A stretch of 64,000 nucleotides of DNA from Alphaproteobacteria bacterium (lineage in GTDB: Bacteria > Pseudomonadota > Alphaproteobacteria > UBA7887). The stretch lies in assembly GCA_030739735.1 (NCBI GenBank), contig JASLYQ010000002.1, positions 124,001-188,000 on the forward strand, in the 5' to 3' direction. Each line of letters begins with the position of its first letter. Within the stretch, counting starts at the first letter, position 1. This document shows positions 1-64,000 of the stretch, piece after piece. The notes beneath the pieces are model-generated. The model was not told where the DNA came from, searched no databases, and saw only the letters and a program-made list of their open reading frames with translations. The position numbers were made by a program, and so were the translations under genes.

Positions 1-861
1 TATATTGGCCTCGGCATGATGGGCGGACCGATGGCGCTGCGCCTCGCCAATGCCGGCTTTCCGCTCAGCATCTGGGGCCGGAGCCCGGCCAAGCTCGAAG
101 CCGCCAAGGCGGCGGGCGCTCGCGCCGTGGAGACCGCGGCCCAGGTGGCGCGCGACGCGGATATCGTTTTCACTTGCCTGTCCGATACGGAAGCGGTGGA
201 GGCCGTAGTATTCGGTGAGAACGGGCTGGCCACCGGTGCCGGGCCAGGCAAGCTGCTCGTCGACATGTCCTCGATCCGCCCAGAGGCCGCGCGCGATATG
301 GCCGCGCGGTTGCGCGACAAAACCGGCATGGGCTGGATCGACGCGCCGGTCTCTGGTGGTGTCGCCGGGGCCGAGAGCGGCAAGCTGACGGTAATGGCCG
401 GCGGCAGCGAGGCGGACTTCGCGCACGCAGAGCCAATTGTCGCGCATCTCGCCCAGCGCTTCAGTCTTATGGGCACGAACGGAGCCGGCCAGGCGACCAA
501 GCTCATCAACCAGGTCCTAGTCGGCTGCGTGGTTGCGGTTCTGTCGGAGGCCGCAGCGCTTGCCACGCGCGCCGGCATAGATGCCGCGCGGATTCCCGAA
601 GCGCTGGCAGGGGGTCGCGCGGATTCCTTGCTCCTGCAACAGTTCTTTCCGAAGATGGTCGCCGGTGACTTCTTCGTCGAAGCCCATATCCGCACCATGC
701 TCAAGGATCTCGACACCGTTCTGGCGCTGGCGCGCGAAACCACCACGGCAATGCCGATGACAGCGACGGCGCTCGAGTTGCACCGCCTCATGGTGCAGCG
801 CGGTCACGGCGACGAGGATGGCACCGCGCTCGCCACCCTCTATTTTGATACACCCGTCTGA
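1..861 (+). CDS. NAD(P)-dependent 3-hydroxyisobutyrate dehydrogenase-family protein (5' partial)
   Basis: The frame is open from the first base, so the true start lies upstream; 286 residues are visible. The segment begins inside the Rossmann dinucleotide motif (GLGMMG). The substrate-binding motif DAPVSGG is present, as is the helix carrying the catalytic lysine (GQATKLINQ). This is the beta-hydroxyacid dehydrogenase family: 3-hydroxyisobutyrate dehydrogenase, tartronate semialdehyde reductase, GLYR-type succinic semialdehyde reductase. The exact substrate cannot be read from the sequence. The stop lies 22 bases before a CoA transferase start on the same strand, suggesting an operon for a branched-chain or hydroxyacyl pathway. 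Confidence 0.88.
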   Translation, partial: YIGLGMMGGPMALRLANAGFPLSIWGRSPAKLEAAKAAGARAVETAAQVARDADIVFTCLSDTEAVEAVVFGENGLATGAGPGKLLVDMSSIRPEAARDMAARLRDKTGMGWIDAPVSGGVAGAESGKLTVMAGGSEADFAHAEPIVAHLAQRFSLMGTNGAGQATKLINQVLVGCVVAVLSEAAALATRAGIDAARIPEALAGGRADSLLLQQFFPKMVAGDFFVEAHIRTMLKDLDTVLALARETTTAMPMTATALELHRLMVQRGHGDEDGTALATLYFDTPV

Positions 862-883
862 CAACCTTTCAAGGAACAAAGCC

Positions 884-2074
884 ATGACCATGCTCGACGG
901 CATCCGCGTGCTCAGCTTCAATCATTTCCTACTCGGACCGATGGGCATGCAGGTGCTCGGCGATCTCGGCGCCGACGTCATCGCGGTAGAGCCCGTGAGC
1001 GGCGGCTTCCAGCGCAAATGGAGCGGCGCTAACCGGCGCGCGGATGGGGAATCTCTGCTGCACCTCTGCGCCAACCGCAACAAGCGCAATATCGCGATCG
1101 ACTTAAAGTCCGAGGAAGGCAAGGAGATTGTGCACCGGCTGATCGCCAAGAGCGACGTGATCTGCGAGAACTTCCGCCCCGGCGTGATGGACAAGTTCGG
1201 CTTCGGCTACGAAGACGCTAAGAAAATCAATGCCGGCGTCATCTATGCCTCGGCTTCGGGCTATGGTGGCGACGGTCCCTACCGCGAGCGCCCGGGCCAA
1301 GACCTCGTGGTACAAGCCATGTCGGGCCTGGCTATGATCAACGGCAACGACCAGCAAGCACCGATCCCGGTGGGCGTCTCAGCCGTCGATCACCACGGCG
1401 CACAAATTCTCGCCATGGCGATCCTCGCTGCGCTGGTGCGCCGCGGGCGCACCGGAGAGGGCTGTCGTGTGGAGGTGGACCTGCTTTCGGCGGGCCTCGA
1501 CATACAATGCGAGTCCCTGGTCTGCTGGGCCAATGGGGAACCGGTATCACTAAGGCCGCCGGCCAATATCGCGGGCTGGTACTATGCGGCGCCCTACGGT
1601 ATCTACGAGACTGCGGACGGTCACATGGCCATCTCGCTTGGCGCCATGGAAACTCTCGCCACGGCGATCGACTTGCCGGCACTTGCGGATTTCTCGGATG
1701 CCGAGACCTTCAGCCGCAACCGTGAGATCGCAGCGTTGATTCAGACGCAGGTCGCCGGTTGGTCTAACGATGAGATCGAAGCGCGGCTCGAAGCCCAGTC
1801 CCTATGGTATGCGCGGGTCAATGATTACGCGGCGGTGATGACTGACCCACAGGTCGTGCATAACGGCTCGTTCATGACCGTGGACGGTGCCAACGGCGAG
1901 CCCATTACCCTGCTCGGCCATCCCGCGCGCTATGACGGCAAACGGCCCGGCGTACGTCGTCCGCCGCAGCCCATCGGCGCCCAGACAGCGGAAGTACTGG
2001 GAGAGATTGGCTACGACGATGCGGCCATCGCGGCCATGGCAGGGGCAGGTAGCATAGCCGTTTCCGATTCATGA
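884..2074 (+). CDS. CaiB/BaiF family (class III) CoA transferase
   Basis: Class III CoA transferases move CoA between acyl-CoA and a free carboxylate through an aspartyl-CoA thioester. The 396-residue protein has the usual family length. It shows the N-terminal block (LGDLGADVIAVEP), the CENFRPGVMDKFGFGYED block, and the active-site region YGGDGPYRERPGQDLVVQAM, whose Asp is the expected nucleophile. The frame is open further upstream, but ATG 884 is preferred: it follows an AAGGAAC ribosome site and starts with the family's usual N-terminus. Family is secure; substrate (for example a dicarboxylate or 2-methyl acid) is unknown. It is probably co-transcribed with the upstream dehydrogenase. Confidence 0.9.
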   Translation: MTMLDGIRVLSFNHFLLGPMGMQVLGDLGADVIAVEPVSGGFQRKWSGANRRADGESLLHLCANRNKRNIAIDLKSEEGKEIVHRLIAKSDVICENFRPGVMDKFGFGYEDAKKINAGVIYASASGYGGDGPYRERPGQDLVVQAMSGLAMINGNDQQAPIPVGVSAVDHHGAQILAMAILAALVRRGRTGEGCRVEVDLLSAGLDIQCESLVCWANGEPVSLRPPANIAGWYYAAPYGIYETADGHMAISLGAMETLATAIDLPALADFSDAETFSRNREIAALIQTQVAGWSNDEIEARLEAQSLWYARVNDYAAVMTDPQVVHNGSFMTVDGANGEPITLLGHPARYDGKRPGVRRPPQPIGAQTAEVLGEIGYDDAAIAAMAGAGSIAVSDS

Positions 2075-2216
2075 GCCAGGCAAGATCTATGGCTGCTTTT
2101 CATACGGTAGACAGCGACCACGGCACCGGTCACATCACCGGTAAGAAAATAGCATCGTGAGGCCATGGGAGATTCTTTTAGGCTACGGACGAGGGCCGTT
2201 GGATCATCACAACTAA

Positions 2217-2228
2217 AACTAATTAGTT
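2217..2228. promoter_or_regulatory. 12-base perfect palindrome upstream of the MaoC gene
   Basis: AACTAATTAGTT is a perfect AT-rich palindrome about 80 bases before the MaoC hydratase start, in an otherwise GC-rich genome. The size and symmetry fit an operator for a dimeric regulator such as TetR or MarR. No regulator gene adjoins it. The rest of the 2075-2308 intergenic stretch shows only a short direct repeat (CACCGGT twice near 2125). Confidence 0.35.
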
Positions 2229-2308
2229 ACTTAATGCCATAGCGGATTGCGCCTCGCCACGCATTCGCCATTATGCTTTTCTCGAGCCTCAAATGATGGA
2301 GCCATCAC

Positions 2309-2746
2309 ATGTCAGATTTCCATGTCGCCATCGGTGACATCGTATCGTTCTCGAAGACGGTCGGCGAGTCCGACGTGTACGGCTTTGCCGGTATTACCGG
2401 CGACTTTGCCAACGTGCATGTCAACGACCAGTACATGAAGGGCTCCGCCTACGGCCAGCGCATCGCCCACGGCGTGCTGCTAATGGGCTACATGTCCACC
2501 ACGTCTTCGATGATGATCGACAAGTCCGGCAGTGAGAGCAGCGACGAGACCGCCGTCTCGCTCGGCTACGACCGGGTGCGCTTTATCGCCCCAGTGTTCA
2601 TCGGCGACACCGTTACCGTGACCTATCAGATCAAGGATACTGATACCGAGCGACGTCGCAGCCGCTCCGATGTCACGGCGATCAACCAGCACGGCGACAC
2701 GGTCGCGGTCGCCGAGCACATCATGAAGTGGGTGAAGGACGCCTGA
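2309..2746 (+). CDS. MaoC-like (R)-enoyl-CoA hydratase/dehydratase
   Basis: This 145-residue protein is a single hot-dog-fold MaoC domain. The hydratase-2 motif is visible around residues 30-55: GDFANVHVNDQYMK with the catalytic Asp, then RIAHGVL with the catalytic His region. Members hydrate enoyl-CoA with R stereochemistry, for example in polyhydroxyalkanoate supply, mesaconyl- or acyl-CoA catabolism. The position after a 3-hydroxyacid dehydrogenase and a CoA transferase supports a CoA-ester degradation route, but the substrate is not defined. A 234-base gap separates it from the CoA transferase, so it may have its own promoter. Confidence 0.88.
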   Translation: MSDFHVAIGDIVSFSKTVGESDVYGFAGITGDFANVHVNDQYMKGSAYGQRIAHGVLLMGYMSTTSSMMIDKSGSESSDETAVSLGYDRVRFIAPVFIGDTVTVTYQIKDTDTERRRSRSDVTAINQHGDTVAVAEHIMKWVKDA

Positions 2747-2763
2747 CAGCGAAGCTCAGCGCC

Positions 2764-3531
2764 TCATACTCTGAAGGTTTCCTTCGTGCGAGCCTCCTGC
2801 GCCTGGTTGGGCGGGTAGCTCTGCCATTTGTCATGATAGTATCGGGCGCGCATGTCACCGTCCGAGGCCCGGTTGAAGGTCAGAAATACGTTGCGTCGAC
2901 TACGGCTGCCCGTGTTGGCTGGGGATCCGTGCGGCACATAGCAGTCGAAAAAGATCACGTCGCCGGGGTCGGCCTCCAACAGCACGTATTCGTCTGCGGG
3001 CTCATAGGGTGGGTCGGCCTCGGTCAGGGGCTGCCATTCCTCCGTCATCAGCGCTCTTTTGTAGTTGCCTGAGCACATGAAACTCAAGGCGCCATTGTCG
3101 AGGCGGTTCTCGTCTACCGCGATGCCCATGGTGATGAAAAAATCGCAGTAGGTATTCCAACCGGCGGCTTGATCTTGGTGCAACTGGTCGGGGCGGCAGC
3201 CGGGAAGCTTGTAGTTGACTTTCTCCTTGAACAGCAGCGGCGCTTCACCGAGAAGCTGGGCGAGACAGTCTTCGGTCTTATCCGAGATCAGCAGGTCTGA
3301 TGCGACGCGGTTATGGTCGCCGATCACGTTTTCGATTCGCACCAGGATATTCTCGTCGCTGATAGGGCTAATTTCGTAGTACTTGGCTTCCTCACCGGAG
3401 GCAGGCTGCTTGTCGCGCAGCTCGTCCAGCCAGGCGGAGATCTGCGCCACTTCCGAGGGATTGAAAAACCCCTTGATGACGAAGAACCCTTTTCCCTTGA
3501 ACGTATTCACCTGTCCCTGAGTCAACGCCAT
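2764..3531 (-). CDS. Phytanoyl-CoA dioxygenase (PhyH) family oxygenase
   Basis: PhyH proteins are Fe(II)/2-oxoglutarate dioxygenases. The 255-residue product has the metal triad HxD (H118, D120 in LHQDQ) and distal His (VPHGSPANTG, H201). An Arg about 11 residues later would bind 2-oxoglutarate. The substrate is unknown; the family includes ectoine and fatty-acyl hydroxylases. ATG at 3531 is chosen because it starts the natural N-terminus MALTQGQV; an in-frame GTG at 3555 is an alternative that would run through a run of nine G on the coding strand. It converges on the MaoC gene, 17 bases apart. A perfect FNR-type dyad lies 66 bases upstream. Confidence 0.85.
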   Translation of the reverse strand: MALTQGQVNTFKGKGFFVIKGFFNPSEVAQISAWLDELRDKQPASGEEAKYYEISPISDENILVRIENVIGDHNRVASDLLISDKTEDCLAQLLGEAPLLFKEKVNYKLPGCRPDQLHQDQAAGWNTYCDFFITMGIAVDENRLDNGALSFMCSGNYKRALMTEEWQPLTEADPPYEPADEYVLLEADPGDVIFFDCYVPHGSPANTGSRSRRNVFLTFNRASDGDMRARYYHDKWQSYPPNQAQEARTKETFRV

Positions 3532-3568
3532 CCTGGAGCCCCCCCCCAACAACACATGCGAGTACCGT

Positions 3569-3574
3569 TTGATA
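3569..3574 (-). promoter_or_regulatory. Possible -10 element for the PhyH gene
   Basis: On the minus strand TATCAA lies 22 bases downstream of the FNR-type dyad at 3597-3610. That is the spacing expected for a class II FNR/CRP-family promoter. It leaves a leader of about 30 bases before the PhyH ATG. This is inference from spacing only. Confidence 0.3.
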
Positions 3575-3596
3575 CTCGACTCGGATGCGAACGGGC

Positions 3597-3610
3597 TTGA
3601 TTTCGATCAA
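3597..3610. promoter_or_regulatory. Perfect FNR-family box upstream of the PhyH gene
   Basis: The sequence is TTGAT-TTCG-ATCAA, a full match to the FNR/Anr/FixK consensus TTGAT-N4-ATCAA. It lies 66-79 bases before the PhyH start on the minus strand. It overlaps the left edge of an IS3-transposase relic read on the plus strand. An oxygen-using enzyme under an anaerobic activator is unusual, so activation in microaerobic conditions, repression, or chance are all possible. Confidence 0.5.
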
Positions 3611-3730
3611 AGACAAGCGGGTCGAGTGTCTGTGGCAACGTGAGGGGCTAAAAGTGCACCCCAGAAACCCAGGAAGGGCCAGCTTTGGCTCAGCGACGGA
3701 TCCTGTATCCGTCTCAAGCCAGAATATCGT
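3600..3730 (+). pseudogene. Frameshifted relic of an IS3-family (IS407-type) transposase OrfB
   Basis: Two pieces of a typical IS3 OrfB can be read on the plus strand in different frames. The first is KDKRVECLWQREGLKV, near base 3605. After a frame change around 3655 the second reads PQKPRKGQLWLSDGSCIRLK. Both match from memory the conserved block before the DDE domain (NDKRVERIWRREGLKV ... LWLNDGSCIRLRPE). The DDE catalytic core is absent and the similarity stops after PEYR. It is a dead fragment with no visible terminal repeats. The rest of the 3532-3879 gap shows no gene. Confidence 0.65.
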
Positions 3731-3879
3731 GCCTTGCGCACGGCGCTCGGCTCGACAGCCTTCGCAATTAGCTTTGAGGCCACCACCGACCTCACCCTTT
3801 AACGCGAGAAGTCGAGCCCAAAACCCGCCCGTAAGCCTCCGCCCCGGTGAAACTGGGGAACCCGGCACCAAATTTTCCG

Positions 3880-5505
3880 TTACTCAACGGCGATGAGCTC
3901 CAGCCATTCGCTCCAGCGGGGCGTTTCACCGGCATAGCCGACCCGCACGCGGTAAGGGCCATTTGGCGCCACCCAGGTCTGCCAGTAGCGACGGTCTATG
4001 GCGCCGAAATCGTAGACCGTGCCGCTAACTGGAATCTCGCCTTCCAGCAAGCCGGCGCCGTCGCGATAGCGGTAAGCGAGCACATAATCGGCCTCGGCCG
4101 GCCCCTGCCATTCCAGTGAGAAGCGCCCGCCGATGCGGTCGTAGCCGAAGACGCCGCTGGCCGATGGCCGCAGCCAGCGTGGCCGCGAGCCAGCACCGGT
4201 GCCAGCGGTCTTCACCGCAAGCGGTAAGGCCTGTGCGCGCTCCGCCGCAAGGCCTTTCAGCATGGACGTGACGACATCCGGATAGGCAGCGGCAACATTC
4301 GCGCGCTCGCCGGGATCAGCATCGAGGTCGTACAGGGCTGTGCCCTCGCCCGGTTCGCTCAGCTGCAGCTTCCAGCGCCCCTCACGGCGAGCATAAATCA
4401 TCGCCGCCGGATGGTCAGGCTCGGGCTCAGAATAGCCGGCGCCACTAGTGACGCCGTTCCATGCCCGCGCACCCGGCAACCGCAGCAGGTCCGCACCACC
4501 AAGGATTGCCGGCAAGGGCTGACCTAGCAGGGCCAGCAGCGTCGGCATGATGTCGCGATGATCGCTCGGCCCGTCGATTACGCTGCCCGGCGGCGACCCG
4601 GAGACGCTAGGGGGCAGAAAAAGGATCAACGGCAATCGCACCACCTCCTCGTACAGGTGCCCGGCAAGTGTGGTCGAGGCGTGCCCCACCTCGCCGCGCT
4701 CGAGCAGCTCCTCGCCATGGTCGGCGGTGACCACGACCACTGTGTTGCGTGCCAAGTTGGTCTCTTCGAGCACGGCCCAGAGCCCAGCGAACCATGCATC
4801 GAACTCGGCAATACCAGCCTCGTACAAGGCCCGTATCGCCGGCAGCTCATCGGCCTCGAAGACCACCGTTCCGGTCTCCAGACGGCCGCGCTCACGCAAA
4901 GCGGCGAAACGCTCGTCCGCCTCGCGCCCGGGCGGCAACAGGGCCCGCCAATCGACGTCAAAATCCGAGCTGGGGCGATAGGGAAGATGGCTGTGGAGGT
5001 AGTGGTACCAAAGGACAAACGGCTCACCGGTCGCGGCCCGCGCCCTCAGCCAATCGTGCGGCTGCTGGCCAACCTCACCCACCACGCCCTCGCGGCTGAG
5101 CCCCAGCTGGTTGAACAGCGGAATGCGCATGAAGGCCTGCAGACCGGCCACTCGCCAGCCCTGATCAGCGAGAGTTTCTAACGGCAGTTCTTGTTGTTCA
5201 TCAATTAGTTGTCCACGGCTATGAACGTTATGCTGTAACGGAGACAGGCCAGTCAGCAAGGTCAAGACATTGGATCCGGTCCAGGCCGAAACCGCCCGAT
5301 GGGCGTTGTAGCGAATGCCGTTTCGCACCGCCAGACGCAGCAGCCCGGGCGCTGCGGCGAGGGCGTCGGCACGGAAGCTCTCGACCGTCAACACCAGCAC
5401 ATTAAGCGGCGCCTGCGGTCCGTCCTCCCGTTCCACGCGCGCCACCAGCGCCAGAACGACAAAAAGGCCAGCAACCGCCAGCCACGGCAGGGCGCGGCGC
5501 AGCAT
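3880..5505 (-). CDS. Membrane-anchored sulfatase/alkaline-phosphatase superfamily protein
   Basis: The 541-residue product has one N-terminal membrane anchor (about residues 7-23), then a periplasmic sulfatase-fold domain. The metal-site motif VTADHGEELLERGEVGHAS (D262, H263, H275) is clear. The expected sulfatase motif CxPSR is missing; the aligned position is T76 in SAWTGSNVLTLLTG. The first metal ligand is a Glu (E42 in LTVESFRAD) rather than the usual Asp. Glu plus Thr is the pattern of phospho-transferring members such as LtaS and EptA, so phosphotransferase or phosphodiesterase activity is more likely than sulfate-ester hydrolysis. The start at 5505 lies five bases after msrB, arguing for co-transcription; the longer open frame overlaps msrB and is rejected. 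Confidence 0.78.
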   Translation of the reverse strand: MLRRALPWLAVAGLFVVLALVARVEREDGPQAPLNVLVLTVESFRADALAAAPGLLRLAVRNGIRYNAHRAVSAWTGSNVLTLLTGLSPLQHNVHSRGQLIDEQQELPLETLADQGWRVAGLQAFMRIPLFNQLGLSREGVVGEVGQQPHDWLRARAATGEPFVLWYHYLHSHLPYRPSSDFDVDWRALLPPGREADERFAALRERGRLETGTVVFEADELPAIRALYEAGIAEFDAWFAGLWAVLEETNLARNTVVVVTADHGEELLERGEVGHASTTLAGHLYEEVVRLPLILFLPPSVSGSPPGSVIDGPSDHRDIMPTLLALLGQPLPAILGGADLLRLPGARAWNGVTSGAGYSEPEPDHPAAMIYARREGRWKLQLSEPGEGTALYDLDADPGERANVAAAYPDVVTSMLKGLAAERAQALPLAVKTAGTGAGSRPRWLRPSASGVFGYDRIGGRFSLEWQGPAEADYVLAYRYRDGAGLLEGEIPVSGTVYDFGAIDRRYWQTWVAPNGPYRVRVGYAGETPRWSEWLELIAVE

Positions 5506-5510
5506 GCGGT

Positions 5511-5927
5511 TCAGCCCGAGGGGTCGAACGTCAGCGATGCTGAGTTTAGACAGTAGCGTAGGCCGGTCGGCGCTGGGCCGTCGTCGAAGACATGCCCGAG
5601 ATGGCCGTCGCAGCACCCGCACACTACTTCCGTGCGGATCATGCCGTAGCTGGTGTCGCGCTCGGTCGCCACGGGCGCATTGGCAATGGGTTGGCTAAAG
5701 CTCGGCCAGCCGGTACCGGAATCGAACTTGTCTGCCGCATCGAACAACAGCTCGTTGCAGCAGACGCAACGGTAAACCCCGGGCGTCTTGGTATCCCAGT
5801 ATTTGCCACTAAACGCAGGCTCCGTACCTTTGCGGCGCGCCATCTCATATTGCTCGGGCGTCAGGCGCTGCCGCAGCTCCGCCTCGTCTATAACGATCCT
5901 TTTGCGGGTCTTGACGTCATCGACCAT
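5511..5927 (-). CDS. msrB: Peptide-methionine (R)-S-oxide reductase
   Basis: MsrB reduces the R epimer of methionine sulfoxide in proteins. The 138-residue product has both zinc CxxC pairs ([11 protein letters not shown] and [12 protein letters not shown]), the [10 protein letters not shown] block and the catalytic Cys in [12 protein letters not shown] 5927 is chosen because GGAGGTGACG precedes it; the frame extends upstream without family similarity. It is the first gene of a pair with the sulfatase-like gene downstream. Confidence 0.96.
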
Positions 5928-6326
5928 CGTCACCTCCACCTCGTGGCATGGCGCCATTGTGACGCTTGGCAGGCGGCTAGTGAAGTGCGGTGCGGGCCTG
6001 AGGTGCTTTCGCGGATGACATCGCAGACGCCGACCCAGAAGCCCGGCTTCTTTCGGCACTCAAACACGCATGGAGCTGTTGGCGGACAGAGCAACATGAC
6101 CCAAGCGCAGCCGGCCTACGCTGGCGCATCAAGATGTCGGCCCCGCTTCGCGTGGCCATTTTGAACTTGATGTTCGACTGCCTCTATGTGCCGTGCGAGC
6201 GCGAGATCTCCCGCACGGCGCTCAATGACGACAACGTGGCGAACTGACAAAAGGTCAGCGCAATGTATGTGAAACATATTATCGGCGCCGCGCACATGGT
6301 TAAAGGCTAGCCACCCTTATCCGGCA
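5928..6326. other. Intergenic stretch without a supported gene
   Basis: About 400 bases lie between the msrB start and the end of korC. A 37-codon plus-strand frame at 6134-6247 has no recognisable similarity and no clear ribosome site. No tRNA-like fold or transposase fragment was recognised. It probably holds the msrB promoter and the end of the ferredoxin-oxidoreductase transcript. Confidence 0.4.
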
Positions 6327-6890
6327 CTACGCGCTCTTCACCTCCGCCGCCGATTTGGCGAGGTCGCGGCCGACCGCGAGCGTTTTCAGATTGATGTCCT
6401 GCAAGCGCCGCGGCATCTCCTGGCGGATCGCCTCGTCAAAGCGATCGCGTCCCCCCAGCGAAAGCAGCGCCGCCAGCGCGCCGAGCGCCACGATATTGGC
6501 ACCGCGCGGATTGCCGAGATCGCGCGCCGTAGCGATCAGCGGCAGGCTGGTCAGAGCAATGCCGTCCGGCAGATCGTCGACGCGAGCGGAATCCGCGATC
6601 ACCGCTGCCGAGGGCCGCAGCAATGGCAGCGACGGCACTACCGCGACCTGATCAAGCACCACCAGGGCATCGAGCCCGACCACCAACGGATAGTCGATGG
6701 CGTCGCTGTCGATCACCACGTCGGAGCGGCTGAGGCCACCGCGCGACGTCGGCTCGTAGTGCTGAGATTGCGCCACTTGACGACCGTCGAGCATAGCTAC
6801 CGTGGCCAGAATACGGGCTGAGAGCTGCAACCCCTGCCCGCCAGAGCCGCCGAAGCGGACTTCGAGACGCCCTGCGATCGCCTCAGCCAT
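6327..6890 (-). CDS. korC: 2-oxoacid:ferredoxin oxidoreductase gamma subunit
   Basis: The 187-residue product is a pyruvate/ketoisovalerate ferredoxin oxidoreductase gamma domain. It begins with the family motif EVRFGGSGGQGLQLSARIL, continues with SQHYEPTSRGGLSRSDVVI and ends with GANIVALGALAALL. It completes a KorABC enzyme that oxidatively decarboxylates a 2-oxoacid (most likely 2-oxoglutarate) to acyl-CoA, reducing ferredoxin. ATG 6890 overlaps the korB stop by eight bases; the longer frame upstream is rejected. It is the last gene of the five-gene operon. Confidence 0.88.
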   Translation of the reverse strand: MAEAIAGRLEVRFGGSGGQGLQLSARILATVAMLDGRQVAQSQHYEPTSRGGLSRSDVVIDSDAIDYPLVVGLDALVVLDQVAVVPSLPLLRPSAAVIADSARVDDLPDGIALTSLPLIATARDLGNPRGANIVALGALAALLSLGGRDRFDEAIRQEMPRRLQDINLKTLAVGRDLAKSAAEVKSA

Positions 6891-7716
6891 TGACCCGAGC
6901 ACAATGGGCACGCCAGGCGGCGCCATATTCGGGACGCGCGTTCCTGGCCACAACACCGGTGCGCAAGGCCGTCGGCCGAAAGGGCTGATCGACGATATTG
7001 GAATCGACCTCGGGCCGCATGCCAGCAACCTGGTTCATAACCATGGTTGCCGAGCTACCGAGGTCATTCTTGCGGCCGTAAATCTCGGTGCAATCGGAGA
7101 TCACCTCGATGAAGGAGAAACCGTCGTGGCCGAGCGCATCGACGAAGAGGTCTTTCAACGCCGACACCTGACGCGTCAGCCCGCGCCCGACCAACCCCGC
7201 CCCTGCGGCCTCGGCTAGGGCGCAAGCATCGAAGCCCGGCTCCGGATTGCCGTGAGGGGTCGTCGTGGTATAGCGGCCCTCTCCCGTGGTCGGTGAGAGT
7301 TGACCACCGGTCATGCCGTAGACCTCGTTGTTAAGCATCATGCAGGTGATGTCGAGATTGCGCCGACAGGCATGGATCAGGTGATTGCCGCCGATGGCCA
7401 GACAATCACCGTCACCGGTGATGACGACCACGGTCAAATCGGGCCGTGCGAGCTTGAGTCCAGTAGCGAAGGCTAAAGGCCGACCATGGGTGACGTGGAA
7501 GGTGTTGGCGTCGATATAGGCGCCGAGACGGCCCGAGCAGCCGATACCGGAGACCACAGCCAAATTGTCTTTGTCCACCTCTCTCTCATGCAGCCCCCAG
7601 AGCAAGGCCCGCAGCGCAATACCGTGGCCGCAGCCAGGACAGAGAAAATGCGGCATCATCGACAGGCGCAGATAGTCCTGGATGTCGAAGGACGCGAGCT
7701 CGGCTTCGTCGATCAC
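6883..7716 (-). CDS. korB: 2-oxoacid:ferredoxin oxidoreductase beta subunit (TPP-binding)
   Basis: The 277-residue protein carries the CPGCGHG motif near the N-terminus and the thiamine-pyrophosphate/Mg motif GDGDCLAIGGNHLIHA, followed by NNEVYGMTGGQLSPTT. These are hallmarks of KorB/PorB-type beta subunits. The start is GTG 7716: AAAGGAGG lies six bases upstream and the codon forms a GTGA overlap with the korA stop. Upstream frame extension lies inside korA. Its product should pair with KorA and KorC; substrate is inferred to be 2-oxoglutarate from overall resemblance only. Confidence 0.9.
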   Translation of the reverse strand: MIDEAELASFDIQDYLRLSMMPHFLCPGCGHGIALRALLWGLHEREVDKDNLAVVSGIGCSGRLGAYIDANTFHVTHGRPLAFATGLKLARPDLTVVVITGDGDCLAIGGNHLIHACRRNLDITCMMLNNEVYGMTGGQLSPTTGEGRYTTTTPHGNPEPGFDACALAEAAGAGLVGRGLTRQVSALKDLFVDALGHDGFSFIEVISDCTEIYGRKNDLGSSATMVMNQVAGMRPEVDSNIVDQPFRPTALRTGVVARNARPEYGAAWRAHCARVNG

Positions 7717-8855
7717 GACGGCCCTCCTTTCATCAAAGTTGCCAAGGCCTTTGTTATGGCTTGCGGCTCCACAGCCTCGCCGTCTAGGCGCTCTAGCCCG
7801 CACACGGTTGCGCCGTCAGGACACAGCCGCTCGATCTCGAGCCTGAGCTGGCCAGCATTCATTTCCGGCACCAGAACGGCGCGCACACCGCGCACGGCTG
7901 CGGCAAAGGCACGCTCGGGGAACGGCCATAGGGTGATGGGGCGAAACAGGCCGGCGCGAATGCCGTCCTCTCGTGCCTCGCGCACGGCACGTCGCGCCGC
8001 GCGGCCCACAATGCCGATAGCGACAACAAGCACCTCCGCGTCGTCCACCTCTTCGCAATCGACAGCCTCGATGGTCTCGGCGTGGTGTTCGAGCTTGTCA
8101 AGCAAGCGTCGGGTCGCGGCCTCGGCCTCCGCCGGCTCTTGGGTTGGAAAGCCGTCCTCACCATGGGTCAGGCCGGTGGTATGCGCACGATAGCCGTCGC
8201 TGGGCCGGGCCATCGCCGGGACCAAATCGTCGCCCGTGGCATAGGGCCGGTAGTCCTCAGGGCGGCCGCTCGCCCATACCCGATGCAGCACGGCCGCGTC
8301 TTCGGTCAGGGTCACGGATTCAAGTAGATGCCCCAGGATCTCGTCGTAGAGCAGCACCACGGGCACCCGCAGCTGCTCGGCCAACGCAAAAGCCCGGATC
8401 GTCTGGTCGTGGATCTCCTGCGCCGAGCCCGGCGCCAGCACGATGATAGGATGGTCGCCATGGGTGCCCCAGCGAGCCTGCATGATATCGCCCTGGGCAG
8501 GTCGCGTCGGCATGCCCGTGCTGGGACCGCCACGCATCACGTCGACCACCACACACGGCACCTCGGCGAGCGCCGCATAGCCGAGATTCTCCTGCTTGAG
8601 GGAGAAGCCGGGACCGCTAGTCGCGGTCATCGCCATCTCACCGCCCATCGAGGCACCGATCACCGCTGCCATCGAGGCAATTTCATCCTCCATCTGCACA
8701 AAAGTGCCGTTGACCTTCGGCAAAAGCGTGGCCATCTTCTCGGCAATCTCGGAGGACGGTGTGATCGGATAGCCGGCGAAGAAACGGCAACCTGCGGCGA
8801 CGGCGCCGAAGGCACAGGCATGATTGCCCTGGATGCCGCGCAGACCGGGCTTCAT
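7713..8855 (-). CDS. korA: 2-oxoacid:ferredoxin oxidoreductase alpha subunit
   Basis: The 380-residue protein has the alpha-subunit pyrimidine-binding start (GNHACAFGAVAAGCRFFAGYPITPSSE). It also has the TSGPGFSLKQENLGYA, RGGPSTGMPTRPAQGD and HGDHP motifs of KorA/VorA. It dimerises with KorB to build the active site for 2-oxoacid decarboxylation. It overlaps the preceding iorB-ferredoxin gene by ATGA and korB by GTGA, so the five genes are translationally coupled. The ferredoxin (delta) function expected next to KorA is supplied as a domain fused to the upstream gene. Confidence 0.92.
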   Translation of the reverse strand: MKPGLRGIQGNHACAFGAVAAGCRFFAGYPITPSSEIAEKMATLLPKVNGTFVQMEDEIASMAAVIGASMGGEMAMTATSGPGFSLKQENLGYAALAEVPCVVVDVMRGGPSTGMPTRPAQGDIMQARWGTHGDHPIIVLAPGSAQEIHDQTIRAFALAEQLRVPVVLLYDEILGHLLESVTLTEDAAVLHRVWASGRPEDYRPYATGDDLVPAMARPSDGYRAHTTGLTHGEDGFPTQEPAEAEAATRRLLDKLEHHAETIEAVDCEEVDDAEVLVVAIGIVGRAARRAVREAREDGIRAGLFRPITLWPFPERAFAAAVRGVRAVLVPEMNAGQLRLEIERLCPDGATVCGLERLDGEAVEPQAITKALATLMKGGPS

Positions 8856-9736
8856 GCTACCGCCTCAGCGACATAGGAATGTCGCACGGCTATGGCAAAA
8901 TCGGGGCAGAGCCATTCGCAGAGGCGACAGCCAGTGCAAGCCTTCCGGTCGATCAACACCACCACTTGCTCTGAATTGAGCGCAAGGCAGCGCTCAGGGC
9001 AGATGCGCACGCAAATATCGCAGCCCTTGCACCATTCGGGAACGATCTCGATATCGAGCTTCTCGCCCGCTCCCGGCCTGGCTCGTGATATCATATCTGG
9101 CAATTTCGGCGCGGTTGGAGCCTCACCGTCGCGCCTACCTGACACCCAATCGCGGCCCTCATCAAAGGCGGCACGATTGACCTTGACGGTCTTAGGTGGC
9201 ACGAAGCGCGAGAGGGTCCCGCGCCACTCGTCCTCGGAGAACGGCAGCTTGGTCGAGAGAGCGCCGAGCAGAACCGTATTAGCCGCGCGCTCGTTGCCAA
9301 GCTCGCGTGCCATGCCGCTAGCATCCAGCGCATAGCCTTCGGCAACCTGCTCGATCACTTCGGCAGGGGCGCCCTCGACATAGCTCGATGTAGCACCGAC
9401 GCGGCGGTCACGACAGGAGAACGGTGGCACAATGCGCTTGGTGTCGGCGATCAACACACCATGCTCAGGCTCGAGATAGTCAAGCCAACGCAAGGCCTCA
9501 GCCCATTCGAGCGCGATCAGTAGATCAGCCTTGCCTTTGGGAATAGTTGGCGACCAGACCTGTTCGCCAAAGCGCACATGGCTGAACACGGCGCCGCCGC
9601 GCTTGGCCATACCGTGCACCTCGCTCTGCTTGACAGCGAGCCCACGCTCCTGGCACAGCGTCGCCAGGACCTTCGAAAGCATGATCACGCCCTGGCCGCC
9701 GACGCCGACGATGAGAACGTTGGTGGGCTCGGACAT
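8852..9736 (-). CDS. iorB: Indolepyruvate oxidoreductase beta subunit fused to a 2[4Fe-4S] ferredoxin domain
   Basis: Residues 1 to about 195 are an IorB-type domain (VLIVGVGGQGVIMLSKVLA; SEVHGMAKRGGAV). After a linker, residues 230-285 form a bacterial-type 2[4Fe-4S] ferredoxin with two complete CxxCxxCxxxCP sets (C236/C239/C242/C246 and C267/C270/C273/C277). This C-terminal part resembles the delta subunit KorD/PorD. The gene sits between iorA and korA, so the fusion could serve both enzymes. The protein is 294 residues against about 200 for ordinary IorB. ATG 9736 is chosen; the adjacent GTG 9739 directly abuts the iorA stop. Confidence 0.88.
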   Translation of the reverse strand: MSEPTNVLIVGVGGQGVIMLSKVLATLCQERGLAVKQSEVHGMAKRGGAVFSHVRFGEQVWSPTIPKGKADLLIALEWAEALRWLDYLEPEHGVLIADTKRIVPPFSCRDRRVGATSSYVEGAPAEVIEQVAEGYALDASGMARELGNERAANTVLLGALSTKLPFSEDEWRGTLSRFVPPKTVKVNRAAFDEGRDWVSGRRDGEAPTAPKLPDMISRARPGAGEKLDIEIVPEWCKGCDICVRICPERCLALNSEQVVVLIDRKACTGCRLCEWLCPDFAIAVRHSYVAEAVA

Positions 9737-9739
9737 CAC

Positions 9740-11581
9740 TCAGGCCGAGGCCGCAACCGTCGCCTCTGGGACGGTTATACAGCCACTGGTGCAGAGCTGA
9801 GCGCAGAGCGTACAGCCGATGCACATTTCCTCATCGATACACACCTTGTGATGGCCCTCAAATAAGGTATCGGACCAAGTAATAGCTGGGCATCCGATGT
9901 TCATGCAGGCCTGACAAGCGGTACAGTTCTCCTCCTTCACATTTAGTGCCGGACCCTTGATCTTAACCGGATCAAGCACGCACGGGCGATCAGCAATGAC
10001 CACAGAGACACCCTCAAAAGCGATGGCATCGGCGCAAGTGCGCTGCACGTCTGACATGTCGTAGGGATCAACGTGGCGGACGAACTCGACGCCGAGCGCA
10101 CGCACGATCTTCTCGTAATCAACCGCTGTCACTTCCTCTCCGGCCAGGGTGCGCCCGGTGCCGGGATGATCCTGGCCGCCGGTCATCGCCGTGATGTGAT
10201 TATCCAGCAATAGCACGGTGATGTTGGCCTGGTTATAAATCGCGTCAATCAGCGGCGGGATACCGGAATGGAGGAAGGTCGAATCGCCGATGGTGGCGAC
10301 AATCGGCTTTTCTTCTGTGCCCGACATGGCCATGCCTACCGCATTGCCTATCCCTGAGCCCATGGCAACAGTGGTGTCGATCGCCTGCAAAGGGTCGAGC
10401 GCCGCCAGCGTATAGCAGCCAATGTCGCCGGTGATGCGCGCACCGAGATTGCGCGCGGTGAAATAGGAGGTCATATGCGGGCAGCCAGCGCAGAGCACTG
10501 GCGGGCGGGCAAGCTCGGCCACAGCATCAAGTGCCAGGGGCGCGTCCTCGGCCGGGATCAAACCCGCCTCGGCCAGCGCGCCGCGCACGATCTCAGGCGA
10601 CAGCTCGCCCGCGCGCGGTACGAAATCCTTACCTTCGATGACAATGCCCATAGCGCGGATCTCTGTCTCAAGTAGTGGCTCGAGTTCCTCGACCACGATC
10701 ACGCGCGTGACCGAGTCACAGAACTTGCGCACGGTCTCACGGGCCAACGGATAGGACGCACCGAGCTTGAGCACGTGTGCGTCAGGCGCCACCTCTTTGA
10801 CATAGGCATAGGCCGTGCTGTGGGTGATGATTCCGTAATCGGTGCTACCCTTCTCCCAGCGCGTCAACGGCGAGTCGTCGAAGTAACGCTCCAGCGCGGC
10901 CTCGCGCTCCAGCACCAGCGGATGGCGGCGACGGGCATGAGCCGGGATAATCACGTTTTTGACCGGATCGTCGACAAACTCGCCGCCGTCCTTCTCCACG
11001 CGTGGTTGCAGCGACACGGTGCTGCGCGTGTGCGACAGTCTCGTCGTCGAGCGCAGGATCACCGGCGTGTCGAATTCCTCACTGATCTCGAAGGCAAGCG
11101 CGGTGAAGATGCGCGCTTCCTCCGCATCGGACGGCTCCAACACCGGCACCTGGGCAAACCGGGCGAAGAGCCGCGTGTCCTGCTCGTTCTGTGAAGAGTG
11201 GATGCCCGGATCGTCCGCTACCGCCAGCACCAGCCCGCCGTTGACACCGATATACGTCTGCGACATCAGCGCATCGGCAGCAACGTTGAGTCCCACATGC
11301 TTCATCGCCGAGAGCGCGCGTACGCCTGAGAACGAAGCGCCGATGGCGACATCGACCGCGACCTTCTCGTTAGTCGACCATTGCGCATGCACATCGTCGC
11401 GCGGATATTCTGCCAGGGCTTCAAGAATCTCGGTGCTCGGCGTACCGGGATAGGCCGCGGCGACGCGCACCCCACCTTCCCAGGCACCGCGCGCAATGGC
11501 TTCGTTTCCCGACAATGGCGCGGCACCCTCGTTCGGTAGCGCTGCTGCGTCCGGCACTGTCTTCTTTGTGTTTCCGCCCAA
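9740..11581 (-). CDS. iorA: Indolepyruvate ferredoxin oxidoreductase alpha subunit
   Basis: IorA oxidatively decarboxylates aryl pyruvates to aryl-acetyl-CoA, reducing ferredoxin. The 613-residue protein has the N-terminal LSGNEAIARGAWEGGVRVAAAYPGTPSTE block. The TPP region follows (LCAGCPHMTSYF; GDIGCYTLAALDPL; ATIGDSTFLHSG). Two C-terminal cluster motifs are present (CTACQACMNIGCP and CIGCTLCAQLC). The only early start is TTG at 11581, preceded by GAGGG six bases away; no ATG occurs before the conserved block. It is the first gene of the operon and has a perfect FNR-type box 75 bases upstream. Confidence 0.92.
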   Translation of the reverse strand: MGGNTKKTVPDAAALPNEGAAPLSGNEAIARGAWEGGVRVAAAYPGTPSTEILEALAEYPRDDVHAQWSTNEKVAVDVAIGASFSGVRALSAMKHVGLNVAADALMSQTYIGVNGGLVLAVADDPGIHSSQNEQDTRLFARFAQVPVLEPSDAEEARIFTALAFEISEEFDTPVILRSTTRLSHTRSTVSLQPRVEKDGGEFVDDPVKNVIIPAHARRRHPLVLEREAALERYFDDSPLTRWEKGSTDYGIITHSTAYAYVKEVAPDAHVLKLGASYPLARETVRKFCDSVTRVIVVEELEPLLETEIRAMGIVIEGKDFVPRAGELSPEIVRGALAEAGLIPAEDAPLALDAVAELARPPVLCAGCPHMTSYFTARNLGARITGDIGCYTLAALDPLQAIDTTVAMGSGIGNAVGMAMSGTEEKPIVATIGDSTFLHSGIPPLIDAIYNQANITVLLLDNHITAMTGGQDHPGTGRTLAGEEVTAVDYEKIVRALGVEFVRHVDPYDMSDVQRTCADAIAFEGVSVVIADRPCVLDPVKIKGPALNVKEENCTACQACMNIGCPAITWSDTLFEGHHKVCIDEEMCIGCTLCAQLCTSGCITVPEATVAASA

Positions 11582-11628
11582 AACTTACCCTCTCACTCCG
11601 TCACATTATGTCTTCCTGCAACAAAGAA

Positions 11629-11634
11629 ATTGTC
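11629..11634 (-). promoter_or_regulatory. Possible -10 element of the iorA operon
   Basis: On the minus strand GACAAT lies 21 bases downstream of the FNR-type box, the spacing of a class II FNR-dependent promoter. The predicted transcription start is near 11622, leaving a leader of about 40 bases to the TTG start. Inferred from spacing and a four-of-six match to TATAAT. Confidence 0.4.
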
Positions 11635-11655
11635 CGCCGGAAGCGCGGTGCGGCC

Positions 11656-11669
11656 TTGATCTGGATCAA
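11656..11669. promoter_or_regulatory. Perfect FNR-family binding box upstream of iorA
   Basis: TTGAT-CTGG-ATCAA matches the FNR/Anr/FixK consensus completely and lies 75-88 bases before the iorA start. With a -10-like element 21 bases downstream, the box would be centred near -41, the classic activating position. The controlled enzymes use oxygen-labile iron-sulfur clusters and ferredoxin, which fits induction at low oxygen. Confidence 0.7.
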
Positions 11670-12159
11670 AGTTCGCCCCAGCAGGACGGAACGCCACCCT
11701 CCGGAAAGTATGTTTTCGAAGTGTGTCACATTTTTACAATGTTTTACCAGAAATGTATCACTTCTGGCAAAGGCAACATACTACACTGGGCTGTCACTGT
11801 CATCGGGCTGCCCGCTATAGTCATACTGTGGGCGGTAAGGACATACCAAACCTCGTCGCCATATCTTCCTCCTCAGCACTTACAGCGACTGGAATGCTGA
11901 CTGGATAGAACCGGGGATGCAGACGTCAGCGCCAAAGGGTCGGTGGTTCGAATTCCCCTTCAAATCAGACGACGGTCACGGTGCACGGTGTCTGGTCGTT
12001 CTCGAATAGCGCCCCATTGCATCGCTGAGAGCCATGCAACCCTCTGCATTTTTCGCGTAGAATCAACGACACTAAGCGACCGCGATAATCACAGAACACA
12101 GCACCTTATCTACCCCTTTTATCCAATATTAGCTTGTCCACCCGTTTCTCCATTTCAGG
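11670..12159. other. Intergenic stretch between the iorA promoter and larA end
   Basis: About 490 bases of lower GC content hold no supported gene. A segment at 11942-11958 resembles a tRNA T-arm (GGTGG-TTCGAAT-TCCCC, one mismatch). The other tRNA arms are not found, so at most this is a tRNA-derived fragment. No terminator hairpin with a U-run was recognised. Confidence 0.35.
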
Positions 12160-13440
12160 TTAGCAAGCATATTGCGGGATCACGTACGGCCCCTCCGGCA
12201 CGAAAGCGACGTGGGGATCGCCCGTAGCCCCAACGCTTTCGGCAATAGCATCTTCGACCGAATAGATCATCTCAACGCCGGTCAGGGCGCGATCCTCACC
12301 GGTCAGGCCACTCGCATAAAGGCGCACGCGCCCGGCACGCATGGGCTTAAGCTGCTTTTCCGTTTGCCACTCGTCGACGGCAGCCTGGCGCTTGGCGAGC
12401 AGCGAGTCGAGAAACCCGTCCGGTCCCAACGCTAACAGGCGGCTTTGGGCATCGACGAATTCTTCCGAGCCCATGCCTTTGGCGCATTCGGATACAACAA
12501 TCAAGGTGCCACCCAGTTCCAGAATGCCGAGCGGTCCGACCATGCCTTTGACGGTCTGATAGTAGGTGCTATCCAGCGGATAGCCGGCGCTGCTAGTCAC
12601 GACAGTCCGGTAGCGGCGTGGAACCTTCAACTCCACGAAAGGGCGGGTGAACGCGACCGCCTGAAGGTGGCTTTCGACGACTTCACCGAAATTAACAAAG
12701 GATAGACGGCGGGCATCGTCGATCACCGCATTGACCGCCAGGACGCCGCCGACCATGCCGACGATTTCCAACTGATCCTGGTGCAGAGGGTTGCCCTCGA
12801 GAACGCCGTTGTCCGCGTTGGGATCTTCCATATAGCGTGCGCTGTGGAGGGTGGTGATGGTTTCAGCGTGAGCGATGCCAGGTGCGATCACTTTTCTGCC
12901 GCCGGAATAGCCAGCCATGAAATGGGGTTCAACAAGGCCTGTGACGATCCGGAGGTCGGCCTCCACGAAGCGCTTGTCGAGTCGCACCACATTGCCGCGG
13001 CTGGTATTGCCGACATGCACGTGCGCCGCATCATCTCTGGCAAAATGATTAACTACGCTAACAGTCTCGAGAACCCAGTCGTCACCGACGACGCGGCGCA
13101 GCTCCTCGCCCTCGTTTGGGGGATGCAGACCCGTTGCCACCAATACCGTGATCGCCTCCGGCGCCAAGTCGGCGTCGAGCAAGGTACGGATCAATGGCGG
13201 CAGAATGACTCCATTGGGGACCGGGCGCGTAACGTCACAAATCAAGATACAGGCGCTGCCTGCGCCTTGTGCCCGCAAGTGCAGAGGCGGTGCGCCAACC
13301 GGCCCAGCCAACGCCTTACCGACTGCGGTCAATGCATCTGGGAGCACAGGCATCTGTTGCTTTTCAAGGACGTCTGTCTGCCAGCCGGCATCGATTTCGA
13401 CCGGCAGGGTGCCCTCGCCGTACAGTAACTCAACGTGCAT
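12160..13440 (-). CDS. larA: LarA-type nickel-dependent racemase/epimerase
   Basis: LarA enzymes racemise 2-hydroxyacids using a nickel-pincer nucleotide (NPN) covalently bound to a lysine. The 426-residue product has all signature positions: H106 (ATGLHPPNEG), H173 and K183 (EPHFMAGYSGGRKVIAPGI) and H199 (TTLHS). These fall within two positions of H108, H174, K184 and H200 in the Lactiplantibacillus plantarum enzyme. Substrate may be lactate or another 2-hydroxyacid; LarA homologues vary. It is the last gene of the lar set, overlapping larB by 11 bases, so cofactor genes and the user enzyme are co-expressed. Confidence 0.9.
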   Translation of the reverse strand: MHVELLYGEGTLPVEIDAGWQTDVLEKQQMPVLPDALTAVGKALAGPVGAPPLHLRAQGAGSACILICDVTRPVPNGVILPPLIRTLLDADLAPEAITVLVATGLHPPNEGEELRRVVGDDWVLETVSVVNHFARDDAAHVHVGNTSRGNVVRLDKRFVEADLRIVTGLVEPHFMAGYSGGRKVIAPGIAHAETITTLHSARYMEDPNADNGVLEGNPLHQDQLEIVGMVGGVLAVNAVIDDARRLSFVNFGEVVESHLQAVAFTRPFVELKVPRRYRTVVTSSAGYPLDSTYYQTVKGMVGPLGILELGGTLIVVSECAKGMGSEEFVDAQSRLLALGPDGFLDSLLAKRQAAVDEWQTEKQLKPMRAGRVRLYASGLTGEDRALTGVEMIYSVEDAIAESVGATGDPHVAFVPEGPYVIPQYAC

Positions 13441-14098
13441 CGATCGCCCTTAATATCCGCAGGGCGGCACAGGCCGCGCCATAGCCGTTGTCGATATTGA
13501 CGGTGACAATGCCGGGGCTACAGCTTGTCAGTGAGGCCCGCAACGCAGTCTCACCTTCGTTTGCGACACCATAGCCTGTCGAGGTCGGCACGGCGACCAC
13601 CACGCCTGGAACGAGACCACCAAGCACACTAACCAACGCCGCGTCCATACCGGCCACGGCAATGAGCACAGACATTTCACGCAGGCGGTCAACCTTGTCG
13701 AGTAGGCGCCAGAGTCCGGCCACACCGACATCAAAGACGAGTTCGCAGGACTCGCCAGAAAACGCTAGCGTGCGCGCCGCTTCGTAGCCCGGCCCAGCAT
13801 CGGAGGTTCCGGCCGTTACTACCGCAACACGGCTTGCCCCTTTAGTCGGCACCTGCTCGCCGAAGACTGCCGTGCGCGATAGCGCATGATAATCGAGGGC
13901 ATCCGCGTGATGTCCGGGCAGCGCCGCAAACCCCGCTTCATCGAGCCGCGTCAACAGCAGCGTGCGTCTATCCGCCGTCGCCTCATCGAGAATGTGCGCG
14001 ATCTGTGCCGTGCTCTTGCCTGTGCAGAACACCGCCTCCGCCAGGCCGATGCGCGCGTGGCGATCCTTGTCGAACTCGACCTCGTGGGCGCCGCTCAT
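13430..14098 (-). CDS. larB: Nickel-pincer cofactor biosynthesis protein LarB (NaAD carboxylase/hydrolase)
   Basis: LarB carboxylates the pyridine ring of nicotinic acid adenine dinucleotide and hydrolyses the phosphoanhydride, giving P2CMN. The 222-residue product has the PurE-like C-terminal half: VAVVTAGTSD; VAGMDAALVSVLGGLVPGVV; PTSTGYG; and SCSPGIVTVNIDNGYGAA. C193 in SCSPG is a good candidate for the cysteine that forms the transient pyridine adduct. It overlaps larE by ATGA and larA by 11 bases. Confidence 0.92.
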   Translation of the reverse strand: MSGAHEVEFDKDRHARIGLAEAVFCTGKSTAQIAHILDEATADRRTLLLTRLDEAGFAALPGHHADALDYHALSRTAVFGEQVPTKGASRVAVVTAGTSDAGPGYEAARTLAFSGESCELVFDVGVAGLWRLLDKVDRLREMSVLIAVAGMDAALVSVLGGLVPGVVVAVPTSTGYGVANEGETALRASLTSCSPGIVTVNIDNGYGAACAALRILRAIDAR

Positions 14099-14898
14099 GT
14101 GTCCTTCGGATGCAAGAAGGCACTGCCCATACGATAGGGCTCGAAACGCACGGGCAGCCGCGGTGCGGCGGGCCGCATGATGCTGGTAACCGCATCGCCG
14201 AGAGAGGCACAGTCGCCGAGCCGCGCCAGGCTGTCACCGTCGAGCTCGATCACCACCGCGTCGTTGCGCACCCGACAGCGCACAGTGCGCGACTGCAATT
14301 GCCGCCTGACAAACCGTTCTGCGGCGTCCACGGCCGTCAGCATATCGGCCTCGATGCGGATGCCCGTCTCGATGCGGCTCGATAGGCACGGCGAGGCCGG
14401 TAGCTCGACCACGTCATCAAGCCCGAGCGCCGCCGCAATATCGCGCACAACTGATTTGGAGATGCCGGCCTCGACGAAGGGATGGCGCACTTGGCGCTCG
14501 GCCGCCGCATCGAGGCCCGGGCGGTAGTCACCAAGATCGTCGATGTTGGCACCGGACACCACCGTGCGATCCGTGTGCCGGGCAATGCTGTCGTAAAGGC
14601 TTGTCTTACACCAATAACAGCGATTGACCGGATTGGCGAGATAGCGCTCGTCGTCGAACTCGCCGGCATCGACCACATGCAGGTCCCAGCCGTCACGGGT
14701 GGCGCGAGCGTGCACGCGCTCGGTTGCCACGGGCGGCACCGCAGGTGAGGTGGCGTGGAACATCTGGACAGCAACAGGTGACCGGCGGTGGGCGAAGGCG
14801 GCCAGGGTCATGCTGTCGACCCCACCGCTCACCGCCACTGCCACTGCCAAGGGCCCGATATCGTCTAGCACCGCAGCCAGCGCGTCATGCATCGTCAT
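14095..14898 (-). CDS. larE: ATP-dependent sacrificial or [4Fe-4S] sulfur transferase LarE
   Basis: LarE adenylates and thiolates P2CMN to make pyridinium bis-thiocarboxylate mononucleotide. The 267-residue product has the PP-loop SGGVDS (residues 24-29). Three cysteines stand out: C94 and C97 in RCYWCKTSLY, and C171 in SPCLSSRIETG. The last matches the sacrificial cysteine of the Lactiplantibacillus enzyme. The extra CxxC pair is the arrangement reported for iron-sulfur LarE proteins, which can turn over repeatedly. ATG 14898 overlaps the larC stop by 14 bases (ATG 14892 also possible); the longer frame is rejected because it lies within larC. Confidence 0.9.
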   Translation of the reverse strand: MTMHDALAAVLDDIGPLAVAVAVSGGVDSMTLAAFAHRRSPVAVQMFHATSPAVPPVATERVHARATRDGWDLHVVDAGEFDDERYLANPVNRCYWCKTSLYDSIARHTDRTVVSGANIDDLGDYRPGLDAAAERQVRHPFVEAGISKSVVRDIAAALGLDDVVELPASPCLSSRIETGIRIEADMLTAVDAAERFVRRQLQSRTVRCRVRNDAVVIELDGDSLARLGDCASLGDAVTSIMRPAAPRLPVRFEPYRMGSAFLHPKDT

Positions 14899-16078
14899 CA
14901 CTTTCGCCCCGCACCTCCAAGGCCCATTTCTCGATCTGTCTTCGCAACCGCTCCCTTTGCGCCCGATCGCCGACATCGGCCAAATCCGCCATTTCGGCCT
15001 TGGCCGTCTGTTTGCCGTCGGGTCTTGCAACGATCTTAGCGCGAAAGGAGCCGCCTTCGCCGTCCATGACCGTTTCCCGGCGCGACAGCAGCACTCGGTT
15101 CTGTATCGTCCAGCGCAGGCCTATTGTTGCGGTTTCCGAAAAGCACGCAGCGGCTACCGCCTCGCGGGTCTCGGGCGGCGCCAGCACCTGTATGCGCGCG
15201 GCAAGACGCCCGCCCTTGCCGATGAAATCGCTCTGGGTGACATCCAGCACAGCATCGAGCGCCCGCAGACGGTCGAGGGCCAAAGCTAGATCCTCGGGGC
15301 TCTGGTCGTCCACATCGAAAGCAATCACAGCAACCTGATCGGCATCGCGCCGTGTTACCGATTCATAAAGCTGCGCCCGCAAAATGTTGCTACGTCCTTC
15401 GAGGGTCGCGGTGCCGAAGCCGTTGCCAACCGCGAGCAGCCGGCGGGGTGTCGGATCCGACGCTGCCTGGCTCGGCGCCAGATGCTTCAGGATCGCTGCC
15501 CCTGTCGGGGTAATGCGCTCGCCGTCGACGCCATCGTCAACAAGCGTCATATCACGCAACAAAATCAGTGTTGCCGGCGCCGGCACGGGAAACGTGCCGT
15601 GGGCGATGCGGACCATGCCGCGACCACGCGGCAGGGCACCACAACTCCAGCTCTGCACGCCCAGAGCCTCGATCAGCGCCGCAGAGACAGAAAGATCGAC
15701 AATGGTGTCCAAGCCGCCGAGCTCGTGAAATTTGACCTCGTCGGCAACAATGCCATGGACCTCGGCTTCGGCCTCGGCCAGCAATGCCAATATGGCAAGC
15801 GCACGCTCACGTACGGTCGCCGACAGATCAGCCACCATTAAGGATTCGCGCACTTCTCTGACAACTGTCGAATGAGGCGGATCCGGACAGCTGACGCGAA
15901 AGCGTCTTCCGACCAACCTACCGTCATCATGAGCCAGAATGTTGGCCTCTACGGCGGGTAATTGTAGTGCTGCAACTGTTGTATCAACCAGAGACTTAAG
16001 GTCCGATCTGGCATCAACTATGGCAGCAACGAACATATCGCCTGCGACACCGCCCACGGCATCGAGATGGATGTGCAT
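14885..16078 (-). CDS. larC: Nickel insertion protein LarC (pyridinium-3,5-bisthiocarboxylate nickel chelatase)
   Basis: LarC is a CTP-dependent cyclometallase that inserts nickel to complete the NPN cofactor. The 397-residue protein begins with the family motif HLDAVGGVAGDMFVAAIVD. It includes VKFHELGGLDTIVDLSVSA and the GRGMVRIAHGTFPVPAPAT block, and ends in the conserved C-terminal domain. In some lactobacilli larC is split by a programmed frameshift; here it is one uninterrupted frame. The start overlaps the dusA stop by one base. Confidence 0.92.
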   Translation of the reverse strand: MHIHLDAVGGVAGDMFVAAIVDARSDLKSLVDTTVAALQLPAVEANILAHDDGRLVGRRFRVSCPDPPHSTVVREVRESLMVADLSATVRERALAILALLAEAEAEVHGIVADEVKFHELGGLDTIVDLSVSAALIEALGVQSWSCGALPRGRGMVRIAHGTFPVPAPATLILLRDMTLVDDGVDGERITPTGAAILKHLAPSQAASDPTPRRLLAVGNGFGTATLEGRSNILRAQLYESVTRRDADQVAVIAFDVDDQSPEDLALALDRLRALDAVLDVTQSDFIGKGGRLAARIQVLAPPETREAVAAACFSETATIGLRWTIQNRVLLSRRETVMDGEGGSFRAKIVARPDGKQTAKAEMADLADVGDRAQRERLRRQIEKWALEVRGESDDDA

Positions 16079-17052
16079 CAGGCAGCGTCGCGCAGAATGG
16101 GTCCCAAGGCATCACGAACCACCTCGGGACCGGCACCGCTGCAATGCGCATTTTCGCTCAAATGACGCCGCCAGGCGCGGCCGCCACGACAGCCCCGAAA
16201 TAGACCCAGCATGTGCCGCGTGATACTGGCAAGCGGCACTCCCTCGGCGCACTGGCGCGTGATATACGGCAGCATGCTCTCGGCCACCGTATCGCGGCTC
16301 GCAACCGGGCTGGCATCGCCATAGATCCGCCCGTCCACCTCGGCCAGCAGATAGGGATTCTCGTATGCTGCACGGCCGAGCATGACGCCGTCGACAAGAG
16401 CGAGACGCGCAGCGGCCTCATCGAGCGTGGCGATACCACCATTGATGATGATCTCGAGCGCAGGAAAATCCCGCTTGAGCCGATAGACCCGCTCGTAGTT
16501 CAACGGTGGCACTTCGCGGTTTTGCTTCGGACAAAGGCCGCTGAGGATTGCCGAACGAGAATGGATGATGAAACTCCGCGCGCCCGCCTCGGCCACAGTG
16601 CCCACAAAATCGTCCAGAAATGCCACATCTGTGCGCTCGTCAACGCCAATGCGTGTCTTGACCGTGACCGGCAGCCCGCAACCTTCGATCATGGCCGAAA
16701 CACAACGCGCCACCACCTCGGGCTCGGCCATCAAACATACCCCAATCTTGCGCTGCCGGACCCGGTTGCTGGGACAGCCGATATTGAGATTGATTTCGTC
16801 ATAGCCCCAGGCCTCGGCAATAGCGGCGCAGCGCGCTAGGATCGCTGGGTTGTTTCCGCCCAGCTGCAAGGCAAGCGGATGCTCGCTGACGTCGAAGTCA
16901 AGCAGCCGCGCGCGATCGCCGTGAATCACGGCATCAGTCGTCACCATCTCGCTGTAGAGCACCGCACGCCGGCTGATGCGGCGCAGGAAATAGCGGTTAT
17001 GGCGATCGGTCCGCGCCATCATGGGTGCCACGCAAAAGCGGCGGTCAAGCAT
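16078..17052 (-). CDS. dusA: tRNA-dihydrouridine synthase DusA
   Basis: DusA reduces uridines 20/20a in the tRNA D-loop using FMN and NADPH. The 324-residue protein starts with the typical RRFCVAPMMARTDRH. It contains the active-site block NLNIGCPSNRVRQ followed by the catalytic Cys in IGVCLM, and the phosphate-binding region IINGGIATLDEA and VDGVMLGRAAYENP. The gene overlaps livF by eight bases at its start and larC by one at its end. It is therefore embedded between a transporter and the lar genes. Confidence 0.93.
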   Translation of the reverse strand: MLDRRFCVAPMMARTDRHNRYFLRRISRRAVLYSEMVTTDAVIHGDRARLLDFDVSEHPLALQLGGNNPAILARCAAIAEAWGYDEINLNIGCPSNRVRQRKIGVCLMAEPEVVARCVSAMIEGCGLPVTVKTRIGVDERTDVAFLDDFVGTVAEAGARSFIIHSRSAILSGLCPKQNREVPPLNYERVYRLKRDFPALEIIINGGIATLDEAAARLALVDGVMLGRAAYENPYLLAEVDGRIYGDASPVASRDTVAESMLPYITRQCAEGVPLASITRHMLGLFRGCRGGRAWRRHLSENAHCSGAGPEVVRDALGPILRDAA

Positions 17053-17698
17053 CGCCCCTAGCCTCTACCCGGCCGCGCTCAATGATGTAGGCAGTGTCGA
17101 TAAGATCCTCGGAGTGGGTCGAGTCCGATTCGGAGAGCAGGACTGACAGCCCCTGCTCCTTCAGCCCCAAAAGTACTTCGGCGAGGCGGCCAGCAAGCGC
17201 CGGCGCCACGCCCTCGAAAGGCTCGTCGAGGAGCACGAGCTTGGTGGCCGTCATCAAGGCTCGCGCCAGCGCCGCCAGCTTCTGCTGGCCACCAGAGAGT
17301 TGCATGGCGCGGCGCACAGCCAAATGCTCGACTTCCGGCATCAAGGCATAGATTCTGGCGATGCGATCCTCAGCATCATCAATACGGGTGGCCCAGGCAG
17401 GAACCAATATGTTTTCACGCACCGTAAGCTCCGGAACCAGGCGCCGATTCTCGGGCATGTAGCCGATACCGAGGCCGGCGCGCGCATGCGCAGGCATGGC
17501 GCCGAGATCACCACCATCGAAGGCTATGCTGCCGCCGCTGCGCGGGATCAACCCCATGACCGAACGCATGAACGTGGTCTTGCCAGCACCGTTGCGGCCC
17601 ATCAGGGCGGTCAGGCTACCGGGTGCGACGTCGAGCGACACACCGTCGAGAATGGTCGCAGCGGCAATGCGGACATGCAGATCGCTGACGCTCAACAT
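17045..17698 (-). CDS. livF: Branched-chain amino acid-type ABC transporter ATP-binding protein (LivF)
   Basis: This 217-residue ATPase is a LivF-type subunit of an HAAT-family importer. It shows Walker A (MGRNGAGKTTFMRSVMG), the LivF landmark GIGYMPENRRLVPELTVREN, the signature LSGGQQKLAALARAL and Walker B (LVLLDEPFEGVAP). It is slightly shorter than typical (about 230). It lies six bases after livG and runs into dusA. HAAT importers also carry urea, amides and aromatic or short-chain acids, so the substrate is open. Confidence 0.9.
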   Translation of the reverse strand: MLSVSDLHVRIAAATILDGVSLDVAPGSLTALMGRNGAGKTTFMRSVMGLIPRSGGSIAFDGGDLGAMPAHARAGLGIGYMPENRRLVPELTVRENILVPAWATRIDDAEDRIARIYALMPEVEHLAVRRAMQLSGGQQKLAALARALMTATKLVLLDEPFEGVAPALAGRLAEVLLGLKEQGLSVLLSESDSTHSEDLIDTAYIIERGRVEARGDA

Positions 17699-17704
17699 CG
17701 CTAC

Positions 17705-18466
17705 CTACCGTCGCCTATGCAACTCGGAGCCAACAACATAGTTGCGCACGTCCGCATCGGCGAGCACTGTTTCGGGTGGCCCGTCGGCAATCACGCGACC
17801 GTCGTAGAACGCCAGAACCCGCTTGGCATAGCTCTCCACCACCTCCATATCGTGCTCAACAAAGAGGAGCGTCATGCCCTCACATTCCAGCGCTGCCATA
17901 ATGGTATCCATCATGGCGCTCTTTTCATCAGCGCTGACGCCGCTGGTCGGCTCGTCAAGCAGCAACAGACTAGTCTCGCCGGCCATGGCCATGGCGATGT
18001 CGAGCAGCTTGCGCACGCCCTGAGGTAGCTTGCCAACAATCTGATCGCGATATTCGTCGATGGAGAACCGCGTCAGGACACCATCCGCCGAGGCAACGAT
18101 GTCGGCGCCATAGAGCGGTCGCCAGCCACTGGGTCGGTCCGTGACAGCGATTCCGAGCGCGATCATCATATTGTCGAGCACGTTGAGTTTCGGAAATATC
18201 TGCGGAATCTGGAACGAGCGGTGGATGCCGAGACGCGTCACATGGCGCGGGCTGAGGTGGGTGATATCACGCCCGTCATGGCGAATGACGCCGGTGTCGG
18301 GCTTGAGGTATCCCGTGACCATGTTGACGAACGTGGTCTTACCGGCACCATTGGCGCCGATCACGCCAAGACGCTCACCGGCATCGACGGTGACCGAAAC
18401 ATCGTCGGCCGCGACCACCGCGCCAAAGCGCTTGTTGAGACCTTCTGTCGCCAGCACCGCCGCCAT
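17705..18466 (-). CDS. livG: Branched-chain amino acid-type ABC transporter ATP-binding protein (LivG)
   Basis: The 253-residue ATPase has Walker A (GANGAGKTTFVNMVTG), the LivG-specific RLGIHRSFQIPQIFPKLNV region, and Walker B in LLLLDEPTSGVSADEK. The C-terminal segment YVVGSELHRRR ends the protein. The ABC signature (KLPQGVRKLLDIAMAMA) is divergent from LSGGQ. It lies between livM (one-base gap) and livF. Confidence 0.92.
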   Translation of the reverse strand: MAAVLATEGLNKRFGAVVAADDVSVTVDAGERLGVIGANGAGKTTFVNMVTGYLKPDTGVIRHDGRDITHLSPRHVTRLGIHRSFQIPQIFPKLNVLDNMMIALGIAVTDRPSGWRPLYGADIVASADGVLTRFSIDEYRDQIVGKLPQGVRKLLDIAMAMAGETSLLLLDEPTSGVSADEKSAMMDTIMAALECEGMTLLFVEHDMEVVESYAKRVLAFYDGRVIADGPPETVLADADVRNYVVGSELHRRR

Positions 18467-18467
18467 C

Positions 18468-19412
18468 TCAGGAGCGCTCCTTGGGCAGCCGAAAAATCGA
18501 CCACAGGCCGCCCGGCAGAAACAGAATCACCAGCAACAATGTGCCGCCGAGCAACATCTGCCAGAAGTTCGGGGCGTACTGGAGCGCGTAGGTGCGCACT
18601 AGTTCGAAGATCAACGCGCCCACAAACGGCGCCGCGACGCTGCCGGTACCACTGAGGATGGCGACGAAAACAAATTCACCAGACTTGGTCCAATAGACAA
18701 AGTCCTCGGGCGTAACGTGACCGATAAGAAGCGCGGTCAAAACGCCACCGAGCCCAGATAACATCGCCGCCAACACATACTTGATATGGATAGCCCGGCG
18801 CACGGAGATGCCGAGATATTCGACGCGCACCTCGTTCTCACGGATAGCTTCGCCGATATAGCCCATGGTGGACGAGAGATAGCGATGCGCAGCAAAAGCG
18901 CAAAGAAACGCAAACACGCATATCAAGCCATACAGCTCAAAGGTAAGCCGCTGTCCGCTACCCGGCTGGTAGGTGAAATAGCTCGGCCGCCCAACACTGA
19001 AGCCGTCGGTACTGCCCAGCTCGGCGCTGTTAACCAGCAGCCCGAACAAAATCATGGATAAGGCCAGACTGAGCATGGCAAAAAATATTGCCCGGTAGCG
19101 TGCCATCAGAAAGCCAAGCATGAATGCGATCACACCGGAAATAGTAACGCCGATGATAGACAGAACAAAAATATCACTGATACCCATGAAAGTGTAAGAC
19201 ATCGCCGCCGCGTAGGCTCCGATGCCGTAATAGAGTGCCTGGCCGAACGAGACCAGCCCAGCGCGCATCTGCACCATCAGGCCCAGCACGACCAAGCCCG
19301 TCGCTAGCGACAAGGCGACCATGTTTACGGCCCAACCCGGCAGCACCAGATAGCCCGCAAGCAGGGTGACCAGCGCCACGACCATACCGAAGACGGTGAA
19401 ATCGCGTGTCAT
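18468..19412 (-). CDS. livM: Branched-chain amino acid-type ABC transporter permease (LivM)
   Basis: This 314-residue integral membrane protein has about eight to ten hydrophobic segments and the LivM family blocks VQMRAGLVSFGQALYYGIGA and IGEAIRENEVRVEYLGISVR. The latter includes the EAA-like loop that contacts the ATPases. The ATGA overlap with livH shows translational coupling. Substrate cannot be deduced. Confidence 0.92.
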   Translation of the reverse strand: MTRDFTVFGMVVALVTLLAGYLVLPGWAVNMVALSLATGLVVLGLMVQMRAGLVSFGQALYYGIGAYAAAMSYTFMGISDIFVLSIIGVTISGVIAFMLGFLMARYRAIFFAMLSLALSMILFGLLVNSAELGSTDGFSVGRPSYFTYQPGSGQRLTFELYGLICVFAFLCAFAAHRYLSSTMGYIGEAIRENEVRVEYLGISVRRAIHIKYVLAAMLSGLGGVLTALLIGHVTPEDFVYWTKSGEFVFVAILSGTGSVAAPFVGALIFELVRTYALQYAPNFWQMLLGGTLLLVILFLPGGLWSIFRLPKERS

Positions 19413-20305
19413 ATCTTGCGCGTCTCGACGCGCCCAAACAGCCCTTGCGGGCGTATAATTAGGACCAGAGCCATGACGCCATAGACGATGAAAAGCTCGA
19501 GCTCAGGCATGTACTTGACCGCCAGCACGCGGCCAAACCCGACAAAAAGCGCGCCGAGCGCCGCGCCCTCGATGCTACCCAAGCCGCCGATCACCACCAC
19601 GGCAAAGGCGAGCACTATGATCTCGACTCCAATACCCGGCACTACTGACAGCATGGGCGCTGTGACCGCGCCGCCGAGTGCACCGAGCATGGCGCCAACC
19701 ACGAACGTGACAGTGAAGACGCGCGTGACATTGACACCTAGGGCCCGGGCAAGCTCACGATCGAAGATCACGACGTGCAACAGCTTGCCCGGGCGCGTGC
19801 GGTTGATGCCGAACCAGACACCAAGCCCGACGACGGCAGCCAGACCCATCAACCCGAAGTCATAAGTAAAGAACGAGATGTCACCGATATCAACGAAGCC
19901 CGGAAGGTCACGCGGTTGCCAAGGCATGTAGGACTGCACGCCGAAGACCAGCTTCGTAACGTCTTCGAGAATCAGAAAGGCGGCGTAGGTCACAAGGACG
20001 ATCACGATTTCGTCGCGCCCGTACATCCACTGTAAAAGACCGCGTTCCAGCACTAAACCCATGACCAGGCCGACCACGACAGCGGCAAGTAGCAACAGCA
20101 CATAAGTGCCGATGACCGGATAGTCCGCATTCATGTATTCGCCCACCGCCCATGCCGAGGTGAAGGCACCGAGCGCATAAAGGCTACCATGGGCGACATT
20201 GAGGATGTTCATCACCCCGTAAATCAGGGTGAGCCCCACCGCGACCAGAAAGAGGTACGAGGCATAGGTCGTGCCGTCGACCAGAATGGGAGCAAGGTCG
20301 CTCAT
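19409..20305 (-). CDS. livH: Branched-chain amino acid-type ABC transporter permease (LivH)
   Basis: The 298-residue permease shows the LivH N-terminus (LTLIYGVMNILNVAHGSLYA) and the loop KLLHVVIFDRELARALGVN. It ends with YGVMALVLIIRPQGLFG. GGAG lies seven bases before ATG 20305. No periplasmic substrate-binding protein gene is found next to the permease genes, which is unusual for the family; it must be encoded elsewhere. Confidence 0.92.
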   Translation of the reverse strand: MSDLAPILVDGTTYASYLFLVAVGLTLIYGVMNILNVAHGSLYALGAFTSAWAVGEYMNADYPVIGTYVLLLLAAVVVGLVMGLVLERGLLQWMYGRDEIVIVLVTYAAFLILEDVTKLVFGVQSYMPWQPRDLPGFVDIGDISFFTYDFGLMGLAAVVGLGVWFGINRTRPGKLLHVVIFDRELARALGVNVTRVFTVTFVVGAMLGALGGAVTAPMLSVVPGIGVEIIVLAFAVVVIGGLGSIEGAALGALFVGFGRVLAVKYMPELELFIVYGVMALVLIIRPQGLFGRVETRKI

Positions 20306-20363
20306 TTGTCTCCGCCGGGGTTCCCTACGATAAGAGGGCGTGGTTTAGCGCATATGCTTACGC

Positions 20364-20582
20364 TCAAGCAATCTCGACGGCGAGAACGCCTTCCTCCACG
20401 CCTTCCGCCCCTTCCGTCAGATGGACCGCACTGACCGTACCATCGACCGGCGCCTCATGAGGCACCTCGGTTTTCATAACTTCGAGAATGAACAACACAT
20501 CGCCGGTCTTAACGTTATCTCCCGCCGCCACCAGCACTTTCCAGACATTGCCCGGCACATCCGTGTGAACCTGAGATGCCAT
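20364..20582 (-). CDS. Small biotinyl/lipoyl-attachment domain protein
   Basis: The 72-residue product is a lone biotinyl domain. The attachment hairpin reads FILEVMKTEVPHEAPVDG, where the modified Lys normally sits in an AMKM motif. Ala is replaced by Val and the second Met by Thr, so biotinylation efficiency is uncertain. Such stand-alone carriers serve acyl-CoA carboxylases; no carboxylase subunit lies nearby. ATG 20582 is preceded by GGAGAGG; the longer frame has no similarity. It lies 58 bases before livH and probably heads the liv-dusA-lar transcript. Confidence 0.78.
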   Translation of the reverse strand: MASQVHTDVPGNVWKVLVAAGDNVKTGDVLFILEVMKTEVPHEAPVDGTVSAVHLTEGAEGVEEGVLAVEIA

Positions 20583-20826
20583 TAGCCTCTCCCCCATCGC
20601 TGCCGCAACCAGGCGATGACCGATGCCAAACAGCCAATGCGATAGCGCATCACCAGGCCGGGCGCCATGCCTTTGCGCCAATCTCGTCCATCTTACCCAT
20701 GCCGCAACCTAGAGCCTTATCGGGCCAGATGGAACCGATTTGGCCGCAAAGGCTGTAGGCAACCTTTGCGCATCGCGCCCGATTCGGCCATGGTTCAGGG
20801 TGACGTTTCTTGAGGGAGGATCCGCA

Positions 20827-21996
20827 ATGCGCCATTGTCATGTCATCGTGCCCGCGCTTGCCGCCTTGGCAGCGCTGTCCCAGCCCGTACTCGCCGATCT
20901 GATGTTGGCCGGCGGCGACAGCAAAGTGAGCTTCAGCGAAACCGGTGCGGTATTTGGCCCCCCCGGCAACGACGTGGTCTCGGTCATCGATATCGGCGGC
21001 GATCCCGCCAACCCGCGCATTATTGCCGATCTGCCGTTGATGAACTCGGTCTTCGGGCCACCCACAAATCTCGCCATCACGCCCGATGAAAGCCTGGCTT
21101 TGATCGCCAACGCCATGGACTGGACCCAGGATTATAGTGGCTGGAAGCCCTCACCTCACAACCAGATTCATATCGTCGACTTGACCCTCGATCCACCACA
21201 GGCGATCGAAACCCTGACGGTCGGCCGCCAACCCTCGGGCCTCGCCATCAGCCGCAACGGCAAGATCGCCTTGGTCGCTTATCGCGCCGACGACGCCATC
21301 GGCGTCTTAGAGATCGACGGCAAGTCGGTACGCCTCGTGCAGACTTTGGAGATGGGCGAGCAGGTGGCGGCGGTGGCCATCACGCCGGCAGGCGACCGGG
21401 CGCTGGTAGCCAAGTTTCCCGGCCACAAGATCGCCGTGCTCGAAATCGAGAACGGCCGGATAAGCTACGACCCGACACTCGATATGCCGGTCGGACAATG
21501 GCCCTACAACATCAAGATCAGCCCGGATGGCAGCTTCGCACTGAGCGCCGATAACGGAAATGGCGGGCGTTCTGACGGCCACATCGACACGGTCAGCGTC
21601 ATCGATCTGGAAGCCACACCACCGCGCGTGATCGACAGAGTGGTAGTTGGCGACGCGCCTGAGGGCTTAGCCATCAGCCCGACCGGCGAGATCGCCGTTG
21701 CCATTTTACTGCGCGGTAGCGCCGGCGTCGCGCACGATAGCTGGTACTACAACCGTAACGGCAGCGTCGTGGTTCTCGCCATCGACGACAAGACCCTAAC
21801 CCGGGTCGCCGAGATCGAGGTAGAGGGCCTGCCGGAGGGTGTCGTCTTTAGTCCCGATGGCAGCTACCTCTATGTCGGAAATTTTGTTGACAGCACAATC
21901 TCCGTCCTCAAGGTCGACGGCACCAAAGTCACGAATACCGGCCACACCTTGGCGCTGCCTGCGCCGCCGGGCTCTATGGGCAGCAGCCTGCCTTAA
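20827..21996 (+). CDS. Secreted YVTN/YncE-like beta-propeller repeat protein
   Basis: The 389-residue protein has a Sec signal peptide (about residues 1-23, ending VLA). About six repeats follow of the type PSGLAISRNGKIALVAYR, AVAITPAGDRALVAKF and EGVVFSPDGSYLYVGNFVD, typical of seven-bladed propellers. Family members are periplasmic or surface proteins with structural, binding or lactonase-like roles; no function can be assigned. GGGAGG precedes ATG 20827; the frame extending upstream lacks a signal peptide start. It is transcribed divergently from the liv-lar gene string. Confidence 0.85.
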   Translation: MRHCHVIVPALAALAALSQPVLADLMLAGGDSKVSFSETGAVFGPPGNDVVSVIDIGGDPANPRIIADLPLMNSVFGPPTNLAITPDESLALIANAMDWTQDYSGWKPSPHNQIHIVDLTLDPPQAIETLTVGRQPSGLAISRNGKIALVAYRADDAIGVLEIDGKSVRLVQTLEMGEQVAAVAITPAGDRALVAKFPGHKIAVLEIENGRISYDPTLDMPVGQWPYNIKISPDGSFALSADNGNGGRSDGHIDTVSVIDLEATPPRVIDRVVVGDAPEGLAISPTGEIAVAILLRGSAGVAHDSWYYNRNGSVVVLAIDDKTLTRVAEIEVEGLPEGVVFSPDGSYLYVGNFVDSTISVLKVDGTKVTNTGHTLALPAPPGSMGSSLP

Positions 21997-22195
21997 GGCT
22001 CAGGCATAGTCAGGGTTCACACTACATAGTAGGCCGATCATGAGTTCGGCCTGATACCCAGAAGACATTCGGAAACCTGACGTAGCGCAGAATATTCAGA
22101 AACATAGCAAAAGCCTGTCGAGGCAGTCTTTTGTCGCCTTATCCGACCGGGCGAAAACAACAGTGTTATCTGATATTGTGGCGAACGCCGCGCTA

Positions 22196-22225
22196 GGACT
22201 TTGTATGTATCCTACCGCAAAGTCC
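22196..22225 (-). terminator. Possible hairpin just after gyrA
   Basis: GGACTTTG and CAAAGTCC form an eight-base inverted repeat with a 14-base loop, starting one base after the gyrA stop. No U-run follows, so it may be a mRNA-end hairpin rather than a classic intrinsic terminator. Confidence 0.3.
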
Positions 22226-22226
22226 C

Positions 22227-24902
22227 CTAATCAGGGTTGCCGTCCTCATCCTCATCCCCATCCAGTACCGACTCGTCCAGCCGGCTCACGGAGACCACGC
22301 GCTCGCCTTCTGCCGTCTTAAAAAGCGTTACGCCCTGGGTGTTGCGGCCGGCTATGCGAATGTCTGCGACGGGGCAGCGGATGAGCTGGCCACCGTCGGT
22401 GACTAGTAGGATTTGGTCTTCGTCACCAACCGGGAAGGAGGCCACAACCTCACCGTTGCGGTCAGAGGTCTCGATGTTGATGATGCCTTGGCCACCGCGC
22501 CCGGCGATGCGGTATTCGTAGGCCGAACTGCGTTTACCGTAGCCATTCTCGGTAACCGTCAAAATGAACTGCTCGCCGGCGGCGAGTTCGTCGTAGGCCG
22601 GCTCGTGGGGCGGCACTTCGTCGTCGCCGCGGCGCACAGCCATGGCGTGACGCAGATAGGCGTCGCGGAAGGCAGTACTGTCAGCCTCGGCATGGTCGAG
22701 GATCGACATGGAAATAACCCGGTCATTGTCCTTCAAACGGATGCCGCGCACACCCGTCGAGCTGCGCCCGGCGAAGACACGCACATCGGTGACTGAGAAA
22801 CGGATGCACTTGCCGCTGGCCGCCGCCAGCAGCACGTCATCGTCCTCACCGCAGGGCTGCACGCCGATCAACTCGCCCTTGTCCTCGAGCTTCATGGCAA
22901 TCTTGCCGTTGGCCATAATGTTGGTGAAGTCGGACAACGCATTGCGCCTGACGGTACCTTGCGAAGTGGAAAACATCACGTGGAGCGCGCCCCAGCTCTC
23001 CTCGTTTTCAGGTAAAGGCATCATGGTGGCGATAGTTTCGCCCTCGGCCAGTGGCAACAGGTTAACCAGCGACCGGCCACGCGCCTGCGGTGTGCCGAGC
23101 GGCAGGCGGTAGACTTTGCGCGAATGGGCCATGCCGCGGCTGGTGAAGAACAGCATCGGCGTGTGAGTGTTAGCGACGAAGATACGCGAGACAAAATCCT
23201 CCTCACGCGTCGCCATGCCGGAACGCCCCTTGCCGCCGCGGCGCTGGGCGCGATAGGTGGAAAGCGGTACGCGCTTGACGTAGCCTTTGTGAGTAAGCGT
23301 CACGACCATGTCTTCACGCTGGATTAGATCCTCGATATCGTGCTCGAACTCGGCATCCTGGATGGTCGTGCGACGCGGGCTATCGCCGAATTGCTCGGCC
23401 ACATCGCGTAATTCTCCCCGCAGGATATCGAGCACGCGGGTGCGCGAACGCAAGACATCGAGATAGTCGACGATACGGGCCGTCACATCCTCGAGGTCCT
23501 TGGCGATCTTCTCGCGCTCGAGCCCAGTCAAACGTTGTAAGCGAAGGTCGAGTATTGCCTTGGTCTGGATCGCAGAAAGGCGATAATTGCCGTCCCCATC
23601 GACAGCGTGGCCAGGTTCGTCGATGAGGGCAATCACCGGTGCCACGTCCTGGGCCGGCCAAGCCCGATCCATGAGACCTCTGCGTGCCGCATCCGCATCG
23701 GCAGCGTTGCGGATGACGGCAATGATGTCGTCGATATTAGCGACCGCGACCGCCAGGCCGGCGAGGATATGGGCGCGCTCGCGGGCCCGTCTTAGCTCGT
23801 ACTTGGTGCGCCGGGTGATCACCTCCTCGCGAAAAGCAAGAAAGGCTTCCAGCATGCGCTTGAGGGTGAGTTGCTGCGGCCTACCGCCGTCAAGCGCCAG
23901 GGCGTTGACACCAAAGCTCGTTTGCAGCGGCGTATAACGATAAAGCTGGCTCAGCACGACCTCGAAATTAGCATTGCGCTTCAGCTCAACAACGACACGT
24001 ACGCCGTCACGGTCGGATTCGTCACGCAGATCCGAAATACCTTCGATGCGCTTATCGCGCACCGCCTCCGCGACCTGCTCCACCAAGCGCGATTTGTTGA
24101 CCTGATAGGGGATTTCGGTAATGACGATAGTGCGCTCGTCATTCTCCTCCGTCACGCGCCCGCGCATGACCACCGAGCCGCGCCCGGTGTGGTAGGCCGC
24201 GTGAATACCCGCCCTGCCCATAATCAGCCCACCGGTCGGGAAATCGGGACCCGGCACGATCTCCATCAGGGCCTCGATGGTCATCTCCGGGTCGTCGATC
24301 AGTGCCAAGGCCGCCGCCACGACCTCGCCCAGATTGTGGGGCGGCACGTTGGTGGCCATGCCGACGGCGATGCCGCCGGCGCCGTTGACCAGCAAATTGG
24401 GAAAACGTGCCGGCAACACCGTTGGCTCGTGCTCCGACTCGTCGTAATTGGCTTGAAAGTCAACCGTGTCCTTATCGAGATCATCCAGCAGCGCCGTGGC
24501 CGAGCGCGCCAAACGCGCCTCGGTATAACGCATGGCGGCAGGCCGGTCGCCGTCCATGGAACCGAAATTGCCCTGACCATCGATCAGCGGCAGGCGCATG
24601 GAAAAATCCTGCGCCATCCGCACCATGGCATCGTAGATAGCAGTGTCCCCGTGCGGGTGGTACTTGCCCATTACGTCGCCGACCACACGGGCCGACTTAC
24701 GATAGGGGCGGTTCCACTGATAGCCGTTTTCCTCCATGGAAAAGAGGATGCGGCGGTGCACCGGCTTGAGGCCATCACGCACATCTGGAAGCGCACGACT
24801 AACGATCACACTCATGGCATAATCAAGGTAGGAGCGCTTCATCTCCTCCTCGATCGACACTGGCGCTACGCCGCGCGGTCGGACTTCGCTGGTATCTGTC
24901 AA
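22227..24902 (-). CDS. gyrA: DNA gyrase subunit A
   Basis: GyrA is the breakage-reunion subunit of DNA gyrase. The 891-residue protein starts [20 protein letters not shown]. It has the [20 protein letters not shown] block, catalytic Tyr126 ([10 protein letters not shown]), and the quinolone region [14 protein letters not shown] with Thr at the E. coli Ser83 position and Asp at the Asp87 position. The C-terminal beta-pinwheel with the GyrA box-like QRRGGKGR follows. The C-tail is acidic. It is monocistronic or nearly so: the neighbouring genes are about 230 bases (downstream) and 180 bases (upstream) away. Confidence 0.98.
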
Positions 24903-25081
24903 AGCTGCCTTCGGCTAAATCCAGGTGAGATCGGGGTGACCCGCACAATGTCTATGAAGGTTACCAGATATTGCGGTGCCAGTGTGGAGAAACCCACAAA
25001 ATATGAGCGAAAAAGGACAGTCGGCCGCATCCCTTCATAGCCCGTCTGGGACCTAGTGGAAAGCCCCGCTTTTTGACTTCG

Positions 25082-25354
25082 CTAGCGATCGATATTCGGG
25101 GTCGCCGAGAGCATTTTGCGACTGACGGAGCGGGCCCGCCAGACCTCGTCCGACAAAAGCGCGAACGCATTGCTGGCCAAGACCTCCGACGAGAGCAAGC
25201 TGTGGAAGTCGTTCAGGCCCGTTGCCGCGGTGAAAGATTCTGCGGCCACCCTGTTCAGACAAAGGTAGCGCCAAGGTACCGGCCCTGACGGTTTGCCGGC
25301 ACAATACTCGAAGCCTTCCATGTCCCCGGCCCAGGGTAGGTGCTTGTGGATCAT
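25082..25354 (-). CDS. Hypothetical protein, possibly a gene fragment
   Basis: A 90-residue frame has a balanced composition and high GC at third codon positions, unlike the overlapping 134-codon frame, so it may be or once have been coding. It includes SFTAATGLNDFHSLLSSEVL and ends SATPNIDR. No family was recognised and no strong ribosome site is visible. It lies about 100 bases after the second PhyH gene on the same strand. It could be a degenerate remnant. Confidence 0.35.
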   Translation of the reverse strand: MIHKHLPWAGDMEGFEYCAGKPSGPVPWRYLCLNRVAAESFTAATGLNDFHSLLSSEVLASNAFALLSDEVWRARSVSRKMLSATPNIDR

Positions 25355-25456
25355 GGCGAATTAGATCACCGCATCGGCGCCGATCGATGACGGAGAGTCC
25401 CTCACGCCACGGCGGTGTTCTCACCAAGGTGACATGCACGATCTCTAAGCCCTCCA

Positions 25457-26491
25457 TTACACCGCCACGCTGTCGAGCTTTCCGATAAGCTGGCTCGCCT
25501 TGTCGCGCTTCGCGGCATCGGGGTCCCGTTGGACGATACGCTGCAACGCCGCGCGAGCTTCGCCATCACCGCGCTCAGCCATCTCAAATGCAATACTGTC
25601 GCGGCGCTCATAATACTGCCTGTCAAACGGGACAATACGGGGCGTCGCATCCCACCAGTAATATTGCGGAACATCTCCCGACCAGCCCTCGTAGATATTC
25701 TCCCAGGTTCCCATTCCGGCGTAGGGCGACAGAGACAGCTCCGTGACGGGATCACTTGCGCGTTGGAAGCGCATATCGATGGATTGGCGCAGGTTGTCCG
25801 ATAGGTTTGGCAGCGCACGATGAACGCTGAGGCTGTGAAAGATTAGCACATCACCCAACGCAAAATCTTCAGCATGCCAGGTTCCCTCCAGGGGATCAGA
25901 CACAATCATGCCGCCGGCGCCGTTGGAAACGGCAAAGTCATGCACTCCCTGCTTGTGCGAGCTGCGCGCGACCGACAAGGCACCCCGGCTCATGGGGCAG
26001 TCGTCGAGGGGAACCCAGGCGGTATAGGTCTCGGGTGTTCCCTGGATGTGCACATAGTCTTGGTGCGGTGGCGTGGTGAATTCGGCACGCTTGGGAAAGA
26101 CGATGCGCGGGATAACCAACGGATGCGCCAGCACCGCCCCGCCCAATATCCGCTCGAACAGATCGATCAGCGCCGATTGGTGGGGCAAGGCATGTAGGGC
26201 CTCAAAACGATAGAGCCGCCGCAATACAGCGACGAATGCGTCATCGGGATCGACGCAGGCGGCCTCTGGCCTGGCCGCAGCGTCGTCCGATGGCTGGTCC
26301 TCACGCAGCCAGCCGGCCTCAGCAATCACGTTGAGGCACTTGCGACGCAACGCCGCAAGCGGTTCCACCGACAGCAAGCCACGCAAGAACAGATAGCCGT
26401 CGGCGTGTAGACGCTCGCGCAGCGTTTCGCCGTCCTCGCAGATCGCTGTGGAATCCGCGAACGACCTTAGCCCGGCCTTATCAAATTCCAT
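25457..26491 (-). CDS. Phytanoyl-CoA dioxygenase (PhyH) family oxygenase
   Basis: This 344-residue Fe(II)/2-oxoglutarate dioxygenase has the HxD pair (H143, D145 in TPPHQDYVHIQG), the distal His (H224 in HSLSVHRALPNLS) and the cosubstrate Arg (R235). The C-terminal extension after about residue 250 is rich in aromatic residues (WENIYEGWSG, QYYWWDATPR). The substrate is unknown. It is only distantly similar to the PhyH protein at 2764-3531. It lies downstream of ssb on the same strand after a gap of 189 bases in which no gene is seen. Confidence 0.87.
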   Translation of the reverse strand: MEFDKAGLRSFADSTAICEDGETLRERLHADGYLFLRGLLSVEPLAALRRKCLNVIAEAGWLREDQPSDDAAARPEAACVDPDDAFVAVLRRLYRFEALHALPHQSALIDLFERILGGAVLAHPLVIPRIVFPKRAEFTTPPHQDYVHIQGTPETYTAWVPLDDCPMSRGALSVARSSHKQGVHDFAVSNGAGGMIVSDPLEGTWHAEDFALGDVLIFHSLSVHRALPNLSDNLRQSIDMRFQRASDPVTELSLSPYAGMGTWENIYEGWSGDVPQYYWWDATPRIVPFDRQYYERRDSIAFEMAERGDGEARAALQRIVQRDPDAAKRDKASQLIGKLDSVAV

Positions 26492-26680
26492 CGCTTTTCC
26501 ATCACGGCGGTGAGCGCCTGGCCGGGGACGATTTGCCGGAAGAGCCGTCGGTGCCTTTTAGGGTATTTGGAGTGCGCTCGTAGCGCCAGGGCTTGCCATA
26601 CACAACGATTCTCCAACTTCTGTTGCTCTTCCTGCCGCCATCGAGCGAGAAGAAGACACGGTGACGATACCGGACGCCGC

Positions 26681-27142
26681 CTAGAAGGGAATATCGTCGT
26701 CGAAGTCGCCACCGCTCGGGGCCGAGCCATCTCTTCCGCCGCCATAACCGCCACTAGCGACCTCGCCCGCCATGTCACCACCACCACCTTCGCCCCGGCT
26801 ATCGAGCATTTGTAACTCACCGCGGAAGCGCTGTAGCACGACCTCGGTCGAGTACTTGTCGTTGCCCGACTGATCCTGCCACTTGCGGGTCTGCAACTGG
26901 CCTTCGATATAGACCTTCGACCCTTTGTGGAGATATTTCTCTGCCACATCGAGCAGGTGCTCGTTGAAGATCACCACGCGATGCCACTCGGTGCGCTCTT
27001 GGCGCTGGCCATCCTTACCCTTCCACGACTCGCTGGTAGCAACGCTCAGATTAGCGACACGGCCGCCGTTCTGCATCGTGCGAGTTTCCGGATCCCGCCC
27101 CAGATTGCCGACCAAGATCACCTTGTTGACGCTTCCCGCCAT
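26681..27142 (-). CDS. ssb: Single-stranded DNA-binding protein
   Basis: SSB coats single-stranded DNA in replication and repair. The 153-residue product has the OB fold ([20 protein letters not shown] ... [19 protein letters not shown] ... [17 protein letters not shown]). A glycine-rich linker and the conserved acidic tail DDDIPF follow. ATG 27142 is chosen by the GGGGAG ribosome site and family N-terminus. It is transcribed divergently from uvrA with 61 bases between; no alphaproteobacterial SOS box (GTTC-N7-GTTC) was recognised there. Confidence 0.97.
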
Positions 27143-27203
27143 TGCACTCCCCGTAGAGCTGTCGTTGTCCGTAACGAGTATACCCTTATACTTCGGTCTG
27201 GCC

Positions 27204-30062
27204 ATGCACACTGACATATCCATACGCGGCGCCCGCGAGCATAACCTCAAATCCATTGACGTAGATCTGCCGCGCAACTCTCTCGTCGTGATCACGGGCC
27301 TCTCGGGCTCGGGCAAATCCTCGCTCGCCTTCGACACTATCTATGCCGAAGGCCAGCGGCGCTATGTCGAGAGCCTGTCGGCCTATGCTCGACAATTCCT
27401 TGAGCTGATGGAAAAGCCGGATGTTGATTCGATCGACGGCTTGTCGCCGGCCATCGCTATCGACCAGAAGACGACCTCTCGCAACCCGCGCTCCACAGTG
27501 GGCACGGTGACTGAGATCTACGACTACATGCGCCTGCTCTGGGCGCGAATCGGCATCCCCTATTCGCCAGCCACCGGTCTGCCCATCGAGAGCCAGAGCG
27601 TAAGCCAGATGGTCGACGGCATCGTGGCCATGGCTGACGGCACGCGACTGTATTTGCTGGCGCCCGCGGTGCGTGGGCGCAAGGGCGAGTACCGTAAGGA
27701 GATCGCAGAGCTGATGAGGCGCGGCTTCCAGCGGCTCAAGGTTGACGGTGAGATTTACGAGATAGACGACGTGCCGAAGCTCGACAAGAAGCGCAAGCAC
27801 GATATCGAGGTGGTGGTGGATCGGCTGGTGGTGCGCGAGGGCATGGGCAACCGGCTCGCGGATTCCATCGAGACCGCGCTCGCACTCTCCGACGGCCTCG
27901 CCATTGCCGAAGACGCCGATAACGGCGAACGCACCACCTTCTCGGCGCGCTTCGCCTGCCCAGTCTCGGGCTTCACCATAGACGAAATTGAGCCGCGACT
28001 ATTTTCCTTCAACAATCCCTTCGGCGCCTGCCCCGCTTGCGGCGGCCTCGGCACGCACACCTATTTCGATGCCGAGTTAGTCGTACCGGACGACAGCCTG
28101 TCTCTACGCGAGGGTACAATTGCGCCTTGGGCAAATGCCTCGACGCAATATTACCAGCAAAGTTTGGAGAGCTTAGCCAAGCACTATAAATTCAAATTTA
28201 ACAAGCCTTTCAAGGAACTACCTGAAAAAATTCAAAAAGCAATTCTCTATGGCTCCGATGGTGCCGACGTGGTCATGACCTATGACGACGGCCTGCGCAA
28301 CTACACGACAGAGCGCCCCTTCGAAGGCGTCATCCCCAATCTCGAGCGACGCTTCCGCGATACTGAAAACGCCTGGCTGCGGGAAGAGCTAGCCCGCTTC
28401 CAAAGCGAGGCACCGTGCGAGGCTTGCGCCGGTTACCGCCTCAAACCCGCGGCACTTGCCGTGAAGATCGGCGGCTGCCATATCGGCGAGATTACCGAGC
28501 GCTCCATCGGCGCCATCGCAAGCTGGTTCGCCGAGCTCGAATCTACCCTCAGCGAAAACCAGCGCGAGATTGCCCACCGGGTGCTCAAGGAGATCACGCT
28601 CAGGCTCGGCTTCCTGGTCGATGTTGGGCTCGATTATCTTACTTTGTCGCGCAACTCAGGAACCTTGTCGGGCGGCGAAAGCCAACGCATCCGCCTCGCC
28701 TCGCAGATCGGCTCCGGGCTGACGGGCGTACTCTACGTGCTCGACGAGCCTTCGATCGGGTTGCATCAGCGCGACAATGCGCGGCTGCTGTCAACGCTAG
28801 AGAACCTGCGCGACCTCGGCAATACGGTTATCGTGGTCGAGCACGACGAAGATGCGATCCGCGCCGCCGACCATGTCATCGACATGGGCCCCGGCGCGGG
28901 CGAGCACGGCGGCCAGATAGTGGCCGCAGGCACGCCCGGCGACATTCTCGCCGACAGCGCCAGCCTCACCGGACAATACTTGTCCGGGCGGCGCAAGATT
29001 CCCGTGCCCGGACAGCGCCGCGAAAGCGCCAGGGAAATCACCATCATCGGCGCCTGCGAGAACAACCTACAGGATATCACGGTCTCGATCCCACTCGGCA
29101 CGCTGACCTGCGTCACCGGTGTCTCGGGCAGCGGCAAGTCGAGCCTCATCGTCGACACGCTATATCCCGCCCTCGCCCGCCGCATCAGCCGCGCCCGTCT
29201 TCATCCCGGCGCACACGAGACCATCGAAGGCATGGCCTACCTAGACAAGGTGGTCGATATCGACCAATCGCCCATTGGACGCACACCACGCTCCAACCCG
29301 GCCACCTATACGGGCTGCTTCACGCCCATCCGGGATTGGTTCGCCGGCCTGCCCGCAGCCAAGGCGCGCGGGTACAAGCCCGGCCGCTTTTCGTTCAACG
29401 TTAAGGGCGGGCGCTGCGAGGCCTGCCAGGGCGACGGCGTCATCAAGATCGAGATGCACTTTCTGCCAGACGTCTACGTCACCTGCGACACCTGTCACGG
29501 CGCCCGCTATAACCGCGAAACGCTTGAAGTTCTGTACCGTGACAAGTCCATCGCCGGCGTGCTCGACATGACCGTCGAAGAAGCGGCCGATTTCTTCGGC
29601 GCCGTACCCACCATCCGCGGTAAGCTGGAGACTTTGAAGCGCGTAGGCCTCGGCTACATTCGGGTTGGCCAGCCGGCGACAACGCTCTCAGGCGGTGAGG
29701 CGCAGCGCGTGAAACTCGCCAAGGAACTTTCCCGCCGGGCTACGGGCAAGACACTCTACATCCTCGACGAGCCCACTACGGGCCTCCATTCTGAGGACAT
29801 CCGCAAGCTGCTGGAAGTACTCCAGGCCCTGGTCGAGACAGGCAATACGGTGGTGGTGATCGAGCATAACCTGGAGGTCATCAAGACCGCCGACTGGATC
29901 ATCGATCTCGGGCCCGACGGCGGCGACGGTGGCGGCTGTGTGGTCGCCGAAGGCACGCCGGAAGAGGTGGCCGCTAACCAAGAAAGCTATACCGGCAAAT
30001 ACCTGGCCCGTCCGTTGGGCCTAAAGCGCCGCAACGGGCGCAAACGAAAGAAAGCGTCATAA
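27204..30062 (+). CDS. uvrA: UvrABC system protein A
   Basis: UvrA is the damage-sensing ABC ATPase of nucleotide excision repair. The 952-residue protein starts [20 protein letters not shown] and has Walker A motifs GLSGSGKSS and GVSGSGKSS. Signatures are [20 protein letters not shown] and [16 protein letters not shown]. Zinc-binding cysteines lie in CPACGGLG and CEACQGDG...CDTCHG. ATG 27204 is chosen because it fits the family start; the frame extends upstream across ssb without similarity. The ribosome site is weak. Confidence 0.98.
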
Positions 30063-30072
30063 GGAAATCAAT

Positions 30073-30159
30073 GTGACCCCACCGACCGTACAGCCGGGTG
30101 AGCCGGCACTGGAGTTCGATTTGCGGCTGGTGGCCTTGTCCCCAGTAAAAAAGCCATAA
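30073..30159 (+). other. Short leader frame entering trmFO through a slippery site
   Basis: GTG 30073 has an excellent ribosome site (AAGGAA, six-base spacer) ten bases after the uvrA stop. It reads 28 codons, [20 protein letters not shown] and then ALSPVKKP, before TAA at 30157. This frame is one base out of register with trmFO. No in-frame ATG for trmFO exists, so this frame may be the true 5' end of trmFO, joined by a -1 frameshift or by a lost base. Confidence 0.4.
30147..30153 (+). promoter_or_regulatory. Candidate -1 slippery heptamer A-AAA-AAG
   Basis: In the frame starting at GTG 30073 the bases read GTA AAA AAG CCA TAA. A slip of one base back at A-AAA-AAG would continue GCC ATA ATC GCG and run straight into the trmFO frame. 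A GC-rich inverted repeat (CGCCG 30163-30167 with CGGCG 30182-30186) starts nine bases after the heptamer. The same heptamer drives dnaX frameshifting in E. coli. Confidence 0.4.
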
Positions 30160-30173
30160 TCGCGCCGGTACAT

Positions 30174-31490
30174 GTGATTGGCGGCGGCCTGGCGGGAAGC
30201 GAAGCCGCATGGCAGCTGGCGCGCGCCAGCGTGCCCGTGATTCTGCACGAGATGCGCCCCGAGCGCGGCACTGATGCGCACCAAACGGGGCAGTTGGCGG
30301 AGCTCGTCTGCTCCAACTCGTTCCGCTCTGACGATGCGGAAGGCAATGCCGTCGGCCTACTGCATGCCGAGATGCGCCGCACGGACTCGCTGATTCTGAT
30401 CTCGGCTGACGCGCACCAAGTGCCTGCCGGCGGTGCCCTAGCCGTCGACCGCGTCGGCTTCGCGACTGCGGTCGAGACAGCACTCGAGGACCACCCGCTG
30501 GTTACCATTGAGCGCCGCGAAATCACCGGCCTGCCGCCAGAGGATTGGGACTCGGTGATTGTCGCCACCGGACCGCTCACCTCGCCCGCCCTAGCAGATG
30601 CCGTCACGGCTCTGACCGGTGAGGACAAGCTCGCCTTTTTCGATGCCATCGCGCCGATCGTCCATCGCGAGAGTATCGACATGGAAAAGGCCTGGTTCCA
30701 GTCACGCTACGACAAGCCTGGGCCGGCGGGCGAGACCGCCGCATATCTCAATTGTCCGCTCGACCGCCAGCAATACGAGTCCTTCATCGACGCCCTCCTG
30801 GTCGGAGACAAAACCGAATTCCGTAGTTGGGAGAAGGACACGCCGTATTTCGAGGGTTGTCTGCCGATCGAAGTCATGGCGGAACGCGGCCGCGAGACCT
30901 TGCGATATGGGCCAATGAAGCCAGTCGGCCTGACCAATTCGCACGCGCCGGACAGCAAACCCCATGCGGTCGTGCAGCTGCGCCAAGACAACGCGCTAGG
31001 CACCCTGTTTAACATGGTCGGATTCCAAACCAAGCTGAAATATGGCGAGCAGGTGCGCATCTTCCGCACCGTCCCGGGTCTGGAGCAGGCGGAATTTGCG
31101 CGCCTTGGCGGGCTGCACCGCAACACCTTCCTCAACGGCTCGGTACTGCTGGACGGCCTACTGCGCCTCAAAGCGATGCCGCGCCTACGCTTTGCTGGCC
31201 AAGTGACGGGGGTCGAAGGTTATGTGGAAAGCGCGGCCATTGGTCTCCTTGCGGGTCGCTTCGCCGCGTCCGAGCGCTTAGGCAATGCCGTGCGCATCCC
31301 ACCGCCCGAAACCGCCTTTGGCGCCTTGCTCGGCCACATCACCGGCGGTAGCGATAGCGAGACCTTTCAGCCCATGAACGTCAACTTCGGCTTGTTCCCC
31401 CCGCTGGAGCAGAAACTGCGGCGAAAAGAGCGCAAGAAGGCGCTCTCACAGCGTGCTTTGGCGGCTCTTGACCAGTGGTTGAATTTCTAA
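30174..31490 (+). CDS. trmFO: tRNA (uracil-5-)-methyltransferase TrmFO (folate/FAD dependent)
   Basis: TrmFO makes m5U54 in tRNA with methylene-tetrahydrofolate and FAD. Visible motifs are [76 protein letters not shown] and [16 protein letters not shown]. The C-terminus is [11 protein letters not shown]. The first canonical start in frame is GTG 30174, which removes the first residues of the FAD-binding strand. The residues APVHV expected there are encoded just upstream in frame without any start codon. A -1 shift from the leader frame at 30073 would give a 472-residue product. Confidence 0.92.
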
Positions 31491-31543
31491 TGTCAGATGC
31501 AAATCCGCCCTGTATCAACTAATGCAATTGGCGAAACTATCGC

Positions 31544-31921
31544 TCACTCCACCGCGATCAAGGCTGCTGCCGCGTGGCGTCCCTCCTGTAGCAACACATT
31601 GAAGGTGCGGCACGCGGCGCCGGTGTCCATGCCGTCAACACCGGTGCCCCGCGACGACAAGGCGGCGTGCAGGTCACCAGACAATAGTCTGACATCTGTC
31701 CCGCAGCCGATCAGCAACAGCTCAACCGCACCGGCATCGTCGAGCACTTGCAGCAGGGACACTTGGGCCGCCTCATTGAGTACCTCTACAGGCCAGGGCA
31801 CAACCTGATCGGCAAAGACGATCTGCGAACCTTCATGGCGTTCGCCAGCGATACGGAAGCCGCCACCGCCATAACCATTGATGACGGGAGAGCCCGGTAC
31901 CAGGCGCGGCGAGATGTCCAC
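31544..31921 (-). CDS. Mth938-like domain (DUF498) protein
   Basis: The 125-residue product has the Mth938 fold motifs: VINGYGGGGFRIAGERHEGS, VEVLNEAAQ, ELLLIGCGTDV and DGMDTGAACRTFNVLLQEGR. Alphaproteobacteria often encode this protein next to secF; homologues include the mitochondrial complex I assembly factor NDUFAF3. GTG 31921, four bases after the secF stop, is the best start because no ATG fits the family N-terminus. Function in bacteria is not established. Confidence 0.82.
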   Translation of the reverse strand: MDISPRLVPGSPVINGYGGGGFRIAGERHEGSQIVFADQVVPWPVEVLNEAAQVSLLQVLDDAGAVELLLIGCGTDVRLLSGDLHAALSSRGTGVDGMDTGAACRTFNVLLQEGRHAAAALIAVE

Positions 31922-31925
31922 CGGC

Positions 31926-32915
31926 TCAACCGTCCGCTGGCGGCACTTCCTGGGGCTGATGCGGCGCGCTGACGACGCGCGCGCGGCGGCCGAGGCTTTC
32001 GAGCCCAAACTGGATCAACAACGGCGCGGCAATGAAGATCGAGGAATAGGTGCCAATCAGCACACCCCAGATCATGGCAAAGCAGAAGTCGCGGATCACC
32101 GGCCCACCAAACACCCACAGGGCGAGCAGCGCCAACAGCGTCGTGATCGAAGTCATCAAGGTCCGCGATAGCGTATCGTTGATGGAGCGGCTGAGGAGGT
32201 CGATAAGCTCCATCTTTTTGTACTTGCGCAGATTCTCGCGCACCCGATCGTAGACCACTACAGTATCGTTCATCGAATAGCCGACGATGAGCAGAATCGC
32301 CGCCACAGTAGCCAGGTTGAACTCGAGCTGGGTGACCGCGAACAAGCCGATGGTCGCCATCACGTCGTGGGCCAGCGCCGCCACGGCGCCGATGGAGAAT
32401 TGCCACTCGAAGCGAAACCAGATGTAGACCAGCATGGCCAGCAGGGCGAAGACTACAGCTTGCACGCCCGCCGTCTTGAGCTCGGCACCAACGGTCGGGC
32501 CCACTGCTTCGGTACGGCGATAGTCGAGGGTCTCACCGTAATAGCTGGCCAGCGTACCCTTGATGCGGACGATCGCCTCCTGCTGCGCCGCATCGCCGCC
32601 CGGCTGGCGCTCCACGCGGATGAGCACGTTCTTGCCAGACTCTTCCTCTGACTCGGCGATATCCTCGATCAACTGAATCCGGACTTCCCCCAAGTCCAGG
32701 CTCGAGAAATGGTCGCGAAATGCCGCCACATCGGCTTTTTCCTGAGTGCCAATATCAAGCACGATGCCACCCCGGAAATCGATACCATAATTAAGACCGA
32801 AGACAAAGTAGCACAGCACCGAGGCGACCATGAGAACTGCAGAAAAAGCGAAGCCACCCTTGCGCCAGGACATGAAGGGATAGGCGGGCTTCTCTGGAAT
32901 GAATGGCAATCGCAT
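31926..32915 (-). CDS. secF: Protein translocase subunit SecF
   Basis: SecF forms with SecD the proton-driven accessory complex of Sec export. The 329-residue protein has six expected membrane segments, the DFRGGIVLDI block after the first, and VGYSMNDTVVVYDRVRENLR in the conserved D4-like motif. It follows secD by 23 bases. The acidic-proline C-tail is typical of alphaproteobacteria. Confidence 0.96.
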   Translation of the reverse strand: MRLPFIPEKPAYPFMSWRKGGFAFSAVLMVASVLCYFVFGLNYGIDFRGGIVLDIGTQEKADVAAFRDHFSSLDLGEVRIQLIEDIAESEEESGKNVLIRVERQPGGDAAQQEAIVRIKGTLASYYGETLDYRRTEAVGPTVGAELKTAGVQAVVFALLAMLVYIWFRFEWQFSIGAVAALAHDVMATIGLFAVTQLEFNLATVAAILLIVGYSMNDTVVVYDRVRENLRKYKKMELIDLLSRSINDTLSRTLMTSITTLLALLALWVFGGPVIRDFCFAMIWGVLIGTYSSIFIAAPLLIQFGLESLGRRARVVSAPHQPQEVPPADG

Positions 32916-32938
32916 TGCTGATCTTCCTCCTCGCGCAC

Positions 32939-34522
32939 TCAGACCGGGAGCGCACTGGGACGCTTGCGGTGTAGCCAGAGCACGATCAGCATACGCGTGA
33001 TCATGGTGGCGGTGAACACCGAGCTAAAAATACCGATGGCAAGCGTCACGGCAAAACCCCGCACCGGCCCGGTGCCGAACTGGAACAGCAGGACGGCGGC
33101 GATCAGCGTCGTCACATTGGCATCGATGATAGTCCGCAGCGCCTGGCGAAAGCCTGTCTCCACGGCCGAGAACGGCGTTCGCCCGTTGCGCACCTCCTCG
33201 CGTATTCGCTCGAAGATGAGCACGTTGGCGTCGACCGCCATGCCCATCGTCAGCACGATGCCAGCAATGCCGGGCAGGGTCAAAGTAGCCTGCAATACCG
33301 ATAGTACCGCAACGATCAAGGCCATGTTGATGGTTAGCGCCACGGTCGAAGCGATGCCAAACAGGTTGTAGGAGAAGATCATGTAGGCGACGACCAGTGC
33401 CAGACCGATTAAGCTGGCGATCTTGCCAGCCGCCACCGAGTCGGCGCCGAGGCTAGGGCCGACGGTGCGCTCTTCGATATAGGTCAGCCGCGCCGGCATG
33501 GCGCCGGCCCGTAAGACCAGTGACAAGTCTTCGGCCTCCTTGACGGAAAACCTGCCTGTGATCTGTCCGTTACCGCCCGGAATGGGCTCGTTGACCACGG
33601 GCGCGCTGACTACCGAGCCATCGAGTACAAAGGCGAAGCGTTTACCGACATTCTCGGTCGTCAGCTTGCCGAAACGGCGCGCGCCAGTGCTGTCAAAGCG
33701 GATCGCCACTGCGGGTCGGCCGTACTGGTCTACCGTAGCACGGGCCAGGGTAAGATTATCGCCTGTTACCTCGACGCGCTTGCGTACCAGGATCGGCCGC
33801 CCTTGCCCCTCCACGTTGCGATCGGGCTCGTAGAGCAGATCGCAGGCCGCCGGGACACGGCCGCGCAGCGCGTCATTGATCGAGGCATCTTCGCAGACCA
33901 TGCGGATATCGAGTACGCCCGGCTCGCCGAGAATCTCCTTTAGGCGCTCGGCATCCTCGATGCCTGGCACCTGGATCAATATTCGGTCGTCACCCTGGCG
34001 CTGGATGTTGGGCTCGGTCGTGCCGAGCGCATCGATACGGCGGCGGACAATCTCGATCGACTGCTCGATCGCATTGCGCTGGCGCTCCAGGACGGAATTC
34101 GGAGTCAGAGAAAGTCGGACCACGCCTGCGGCGTCGATATCGACAACTAGGTCTTCAACAATCTCGCTCAACAGGATTTTTGCACGTTCGCTATCGGCAA
34201 TGTCGCGCAGGGTCAGGCCGGCTTCAGAGCCATTGCGGCCCAGGCCGGTATAGTTGATGCGCTCGCCGCCGCTGCGAAGCTTCAGTCTCGCTTCGTCGAC
34301 GATGCCATCCATTACCTTGAACAGCACCTCTTCAAGCTCCACCCTCGCCAACAAGTGCGCACCGCCTTGGAGATCAAGGCCCAAATGAATCTGCTTACTC
34401 GGCAGCCAGCCGGGCAAACCGTCGGTGGTTCCTTTTGACATGAAGTTCGGTACCGCATAGAGCACGCCGAGCAGCGAGACCACGCAGACCAGCGCAATCT
34501 TCCAGGGCTCAAAACGCAACAT
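32939..34522 (-). CDS. secD: Protein translocase subunit SecD
   Basis: The 527-residue protein has the SecD hallmark LGLDLQGGAHLLARVE after the first membrane segment and the periplasmic P1 domain (RIDALGTTEPNIQRQGDDRI, VQVPGI-like IQVPGIEDAE). The membrane domain has GMAVDANVLIFERIREEVRNG. The order yajC-secD-secF is conserved. Length fits alphaproteobacterial SecD, shorter than the E. coli protein. Confidence 0.97.
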   Translation of the reverse strand: MLRFEPWKIALVCVVSLLGVLYAVPNFMSKGTTDGLPGWLPSKQIHLGLDLQGGAHLLARVELEEVLFKVMDGIVDEARLKLRSGGERINYTGLGRNGSEAGLTLRDIADSERAKILLSEIVEDLVVDIDAAGVVRLSLTPNSVLERQRNAIEQSIEIVRRRIDALGTTEPNIQRQGDDRILIQVPGIEDAERLKEILGEPGVLDIRMVCEDASINDALRGRVPAACDLLYEPDRNVEGQGRPILVRKRVEVTGDNLTLARATVDQYGRPAVAIRFDSTGARRFGKLTTENVGKRFAFVLDGSVVSAPVVNEPIPGGNGQITGRFSVKEAEDLSLVLRAGAMPARLTYIEERTVGPSLGADSVAAGKIASLIGLALVVAYMIFSYNLFGIASTVALTINMALIVAVLSVLQATLTLPGIAGIVLTMGMAVDANVLIFERIREEVRNGRTPFSAVETGFRQALRTIIDANVTTLIAAVLLFQFGTGPVRGFAVTLAIGIFSSVFTATMITRMLIVLWLHRKRPSALPV

Positions 34523-34540
34523 GGGCGGCCTTAACTCCGG

Positions 34541-34876
34541 CTATTCGTCGTTGTCGGCGCGTGGCTGCGGCTTGCTCACCATGTCGGTGATGGTGTGCCG
34601 CTGGGCCTTGACACGAACGTTGGGGGCGATCTCCAGAACCAAGGTGCGGTCGTCCTCGACCTTGGTCACAGTGGCATGCAGGCCGCCACCAGTGATGACT
34701 TTATCGCCGCGCTTGAGTTCACCCACCATGTGTTTGTGTTCTTTGAGCTTTTTCTGTTGCGGGCGGATCAAAAGGAAATAGAAAACGACGAAGATTAGGA
34801 CCAGCGGCAGCAACTGAAACATTGCGCCGCCACCCCCTGCGGCCGCATCCTGCGCATAGGCGGCAGAAATCAACAT
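34541..34876 (-). CDS. yajC: Preprotein translocase subunit YajC
   Basis: YajC is a small membrane partner of SecDF. The 111-residue product has one membrane helix (LLPLVLIFVVFYFLLIRPQQ) followed by KKLKEHKHMVGELKRGDKVI and ITGGGLHATV. ATG 34876, with AAGG upstream, is chosen; the longer frame runs into the divergent ATPase gene. It heads the yajC-secD-secF-Mth938 operon. Confidence 0.96.
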   Translation of the reverse strand: MLISAAYAQDAAAGGGGAMFQLLPLVLIFVVFYFLLIRPQQKKLKEHKHMVGELKRGDKVITGGGLHATVTKVEDDRTLVLEIAPNVRVKAQRHTITDMVSKPQPRADNDE

Positions 34877-35018
34877 CGTAGGGCCTTTCGCTTGTTCGCA
34901 TCGCCCGCCGACGGCGGGTTGCGGGACTATAACCATCGCCGGCCGCAATGCAACACACGCCCGTGGCGCCACGGGCGCCATACCAGTATGGTGCGCCCCT
35001 TCCAAGCACGAGAGACAG

Positions 35019-35879
35019 ATGACGACCGACCAAGACCTCCACCGCCAACTCGATCGCATCGCCGAGGCGCTCGACCGCCTGGCACCGCCGGCCGCCACCG
35101 CCAATGACCTTGAGATGGCGGACGCCTTCGTCTGGCAAGCCGAGCACGGTTGCCTGTTGCCTGTATCCAAAGTGAACCGGGTGCCGCTATCGCTGCTGCA
35201 CGGCATCGACCGGGTAAGCGACATATTGCTGGACAACACGCGCCGCTTCGCCGATGGCCTACCCGCCAACAACGCCCTCCTCTGGGGTGCGCGCGGCATG
35301 GGCAAAAGCTCGCTGGTGAAAGCCGTTCACGCGGAGCTATGCGGAGATGACCATCGTTTGGCCTTGGTCGAGATCCACCGCGAGGACATCCCCAGCCTGC
35401 CCCACCTGCTGGAGATCCTACGCACTTCGTTCCGCCGCTTCGTATTGTTTTGCGACGACCTCTCCTTCGACCACGATGACACCTCGTACAAGTCGCTCAA
35501 GGCAGTGCTCGAAGGGGGCATCGAAGGTCGGCCGCAGAACGTAGTGTTTTATGCTACCTCAAACCGCCGCCACCTGATGCCGAGGGACATGATCGAGAAC
35601 GAACGCTCAACCGCCATCAGCCCATCCGAAGCCGTCGACGAGAAGGTCTCGCTGTCAGACCGCTTCGGCCTCTGGCTCGGCTTCCATAATTGCGACCAGG
35701 ACATCTATTTCGCCATGGTAGAAGGCTACGCTGCGGCCTACGGTCTCGATGTCGACCGCGAGACCCTGCGCGCCGAAGCCAAGGAATGGGCGGTTACACG
35801 CGGCGCCCGCTCTGGCCGAGTCGCCTGGCAATACATCCAAGACCTGGCAGGCCGGCTGGGCAAGACGCTAGACAACTGA
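35019..35879 (+). CDS. DUF815-family AAA+ ATPase
   Basis: The 286-residue protein has Walker A (WGARGMGKSSLVKAV), Walker B (FVLFCDDLSFD) and the DUF815 blocks RLALVEIHREDIPSLPHLLE, FYATSNRRHLMPRDM and LSDRFGLWLGFHNCDQD. The family is widespread next to secDF/yajC in alphaproteobacteria; its cellular role is unknown. It is transcribed divergently from yajC and convergently with nlpD, the stops only two bases apart. Confidence 0.9.
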   Translation: MTTDQDLHRQLDRIAEALDRLAPPAATANDLEMADAFVWQAEHGCLLPVSKVNRVPLSLLHGIDRVSDILLDNTRRFADGLPANNALLWGARGMGKSSLVKAVHAELCGDDHRLALVEIHREDIPSLPHLLEILRTSFRRFVLFCDDLSFDHDDTSYKSLKAVLEGGIEGRPQNVVFYATSNRRHLMPRDMIENERSTAISPSEAVDEKVSLSDRFGLWLGFHNCDQDIYFAMVEGYAAAYGLDVDRETLRAEAKEWAVTRGARSGRVAWQYIQDLAGRLGKTLDN

Positions 35880-35881
35880 AA

Positions 35882-36850
35882 CTATTCCCTGGCGAGATGC
35901 TTTTGCGGGTCGACCGCCTCCGCGCCGCGGCGTAACTCGAAATGGCTTTGGGGGCGGGTGACGTTACCGGACTGGCCGACCTCGGCGATAACCTGGCCGC
36001 GCGAGACTGTGGCGCCACGACCTACCAGTAGCCGCCCATTGTGGGCATAGGCCGATGTCCAGTCCTCGGCGTGTCGCACCAGCAGCAGATTGCCGTAGCC
36101 GCGCAACTCGTTGCCGGCATAGACCACGACCCCGTTCTCGGCCGCGCGCACCGGCGTGCCGGCAGGTGCTGCAATATTGACGCCATCATTCTGGTGACCG
36201 CTCGACTGCTTGCCATAGGCAGCAAGCAATGGCCCCTCGAGTGGCCAGAGGAAGCGTGCACCAGTGCGTGCCGGCGGCTCGGGCGGCGGCCCGGGCGTCG
36301 GCGGTGGGATCGCCGTTGCCACCAGGACGGCCTGGGCCGTCTGCGCCGGTGCCGGCGGAACGGGTACAGCGGCTGCGGTCACGACCTGACCCCGCTCGGG
36401 GCATTCCGGCGCCCGGGTCGGTGGCGGCACGCGCAGGCGCTGGCCCAGCGAGATCACATAAGGCGGTGCGATGCCGTTGAGCCGGCTCAGCACGGTCATA
36501 TCAACCCCGGTGCAACGCGAAATTCGGTAGAGGGTATCCCCCTCGACGACGCGGTACTCGGGCAGGCTCGGCACCAGCAGCACCTGTCCTGGCTTGAGCG
36601 TATACGGCGGCGCCAGCCTATTGACCTCGATCAGGCTACGGATGGCAACGTCCTGGCGCCGAGCGATGGCATAAAGCGTGTCGCCGTCACCGACCATTAC
36701 CGAGTGCGACACGGCATTTCTCGTCTGCCCGCCCTCGACCACAACGACCGTGGCCGCGCCCTGTTCCTCGGGCGGGACGGGAGCCGGTGCAGGCCAGGGC
36801 CGCAGGCAGGCCGATAGCGCAAGATAGACGAGGCAAACGGCTACACGCAT
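35882..36850 (-). CDS. nlpD: NlpD-like lipoprotein with LysM and degenerate LytM (M23) domains
   Basis: The 322-residue protein has a lipobox (LALSAC, lipidated Cys near residue 15) and two LysM repeats (about 52-95 and 97-142, GDTLYAIARRQDV and GDTLYRISRCTGVD). A proline-rich linker and a C-terminal M23 domain follow. The zinc motif HxxxD is replaced (NDGVNIAAP), and the NELRGYGNLLLVRH block matches NlpD, so it is probably a non-enzymatic activator of cell-wall amidases. The one-base overlap with pcm matches the widespread surE-pcm-nlpD order. Confidence 0.9.
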   Translation of the reverse strand: MRVAVCLVYLALSACLRPWPAPAPVPPEEQGAATVVVVEGGQTRNAVSHSVMVGDGDTLYAIARRQDVAIRSLIEVNRLAPPYTLKPGQVLLVPSLPEYRVVEGDTLYRISRCTGVDMTVLSRLNGIAPPYVISLGQRLRVPPPTRAPECPERGQVVTAAAVPVPPAPAQTAQAVLVATAIPPPTPGPPPEPPARTGARFLWPLEGPLLAAYGKQSSGHQNDGVNIAAPAGTPVRAAENGVVVYAGNELRGYGNLLLVRHAEDWTSAYAHNGRLLVGRGATVSRGQVIAEVGQSGNVTRPQSHFELRRGAEAVDPQKHLARE

Positions 36851-37506
36851 CAGTCGTCCTCCGCCACACCGGAAACCAACGGTACGAAACGCACCGCGAA
36901 AAGTTTATCGCGATGATAGCCGTCGCCATCGCGCTTGATGCGGACCAACGTCTGGACCTCGTCAGCACCGCCGAGGGGCAGCACCATGATGCCATCAACG
37001 GCGAGTTGATCGAGTAGGGCCGGCAGCGGTTCCGGCGCCGCAGCGGTGACAATGATGCGGTCGAACGGCGCCTGCTCCGGCCAGCCCAACGAACCATCGC
37101 CAAGCTTGCCCGCAATGTTGTTGAGATCAAGCTCGCGAAAGCGCGCCTCGGCCTGGCGCAGCAGGAGCCGGTAGCGCTCGATGGTATAGATGCGCCGGCA
37201 GAGCCGCGACAGCACCGTCGCCTGGTAGCCGCTGCCGGTGCCTACCTCCAGCACTTTCATGCGATCGCCGAGCTGCAGCGCGATGGTCATCCAGGCGACG
37301 ACCGTCGGCTGGCTGATGGTCTGGCCGCACTCGATGGGCAGGGCGCTGTCGTCATAGGCGTGGGCAGCCAGACTATCGGAGACGAACCTTTCGCGTGGTA
37401 TCGACTCGATGACGGCGAGCACCTTCGTGTTGGTGATTCCGGCCTGGCGCAAATCCAGCACCAAGCGTGCCTTGCGGGTTTTGTGATCGAGGGTGGCGGC
37501 GTTCAC
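36850..37506 (-). CDS. pcm: Protein-L-isoaspartate O-methyltransferase
   Basis: Pcm methylates isoaspartyl residues for protein repair. The 218-residue product has the substrate block ESIPRERFVSDSLAAHAYDD, GQTISQPTVVAWMTIAL, and the SAM site VLEVGTGSGYQATVLSRL. The GTG start at 37506 overlaps the surE stop as GTGA and is preferred over an in-frame ATG at 37536 inside surE. Confidence 0.95.
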   Translation of the reverse strand: MNAATLDHKTRKARLVLDLRQAGITNTKVLAVIESIPRERFVSDSLAAHAYDDSALPIECGQTISQPTVVAWMTIALQLGDRMKVLEVGTGSGYQATVLSRLCRRIYTIERYRLLLRQAEARFRELDLNNIAGKLGDGSLGWPEQAPFDRIIVTAAAPEPLPALLDQLAVDGIMVLPLGGADEVQTLVRIKRDGDGYHRDKLFAVRFVPLVSGVAEDD

Positions 37507-38276
37507 GGGGCCAGTGCCGCCCCAAGTGCCACGCATGTCTCATGGTGGGAGAGATCGAGATGCAGCGGCGTCACCGAGATGCGCCCGTCATAGATGGCCG
37601 AAAGGTCCGAGCCTTCCAGCGTTGGCTCCTCGACACGCGCGGAATCGATCCAGTAATAGGGTCGCCCGCGCGGATCCCTACGGCAGTCGAGCTTGGAGCC
37701 AGGCTTGCGCCGGCCCTGGCGAGTGACAGAGACACCCTTGACCTGGTCCGCCGGCACGTTGGGAAAATTGACGTTGAGAAAAACATTTGCCGGCCAACCG
37801 ATCTCGACCAGCGCGCGGAGCAGATCCGGCGCATGGCGCTCTGCGGTCGACCAGCGGGTACGGTGTACGTTGTCGCTATGCTGGCTCAGTGCGATCGAGG
37901 GAATACCGAGCAGCGTGCCCTCCATAGCCGCCGCGACGGTGCCGGAATAGGTGATATCCTCACCTAGATTACCGCCGCGATTGATGCCCGAGAGCACGAG
38001 ATCGGGTCGACGGTCGGAGATCAGCTCGAGCACGCCCATCAGCACGCTGTCAGTCGGCGTGCCGTTGACCGCGAAGCGGCGCTCGCTGAGCTGGCGCACG
38101 CGCACCGGCTGTGACAGGGTCAGCGAATGTCCGGCGCCGCTATTATCGCTTTCCGGCGCCACCACCCAGACATCGTCTGTGATCTCAGCGACGATATGCT
38201 CCAGGCGCTCGATGCCCGGCGCGCCGATACCATCGTCATTGGAGATCAGCACCCGCATGCGCACCATGTCGCTCAT
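37503..38276 (-). CDS. surE: 5'/3'-nucleotidase SurE
   Basis: SurE is a metal-dependent phosphatase for nucleoside monophosphates. The 257-residue protein shows [44 protein letters not shown] and [23 protein letters not shown] 38276 overlaps the serS stop as ATGA; the Met six codons later is an alternative. Conserved order serS-surE-pcm-nlpD. Confidence 0.97.
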
Positions 38277-39547
38277 TGCGGCCTGATCACGTCAATGCCG
38301 CCCATATAGGGTTTTAGCACGTCAGGCACGCTGATACTTCCGTCGGCGTTCTGATAGGTCTCCATGACTGCAACAAGCGTGCGCCCGACCGCCAGCCCCG
38401 AGCCATTGAGGGTATGCACGAAACGGGTGCCCTTAGCGTTAGCCGGGCGATACCGCGCATTCATCCGGCGAGCCTGAAAGTCACCGCAGTTCGAGCAGCT
38501 GGAGATTTCGCGATAGGTGTCCTGGCCGGGCAGCCAGACCTCGAGATCGTAGGTCCAGCACGCACCGAAGCCCATATCGCGGGCCGATAGCAACATGACA
38601 CGATAGGCGAGGCCGAGACGCTTGAGCACCTCCTCGGCGCAGGACGTCATGCGCTCGAGTTCGGCGTCTGAGCCCTCAGGCGTAGTGATCGAGACCAGCT
38701 CGACCTTGTCGAACTGGTGCAAACGGATCATGCCACGGGTATCCTTGCCCGCAGCACCCGCCTCGGCGCGGAAGCAGGGCGTATGCGCCGTCACGCGCAG
38801 GGGCAGCGCCGACGCCTCGAGCATCTGCTCACGTACGAGATTGGTCAGCGGCACCTCGGCGGTCGGGATCAGCCAATGGTCGTCGCCGGCAGGAAACAGG
38901 TCTTCGGCGAACTTCGGCAGCTGGCCGGTGCCGAACATGGCGGCGTCTTGCACCAGGTAGGGTGGGCGCACCTCGGTATAGTCGTGCTCGGTGGTCTGCA
39001 AATCAAGCATGAAAGCTGCAAGCGCCCGCTCCAGGCGCGCCAACGGCCCGGACAAAACAACAAAGCGGGCGCCTGACATGCGTGCGGCATCGTCGAAGCG
39101 CATCTGGCCCATAGCCTCGCCAAGCTGGAAATGCTGGCGGGGTTCGAAATCGAAGGCCTTCGGCTCGCCGACCTTGCGCACCTCTAAATTGGCGCTCTCG
39201 TCGGGACCGTCGGGCACGTCGTCCGCCGGAATATTGGGCAACGTCGCCAACGCCTCATAAAGCTTCGCTTCGAGCGCCTTGGCCGCCTCCTCGCCCTCCT
39301 GCAACCTAGTCTTGAGCGCCGCCACCTCAGCAATCAAGCTTGATGCGTCCTCGCCCTTGGCCTTGGCCGCACCAATCGCCTTGGAACGGGCATTGCGCTC
39401 CGTCTGCACAGCCTGCGCCCCGGCGATGGCGGCCCGGCGCTCGCTGTCGATGGCCAACAACTCGGGCGACTGTGGCCCCAGCCCGCGCCGCGCCATGCCC
39501 GTATCGAACGCCTCAGGATTATCGCGTATCGCCTTGATATCGAACAT
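38273..39547 (-). CDS. serS: Seryl-tRNA synthetase
   Basis: The 424-residue class II synthetase has the N-terminal coiled-coil arm and motif 2 ([20 protein letters not shown]). TAEVPLTNL-type substrate residues and motif 3 ([19 protein letters not shown]) are present. It starts with [15 protein letters not shown]. It lies two bases after tatC. Confidence 0.98.
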
Positions 39548-39549
39548 AT

Positions 39550-40452
39550 TTAGCGGCCCGAATTGAAGTCCGTTTCGTCATCGATGTCATCCGCTACACT
39601 GCTGGCTGCTGCGTCCTCCGTGGTCGCGGGCACGTCAGAGGCGGTATATTCAGCCTCTTCTTCCGCTTCACGCTGGGCGCGCTTGCGCTCGGCCATCTTG
39701 GCCAGCCAAATCGAGATCTCGTAGAGGATGAGGATCGGCACGCCGAGGCCGATCTGGCTGATCAGGTCCGGCGGCGTCAGGATGGCGGCACCCATAAAGG
39801 CGATGACCGCAGCGTATTTACGCCGCTCAGCAAGCCCTTTGGAAGTCACCAGCCCTGCCCGAGCCATCAGGGTCAGCACGACCGGCAGCTGGAAGGCAAA
39901 GCCGAACGCGAACATCAACTTCAGAACCAGCGACAGGTATTCGTTGACCTTCGCCTCAAGCTGGATAGCGATACCGCCATCATCGGCGCCAGTCTGATAG
40001 CTGAGGAAGAAGCGCCAAGCGAGCGGGAAGATAAAGGAGTAAACCAGCGTCGCCCCGAGGGCGAACAGCACCGGTGTCGCAATCATGAACGGCAAGAAGG
40101 CCCGGCGTTCGTTCTTGTAGAGGCCGGGAGCGACGAACTTCCAGAACTGGTTGGCGACGATCGGGAAAGCCAAGAACAAGGCCGAGTAAAAAGCAAGCTT
40201 GAGGTAGGTGAAGAAGGCCTCATGCAAGGCCGTGTAGATCATGCGAGGATTCTCGACCCCGAGGTCGTGATAGATCGTCACCAAGGGCCTAACGAGAAAG
40301 GCGTATAGCTCCTCGGCGACCAGGAAACAGGCGATGAAGGCGATGAACAGGGCCACCACCGACCACATGAGGCGGTCACGCAGCTCGATCAGGTGATCGA
40401 CTAGCGGCGCTTTGGATTCTTCGATTTTGGCGTCTCGGGAGGTATCGACCAC
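39550..40452 (-). CDS. tatC: Sec-independent protein translocase subunit TatC
   Basis: TatC is the receptor for twin-arginine signal peptides. The 300-residue protein has six membrane helices, the N-terminal [16 protein letters not shown] motif with the essential Glu/Arg, and [15 protein letters not shown]. The C-tail after the last helix is long and acidic. It follows tatB by three bases. Confidence 0.96.
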
Positions 40453-40455
40453 AGA

Positions 40456-41088
40456 TCAGGCGCCGGTGCTCTCGGGCTTGGGCTCCGTCGCATCGGCCTG
40501 TGCCGCGGTTTCAGCTTGCGCCGCCGCCTCCGCAGCCTTTGCCTTATTAAGCGCTTCGGCCGCCGCCACCGCACCTGCGGCGAGCGACGCAGGCGCGCGG
40601 GGCGGCTCGGGATCGGGATCGGGCTCGGGATCGGGTTCCGGTTTCTCGACGGCGTGCTCCGGCGCGGGCTCGACCGCTTCACCCACCTGTGTCTCGATGG
40701 CCACAGGTGCGTCTTCCTCTGCCACCTCGGCCGCGACCTCGGCCTCAAGTTCTGCCTCTTCCTTCGGCGGCGTGCCACCGAAGGAGAATTTCTTGTTGAG
40801 CGCGCTCATATCGGTTGCCTCGGCAATCTTGCCGTCAGGATCGACCGACTCGGTAACCGTTTTCTTCAGGTCGAAGTTACCGGCATTATCTAGCTGCTTC
40901 TTGACCTCGGCGAGCTCCGTTTCGCGCACCGCATCATCGATCGAGTCCTGAAATTCGCGCGCGATGGCGCGCACCTTGCCCGCATAGCGGCCGATTGTGT
41001 GTAGCATTTTGGGCAAATCCTTGGGCCCGATGACGAGCAACGCCACCACCGCCACGATCAGCATCTCGCTCCAGCCGATATCCAGCAT
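40456..41088 (-). CDS. tatB: Sec-independent protein translocase subunit TatB
   Basis: The 210-residue protein starts MLDIGWSEMLIVAVVALLVI with the TatB-typical Glu, then GPKDLPKMLHTIGRYAGKVR and an amphipathic helix. The C-terminal half is acidic, Ala/Glu-rich and contains a Pro-Glu-Pro-Asp repeat tract. Such tails are dispensable and variable in TatB. Confidence 0.95.
   Translation of the reverse strand: MLDIGWSEMLIVAVVALLVIGPKDLPKMLHTIGRYAGKVRAIAREFQDSIDDAVRETELAEVKKQLDNAGNFDLKKTVTESVDPDGKIAEATDMSALNKKFSFGGTPPKEEAELEAEVAAEVAEEDAPVAIETQVGEAVEPAPEHAVEKPEPDPEPDPDPEPPRAPASLAAGAVAAAEALNKAKAAEAAAQAETAAQADATEPKPESTGA
40606..40635. repeat. Five tandem six-base units inside tatB
   Basis: Five consecutive units of (C/A)TCGGG lie in the tatB C-terminal region and encode alternating Pro-Glu/Pro-Asp. 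The tract could vary in length between strains without breaking the frame. Confidence 0.7.
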
Positions 41089-41145
41089 CTCACCGCGCCT
41101 ATTGCCGAGGTCTACACCGGCGACCCTGCCGCCGAACTAGAGCGA

Positions 41146-41397
41146 TCAGGTCTTGGCGGGCTCGTCCGTCGGGACTTCTGTCTGGGTCGCTGGAGCGGGC
41201 TCGGTCGCCGCATGCTCGACCTCCTTCGCCTCCGGCTGTGCCTCGGCCACTGCCTCGTTCTCGTCGTCCTTAAGGCCGGACTTGAAACTCTTCACGCCCT
41301 TGGCGATGTCACCCATCACCCGCGGCAGCTTGCCGGCACCAAACAGGATCATGACGATCACCAGGATCAACGCTATCTGCCAAATACCTATGCTCAT
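41146..41397 (-). CDS. tatA: Sec-independent protein translocase subunit TatA
   Basis: TatA forms the variable pore of Tat export. The 83-residue product begins MSIGIWQIALILVIVMILFG and continues AGKLPRVMGDIAKGVKSFKS, then an acidic tail. ATG 41397 with GGGAG upstream is chosen over the Met five codons earlier. It begins the tatABC-serS run and lies 76 bases after the iron-transporter ATPase gene. Confidence 0.95.
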   Translation of the reverse strand: MSIGIWQIALILVIVMILFGAGKLPRVMGDIAKGVKSFKSGLKDDENEAVAEAQPEAKEVEHAATEPAPATQTEVPTDEPAKT

Positions 41398-41473
41398 TCG
41401 TTCATCTCCCATGGCGGCGCTGCCGCCGTGTCACCCCGGCTGGCTTCGGTATGCCGCAACTCAGGCCGAATAC

Positions 41474-42514
41474 TTAACTATCAGCGGCGGGAAATACAAA
41501 CACCATGGCCGAATTTACCATAATGAAAACATCCGCGCCGACGCTCGGCAGTTCGTGCCATGGTACCCTTGCACGCGCCGCGCCACCATCACCTATCGCA
41601 AGCTCGACGCGGGCCGAGCGCCCCAGACTGTGCACTGCGTGCACACGCGCCACAATGCCGTCAGCGCCGTCAAAGGTCAGCGCTTCGGGCCGGATCAAGA
41701 CAGCCGCCATCTCCCCGTCCTGCATCCCAGTGGCGGTAAAGCGCCCGAGCGCGGTGTCGACATGGTCACCCTGCACCATCACCTCGTAACGATTTACATC
41801 ACCCAGGAATGCAGCGCAAAAGGCATCCACGGGCTCCCGATACAGCACGTCGGGCGGACCTTCCTGGACGATGAGGCCATCGCGCATAAGCGCCACCCGA
41901 TCGGCCAGCAGCATGGCTTCTTCGGGGTCGTGGGTAACCATCAGAGTCGGGGTGCCGCTTTCGTGTAACACTGCGGCGCTGGTCTCGCGCACCCGGTCGC
42001 GTAGCACCACGTCAAGACCCGAAAAGGGCTCGTCCAGCAGCATGACTTTGGGCTTGGGCGCCAGGGCACGGGCCAGGGCCACGCGCTGCTGCTCACCACC
42101 GGACAGCCGATGGGGATAGCTTGACGCCAGTTCGGCGACGCCAAGGCGCTCAAGCAAAGCCCTGGCCGTGGCCAGCCTTTCCTGGCGCGGCAGCTCGGTC
42201 AAACCAAAAGCCACGTTGTCGAGCACGCTGAGATGGGGAAACAGCGCAAAATCTTGGAACATCAGGCCGACGGAGCGCTGTTCCGGTGAGAGCCCGCCTT
42301 GCGGCGTCGCTACGATCTGCTCATCGATATCGATACGGCCCGCCTGTAGCGGCTCCAACCCAGCAGCAAGGCGCAGCACCGTGGATTTACCGCAACCCGA
42401 AGGCCCAAGCAGCGCTACCAGTTCGCCTTTACCAACCGCGAGGGAGACGTCGCGCACCGCCTCGATGCGGCCGTAAGCATGTCGCAGCGACTCAAGGACA
42501 AGGCCGCCGCTCAC
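41474..42514 (-). CDS. Iron(III)-type ABC transporter ATP-binding protein (FbpC-like)
   Basis: The 346-residue ATPase has Walker A (LLGPSGCGKSTVLRLAAGL), Q-loop FQDFALFPHLSVLDN, signature HRLSGGEQQRVALARALAP and Walker B (VMLLDEPFSGLD). A C-terminal TOBE-type regulatory domain follows (AVLIRPEALTFDG). With the two upstream genes it forms an FbpABC/FutABC-type iron importer. It overlaps the permease gene by four bases. Other substrates of this family (thiamine, polyamines) are less likely given the binding protein. Confidence 0.88.
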   Translation of the reverse strand: MSGGLVLESLRHAYGRIEAVRDVSLAVGKGELVALLGPSGCGKSTVLRLAAGLEPLQAGRIDIDEQIVATPQGGLSPEQRSVGLMFQDFALFPHLSVLDNVAFGLTELPRQERLATARALLERLGVAELASSYPHRLSGGEQQRVALARALAPKPKVMLLDEPFSGLDVVLRDRVRETSAAVLHESGTPTLMVTHDPEEAMLLADRVALMRDGLIVQEGPPDVLYREPVDAFCAAFLGDVNRYEVMVQGDHVDTALGRFTATGMQDGEMAAVLIRPEALTFDGADGIVARVHAVHSLGRSARVELAIGDGGAARARVPWHELPSVGADVFIMVNSAMVFVFPAADS

Positions 42515-44184
42515 GGCAGGGCCGGCGCCTGCGATCCCGGGCGCGCCCGGCCCACCGCGCGACCCAGTATGAGCACGGGCACAAGGCCGACGGCAACGAT
42601 GGCGAGCGCGGCCGAGGCCGAATCCGCCAAGCGCTCATCGGCGGCCAGTTCATATGCACGCACCGCCAGGGTATCAAAATTGAACGGTCGCATGATCAAG
42701 GTTGCCGGTAGCTCCTTCATTACATCGACGAAAACCAACAGCCCCCCGGTGATCAGCCCGGCACGCACCACGGGCACGTGCACCCGCCACAACACCCGGC
42801 CTGGCGTACAGCCAAGCGTGCGTGCGGCACCATCCATCGCCGGCGACACCTTGGTCAGGCCCGCCTCAACGGCGCGCAAGGCCACCGCTAAGAAGCGCAC
42901 GATATAGGCGAAAACGAGCGCCGCAAGCCCCCCAGTCAACAAAAGTCCAGTTGATACTCCGAAGGTATCGCGGGCAAAATCGTCGATGCCGGTATCGAGC
43001 GCAGCGAAAGGCACCAGCACGCCGACAGCAATCACTGAGCCCGGTACGGCATAGCCCAATGAGGCAACCCGCGCCGCCGCACGGCCGAGCAGCCCAGCGC
43101 CGAGACGCACGGCGTAGGCCAGTATCAAAGCTACGGCGACGGCCAGAACCGCTGTCAGCGCGGCCAGACGAAAGCTATTCCAGGCAAGCCCCGCAAAATG
43201 CGTATCGACCATTTCCCGCCAGGTCTCGATGGTCCAGATCCCGAGCTGCAGTGCGGGAAACAGAAAGGCGAGCGCCAACGGCAGCAAGCAGGCGAGAGTT
43301 GCCAGCCACATGCGTGTGCCGCGCAGATTATAGCTTGGCAGCGGCCGGTAGCGACCCGAAGTATGATGATAGCGCGCGCCACCGCGCGAGGCCTGCTCGA
43401 GGATGAGTAGAAGCGCGACGAACAGCAACAATACCGCGGAAAGCTGAGCCGCCGCACCGGCATCGCCGAGCCCGAACCAAGTGCGGTAGATACCGGTCGT
43501 GAAGGTATCGACGCCGTAATACTGGACGGTGCCAAAGTCGCTCAGCGCCTCCATCAGCGCCAGCGAGACACCACCAGCAAGCGCCGGGCGCGCAAGCGGC
43601 AGCCCGATGGCGAAGAAGCTGGCCCAGGGCCCGCGCCCCAGGGTGCGGCCAATTTCGAGCGCACAGACAGACTGGTTGAGGAAGCTCGCCCGAGCCAACA
43701 GGTAGACATAGGGGTAGAGCACCAGCGACATCACGGCGATGGCTCCGCCCAGCGAGCGAATCTCCGGGAACCAATAGTCGTGCCGGGTCCAGCCGAAAGC
43801 CTCGCGTAGGGCGCTTTGCAGCGGGCCGGCAAAATCGAGCATGCCAGCGTAGGTGAAGGCGATGGCGTAGGTCGGCACGGCCAAAGGCAGCAGCAGCGCC
43901 CATTCCAGCACGCCGCGCCCAGGAAAGCGGCACATGACGCAAAGCCAAGCCGTGCCCGTGCCGAGTACCAGCGTGCCGAAACCAACGCCAAAGCCGAGCC
44001 AGACCGTATTGCCGACATAGCGCCACAGCACCGTGTCCACAAGGTGGCCCCAGACCTCGCCGGACGGCGCAAACAGCTGCACCGCGATGGTGAGGACCGG
44101 CACCGCGATCACGGTGGCGATCAGCGGCGGCGCCAAGCGCCAGAGCCAGGATACGCCGGTCAAGGCAGCGCCGTGACCCATCAA
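42511..44184 (-). CDS. Iron(III)-type ABC transporter permease (FbpB-like)
   Basis: The 557-residue protein is a fused double permease with about twelve membrane segments and two EAA loops (EIGRTLGRGPWASFFAIGLP and MDGAARTLGCTPGRVLWRVH). This duplicated architecture is typical of FbpB/FutB iron permeases. It follows the binding-protein gene by 27 bases and overlaps the ATPase gene. Confidence 0.9.
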   Translation of the reverse strand: MMGHGAALTGVSWLWRLAPPLIATVIAVPVLTIAVQLFAPSGEVWGHLVDTVLWRYVGNTVWLGFGVGFGTLVLGTGTAWLCVMCRFPGRGVLEWALLLPLAVPTYAIAFTYAGMLDFAGPLQSALREAFGWTRHDYWFPEIRSLGGAIAVMSLVLYPYVYLLARASFLNQSVCALEIGRTLGRGPWASFFAIGLPLARPALAGGVSLALMEALSDFGTVQYYGVDTFTTGIYRTWFGLGDAGAAAQLSAVLLLFVALLLILEQASRGGARYHHTSGRYRPLPSYNLRGTRMWLATLACLLPLALAFLFPALQLGIWTIETWREMVDTHFAGLAWNSFRLAALTAVLAVAVALILAYAVRLGAGLLGRAAARVASLGYAVPGSVIAVGVLVPFAALDTGIDDFARDTFGVSTGLLLTGGLAALVFAYIVRFLAVALRAVEAGLTKVSPAMDGAARTLGCTPGRVLWRVHVPVVRAGLITGGLLVFVDVMKELPATLIMRPFNFDTLAVRAYELAADERLADSASAALAIVAVGLVPVLILGRAVGRARPGSQAPALP

Positions 44185-44211
44185 ACAGCTCCCATCTGAC
44201 CCTGAAGTGTT

Positions 44212-45252
44212 CTAGGGCCAGCCGGCGCGGTCGGCGAGGCGGATGGCGGCGCCGTTGAGTTCACCGAAACGGGCAAGGCCGCTAGTATCAGCCTTAAAAT
44301 CGCCCCAGGCCTGCACGACCTTGGAGGCCGGCACCGACACGTCCACCGGAAACTCGTGATTCAACTCGGCGAACATCTGTTGACCAGCCGGCGAGGCCAG
44401 AAACTCGAGCAGACGCAAGGCCGGAGCCGCGTTCGGCGCATGGGCGGTCACGCCCGCGCCACTGACATTGACATGGGCGCCACGGCCGTCTTGGTTGGGG
44501 AAAAAAATGCGCGTGGCATCGGCGATCGCCCGCTTGTCCGGGTCATCGGAAGCGACAAGGCGCCCGTAATAGTAGGTGTTGGCGATCGCGACATCGCCCT
44601 CGCCCGCCGCAACACCGCGGATCTGATCTGTGTCACCACCCTTCGGCCGACGCGCCATATTGGCCACTAGGCTGCGCGCCCAGGCCTCGGTTTGCTCTTC
44701 GCCATGCGCGGCAATCAGGGAGGCGATAAGCGATTGGTTGTAGACATTGCTCGAAGAGCGCACCAGGACCCGATCCGACCATTCGCCATCAGCCAGCGCC
44801 TCATAGGTCGAGAGTGACTCCCGCGAAACCCGGTCCAGCGCGTAAACGATGACGCGGGCGCGCAAGCTGAGGCCGTACCAGGTGCCGTCGGGATCGCGAT
44901 AAGCCGCAGGCACCGCCGCCCGTAGCACCTCCGAGTCGACGGTAGCGAGCACGCCGGCCGTCTTGGCCCGATACAGGTTGCCGACATCAGCAGTGACGAA
45001 CAAGTCGGCGGGACTGTTGCGCCCTTCGCTGACGAGCCGCTCATGGAGCTGCGACGCATTTCCGGTGACCAAGTTTACAGTGATACCGGTGTCCGCCGTA
45101 AAGCGGTCGAGCAACGGCTTGATCAAGGCTTCCTTGCGCGCCGAATAAACATTCACCTCAGCCGTGAAGCCATCAACCGGCACAAGCGTGGCCGCAGCCA
45201 TGGTAAGCCCGATCCATCCAAGCCGATTACTCAGAGAGTTGCTAATGCGCAT
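44212..45252 (-). CDS. Periplasmic iron(III)-binding protein (FbpA/FutA-like)
   Basis: The 346-residue protein has a signal peptide (about residues 1-31) followed by the FutA/FbpA N-terminus EVNVYSARKEALIKPLLDRF. The C-terminal lobe contains ANTYYYGRLVASDDPDK, where the paired Tyr residues are the usual Fe(III) ligands. FbpA-type proteins deliver ferric iron to the FbpBC permease. A Fur-box-like dyad lies 58 bases upstream. The cassette is inserted between scpB and tatA, which are commonly adjacent in related genomes. Confidence 0.9.
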   Translation of the reverse strand: MRISNSLSNRLGWIGLTMAAATLVPVDGFTAEVNVYSARKEALIKPLLDRFTADTGITVNLVTGNASQLHERLVSEGRNSPADLFVTADVGNLYRAKTAGVLATVDSEVLRAAVPAAYRDPDGTWYGLSLRARVIVYALDRVSRESLSTYEALADGEWSDRVLVRSSSNVYNQSLIASLIAAHGEEQTEAWARSLVANMARRPKGGDTDQIRGVAAGEGDVAIANTYYYGRLVASDDPDKRAIADATRIFFPNQDGRGAHVNVSGAGVTAHAPNAAPALRLLEFLASPAGQQMFAELNHEFPVDVSVPASKVVQAWGDFKADTSGLARFGELNGAAIRLADRAGWP

Positions 45253-45309
45253 TCAAATTTTACCCAGAACCTCGATTATTTTTCGTTCAAGAACGATCTG
45301 TCTTTTAAT

Positions 45310-45330
45310 TGAGAATGCGTGTTGTTCTCA
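45310..45330. promoter_or_regulatory. Fur-box-like dyad upstream of the iron transporter
   Basis: The inverted repeat TGAGAA-N9-TTCTCA lies 58-78 bases before the FbpA-like start. It matches about 13 of 21 positions of the classic Fur sequence, with the outer halves nearly complete. AT-rich sequence (AAAAATAAT on the minus strand) suitable for a -10 lies between it and the gene. Iron-dependent repression of the transporter is the natural reading. Confidence 0.55.
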
Positions 45331-45408
45331 TTACACTTGTTCAGAATACTGCTTGCTGCGGAAAAACACAAACACATGGATTTATCGGCAACGTCGCCGC
45401 AGGCGGCG

Positions 45409-46059
45409 TCACTCTTCGGAAAGTGCCTCAACGGGCTCGTCTGCCTCCACCTCATCATCTTCCACGTGCTCCCCACCGGAAACGATGGTGCCTAGCAGAA
45501 GACCGGCAGGCACAGCGCGGGCGTCGAGCAGGCCGGCAGCCCGCAGTTCCTCGACGCCCGGCAGATCATCGAGCGCCGCCAGACCGAAATGGTCGAGAAA
45601 GGATGCGGTGGTGACCCAGGTAGCCGGGCGGCCCGGCGTACGTCGGCGGCCGCGGGGCTGCACCCAGCCCTGCTCGAAGAGGATATCGAGCGTGCCCTTG
45701 CTGACAGCGACGCCGCGGATCTCCTCGATCTCGGCCCGGGTTGCCGGTTGGTGGTAGGCGATGATCGCCAGGGTTTCAAGCGCTGCGCGGGACAGGCGCC
45801 GCTGCACCTTCTTCTCCCGCCGGAGCACCGCCCCAAGATCAGGCGCAGTGCGCAGGGCCCAACCGTGGCTGACCTGCACCAGATTGATGCCGCGCTCGGC
45901 ATAGTCCTCGGCCAGGGCCGCGAGACACGCCTTGACATCGGTACCTTCGGGCAGATGCGCCGCCAGGTCGTCCTCACTGAGCGGCGCTCGGCCGGCGAAC
46001 AGCAACGCCTCTATTACCCGAATCTGCTCGGCTTCCACCGCGTCGCGGTTGGCGCTCAA
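45409..46059 (-). CDS. scpB: Segregation and condensation protein B
   Basis: ScpB is the kite subunit that joins ScpA and Smc in chromosome condensation. The 216-residue protein has two winged-helix domains: EAEQIRVIEALLFAGRAPLS and LSRAALETLAIIAYHQPATR followed by EIEEIRGVAVSKGTLDILFE. Its C-terminus is long and acidic. The start overlaps scpA by four bases. A GC-rich short inverted repeat at its end is not a convincing terminator. Confidence 0.95.
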   Translation of the reverse strand: MSANRDAVEAEQIRVIEALLFAGRAPLSEDDLAAHLPEGTDVKACLAALAEDYAERGINLVQVSHGWALRTAPDLGAVLRREKKVQRRLSRAALETLAIIAYHQPATRAEIEEIRGVAVSKGTLDILFEQGWVQPRGRRRTPGRPATWVTTASFLDHFGLAALDDLPGVEELRAAGLLDARAVPAGLLLGTIVSGGEHVEDDEVEADEPVEALSEE

Positions 46060-46853
46060 GGCCTCGTCTCCTTGTTACGAATATAGATCGGCGCAAAGGC
46101 CTGGGCCTGGCGCAGGCGCAGCTTACCTTCCTTGCAAAGCTCCAGCGTGGCTACAAAGGTCGCAGCCAAAGACGAGCGCGCCAACAGCGGATCGCCGATA
46201 TCTGCAGGTAGGAAGCGGGCGAGCGTAGTCCAATCCAAGGCAATACCCAGCATGCCCGACAGCCGCTGTACGGCGTCGCTCAGGCTCATCAGACGGCCCT
46301 GCTCCACCGGCAAGATCGCCATCGCACCCTGCCGCTGGCGATGGCTAGCATAGGCACGCAGGAGATCATGCAGATCGATGGCATAGACGGGCTTGGCAAC
46401 GACTTCGATGCCGTCCGGCTGGCCACGTGCGAAGACATCACGGCCCAACAAATCACGCGCCATGAGCTTTGCAGCAGCCTCCCGCATCGCTTCAAGGCGG
46501 CGCAGTTGAAAGGCGAGAGCATCGGCCATCTCCTCACCACTCGGCTCATCCTCACCGCCCTCAGTGGGCAGCAAAAGGCGGGACTTGAGATAGGCTAGCC
46601 ATGCCGCCATGACGAGATAGTCGGCCGCCAATTCCAGCCGCTGTCGCCGCGCCTGGCGCACATAGTCGAGATACTGGTCGGCAAGCTGCAAGATCGAGAT
46701 GCGGGTCAGGTCGACCTTCTGGTCGCGGGCCAGCCCGAGCAGCACGTCGATCGGCCCCTCGAAGCCGTCGAGGTCCAGCACAAGCTGGGCCGGCGCACCG
46801 CCTGCTACGTCGTCCTCGAAATCGTCCGCCATGGTTGCCGTTGTATTCGTCAC
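46056..46853 (-). CDS. scpA: Segregation and condensation protein A
   Basis: ScpA is the kleisin of the Smc-ScpAB complex. The 265-residue product has LDLDGFEGPIDVLLGLARDQ, KVDLTRISILQLADQYLDYV and the AADYLVMAAWLAYLKSRLLL helix, with the C-terminal winged helix near the end. Start choice: GTG 46853 overlaps the M50 stop as GTGA, a pattern seen elsewhere here; ATG 46832 is the alternative. Confidence 0.93.
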   Translation of the reverse strand: MTNTTATMADDFEDDVAGGAPAQLVLDLDGFEGPIDVLLGLARDQKVDLTRISILQLADQYLDYVRQARRQRLELAADYLVMAAWLAYLKSRLLLPTEGGEDEPSGEEMADALAFQLRRLEAMREAAAKLMARDLLGRDVFARGQPDGIEVVAKPVYAIDLHDLLRAYASHRQRQGAMAILPVEQGRLMSLSDAVQRLSGMLGIALDWTTLARFLPADIGDPLLARSSLAATFVATLELCKEGKLRLRQAQAFAPIYIRNKETRP

Positions 46854-47527
46854 AGTCCCGTCACCATGCCAATCGCTGTCAGCACCAGCATAACCGGTTT
46901 CCAAACCAACCACGCCATCACGTTGACATCCTGGCCGAGTTTGCTTCCGAGCCAAGGCAGGAGCAGCAGTAGGCCGACAAGAATAAATAACCCGTAGCGC
47001 TCGAGACGCGCAAACGGCCGTGCGAGTACGCGCGGCAGCAGGCCGACCGCCACTCGGCCGCCGTCAAGCGGTGGAATCGGCAACATATTGAACACCGCTA
47101 ACACCACATTGATGATCATCGCATTGGACAGATTCGCGATCAGCCACGACGCGCCATCGCCACCAAAAGCTAGCAAAGCTCGAAGCAGAATCGCCGACAA
47201 CAAAGCCAGCGCTATGTTGATTCCCGGCCCGGCGAGTGCCACCAACTCCATGTCGCGGCGCGGCTTTCTAAGCGCCCGAAAATTAACCGGCACAGGACGC
47301 GCATAGCCGAACAAGAACGGTGCCGACGAGAGGAACAATAACAGTGGCAAGATCACGGTGCCAAAGGGATCGACGTGCCTGAGAGGATTAAAGCTGACCC
47401 GGCCGCGATGATAAGCTGTGTGATCGCCGAGCTTCCACGCCACCCAGCCGTGGGCGGCCTCGTGCAGGGTTACCGCGAGCACCACGGGCAGTGCCCAGGT
47501 CGACACGGTGTAGAGCACATCGCTCAT
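46850..47527 (-). CDS. Site-2-protease-like M50 family membrane metalloprotease
   Basis: The 225-residue membrane protein has the zinc motif HEAAH (residues 22-26) in the first helices and the second motif NMLPIPPLDGGR supplying the Asp ligand. It belongs to the short M50B group without PDZ domains (YwhC/FpvB-like). The substrate is unknown. It is tightly coupled to nagZ (ATGA overlap) and scpA. Confidence 0.9.
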   Translation of the reverse strand: MSDVLYTVSTWALPVVLAVTLHEAAHGWVAWKLGDHTAYHRGRVSFNPLRHVDPFGTVILPLLLFLSSAPFLFGYARPVPVNFRALRKPRRDMELVALAGPGINIALALLSAILLRALLAFGGDGASWLIANLSNAMIINVVLAVFNMLPIPPLDGGRVAVGLLPRVLARPFARLERYGLFILVGLLLLLPWLGSKLGQDVNVMAWLVWKPVMLVLTAIGMVTGL

Positions 47528-48540
47528 GACAAGGGCGCTTGCAGGAGTTGAGCAATATGGCTGTCGGCGACAGCCACGTCGAAGGCCTGCGGCGATCGCT
47601 TAGCAGCAAGGGCTGTGGCAAACCGTGCCTCACCCGCATCGTCGAGACGGGGTAGGTCTGCGGCGATCGCCTGCATCTCGTCGAGCTCGCCGCTGCAATG
47701 GAGCACCACGTCGCAGCCGGCGGCCAGGGCTGCGGCACCACGCTCCGCCATCGGTCCCGACAACGCTCCCATGCCTATATCGTCCGACAAGAGCAGGCCG
47801 TCGAAGCCGATACTGCCGCGAATCACCTGCCCGATCACGCTCGGTGACAGCGTCGCCGGCCGGGCCCTGTCGATGTCGGTGTAGATTACGTGTGCGGTCA
47901 TCGCCAGAGGCATACCGGCCAAGTCACGGAAGGGCACGAAGTCCGTTCTCTCCAGCTCTGCCACCGGCGTCGTCACGACGGGCAACGCATGATGACTGTC
48001 AGCGCCCGCCCGCCCGTGGCCAGGGATATGTTTGATCACCGGCAGAACACCGCCCGCTAGCAGGCCGCCGCAAGCCGCCCGGCCAAGCATGGCGACAAGT
48101 TTCGCCGTATCGCCATATGCACGATCGCCGATGACGGCATCGGCTTCGGGTGATGGCACGTCAAGCACCGGCAGGCAATCCACGTCGATGCCGAGCGCCA
48201 GCAGCTCATCGGCAAGCAGCCGCGAATTCAGCGCCGCCGCCTCGGCCGCCACAAAGCGGTCGAGCTTTGCCAGTTCGCCAAAGCGCGCCGCAGCGGGTGC
48301 CTCGCGCCAGTGCGGCGGGCGCAGCCGCGCCACGCGCCCGCCCTCCTGGTCAATCAGCACCGGCGCTTCGCGACCGACGCTCTCGCGCAGGGCGGCGACA
48401 AGTGTACGAACTTGCCCTGGCTCATCGATATTGCGCGCAAACAAGACGAAGCCGACCGGGTCACTAGCCTCAAATAAGTGCCGCTCGGCGTCGCCGAGCG
48501 TCATACCAGCACAGCCAAATATCGCCGCGCCGTGGCTCAC
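47524..48540 (-). CDS. nagZ: Beta-N-acetylhexosaminidase (GH3)
   Basis: NagZ removes N-acetylglucosamine from muropeptides during cell-wall recycling. The 338-residue protein has the GH3 active-site motif KHIPGHGRAGADSHHALP with the catalytic His in the loop, and the nucleophile region LLSDDIGMGALSG (Asp). It overlaps the SPOR gene and the M50 gene by four bases each. The nagZ-scpA-scpB order is common in alphaproteobacteria. Confidence 0.95.
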   Translation of the reverse strand: MSHGAAIFGCAGMTLGDAERHLFEASDPVGFVLFARNIDEPGQVRTLVAALRESVGREAPVLIDQEGGRVARLRPPHWREAPAAARFGELAKLDRFVAAEAAALNSRLLADELLALGIDVDCLPVLDVPSPEADAVIGDRAYGDTAKLVAMLGRAACGGLLAGGVLPVIKHIPGHGRAGADSHHALPVVTTPVAELERTDFVPFRDLAGMPLAMTAHVIYTDIDRARPATLSPSVIGQVIRGSIGFDGLLLSDDIGMGALSGPMAERGAAALAAGCDVVLHCSGELDEMQAIAADLPRLDDAGEARFATALAAKRSPQAFDVAVADSHIAQLLQAPLS

Positions 48541-49277
48541 GGCGCCACCACAAAGCAGTCCACTCCAGCAGCCTTGAGCTGATTGCAGAGGCTGGCCGCG
48601 CTTTCACGGCTCAGCAGCGGCCCGACATGCAGGCGATAAAAGGTGCCACGACCGTCGTCGAGATCGGCCGAAACAACGAAGTGGCGGATCGGCGCCAGCA
48701 ACGCCGAGGCCTTGGCGGACGCTGAGCGCCAACCTGCCGCGGCTTCCTCGGCACTGCGAAAGGCACCAAGCTGAATGCGGAAGCCGGCGTTGGGATCGTC
48801 GGGTATCTCGGTCGCGGGCGCCAGAACCGTCTCGACGGGATCAACTATCTCCGGGACCGGCGGCACAACCGCCAACTCAGGCGATGCCCCGACCGGCGGA
48901 GCTGGTAGCGGTGCAAGCGCCGGCGGCGGCACATCCGGGACCGGCGTGATCCGCGGTTCCGGTGGCGTCGGGCGCGGCAGCGGTTCTTCCGGCAACGGCA
49001 GCAGGCGCTCCACTACGGTCTCGACCGAACCGTCCTCGAAGGCTTCGTAGATCAGCTTTTCGCGATGGGGAACATCCATGCCGCCGGGATCTTCCGGGCG
49101 CCGGCGGATCGGCCCGGCTTCAGCCCTCAGCAACGGCACTTCGGCTACGATCGTCGCCTCCTGCGCGGCCTTATAAGCGCGCAACATCACCAGCGATAGC
49201 AGACCGAGCGCGAGCATGAAAAGCAGCAGCGCAATACGTCGCGGTCTGCGGCCGGGGACATCGACGCCGGCATTCAT
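48537..49277 (-). CDS. Membrane-anchored SPOR-domain protein
   Basis: The 246-residue protein has one N-terminal membrane helix (about residues 15-33), a proline-rich periplasmic linker and a C-terminal SPOR domain (about 165-246: FRIQLGAFRSAEEAAAGW ... FYRLHVGPLLSRESAASLC). SPOR domains bind denuded glycan at division sites. The gene begins one base after argS ends, in the argS-nagZ context. Confidence 0.9.
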   Translation of the reverse strand: MNAGVDVPGRRPRRIALLLFMLALGLLSLVMLRAYKAAQEATIVAEVPLLRAEAGPIRRRPEDPGGMDVPHREKLIYEAFEDGSVETVVERLLPLPEEPLPRPTPPEPRITPVPDVPPPALAPLPAPPVGASPELAVVPPVPEIVDPVETVLAPATEIPDDPNAGFRIQLGAFRSAEEAAAGWRSASAKASALLAPIRHFVVSADLDDGRGTFYRLHVGPLLSRESAASLCNQLKAAGVDCFVVAP

Positions 49278-50999
49278 TCAGCGCATCTCCTCAAGTGGTG
49301 TGATACCCATGACACCTAGGCCCGAGGCGATCACCAGCTTGACCCCGGCGAGCAAATCGAGCCGTGCCCGCGACAGAGCAGGGTCGTCATCGATGAGAAA
49401 ACGCATCTTCGGCTCGTCATTGCCACGGTTCCACAGGGCATGGAAGGCAGCCGCCAGATCATAGAGGTAAAAGGCTAGGCGATGAGGCTCATGCGCCTGG
49501 GCAGCCGCCTCCAACAGACGTGGCCAGCCGGCCAGGTTGCGGATAAGTGCTATTTCGTCGGGATGCGAGACCAGGGCAAGGTTCGCCGCGCCAGCATCCA
49601 GGCCTGCCTCGGCGGCATTCCGCTGCACGGAGCATATACGCGCGTGGGCATACTGGACGTAGAAGACCGGGTTGTCGCGCGACTTCTCGGTCACCTTGGC
49701 AAAGTCGAAGTCGAGCGCCGCGTCATTGCGCCGGGTAAGCATGATGAAGCGGACAACATCCTTACCAACGGCATCGACCACATCGCGTAACGTGACGAAG
49801 GTGCCAGCGCGTTTTGACATCTTCACCGGCTCGCCACCGTCGAGCAAATTCACCATCTGACAGATCTTGACGTCAAGATTGGCCCGCCCTTCGCTCACTG
49901 CGTTCACGGCTGCGGCGACACGCTTGACGTAACCGCCATGGTCCGCGCCCCAGACGTCGATCATGTCCTCGTAGCCGCGCGCCAGCTTGTCGAGGTGATA
50001 GGCGATGTCAGTTGCAAAATAGGTCCACTCGCCATTAGCCTTGCGCAAGGGCCGGTCGACGTCATCGCTAAAATCGGTAGCCTTAAAGAGAGTCTGGGGT
50101 CGCGCTTCCCAATCCTCATCCGGCTGCTTACCCTTGGGCGGCTGCAGCACGCCGATATAGAGCAGACCGCGCCTGTCCAGAACCTCCAGAACCTGGTCGA
50201 CGCGCCCGGCCGCGACCAGCGCCCGCTCTGAGGAAAAGCGGTCCATGTGAATGCCGAGCGCGGCAAGGTCGTCCTGGATCTCGGAGATCATGGCCGTCAG
50301 TGCGACTTCACGGCAAACACCGAGCCAATCCTCCTCGGTCGCGTCGCGCCAGCGCTCGCCATCGCGAACGGCAAGCGCCTCACCCACCGGAATCAGGTAC
50401 TCACCCGGATAGAAGCCCGAGGGAATCTTGCCGATATCCACACCCAGCGCCTCGCGGTAGCGCAAATAGGTCGAACGCGCTAGCACCTCGACTTGGGCAC
50501 CCGCGTCATTGAGATAATATTCTCGGGTCACGTCGTAGCCGACATGGGCGAGCAGCGAAGCCAGGGCATCGCCGAATACAGCACCACGACTGTGGCCCAC
50601 GTGCAGCGGCCCTGTCGGGTTAGCCGAGACATATTCGACATTGACCAGCCGGCCATTTCCGATATCGCTACGCCCGTAATCGGAACCGGCCGCAAGCGCC
50701 TCCACCAGCGCATCGTGCCAAGCACCGTCGGCTAGGCGCAGATTGAGAAACCCCGACCCGGCAATATCCACCGCCGCGACGCCCTCGACATGGCCCAGAT
50801 GCGCTGCGAGCGCCTCTGCCAATTCGCGTGACTTCATCCCCGCCTGCTTGGCCAGCACCAGAGCCGCGTTGGTGGCTATATCGCCATGGCTAGCATCGCG
50901 CGGCACCTCTACGCTGACGGCGCTAGTATCCAATCCTGCCGACAATACTGCCGTTAGGGCATCATCCACATGGCCACGAAACGTCTTGAAGATATCCAT
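49278..50999 (-). CDS. argS: Arginyl-tRNA synthetase
   Basis: The 573-residue class I synthetase has the HIGH-type motif [15 protein letters not shown] within [15 protein letters not shown], the KMSK-like [12 protein letters not shown], and a C-terminal anticodon-binding domain ending [12 protein letters not shown]. The start overlaps the dgt stop by one base. Confidence 0.98.
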
Positions 51000-52162
51000 C
51001 AGGTCAGGACCGTGACATCGAAGAGGCGGGTATGCTCAGCAAGCGCATAACGGTCTGTCATACCAGCAATATAGTCGCAGACCACGCGAGCGGTAGGCGG
51101 CGTTCCAGGTTCAACAACGCCCTGCTGCCAGTCGCCCGGCAAGCATTCGGGCTCGGCCAGGAACAAAGCAAAGAGATCTTCGACCACCCGGCGCGCTTTA
51201 CTGGCCATGCGGTTAACGCGAAAATGGCGGTACATGTTGGCGAACAGGAAGCGCCTGAGTTCGTCGGTGCACGTGCTCATTTCGTCGGAAAAGCCTATCA
51301 GCGGCACGCCCAGCCCGCGAACCGCTGCCGCGGTGTCTGGCGCATGCGCCGCGATGCGCCGACGGCTCTCAACAATAACATCCTCGACCATGGCCGCTAT
51401 CAGGCGGCGCACCGATTCGTGGATCAGACGCTGGCGCTCGATGCCAGGATAGCGGGCCGCTACCTCAGCAAAGATCGGTCCCGCTAGGCCCGTATCAGCA
51501 AGCGCCTCCGTACCAAACAGGTCGGCCCGCAAGGCATCGTCGACATCGTGGTTGTTGTACGCGATATCGTCAGCCAGCGCCGCCACCTGAGCTTCCGGCC
51601 CGGGCCAGGTTGCTACCTCCAAGTCATGCCCGCGCAGGTAATTCGCCACCGTCTCGGGCAGTGTCTCCGGCGCTATGGGTCCGTTGTGCTTGACCACACC
51701 TTCCAATGTCTCCCAGGTCAGATTGAGGCCGTCAAAACCCGCATAGCGTCCTTCCAGCCGGGTCACGATACGTAGCGCCTGAGCGTTATGGTCGAAACCG
51801 CCGAAAGGGGCCATCGCCGCATTTAGTGCATCCTCTCCGGCATGGCCGAAAGGGGTGTGGCCAAGATCGTGAGCCAAGGCAAGCGCCTCGGCCAGATCCT
51901 CGTTTAGCGCCAGCACTCGGCTGATGGACCGGGCGATTTGCGCCACCTCCAAACTGTGCGTCAGGCGGCTTCTGTAATGGTCGCCCTCATGATGGACAAA
52001 CACCTGTGTCTTGTGCTCAAGCCGACGAAAGGCCGCACAATGGACGATGCGGTCACGGTCACGCTGAAAAGGGGTGCGGGAGGCGCTTTCCGGCTCGTCA
52101 TAAAGGCGGCCACGGCTACCTTCCGGCCGGGTGGCGAACGGCGCCAGCGAATGTACGATCAT
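50999..52162 (-). CDS. dgt: Deoxyguanosinetriphosphate triphosphohydrolase-like HD protein
   Basis: The 387-residue protein has the dGTPase start ([20 protein letters not shown]) and the HD motif residues in [15 protein letters not shown] and [34 protein letters not shown] is also present. It hydrolyses dNTPs to nucleosides and triphosphate. ATG 52162 is chosen by family start; the upstream open frame overlaps the erpA-like gene. It heads the argS-SPOR-nagZ-M50-scpAB run. Confidence 0.95.
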
Positions 52163-52292
52163 GGTGGTCAACCTAGCCCTGCGCTGAAAGCTGATCAACG
52201 TTGCTGTATGGGCCGATTGACAATGCCCAGCAGGTACCCAAAATACCCTTAGAGACAAGCGCAACGACGCTGCTGATGTGGATGGAGAGCCT

Positions 52293-52652
52293 ATGTTGGA
52301 GATGAAGGTGGAATCCGCGGCCGATTTCGGACTCACGATGACCGCCGCGGCGGCCGATCAAGTCAAGCAGGTGATCGCCGCCCAGAAGACGCGCTGTTTT
52401 CTGCGCATCGCGGTCGTCGGTGGTGGCTGTTCCGGCTTCCAATACGCCTTCTCCATCGACGACACGGAAGCAGAGGACGACCTGGAAGTGCGCCGGGACA
52501 ACGCCGTGATTATGGTCGACGAGACATCGCTCAACCTGCTGCAGGGCTCCGAGATCGATTTTCACAGCGGCCTCGAAAGCTCGATGTTCACGGTCTCAAA
52601 TCCAAACGCGACCTCGTCCTGCGGCTGCGGCACCTCATTTGCGATGGGCTGA
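52293..52652 (+). CDS. erpA: A-type iron-sulfur cluster carrier (ErpA/HesB family)
   Basis: The 119-residue protein has the A-type scaffold motifs: MTAAAADQVKQVIA, VVGGGCSGFQYAFSID with the first cysteine, and SSCGCGTSFAMG with the C-terminal CGC pair. ATG 52293 is chosen because GGAGAG lies five bases upstream; GTG 52278 and a later Met are alternatives. It delivers [2Fe-2S] or [4Fe-4S] clusters to apoproteins. Divergent from dgt. Confidence 0.93.
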   Translation: MLEMKVESAADFGLTMTAAAADQVKQVIAAQKTRCFLRIAVVGGGCSGFQYAFSIDDTEAEDDLEVRRDNAVIMVDETSLNLLQGSEIDFHSGLESSMFTVSNPNATSSCGCGTSFAMG

Positions 52653-53192
52653 CGCACAGTGACAACAGCGGCCAATGAGGCGGACAGATTGCTTCATTTT
52701 GCGAAGCGCCGCAAAGATAGAGAACACCCTCAGATATCCCACTAGCTGTAACAAACGGCGGTTTCACACTGAAAGTTACAAACGTGCTCCAAGGCGACGA
52801 ACTACTCGCCGTACCTCTTGACACGATGTCTGATCAGGATGGCTATCAGACCACCTTAGGCGAGATGTGAAGTGAGCATCAGTAGATAACGAATTCAATA
52901 GATCGTGTAGCATTTTCTCAGATTCTTGGCACGCTGGGCTTTTCCAGCCAAACCTGAAGGACTAGATCAACAAGACGCCCATGGCAGCCACGCGCGAAAG
53001 CAAGGACAACATCACTGACCTGCCCCGCTTAACTTGATCCAGTTTGTAAGTTAGGCTCTAGACACATAATCAATAGCATATCGCAGAAACGAGACAAACG
53101 GCGGTGAGACGTTGCTAGGGGGCGCTATCGCTTTCAGCATCATCGCCTCCATCACTGGTCACTATTTTAACCGATTACGACAATCTCGTCTC
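52653..53192. other. Intergenic stretch without a supported gene
   Basis: About 540 bases separate erpA from the end of the UroD-like gene. A 50-codon plus-strand stretch ending near 52870 reads protein-like (for example TLKVTNVLQGDELLAVPLDT) but has no start codon, no codon bias and no recognised family. No tRNA, terminator or IS end was identified. Confidence 0.35.
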
Positions 53193-54347
53193 TCAGTGAT
53201 AGCGGTGGTTGACGCCAGCCTCGAACATGGCGACCACGTTTCCCGGCGGCACCTCGGCCTGAATGTTATGTACGCTGTTGAGCACGTAGCCGCCACCCTT
53301 ACCCAGAATGTCGATCACGCGCCGGGTCTCTGCCGCGACCTCCTCGGCCGTACCGAAAGGCAGAATACGCTGGGTGTTGATACCACCCCAGAAGCAGATG
53401 CGGTCACCGAACTCTTCCTTGAGGCGCTCGGGCTCCATGTTGCGAGCCGTCACTTGCACCGGATTGAGCGCATCGACCCCGATGTCGATCAGGTGCGGGA
53501 TGAAATGATAGGCCGAACCGCAACAATGGAAGCAAACCTTGGCGCGCCCGCCGGTCAGGCCCTTGACCGTCTCCACCATGCGGCGGTGGCGCGGCTTGAG
53601 ATACGTGGCATAGATGTTCTCGGGATCGAACATGCAGCCTTCCTGGGTGCCGAGATCCTCGCCGAAATAGACGATATCCACATTCTTGGGGCCAGCCGCC
53701 GCGACCATGGTTTCGGCCGTGTCACACCAGAAATCACAGAGCTTGTCCATCAGACGCTCCAGCGCCTCCGGGGCCTTGTAGAGATCCTTCAGATAGGCCT
53801 CGAAACCGCGCATGGCATAGCCGCGGTGGATCACACCGCCAGGCAGATAGAGGCATATGGCGTGATCACCCCGACTCTGGATCTGCTGTACCCGCTCTGC
53901 GACGCCCTCGCCCAACCCCGGATTGCTGCCGTCTGGCCAATTGCATTCCTCGACCCGCTCCACGGTCAGCTGGCCGCCATAGAACGGGCCATCTCGGTGC
54001 AGAAAGTGCTGGTCAACATCTTTTTCGGTGCGCTTCCACAGCACGCCGAACATATCGACGTAGTTATTGTCGTCGATCCAATGATCGACACCGCCGCGAT
54101 AGGCACCGGGCTGGATGTTGCGGGTATCCACGCCGAAACGCTCAAGGATGGATTCCGTGGGATGGGCCACCGAATGGATGATCGACATCGGCTCCGTCGG
54201 CTCAGTAATGCCCAGATGCGTCTTCAGGCGCTCATACGCCGACAGCGTGATGGTAGTGAACTCGGCCCCACCGAAATCAATCGGCACCCGATCAGGTTGC
54301 TCATGGTCGAGCGCAGCCAATATGCGATCACGATGCGTCCACGTCAT
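53193..54347 (-). CDS. Uroporphyrinogen decarboxylase-fold protein (URO-D/corrinoid methyltransferase-like)
   Basis: The 384-residue protein has the URO-D-like start (MTWTHRDRILAALDHEQPDR), IVYFGEDLGTQEGCMFDPE, KVCFHCCGSAYHFIPHLIDI and the C-terminal ILPFGTAEEVAAETRRVIDI. Zinc-binding His and Cys residues in CFHCCG resemble MtaA/CmuA-type methyltransferases rather than HemE. No corrinoid-binding protein lies in the window. ATG 54347 is preferred (GGAG upstream); GTG 54362 also possible. Confidence 0.82.
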   Translation of the reverse strand: MTWTHRDRILAALDHEQPDRVPIDFGGAEFTTITLSAYERLKTHLGITEPTEPMSIIHSVAHPTESILERFGVDTRNIQPGAYRGGVDHWIDDNNYVDMFGVLWKRTEKDVDQHFLHRDGPFYGGQLTVERVEECNWPDGSNPGLGEGVAERVQQIQSRGDHAICLYLPGGVIHRGYAMRGFEAYLKDLYKAPEALERLMDKLCDFWCDTAETMVAAAGPKNVDIVYFGEDLGTQEGCMFDPENIYATYLKPRHRRMVETVKGLTGGRAKVCFHCCGSAYHFIPHLIDIGVDALNPVQVTARNMEPERLKEEFGDRICFWGGINTQRILPFGTAEEVAAETRRVIDILGKGGGYVLNSVHNIQAEVPPGNVVAMFEAGVNHRYH

Positions 54348-54397
54348 GCTACAAATCTCCACATCTTAGAGCGTGTCTCCAGCGCCCTGAATTTGCG

Positions 54398-55309
54398 TTA
54401 ACTAACCTGCATGAACTGCTCAATCAAAGCAACCAGCACAGCCGGCGCGTCCTCCTGGCAGTAATGCCCGACCCCGGGAAGCCGCACCACGGGCGCCTCC
54501 GGAAACAGTGCCTCAAAATCCGCTATGCCATAGTCGGGCACTATGGCCTGGTCCGCCATGCCGTAGGCGAGCATGGCGGGCTTGGCACGTAACGCCATTA
54601 TGTCTCCCTGCTTGAGACATTGGGTGACAAACGGGCGCGCCTTGCCGAGCACGACATCCAAGGGAAAGGCGATGGCGCCGGCACAGGAGGTACGGTCCGG
54701 AAACGGTGTCGCGTAGGCGCGCAGCCAGTCGTCCGTGACCACGGCGCTGTTCTGAAAGCCGGGAATCTTCATCACGGAGAGCACCGTGCTGCCGAGCTCG
54801 CCGAGAATGCCGTCTAGGGTGCCTTGCTCGTGATGCTTCGTGATCCAGGCAAACCACGGTGACAGGCGCTCCGGCTGCACGCCGCCATAGCCAAGCAGGG
54901 TATTCATCAGTACCAGGCGTTTGACGCGCTGCGGATTGCGCAGGGTGTAGGCGCCCGTCATCGGCCCGCCCCAGTCCTGGCCAACAAAGGTGATGTCATC
55001 AGTCCCGAGATATTCAATTAGGTTTTCCAGATTCTCCACATGGGTCTGCAGGGTGTAGACGCGATCAGGTGGCGTTTCGCTCTTGCCGAAACCCATATGG
55101 TCCGGCACAATCACGCGGTAGCGCTCCGACAGCTTGGGGATAAAGTTGCGATACAGATAGCCCCATGTTGGTTCGCCATGCAGGAAAATTATCACCTCGC
55201 CACCACGCGGTCCCTCATCAACATAATGCTGGCGAAACCCGTGGCCATCGAAGACATGCGGCGCGAAGGGGAACGTTCCGTTAAAAGTCTCAGTATCGGG
55301 GATCGTCAT
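54398..55309 (-). CDS. Haloalkane dehalogenase-like alpha/beta hydrolase
   Basis: The 303-residue protein has the oxyanion motif LHGEPTWGYLYRNFIP, the nucleophile elbow VGQDWGGPM (D112 with W113), a likely acid D253 (YGMADQAIV) and catalytic His282 (GVGHYCQED). HGEPTW plus an Asp nucleophile followed by Trp is the haloalkane dehalogenase pattern (DhlA-like). Epoxide hydrolases are the main alternative. ATG 55309 has GGAGAG upstream. It precedes the UroD-like gene on the same strand by 50 bases, so the two may be co-transcribed. Confidence 0.82.
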   Translation of the reverse strand: MTIPDTETFNGTFPFAPHVFDGHGFRQHYVDEGPRGGEVIIFLHGEPTWGYLYRNFIPKLSERYRVIVPDHMGFGKSETPPDRVYTLQTHVENLENLIEYLGTDDITFVGQDWGGPMTGAYTLRNPQRVKRLVLMNTLLGYGGVQPERLSPWFAWITKHHEQGTLDGILGELGSTVLSVMKIPGFQNSAVVTDDWLRAYATPFPDRTSCAGAIAFPLDVVLGKARPFVTQCLKQGDIMALRAKPAMLAYGMADQAIVPDYGIADFEALFPEAPVVRLPGVGHYCQEDAPAVLVALIEQFMQVS

Positions 55310-55388
55310 GCGGCTCTCCAAGGTGGCAAATGTAGCAACGCGAATTCTCGGATAGCATGCTGCAGCAGCTCGACAAAGGGAGAACATC

Positions 55389-55611
55389 GTGTTGTTGAAC
55401 CGCGAGGCCCCTGCCAATATCGCGCCGACGACGACAGGCACCAAATACAGCGACAGCGTCGAGATGTCGGCCGATGCTCGCTCGCTCTACATCTCCGCCC
55501 GGCTCGGCGCGCTACCGGACGGCTCGGTACCGGATACTTTCGACAGGCAGAGGCGGCTTGAACCTGCCGCCTTATCTCTGCGAAGTGGTCGCCATCGCCG
55601 CAAAAGACTAG
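55389..55611 (+). pseudogene. ridA (YjgF/UK114) family pseudogene with internal deletion
   Basis: From GTG 55389 the frame reads a normal RidA N-terminus: SADARSLYISARLGALPDGS followed by VPDTFDRQ. After about base 55552 RidA similarity stops. In another frame the end reads GGLNLPPYLCEVVAIAAKD followed by TAG at 55609, a RidA-like C-terminus. About half of the roughly 130-residue family length is missing and the frames disagree, so the gene is dead. It lies just upstream of the first UPF0261 gene. Confidence 0.65.
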
Positions 55612-55623
55612 GAAGGAGACGCG

Positions 55624-56838
55624 GTGAGTAAGACCATTCTCCTGATTGGCTCGTTCGATACCAAAGGTGAGGACTATGGCTTCGTGCGCGAGCGCATCCT
55701 CGCTCGCGGGCATGAAGTGCTGACGCTCGACACAGGCGTGCTGGGTGAGACCAATCTGTTCCTCGTAGATGTCGGGGCCGCCGCTGTGGCCGCGGCGGGA
55801 GGCGGCAATCTCGCAGCGCTGCGTGCAAAGGGCGACCGCGGTGAGGCCATGAAGGTTATGTGCCGCGGTGCCGAGGTCGTGATCGCCAGACTCCACGCCA
55901 ACAGCCGTTTCGATGCCGTGCTCGGCCTGGGCGGCTCGGGCGGCGCCAGTGTCATCGCGCCAGCCATGCGTGCCCTGCCCCTCGGCCTACCGAAAATACT
56001 GGTCTCCACCGTCGCCTCGGGGGACACCTCACCCTATGTCGGGCTAGCCGATATCACCATGATCCCGTCGGTGGTCGATGTCGCCGGCGTCAACCGCATC
56101 AGCGAAACGATCTACACCGCAGCGGCCGGCGCCATCTGCGGCATGCTGGAGATGGACTATTCGGCCACAGGCACGAGCAGACCGATCATCGCCGCCTCGA
56201 TGTTCGGCCAGACCACGCCCTGCGTGACGCGCTGCCGCGACACGCTCACCGCAGAGGGTTACGAGGTCTTGGTCTTTCACGGCAGCGGCACCGGCGGCAG
56301 AACCATGGAGCGCATGGTCGAGCAAGGCTATGTCGCAGGCGTGCTCGACATCACCACCACGGAATGGGCGGACGAGCTTTGCGGCGGCGCCTTTAGCGCT
56401 GGGCCCGATCGTCTGACCGCGCCAGGCCGGGCCGGCATCGCCCATCTCATCGTACCTGGCTGCGTCGATATGGTGAATTTCGGGCCGCCCGAGACGGTGC
56501 CAGAGCGCTATGCCGGGCGTATCCTCTATGAGTCCAAACCCACAGTAACGCTGATGCGCACCACGCCAGAGGAGAACGCCCGCATCGGCACGATCTTCGC
56601 CGAGAAAGCCAATGCGGCATTGGGAAAGGTGGCGTTCCTGCTGCCGCTGCAGGGCCTGTCAGTGCTCGACAGCGATGGCGGCCCTTTCTGGTCGCCGGAG
56701 GCCGATGGGGCGCTGTTTGATGCCATCAAGGCGAGCTTGCACCCCAGCATCCCTGTGGTCGAGTTCGACGCCCATATCAACGATGAGGTTTTCTCGCAAA
56801 AAGCCGTGGCCATGCTGCTCGAACTGATGGCCGAGTAA
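55624..56838 (+). CDS. UPF0261 (Tm-1-like ATP-binding N-domain) protein, copy 1
   Basis: The 404-residue protein matches UPF0261: ILLIGSFDTKGEDYGFVRER, LGGSGGASVIAPAMRALPLG, SMFGQTTPCVTRCRDTL, EVLVFHGSGTGGRTMERMVE and FDAHINDEVFSQKAVAMLLE. In tomato the homologous region is the N-terminal domain of the Tm-1 tobamovirus-inhibitor protein; the bacterial role is not known. GTG start with AAGGAG six bases upstream. It is followed by a TIM-barrel gene 15 bases on. Confidence 0.88.
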   Translation: MSKTILLIGSFDTKGEDYGFVRERILARGHEVLTLDTGVLGETNLFLVDVGAAAVAAAGGGNLAALRAKGDRGEAMKVMCRGAEVVIARLHANSRFDAVLGLGGSGGASVIAPAMRALPLGLPKILVSTVASGDTSPYVGLADITMIPSVVDVAGVNRISETIYTAAAGAICGMLEMDYSATGTSRPIIAASMFGQTTPCVTRCRDTLTAEGYEVLVFHGSGTGGRTMERMVEQGYVAGVLDITTTEWADELCGGAFSAGPDRLTAPGRAGIAHLIVPGCVDMVNFGPPETVPERYAGRILYESKPTVTLMRTTPEENARIGTIFAEKANAALGKVAFLLPLQGLSVLDSDGGPFWSPEADGALFDAIKASLHPSIPVVEFDAHINDEVFSQKAVAMLLELMAE

Positions 56839-56853
56839 GGGAGGAGCGATACG

Positions 56854-57681
56854 ATGACGTTCACTAGAAGCGAAGTCATGGCGCGCCTGCGCGACGTCAT
56901 CGCGGCCGAGCGGCCGATCGTCGGCGGTGGCGCCGGAACCGGCATTACGGCCAAGTGCGAGGAGGCGGGCGGTATCGATCTCATCGTGATCTACAATTCC
57001 GGCCGCTTCCGCATGGCCGGGCGCGGATCCTTGGCCGGTCTGATGCCCTACGGCGACGCCAATGCCATCGTCATGGACATGGCCAACGAGGTTCTGCCTG
57101 TGGTACGCGATACGCCGGTGCTGGCCGGTATTTGTGGCACAGATCCGTTTCGCAACATAGAGCTGTTCCTCAGGCAGGTGCGTGATGCCGGCTTCTCGGG
57201 CATCCAGAATTTCCCCACCGTTGGCCTCATCGACGGCTTGTTCCGGCGGAACCTAGAGGAGACAGGCATGGGCTTCGCGCTGGAAGTGGAGATGATCCGC
57301 CTGGCGCGCAAAATGGAGCTTTTCACCAGCCCCTATGCCTTCAACACAGACGACGCTATGGCCATGGCCGGAGTCGGCGCCGATATGATCGTCGCCCATC
57401 TCGGGCTCACCACTAAGGGGTCGATCGGGGCGAACACGGCGCTGTCTCTGGAACAGGCCCCTGCCAAGGTGCAGGAGATCTGCGATGCCGCCAAGGCGGC
57501 TCGGTCGGACGTCATCGTGCTCTGCCATGGCGGACCGATCGCCATGCCCGACGATGCCACCCATGTGCTCCAAAACACCAACGGGGTAGACGGCTTCTAC
57601 GGTGCCTCGAGTATGGAGCGTCTACCCACGGAAGTGGCAATACGCGAGCAGGTCGAGGCCTTCAAGGCTATACGGTTCTGA
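56854..57681 (+). CDS. Phosphoenolpyruvate hydrolase-family TIM-barrel protein
   Basis: The 275-residue protein matches the PEP-hydrolase-like/TIM-barrel signal-transduction family: [56 protein letters not shown] and [19 protein letters not shown]. It corresponds to the C-terminal domain of plant Tm-1. GGAGG lies upstream. The stop overlaps the next UPF0261 start by one base. Catalytic activity is uncertain. Confidence 0.87.
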
Positions 57682-58901
57682 TGGCGCCGACCGTCCTCCT
57701 GATCGGTGCCTTCGACAGTAAGTGTGAAGAGTACGACTTCGTTCGCAGGCGACTGCAAGCATCGAGTTTAGAGACGCTGACACTGAACTGGGGCGTGCTG
57801 GGGGGCTGCGACCACTTTCCGGTCGACATCGAAAGCGCCCATGTCGCCGCCGCGGGCGGCGCGGACCTGGGAGCGCTACGCGAGGCTGGCGACCAAGAAG
57901 CGGCGGTGGCCACGATGGCGCGAGGCGTCGCGACCGTGGTGCCAGGCCTCTATCGCGAGGGCCGCTTCGATGGCGTCTTCGCCCTCGGCAAGGCGCGCGG
58001 CACCAGCGTCGCCGCCGCGGCCATGCGCGCGCTCCCCATCGGCGTACCGAAAGTCATCGTCTCGACAATCGCCGGCAGCGATACCTCGGCCTTCCTTGGC
58101 GCCAAGGACATCAACATCTTTCCCTCGCTAGTCGACGTCTCCGGCCTCAATGCGATTAGTCGGACAATTATGGCGCAGGCCGCAGCGGCACTTGTCGGCA
58201 TGGTCGCTGCAGAACCCGTGCCTAAGACCGATACAAAGCCGATCATTGCCATGTCCATGTTCGGCCAGACCAGACCCTGCGTCCAGCGCTGCAAGGAGGC
58301 ACTGAGCACCACGGGCTTTGACGTGCTCACCTTCCACGCCACCGGCAACGGTGGCAGAACAATGGAGAGCATGATTGCAGATGGTCTCATCACCGCCGTG
58401 CTAGACATCACCACCACCGAGCTAGCGGACGCCCTGTGCGACGGCATTTTCTCGGCCGGCCCACATCGTCTCGAAGCAGCCGGCAAGGCAGGTATCCCGC
58501 AGGTGATCGTTCCGGGCTGCCTAGACATGGTCAATTTCGGTGCTGCCGACACGGTGCCGGTGACATACCGCGAGCGCCACTTGCACGCCGGCAAGCCGAC
58601 TGTGACGCTGATGCGTACCGACGTGGCGGAAAACCAGCAACTCGGCCGCATTCTGGCCGAAAAGGCCAATGCCGCGCAGGGTCCCGTGGCCCTGCTGGTG
58701 CCCCTAAACGGCTGGTCGCGCTTCGATGCCGAAGGTGGCCCCTTCTGGGACCCCGAAGCCGACCGCGCCGCCATCGCAGCGTTGCGCGCCGACCTTCGCC
58801 CCGACATCCCGCTGATCGAGATCCCAGCCCACATCAACGACGAGGCTTTCGCCGCCGCCGCGGTCGAGACGTTGCTGGCGATGCTGAGCGAGGAGAGCTG
58901 A
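57681..58901 (+). CDS. UPF0261 (Tm-1-like ATP-binding N-domain) protein, copy 2
   Basis: The 406-residue protein is a diverged second copy of the gene at 55624, with VLLIGAFDSKCEEYDFVRRR, SMFGQTRPCVQRCKEALSTT and DVLTFHATGNGGRTMESMIA. The ends match too (IPAHINDEAFAAAAVETLLA). The glycine loop GLGGSGG of copy 1 is ALGKARG here, so ligand binding may differ. It is translationally coupled to the TIM-barrel gene. Confidence 0.88.
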   Translation: MAPTVLLIGAFDSKCEEYDFVRRRLQASSLETLTLNWGVLGGCDHFPVDIESAHVAAAGGADLGALREAGDQEAAVATMARGVATVVPGLYREGRFDGVFALGKARGTSVAAAAMRALPIGVPKVIVSTIAGSDTSAFLGAKDINIFPSLVDVSGLNAISRTIMAQAAAALVGMVAAEPVPKTDTKPIIAMSMFGQTRPCVQRCKEALSTTGFDVLTFHATGNGGRTMESMIADGLITAVLDITTTELADALCDGIFSAGPHRLEAAGKAGIPQVIVPGCLDMVNFGAADTVPVTYRERHLHAGKPTVTLMRTDVAENQQLGRILAEKANAAQGPVALLVPLNGWSRFDAEGGPFWDPEADRAAIAALRADLRPDIPLIEIPAHINDEAFAAAAVETLLAMLSEES

Positions 58902-58902
58902 T

Positions 58903-59685
58903 ATGCCCCGCCAAAGCAAGCCCATGCGCCTGTTCTATCACCCCGCCAGCAGCGCCTCGATGCGGGTGACGCTGTATCTGCGCTGTCGCGGCGTGCCCGC
59001 CTCTCAGGTCGAACTGGTGAGCACAGGCCTAGCGACCGATCATCGCGGCATTCTGGTCTTCACCATGCCCGAGGGCGATGCCGAGACCGAGAAGGTCGGC
59101 ACCACTAACCTCACCGCCTTCAATCCTGAAGGGCGCATCCCGGTACTACTGCTGGCGGACGGGCGCAAACTGACCCAGTCGGGCCCGATCGTCGACTTCA
59201 TCGAGGAAACACTGGCCGTGGAGCCCAGCATGCTGCCTGAGGACGCCTGGGCCCGGGCCGAGGCGCGCCGCATCATGTGGATCATCGCCGCCGATACCCA
59301 GCCCTACCAGAACATCCCCTTCATCATCCAGGCGATGGGTGAATGGGGCATGACCAAGGCGCCGCCAACCGTGCACCCGCTGCGCCTGCATTTCATCCGC
59401 CGCGAGTTTGGCGCCATCGAGTCTATTCTAACCACCTGCGCCGGCCGCTTCGCAGTTGGTGATGCGGTCACCCAGGCTGATTGCTTTCTGGTACCGCAGG
59501 TGCGCAACGCACTACTCGCCGGTATCGATCTGGCCGCCGAATTCCCAACGCTGTCCCGGGTCTGGGAGAACCTGCTCGCAGTGCCAGAGATTGCGGTGGT
59601 GATCGAGGACGCCGGCGGTGTCGTTCAGCCGTTGGTTTTCGATTCCGACAAGTTCGAGGTCTACACCACGGCACCAAGCCGCTGA
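58903..59685 (+). CDS. Glutathione S-transferase-like protein
   Basis: The 260-residue protein has a thioredoxin-fold start (MRLFYHPASSASMRVTLYLR) like maleylacetoacetate isomerase (zeta class). It also has FNPEGRIPVLLLADGRKLTQ with SGPIVDFIE, and the C-terminal helical domain (AVGDAVTQADCFLVPQVRNA). About 20 extra residues (ATDHRGILVFTMPEGDAETE) lie between strands two and three. The Ser-Ser in the first loop fits a Ser-type active site. It follows the UPF0261 gene by one base. Confidence 0.8.
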   Translation: MPRQSKPMRLFYHPASSASMRVTLYLRCRGVPASQVELVSTGLATDHRGILVFTMPEGDAETEKVGTTNLTAFNPEGRIPVLLLADGRKLTQSGPIVDFIEETLAVEPSMLPEDAWARAEARRIMWIIAADTQPYQNIPFIIQAMGEWGMTKAPPTVHPLRLHFIRREFGAIESILTTCAGRFAVGDAVTQADCFLVPQVRNALLAGIDLAAEFPTLSRVWENLLAVPEIAVVIEDAGGVVQPLVFDSDKFEVYTTAPSR

Positions 59686-59785
59686 GGCTCTACGTCCTGT
59701 ATTGCGCGGTCGCGTCCGTGATCCAGCGAAACAAATCGGCGCCCTGCTTACCACCGCCGCCGGTTATGCCGCGGAAATAGAACAG

Positions 59786-60025
59786 CTATGCCGCCTCGAC
59801 AGAGTCCTTCGCCACATCGAAACGGGCGGCGGCCGCAACGGTGTCGAGCGCAAGAAAGTCGCTCAGGGATTGGCAGATCTCGCCCAGCGAGACCGAGGCG
59901 CTGTCGGTCACCAAGGTGATCTTGCGAATGCCGAAACTGCGCAAAATTTCTGCGACCAAATGCAGCATGTGCCGGTTCTCGTCACAAACGAGGGCGTAAA
60001 CCCTGTCCGAGCAATACCCGGCCAT
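59786..60025 (-). pseudogene. Truncated receiver-domain (CheY-like) remnant
   Basis: A 79-codon frame reads VYALVCDENRHMLHLVAEIL followed by RSFGIRKI, which is the first strand, acidic pocket and first helix of a response-regulator receiver domain. The phosphoacceptor Asp strand and everything after are missing, and the rest (DTVAAAARFDVAKDSVEAA) is unlike any receiver. It is more likely a remnant than a working protein. The remainder of the 59686-60077 gap shows no gene. Confidence 0.4.
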
Positions 60026-60077
60026 GCGATCAACACACCTTTGGCGAAGAAGCTCGGCCCACGGCGAACAGCCTAAT

Positions 60078-60515
60078 TTAGCGACACTTCTGGCTCATCT
60101 CGATGGCCTCGACGAAGGCCACGGCCGCGGGCTTACGTAGCAGCGCCGGGTTACGGCCGACCCATTTAACAAAAGCCGCCGTTAGGGCATTATGGTCCTC
60201 GCGGTTCTCGACGCATTGCCAGATCTGCGCATCGTCGAGCGCGTATTGCCCGGCACCCACCAGTTCGACAACAGCGCCCACCACGGCGCGGCACTGGACG
60301 ATCAGCATGGCGCGCAGCATCTCCTCGCCGACGACCTGGTCGAAGCCCTTAACACCCTGGCCACAGGCAAATTTCAGGTTGGCACCGGTATGCACCGCCT
60401 CAATCGGCCCTTGCGGCGGCGATCCCGCAGCGGCAAAAGCCACGCTCGTTTCGCCGATCAGGCCGACTCCCGTCAGTGCCAGCACCATCGTAAAATTGCG
60501 AAAAAAATGGCTCAT
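60078..60515 (-). CDS. Small secreted protein, Rap1a/Tai-immunity-like
   Basis: The 145-residue product has a signal peptide (about 1-28, ending AFA). The mature domain has paired cysteines and the pattern WQCVENREDHNALTAAFVKW ... NPALLRKPAAVAFVEAIEMS. This resembles Rap1a/Tai-type domains (Cys, then VV.kyl..P..l..pa...v..al...C). Such proteins are often periplasmic and not necessarily immunity factors. No toxin gene lies beside it. Function unknown. Confidence 0.6.
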   Translation of the reverse strand: MSHFFRNFTMVLALTGVGLIGETSVAFAAAGSPPQGPIEAVHTGANLKFACGQGVKGFDQVVGEEMLRAMLIVQCRAVVGAVVELVGAGQYALDDAQIWQCVENREDHNALTAAFVKWVGRNPALLRKPAAVAFVEAIEMSQKCR

Positions 60516-60634
60516 GGCCGCAGCACTCCGTGGTTTTGGTTAGGATTTTCGGCCTTGGGACGCGGCCACCGGTGACAGTTTAGCATTCGAGCGCAGACGC
60601 GCAAAACAGACTCGTTTGTACACGTGCCCGTCTC

Positions 60635-60663
60635 TTGACTACTCGGTGTTGGCAAGAGAAGAT
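60635..60663 (+). promoter_or_regulatory. Possible sigma-70 promoter of the quinoprotein dehydrogenase gene
   Basis: TTGACT (60635-60640) is followed after 17 bases by GAAGAT (60658-60663). The -35 matches five of six; the -10 is weak. It lies about 120 bases before the start codon, leaving a long leader that contains the palindrome at 60690-60705. Confidence 0.3.
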
Positions 60664-60689
60664 AGAGAAGTTGCCGAATGAGTTAGGGT

Positions 60690-60705
60690 CTGAACGTGAG
60701 TTCAG
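60690..60705. promoter_or_regulatory. Perfect CTGAAC-N4-GTTCAG dyad in the leader of the quinoprotein gene
   Basis: CTGAAC-GTGA-GTTCAG is a perfect six-base inverted repeat about 80 bases before the dehydrogenase start and about 30 bases after the putative -10. It could be an operator or a small RNA hairpin. No regulator is encoded beside it. Confidence 0.35.
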
Positions 60706-60785
60706 GCTGCGCGTTCGGTGGCTCGCCGTTCGTTAACACCTGTCCTTGGGTGGACGGCGGATGTGCTCAATCAGGGAGGGAGTTA

Positions 60786-62612
60786 ATGTCCAATAGAATA
60801 AATACCAGTGTGGTGGGAACCATTGCTGGCTTCGTTGGGGCGGCCGTGTTCGCTGCCTCGGCAATAGCCGGTAATATTACTCATGACCGCCTGGTGAACA
60901 GTGAGAATGAGCCAGAAAACTGGATCAATCATCACGGCAATTACGAAGCCCATCGCTTTTCCGGTCTGCGTGAGATAAATCGGGACAATGTTGGAGACCT
61001 AAAAGTCGCGTTCACCTATGCCATGGGCAGCACCCAGGGCGGCGGCACGGACCCGGTTGTGTTTCCGTTCTCCGGTCTCGAAGGCACGCCTACCGCGGAA
61101 GACGGCTTTCTGTACTTGACCACCGGTTGGGGCGTCGTGACCAAGATCGACGTGCGCGGTGGTAAAGCGGTCACCGTGTGGAAGTCGGATCCCGAAGCCG
61201 ATAAGGATTGGGGCACTAGCGTCCTATGCTGCGGCATCAACAACCGCGGCGCCGTGCTGGCTCGCGACATGGTTATCGCGCCGGTCCTTGATGGTCGCAT
61301 TCGCGCCCTGAACAAGACCGACGGCAGCCTCATCTGGGAGAGCCAGGTCGCAGATCCGGGCATCGCCGAAACTATTACCGGCGCGCCTCTGGTCATCCGT
61401 GACACGGTCGTCACCGGCATGGCCGGCGCCGAATTCGGCGTTCGCGGCTGGATTGCCGCTCTCAGCCTCGACGACGGCAAGGAGATCTGGCGCACCCACA
61501 CCATTCCTGGTGAGGGCGAGCCCGGCAACGAGACCTGGAAGGACGATTTCGGCGCCTGGAAGACGGGCGGCGGCTCCACCTGGGTGACCGGCTCCTACGA
61601 TCCGGAACTCGACATCATCGTCTGGGGTACCGCGAATCCTGGTCCAGACTGGGATAATGCCTATCGTCCTGGTGACAACCTGTGGACCGACTCCACCATC
61701 GCGGTGAATGCGACCACCGGTAAGTTCCTTTGGGGCTTCCAGCACACGCCAAACGATCCGTACGACTATGACTCTATCGCGGAGAACACCTTCGTCGACA
61801 CCGTGATCAACGGTCAGTTCGTGCGTTCCACCCTGCACGCCAATCGTAACGGTTTCGCCTACGCGCTCGACCGTGCGACAGGCGAGTACGTGTGGGGCAC
61901 CCAGTTCGTCAAGAAGCTTGACTGGACGGATGGTCTGGACGAAAACGGCCGGCCGGCCTCCTACGATCCTAACTCGGACGTGCAGTCCTACAACGAAGGC
62001 TCCGCGGCACATCGTGGCGACCTCGTTGAGGTTGGCGCCCGCAGTGAGATCGAAGGCATTTCCTGCCCCGCTCATACCGGCGGCAAGAACTGGCCCCCGA
62101 CCGCCTACAGCCCGCATACCGGTCTCTACTACATTCCGGTCATCGAGAGCTGCAATAAGGCCTTCGCCTCGGTCGCACCGGAGAACTGGAATGCCGCGGA
62201 TCGCAAGTGGTTCCTCGGCGGCGCGCCGTACTTCACCTTTGAGGACCCGCGCTCGGGCCGCATCACCGGCAGCGTGACGGCAATTGACGTCTCCAACGGC
62301 GTGGTCGTACGCAAGTGGGAGACCGAGTTCCCGATGCTGGGCGGCGTTTTGGCGACGGCTGGCGGCTTGGTCTTTACCGGCACCGCCGACGGTGCCGTGG
62401 TCGCGCTCGACGACACCACTCTCGAGGAGCTATGGCGCTTCGAAACCGGCTCGTCGATCAATGCTCCGCCCATGTCTTACGAGGCCGATGGCAAGCAGTA
62501 CATTGCTATCGAGGTTGGCCTCGGCGGCGCATGGCCCCAGTGGTTTACCGACTCGACCCCCGAGTTGAAAGCCGCTGTGCCAAGCAACGTTCTCTACGTC
62601 TTCTCGATGTAG
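60786..62612 (+). CDS. PQQ-dependent (quinoprotein) alcohol dehydrogenase, lanthanide-type signature
   Basis: The 608-residue periplasmic protein has a signal peptide (about 1-29) and an eight-bladed PQQ propeller with tryptophan-docking repeats. The vicinal disulfide C148-C149 (SVLCCGINN) stacks on PQQ. Metal ligands are E216 (GAEFGVRG), N283 (GTANPGPDWD) and catalytic D327. D329 (PYDYDS) is the extra Asp that marks lanthanide-dependent XoxF/ExaF/PedH enzymes, whereas calcium MxaF types have Ala there. ATG 60786 follows GGGAGG; earlier in-frame codons are rejected because the signal peptide starts here. Substrate is an alcohol or aldehyde, not resolved. Confidence 0.92.
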   Translation: MSNRINTSVVGTIAGFVGAAVFAASAIAGNITHDRLVNSENEPENWINHHGNYEAHRFSGLREINRDNVGDLKVAFTYAMGSTQGGGTDPVVFPFSGLEGTPTAEDGFLYLTTGWGVVTKIDVRGGKAVTVWKSDPEADKDWGTSVLCCGINNRGAVLARDMVIAPVLDGRIRALNKTDGSLIWESQVADPGIAETITGAPLVIRDTVVTGMAGAEFGVRGWIAALSLDDGKEIWRTHTIPGEGEPGNETWKDDFGAWKTGGGSTWVTGSYDPELDIIVWGTANPGPDWDNAYRPGDNLWTDSTIAVNATTGKFLWGFQHTPNDPYDYDSIAENTFVDTVINGQFVRSTLHANRNGFAYALDRATGEYVWGTQFVKKLDWTDGLDENGRPASYDPNSDVQSYNEGSAAHRGDLVEVGARSEIEGISCPAHTGGKNWPPTAYSPHTGLYYIPVIESCNKAFASVAPENWNAADRKWFLGGAPYFTFEDPRSGRITGSVTAIDVSNGVVVRKWETEFPMLGGVLATAGGLVFTGTADGAVVALDDTTLEELWRFETGSSINAPPMSYEADGKQYIAIEVGLGGAWPQWFTDSTPELKAAVPSNVLYVFSM

Positions 62613-62629
62613 AATACGGTCTATGGTGT

Positions 62630-62668
62630 GAGCCGGCGCTACATAGCGCCGGCTCATTCTTTTCTCTG
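62630..62668 (+). terminator. Intrinsic terminator after the quinoprotein gene
   Basis: A perfect 12-base inverted repeat (GAGCCGGCGCTA and TAGCGCCGGCTC, 62630-62655, two bases between) is followed by ATTCTTTTCTCT. It starts 18 bases after the stop codon. It should separate the dehydrogenase transcript from, or attenuate it into, the cytochrome gene. Confidence 0.85.
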
Positions 62669-62782
62669 ACAATTCGAGTCTCAACTGCCGGCACGCCGGC
62701 GCGCCGCTCTTGCCTGTTGACCTGATCGGCGAAGCGCCTCACATATTGTCTAACCAGACGCCACGAACCGGGACGCACCAGA

Positions 62783-63247
62783 ATGAACACGATCACCAAG
62801 CGGGGACGTATTGTCGGCGCACTGATGGTTACGGCGTTTTTTGGCGCAGCGGCATTCGTAATGCTGTCAGCTTCGTCCGCCGTGGCCGATGACCCGCCTC
62901 GACGCTCCGGTCCTCCGCCCATCGTGTTTGATACATTTCCCAACAAGTGCGCGCGTTGCCACAAACAGGACGGCCGTGGCGGCCCTGCCTATGGCGGCTT
63001 TGCCGCAGACCTGCGCGCCACCGAACTCGAGCATGAAGGGCTTGTGTTCATCATCACCGAGGGCATTCGCCAGCGCGGCATGCCCGAGTTCAAGAGTACA
63101 ATGTCCAAGCGCCAGATCAGCGGTGTCTCCGACTACATCATAAACAAGATCAAGGGCGTGTATTTTGATGCCGAAGGCAATCAAATCACGCCGGAAGAGT
63201 GGGCCGCCCTGGAAGAGGCCAAGAAAAAAGCCGCTGCTGAACAATAA
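62783..63247 (+). CDS. Periplasmic c-type cytochrome
   Basis: The 154-residue protein has a signal peptide (about 1-35), a single haem motif KCARCHK (C56, C59, H60) and a probable distal ligand Met100 (RQRGMPEFKS). A charged C-terminal tail follows. It lies 170 bases after a PQQ dehydrogenase on the same strand, so it is the likely electron acceptor (cytochrome cL/XoxG-like role), feeding the respiratory chain. Confidence 0.88.
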   Translation: MNTITKRGRIVGALMVTAFFGAAAFVMLSASSAVADDPPRRSGPPPIVFDTFPNKCARCHKQDGRGGPAYGGFAADLRATELEHEGLVFIITEGIRQRGMPEFKSTMSKRQISGVSDYIINKIKGVYFDAEGNQITPEEWAALEEAKKKAAAEQ

Positions 63248-63268
63248 GGGTAAGCCGCTTCTGGCTCA

Positions 63269-63706
63269 CTACTCCGCCGCGCCCCGATCGGCTTCAGCAC
63301 GACGCGCTTCGGCGAGCTGCTCGGGGGTCATGATGGCCTCCAGCCGCCGCTTCCACGGCATCAGGTAATCCGCGCCGTCCGCGATCGCCAGGATGATCCA
63401 GCCATGCGCTTCCACGTTATCGTGGTGCAGGCCTTGGCCTGCCTGCAGATGGATCATCTTGAACAGCATCTTACCGCCAAGAAAGCCCGCGTTACGGGCC
63501 CGGGTCGCCCACATATAGGCTTCGCTGAAATCGCCGCTTATGCGTGCTTCGTTGTACGCTTCGCGGCCGACCAGATACATCGCGGCCGGGTCGCCGTTCT
63601 CGGCCTTGCAGCGAAGGCCTTCCGGGCCGGCCACACAACCATCCGCACCGGCAGGACCCGCGGCAATCATCATCGCGAGCGCAAGCCCAAAAGTTGTCTT
63701 CCTCAT
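63269..63706 (-). CDS. Secreted Sel1-like repeat protein
   Basis: The 145-residue product has a signal peptide (MRKTTFGLALAMMIAAGPAGA) and Sel1-type helical repeats (AENGDPAAMYLVGREAYNEA; FSEAYMWATRARNAGFLGGK; EAHGWIILAIADGADYLMPW). The cysteines in GCVAGPEGLRCK may form a disulfide. ATG 63706 is preferred because AAGGAC precedes it. Function unknown; Sel1 proteins act as adaptors. It converges on the cytochrome gene. Confidence 0.75.
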   Translation of the reverse strand: MRKTTFGLALAMMIAAGPAGADGCVAGPEGLRCKAENGDPAAMYLVGREAYNEARISGDFSEAYMWATRARNAGFLGGKMLFKMIHLQAGQGLHHDNVEAHGWIILAIADGADYLMPWKRRLEAIMTPEQLAEARRAEADRGAAE

Positions 63707-63805
63707 ATCGCTGTCCTTTTCCAGAGCCGTGTATCGCATGGACTTGTCATTACGGCGACTTGGTATTTCCGGTCAACCGGCAGCGTCAAAAAAAATTGCA
63801 TAACG

Positions 63806-64000
63806 TCAGAACGTGATGTCCGACCCCGGCTCGACCGCATTCATTTCTGTGCGTTTGACCTGCGAGCATCCGCTGCCGTAGGTGGCGGAGAGCGCACCTA
63901 CACCCCCCCGTCCACGCAAATCTCGATCTCGTGGGTCTTGCCGGGATCGAGTTGGTCGCGCAGCTCCACACTGAGAAAGAACTCACGCTCGTTGACCACG
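63806..64000 (-). pseudogene. 3' end of an unrecognised gene, frame broken at a seven-G run
   Basis: The gene enters from beyond the window. One frame reads NEREFFLSVELRDQLDPGKT and HEIEICVDGG and then hits TAG just after seven consecutive G on the coding strand (63903-63909). One extra G would continue into VGALSATYGSGCSQVKR and end at TGA 63806. Both parts look like coding sequence. Either the gene carries a frameshift or the run is miscounted. No family was recognised. Confidence 0.45.

Follow-up and report, generated by a model that had tools for sequence, protein, structure and literature searches.

FNR reads its DNA box through three residues, Glu209, Ser212, and Arg213. In Alphaproteobacteria, the FnrL/FnrN regulon (FnrL in Rhodobacter sphaeroides) combines a TTGAT-N4-ATCAA box, a hemN target, a near-box at the regulator gene, and a regulator with a CX2CX7C motif plus a fourth cysteine; TTGATctggATCAA itself stands at coxI in R. 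sphaeroides (PMC2908626). Dufour et al. predicted that the FNR, FixK, and DNR groups alone read the TTGAT-N4-ATCAA box; the uncharacterized groups A, B, C, and G are described there with sites related to but not identical with it (PMC2908626). The text of that study, searched for indolepyruvate, makes no mention of an ior-kor operon. Sphingopyxis granuli TFA encodes FnrN/FixK proteins that have four cysteines, with a displaced third cysteine marking the FnrN subgroup, and whose second helix retains Glu, Ser, and Arg (PMC7713065).

Here, we describe a box of this kind in a window of 64,000 nucleotides, by which we mean the whole stretch of DNA analyzed. It lies upstream of an ior-kor operon, and the features of the locus are as follows.

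11656..11669, minus strand: FNR-type box TTGATCCAGATCAA, a perfect 5-N4-5 dyad, 74 bp before the iorA TTG start
11629..11634, minus strand: weak -10-like GACAAT, 21 bp after the box, matching TATAAT at 4/6 positions
11588..11594, minus strand: putative ribosome-binding site GAGAGGG, picked by eye, 6 nt before the iorA TTG at 11581
9740..11581, minus strand: iorA, indolepyruvate:ferredoxin oxidoreductase alpha subunit, TTG start, 613 aa (TIGR03336 IOR_alpha, 696 bits, cut-off 651)
8852..9739, minus strand: iorB with a fused C-terminal 4Fe-4S ferredoxin domain (IOR beta matches below NCBIfam cut-offs; PF01558 POR plus Fer4)
7713..8855, minus strand: korA-like 2-oxoacid:acceptor oxidoreductase alpha subunit (NF006412, 543 bits, cut-off 411)
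6883..7803, minus strand: korB-like beta subunit, true start probably internal (NF007207 2-oxoglutarate ferredoxin oxidoreductase beta, 269 bits, below the cut-off of 364)
6327..7028, minus strand: korC-like gamma subunit, true start probably internal (NF006323, 96 bits, below the cut-off of 235)

Positions 11656 to 11669 read TTGATCTGGATCAA on the plus strand and TTGATCCAGATCAA on the minus strand, a perfect TTGAT-N4-ATCAA; the initial annotation had the sequence and coordinates of the box right, as well as its 21-bp gap to GACAAT. The five genes form a single strand-wise run whose order recurs at loci in G003 (L132) and G203 (L176) and at L012. Such operons are rare in the class, as evidenced by IorA matches at E <= 1e-100 in only 3 of 385 sampled genomes. 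Enzymes of the ior/kor type pass electrons to ferredoxin, and many of their relatives, though not all, are oxygen-labile; for these reasons, we infer that they would be needed at low oxygen. The initial annotation took the lability of the present enzymes as an assumption.

The end of the larA cluster (12160) is separated from iorA by 580 bp, and iorA is plausibly the sole gene that the box could serve. That cluster is a minus-strand row (12160 to 17052) of genes for a larA-like protein of the nickel-dependent racemase family, an AIR-carboxylase-family (larB-like) protein, a PP-loop (larE-like) protein, a nickel-insertion (larC-like) protein, and a dihydrouridine synthase. The gap also holds a tRNA T-arm-like stretch, GGTTCGAATTCC, at 11936 to 11962 on the plus strand, perhaps a tRNA remnant or an attachment site; Rfam found no structured RNA in the gap, and ARAGORN found no tRNA.

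How much the sequence match means depends on where one looks. Allowing up to one mismatch, the window holds 4 TTGAT-N4-ATCAA sites where 1.00 +/- 0.91 would be expected, and the 2.64-Mb genome holds 3 exact N4 sites, 1 of them within trpC. We used other spacings as the chance control and set the reversed pattern aside because it contains TAG, which is avoided in genes. Exact half-site pairs with gaps of N0 to N8 number 26 in this genome, with 3 at N4 and a mean of 2.9 at the other spacings, while sites one mismatch away total 77 across 30 variants, or 2.6 per variant. Genome-wide over-representation of perfect boxes was thus rejected by both the mismatch counts and the spacing controls, and the full consensus match that the initial annotation pointed out is not significant alone. 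The exact box is unremarkable genome-wide and rare by position: none of 2,000 Markov-1 simulations placed a perfect box in the 120-bp iorA promoter.

Conservation before iorA orthologues provides firmer ground. In G003, from a second genus of the family, a perfect box stands 71 bp before iorA (IorA 66% identical), and in an Amylibacter MAG (L013; IorA 63%), the one-mismatch box TTGATTTGCATCAT stands 73 bp before the ATG. The distance from box to start is thus 71 to 74 bp in three lineages, near the spacing at hemN, and the three promoters are scarcely alike in their flanks when aligned on the box. The same operon in G203 has only a two-mismatch site before iorA (63 bp; P = 0.21), and the L012 iorA promoter has no box. 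The expectation that the box would be conserved before iorA is thus borne out in two other lineages, poorly so in G203 and not in L012, and comparison of these promoters supports positions 11656 to 11669 as an FNR-type operator that has been conserved at the ior-kor operon.

The ior loci L012 and L013 both have aromatic-catabolism genes as neighbors. At L012, these are genes for a PaaX-like regulator (judged by eye) and a phenylacetate-CoA-ligase-like protein, and at L013, a divergent flavoprotein fusion (FAD_binding_3 plus Oxidored_FMN) that resembles salicylyl-CoA hydroxylase. At the G003 locus, a NosR-like gene (L132, 6246 to 8411; below the NCBIfam cut-off) sits directly upstream of the iorA box, between hemN and iorA.

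The same dyad recurs at other genes. We ranked all 11,264 dyads that can be built from 1,024 half-sites and gaps of 0 to 10, and TTGAT-N4-ATCAA came first both in four iorA promoters (37/40) and in hemN promoters (53/60), as well as in the pool of 16 iorA, hemN, and fnr promoters (136/160 versus 101 +/- 3.9). In fnr promoters, it came sixth, behind dyads including TGATC-N2 and GATCT-N0, which form the core of this palindrome. Upstream of hemN, a classic activated target, the genome under study has the one-mismatch box TTGACCTCAATCAA, 73 bp before the PRYTSYP codon; the distance is also 73 bp in G002 and G003 and is 75 bp in G203. The initial annotation had suggested a scan for the box at other anaerobic genes; the box does stand before hemN and, as a near-box, before the gene for the regulator itself.

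In G003, N4 accounts for 11 of 20 exact sites, while eight other spacings together account for 9. Its perfect boxes include those at iorA, at hemN, at SCP2 (PF02036) and U32-peptidase (PF01136) genes, and at a copper-ATPase-like gene. The SCP2 and U32-peptidase genes, lying side by side, look like ubiT and ubiU, and E. coli ubiUV and ubiT are activated by FNR (PMC10470549). Taken together, the G003 box genes are typical low-oxygen targets; the box-neighbor genes of G006 and G008, which have low GC, were left out of the interpretation.

The initial annotation read the GACAAT as the -10 of a class II promoter, the type in which the box centers near -41.5; the implied transcription start is near 11621 to 11622. 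The hexamer does sit at a suitable 21-bp gap. We nevertheless treat the class II reading as unproven because the match is only 4/6, which over four registers arises by chance 16% of the time, and because the spacing is not kept in the G003 and L013 promoters.

Which protein would read the box? The genome encodes one four-cysteine CRP/FNR protein, L004 (on contig C3), and thus has the FNR-type regulator that had been anticipated; other than L004 and L005, no CRP/FNR proteins were found in it. L004 matches PF00027, PF13545, and PF00325 above cut-off, giving a cNMP-binding fold and a Crp-type HTH. Its N-terminal motif, CAACPVREVAIC, is of the CX2CX7C form, and a further cysteine aligns with the fourth ligand of a solved FNR-type regulator. 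Its best solved relatives are the FNR proteins of E. coli and Aliivibrio fischeri (PDB 5e44 and 5cvr; E ~1e-23), which likewise have four cysteines. Unlike in these proteins, the third cysteine of L004 is displaced by two residues, a likeness to the FnrN/FixK proteins of S. granuli TFA (PMC7713065).

The recognition helix is another matter. Aligned without gaps, L004 has GLTSVHVNR where FNR has GLTVETISR, so Glu209 is replaced by Val and Ser212 by Asn, and only Arg213 is kept, unlike in the S. granuli proteins, which keep all three (PMC7713065). The SVHVNR helix likewise sets L004 apart from FnrL/FnrN, with their E..SR type. Established knowledge of FNR, on which the initial annotation drew, is therefore not directly transferable to a protein that lacks two of the three box-reading residues. 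Against a curated FnrL model, L004 scores 114 bits, short of the cut-off of 300. In a tree in which FnrN is represented by the two E..SR proteins of G203, the L004 group joins cysteine-less VHVNR-type proteins, apart from FnrN (support 97/96), although some other forks are weak. The HVNR-type helix is shared with cysteine-less CRP/FNR proteins that we found in other alphaproteobacteria, which may be compared with the uncharacterized groups A, B, C, and G (PMC2908626). RedB, a new CRP/FNR group from Rhodobacter, was considered as a counterpart and set aside, given its nonpalindromic motif and a text that does not mention cysteines.

We keep L004 out of FNR proper because a defining feature, the helix, was tested and proved to be changed; most likely, it works like FNR all the same. 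Its orthologues in G002, G003, and G006 share its cysteines and differ little from it in the helix. A canonical four-cysteine E..SR FnrN was found neither in the genome under study nor in G000, G002, G003, and G006; G002 does encode cysteine-less E..SR proteins, one of them DNR-like.

Boxes at the regulator gene bear on the same question, since autoregulation is an argument that Dufour et al. used in deriving CRP/FNR motifs (PMC2908626). Near-boxes with one to two mismatches precede L004-type genes in the genome under study (TTGATCTAGATTAG), G003 (TTGATCCAGATTAG), G006 (TTGATTTGGGTTAA and TTGATTTAGGTTAA), and G033 (CTGATCTAGATCAA), and G002 has a half-site only. Taken singly, those of the first three genomes are weak (P of 0.04 to 0.14) and that of G033 is strong (P = 0.002). 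In G033, the L004-type protein no longer has the first of the motif cysteines. We also observed that the L004-type promoters L177, L179, and L181 have TTGAT in one half and ATTAG or GTTAA in the other, a C to T change shared across three genera. FNR Glu209 is thought to read this base pair, and these altered halves look as if the base pair read with Glu209 had been relaxed at the regulator gene.

The distribution of hemN is a further link. Both hemN and a four-cysteine regulator occur in G000, G002, G003, and G006, whereas G001, G004, G005, G007, and G008 have neither. For a co-occurrence in 4 of 9 family genomes, the exact count is 1 in 126, with two of the genomes only 63 to 70% complete. 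This pattern suggests that hemN and the four-cysteine regulator have been gained or lost together within the family.

On the strength of the near-boxes at its own gene, its co-occurrence with hemN, and the poor fit of L005 as an alternative, we propose that L004 reads the box at 11656 to 11669 and induces iorA-iorB::Fd-korABC at low oxygen, a reading to which we assign a probability of roughly two in three. At low oxygen, the FnrN-type cysteines of L004 would hold an oxygen-labile [4Fe-4S] cluster, and with the cluster intact, the protein would dimerize and bind TTGAT-N4-ATCAA-like sites, contacting them through its SVHVNR-type recognition helix instead of the VETISR of FNR. Bound L004 would then bring RNA polymerase to iorA, whose promoter is weak, and it would activate iorA-korABC, hemN, and its own gene. 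In air, the cluster would be lost and all of these genes would fall silent. Counted against this proposal are the missing Glu209 and Ser212 together with the prediction of Dufour et al. on which groups read the box, the lack of box enrichment, the mismatches in the boxes at the regulator gene, the weak -10, the poor site in G203, the absence of a box at L012, and the small part of the genome in which a canonical FNR could be missing. Of the reading in the initial annotation, the core is supported, with an FNR-type operator conserved before ior-kor and an FNR-type regulator encoded in the genome; the significance of the perfect match and the class II promoter are weakened.

Other explanations share some of this evidence. 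The site could be a working FNR-type site with another reader: L005, which is CRP-like, or else a canonical E..SR protein (FNR, FixK, or DNR) absent from the assembly. The RETVAR helix of L005 does retain Glu and Arg where FNR has them, but it is CRP-like, with Arg at the position where CRP gains its reading of TGTGA, and L005 has neither a cysteine cluster nor, in its own promoter, a box. Moreover, L005-type homologues occur in relatives that have neither hemN nor the four-cysteine regulator. A missing canonical protein has in its favor the two E..SR FnrN proteins that G203 encodes alongside the same operon, and the genome is 98.8% complete, so such a protein could lie in the roughly 1% that the assembly lacks; the failure to find a four-cysteine E..SR FnrN in any of G000, G002, G003, and G006 argues against it. 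We consider another reader unlikely.

Still more doubtful is the idea that the box is a repressor or modulator site, with FNR repressing iorA or the true promoter lying elsewhere in the 580-bp gap and being fine-tuned from this site. Its appeal is that the -10 could be due to chance and that other promoter-like hexamers lie upstream, for example at 11803 to 11775, and R. sphaeroides FnrL represses some perfect-box operons, such as cox (PMC2908626, Table 2). However, the box-to-start distance shared by three lineages is close to the spacing at an activated gene, hemN, which speaks for activation. A chance palindrome with no regulatory role is very improbable: perfect N4 sites may be no more numerous in this genome than those at other spacings, with one inside trpC, but two other lineages have a perfect or one-mismatch box at the corresponding position ahead of iorA in promoters that have otherwise diverged, and the dyad leads the ranking of 11,264. 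Conservation before iorA largely refutes this reading.

The window contains one other perfect box, which may be a second site.

3597..3610, minus strand: second perfect box TTGATCGAAATCAA, 41 bp before a PhyH-family gene
2764..3555, minus strand: PhyH-family dioxygenase gene (PF05721, 79 bits; methylphosphonate hydroxylase model below cut-off)

Dioxygenases of the PhyH type use oxygen, and so an anaerobic activator site would be odd here; repression or chance is possible.

More broadly, we lean toward the view that a noncanonical, oxygen-sensing, four-cysteine VHVNR regulator has kept a TTGAT-N4-ATCAA regulon, comprising hemN, its own gene, and iorA-kor, within this family. Regulon predictions have given TTGAT-N4-ATCAA only to proteins with the Glu-Ser-Arg triad. 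If our proposal is true, the E..SR triad, so far regarded as necessary, is dispensable for reading the FNR box; regulon predictions would then miss a group of regulators, and DNA recognition by FNR-type proteins would have a second solution. An FNR box at ior-kor would also mean that, in an alphaproteobacterial family about which little is known, the low-oxygen regulon takes in 2-oxoacid metabolism that reduces ferredoxin.
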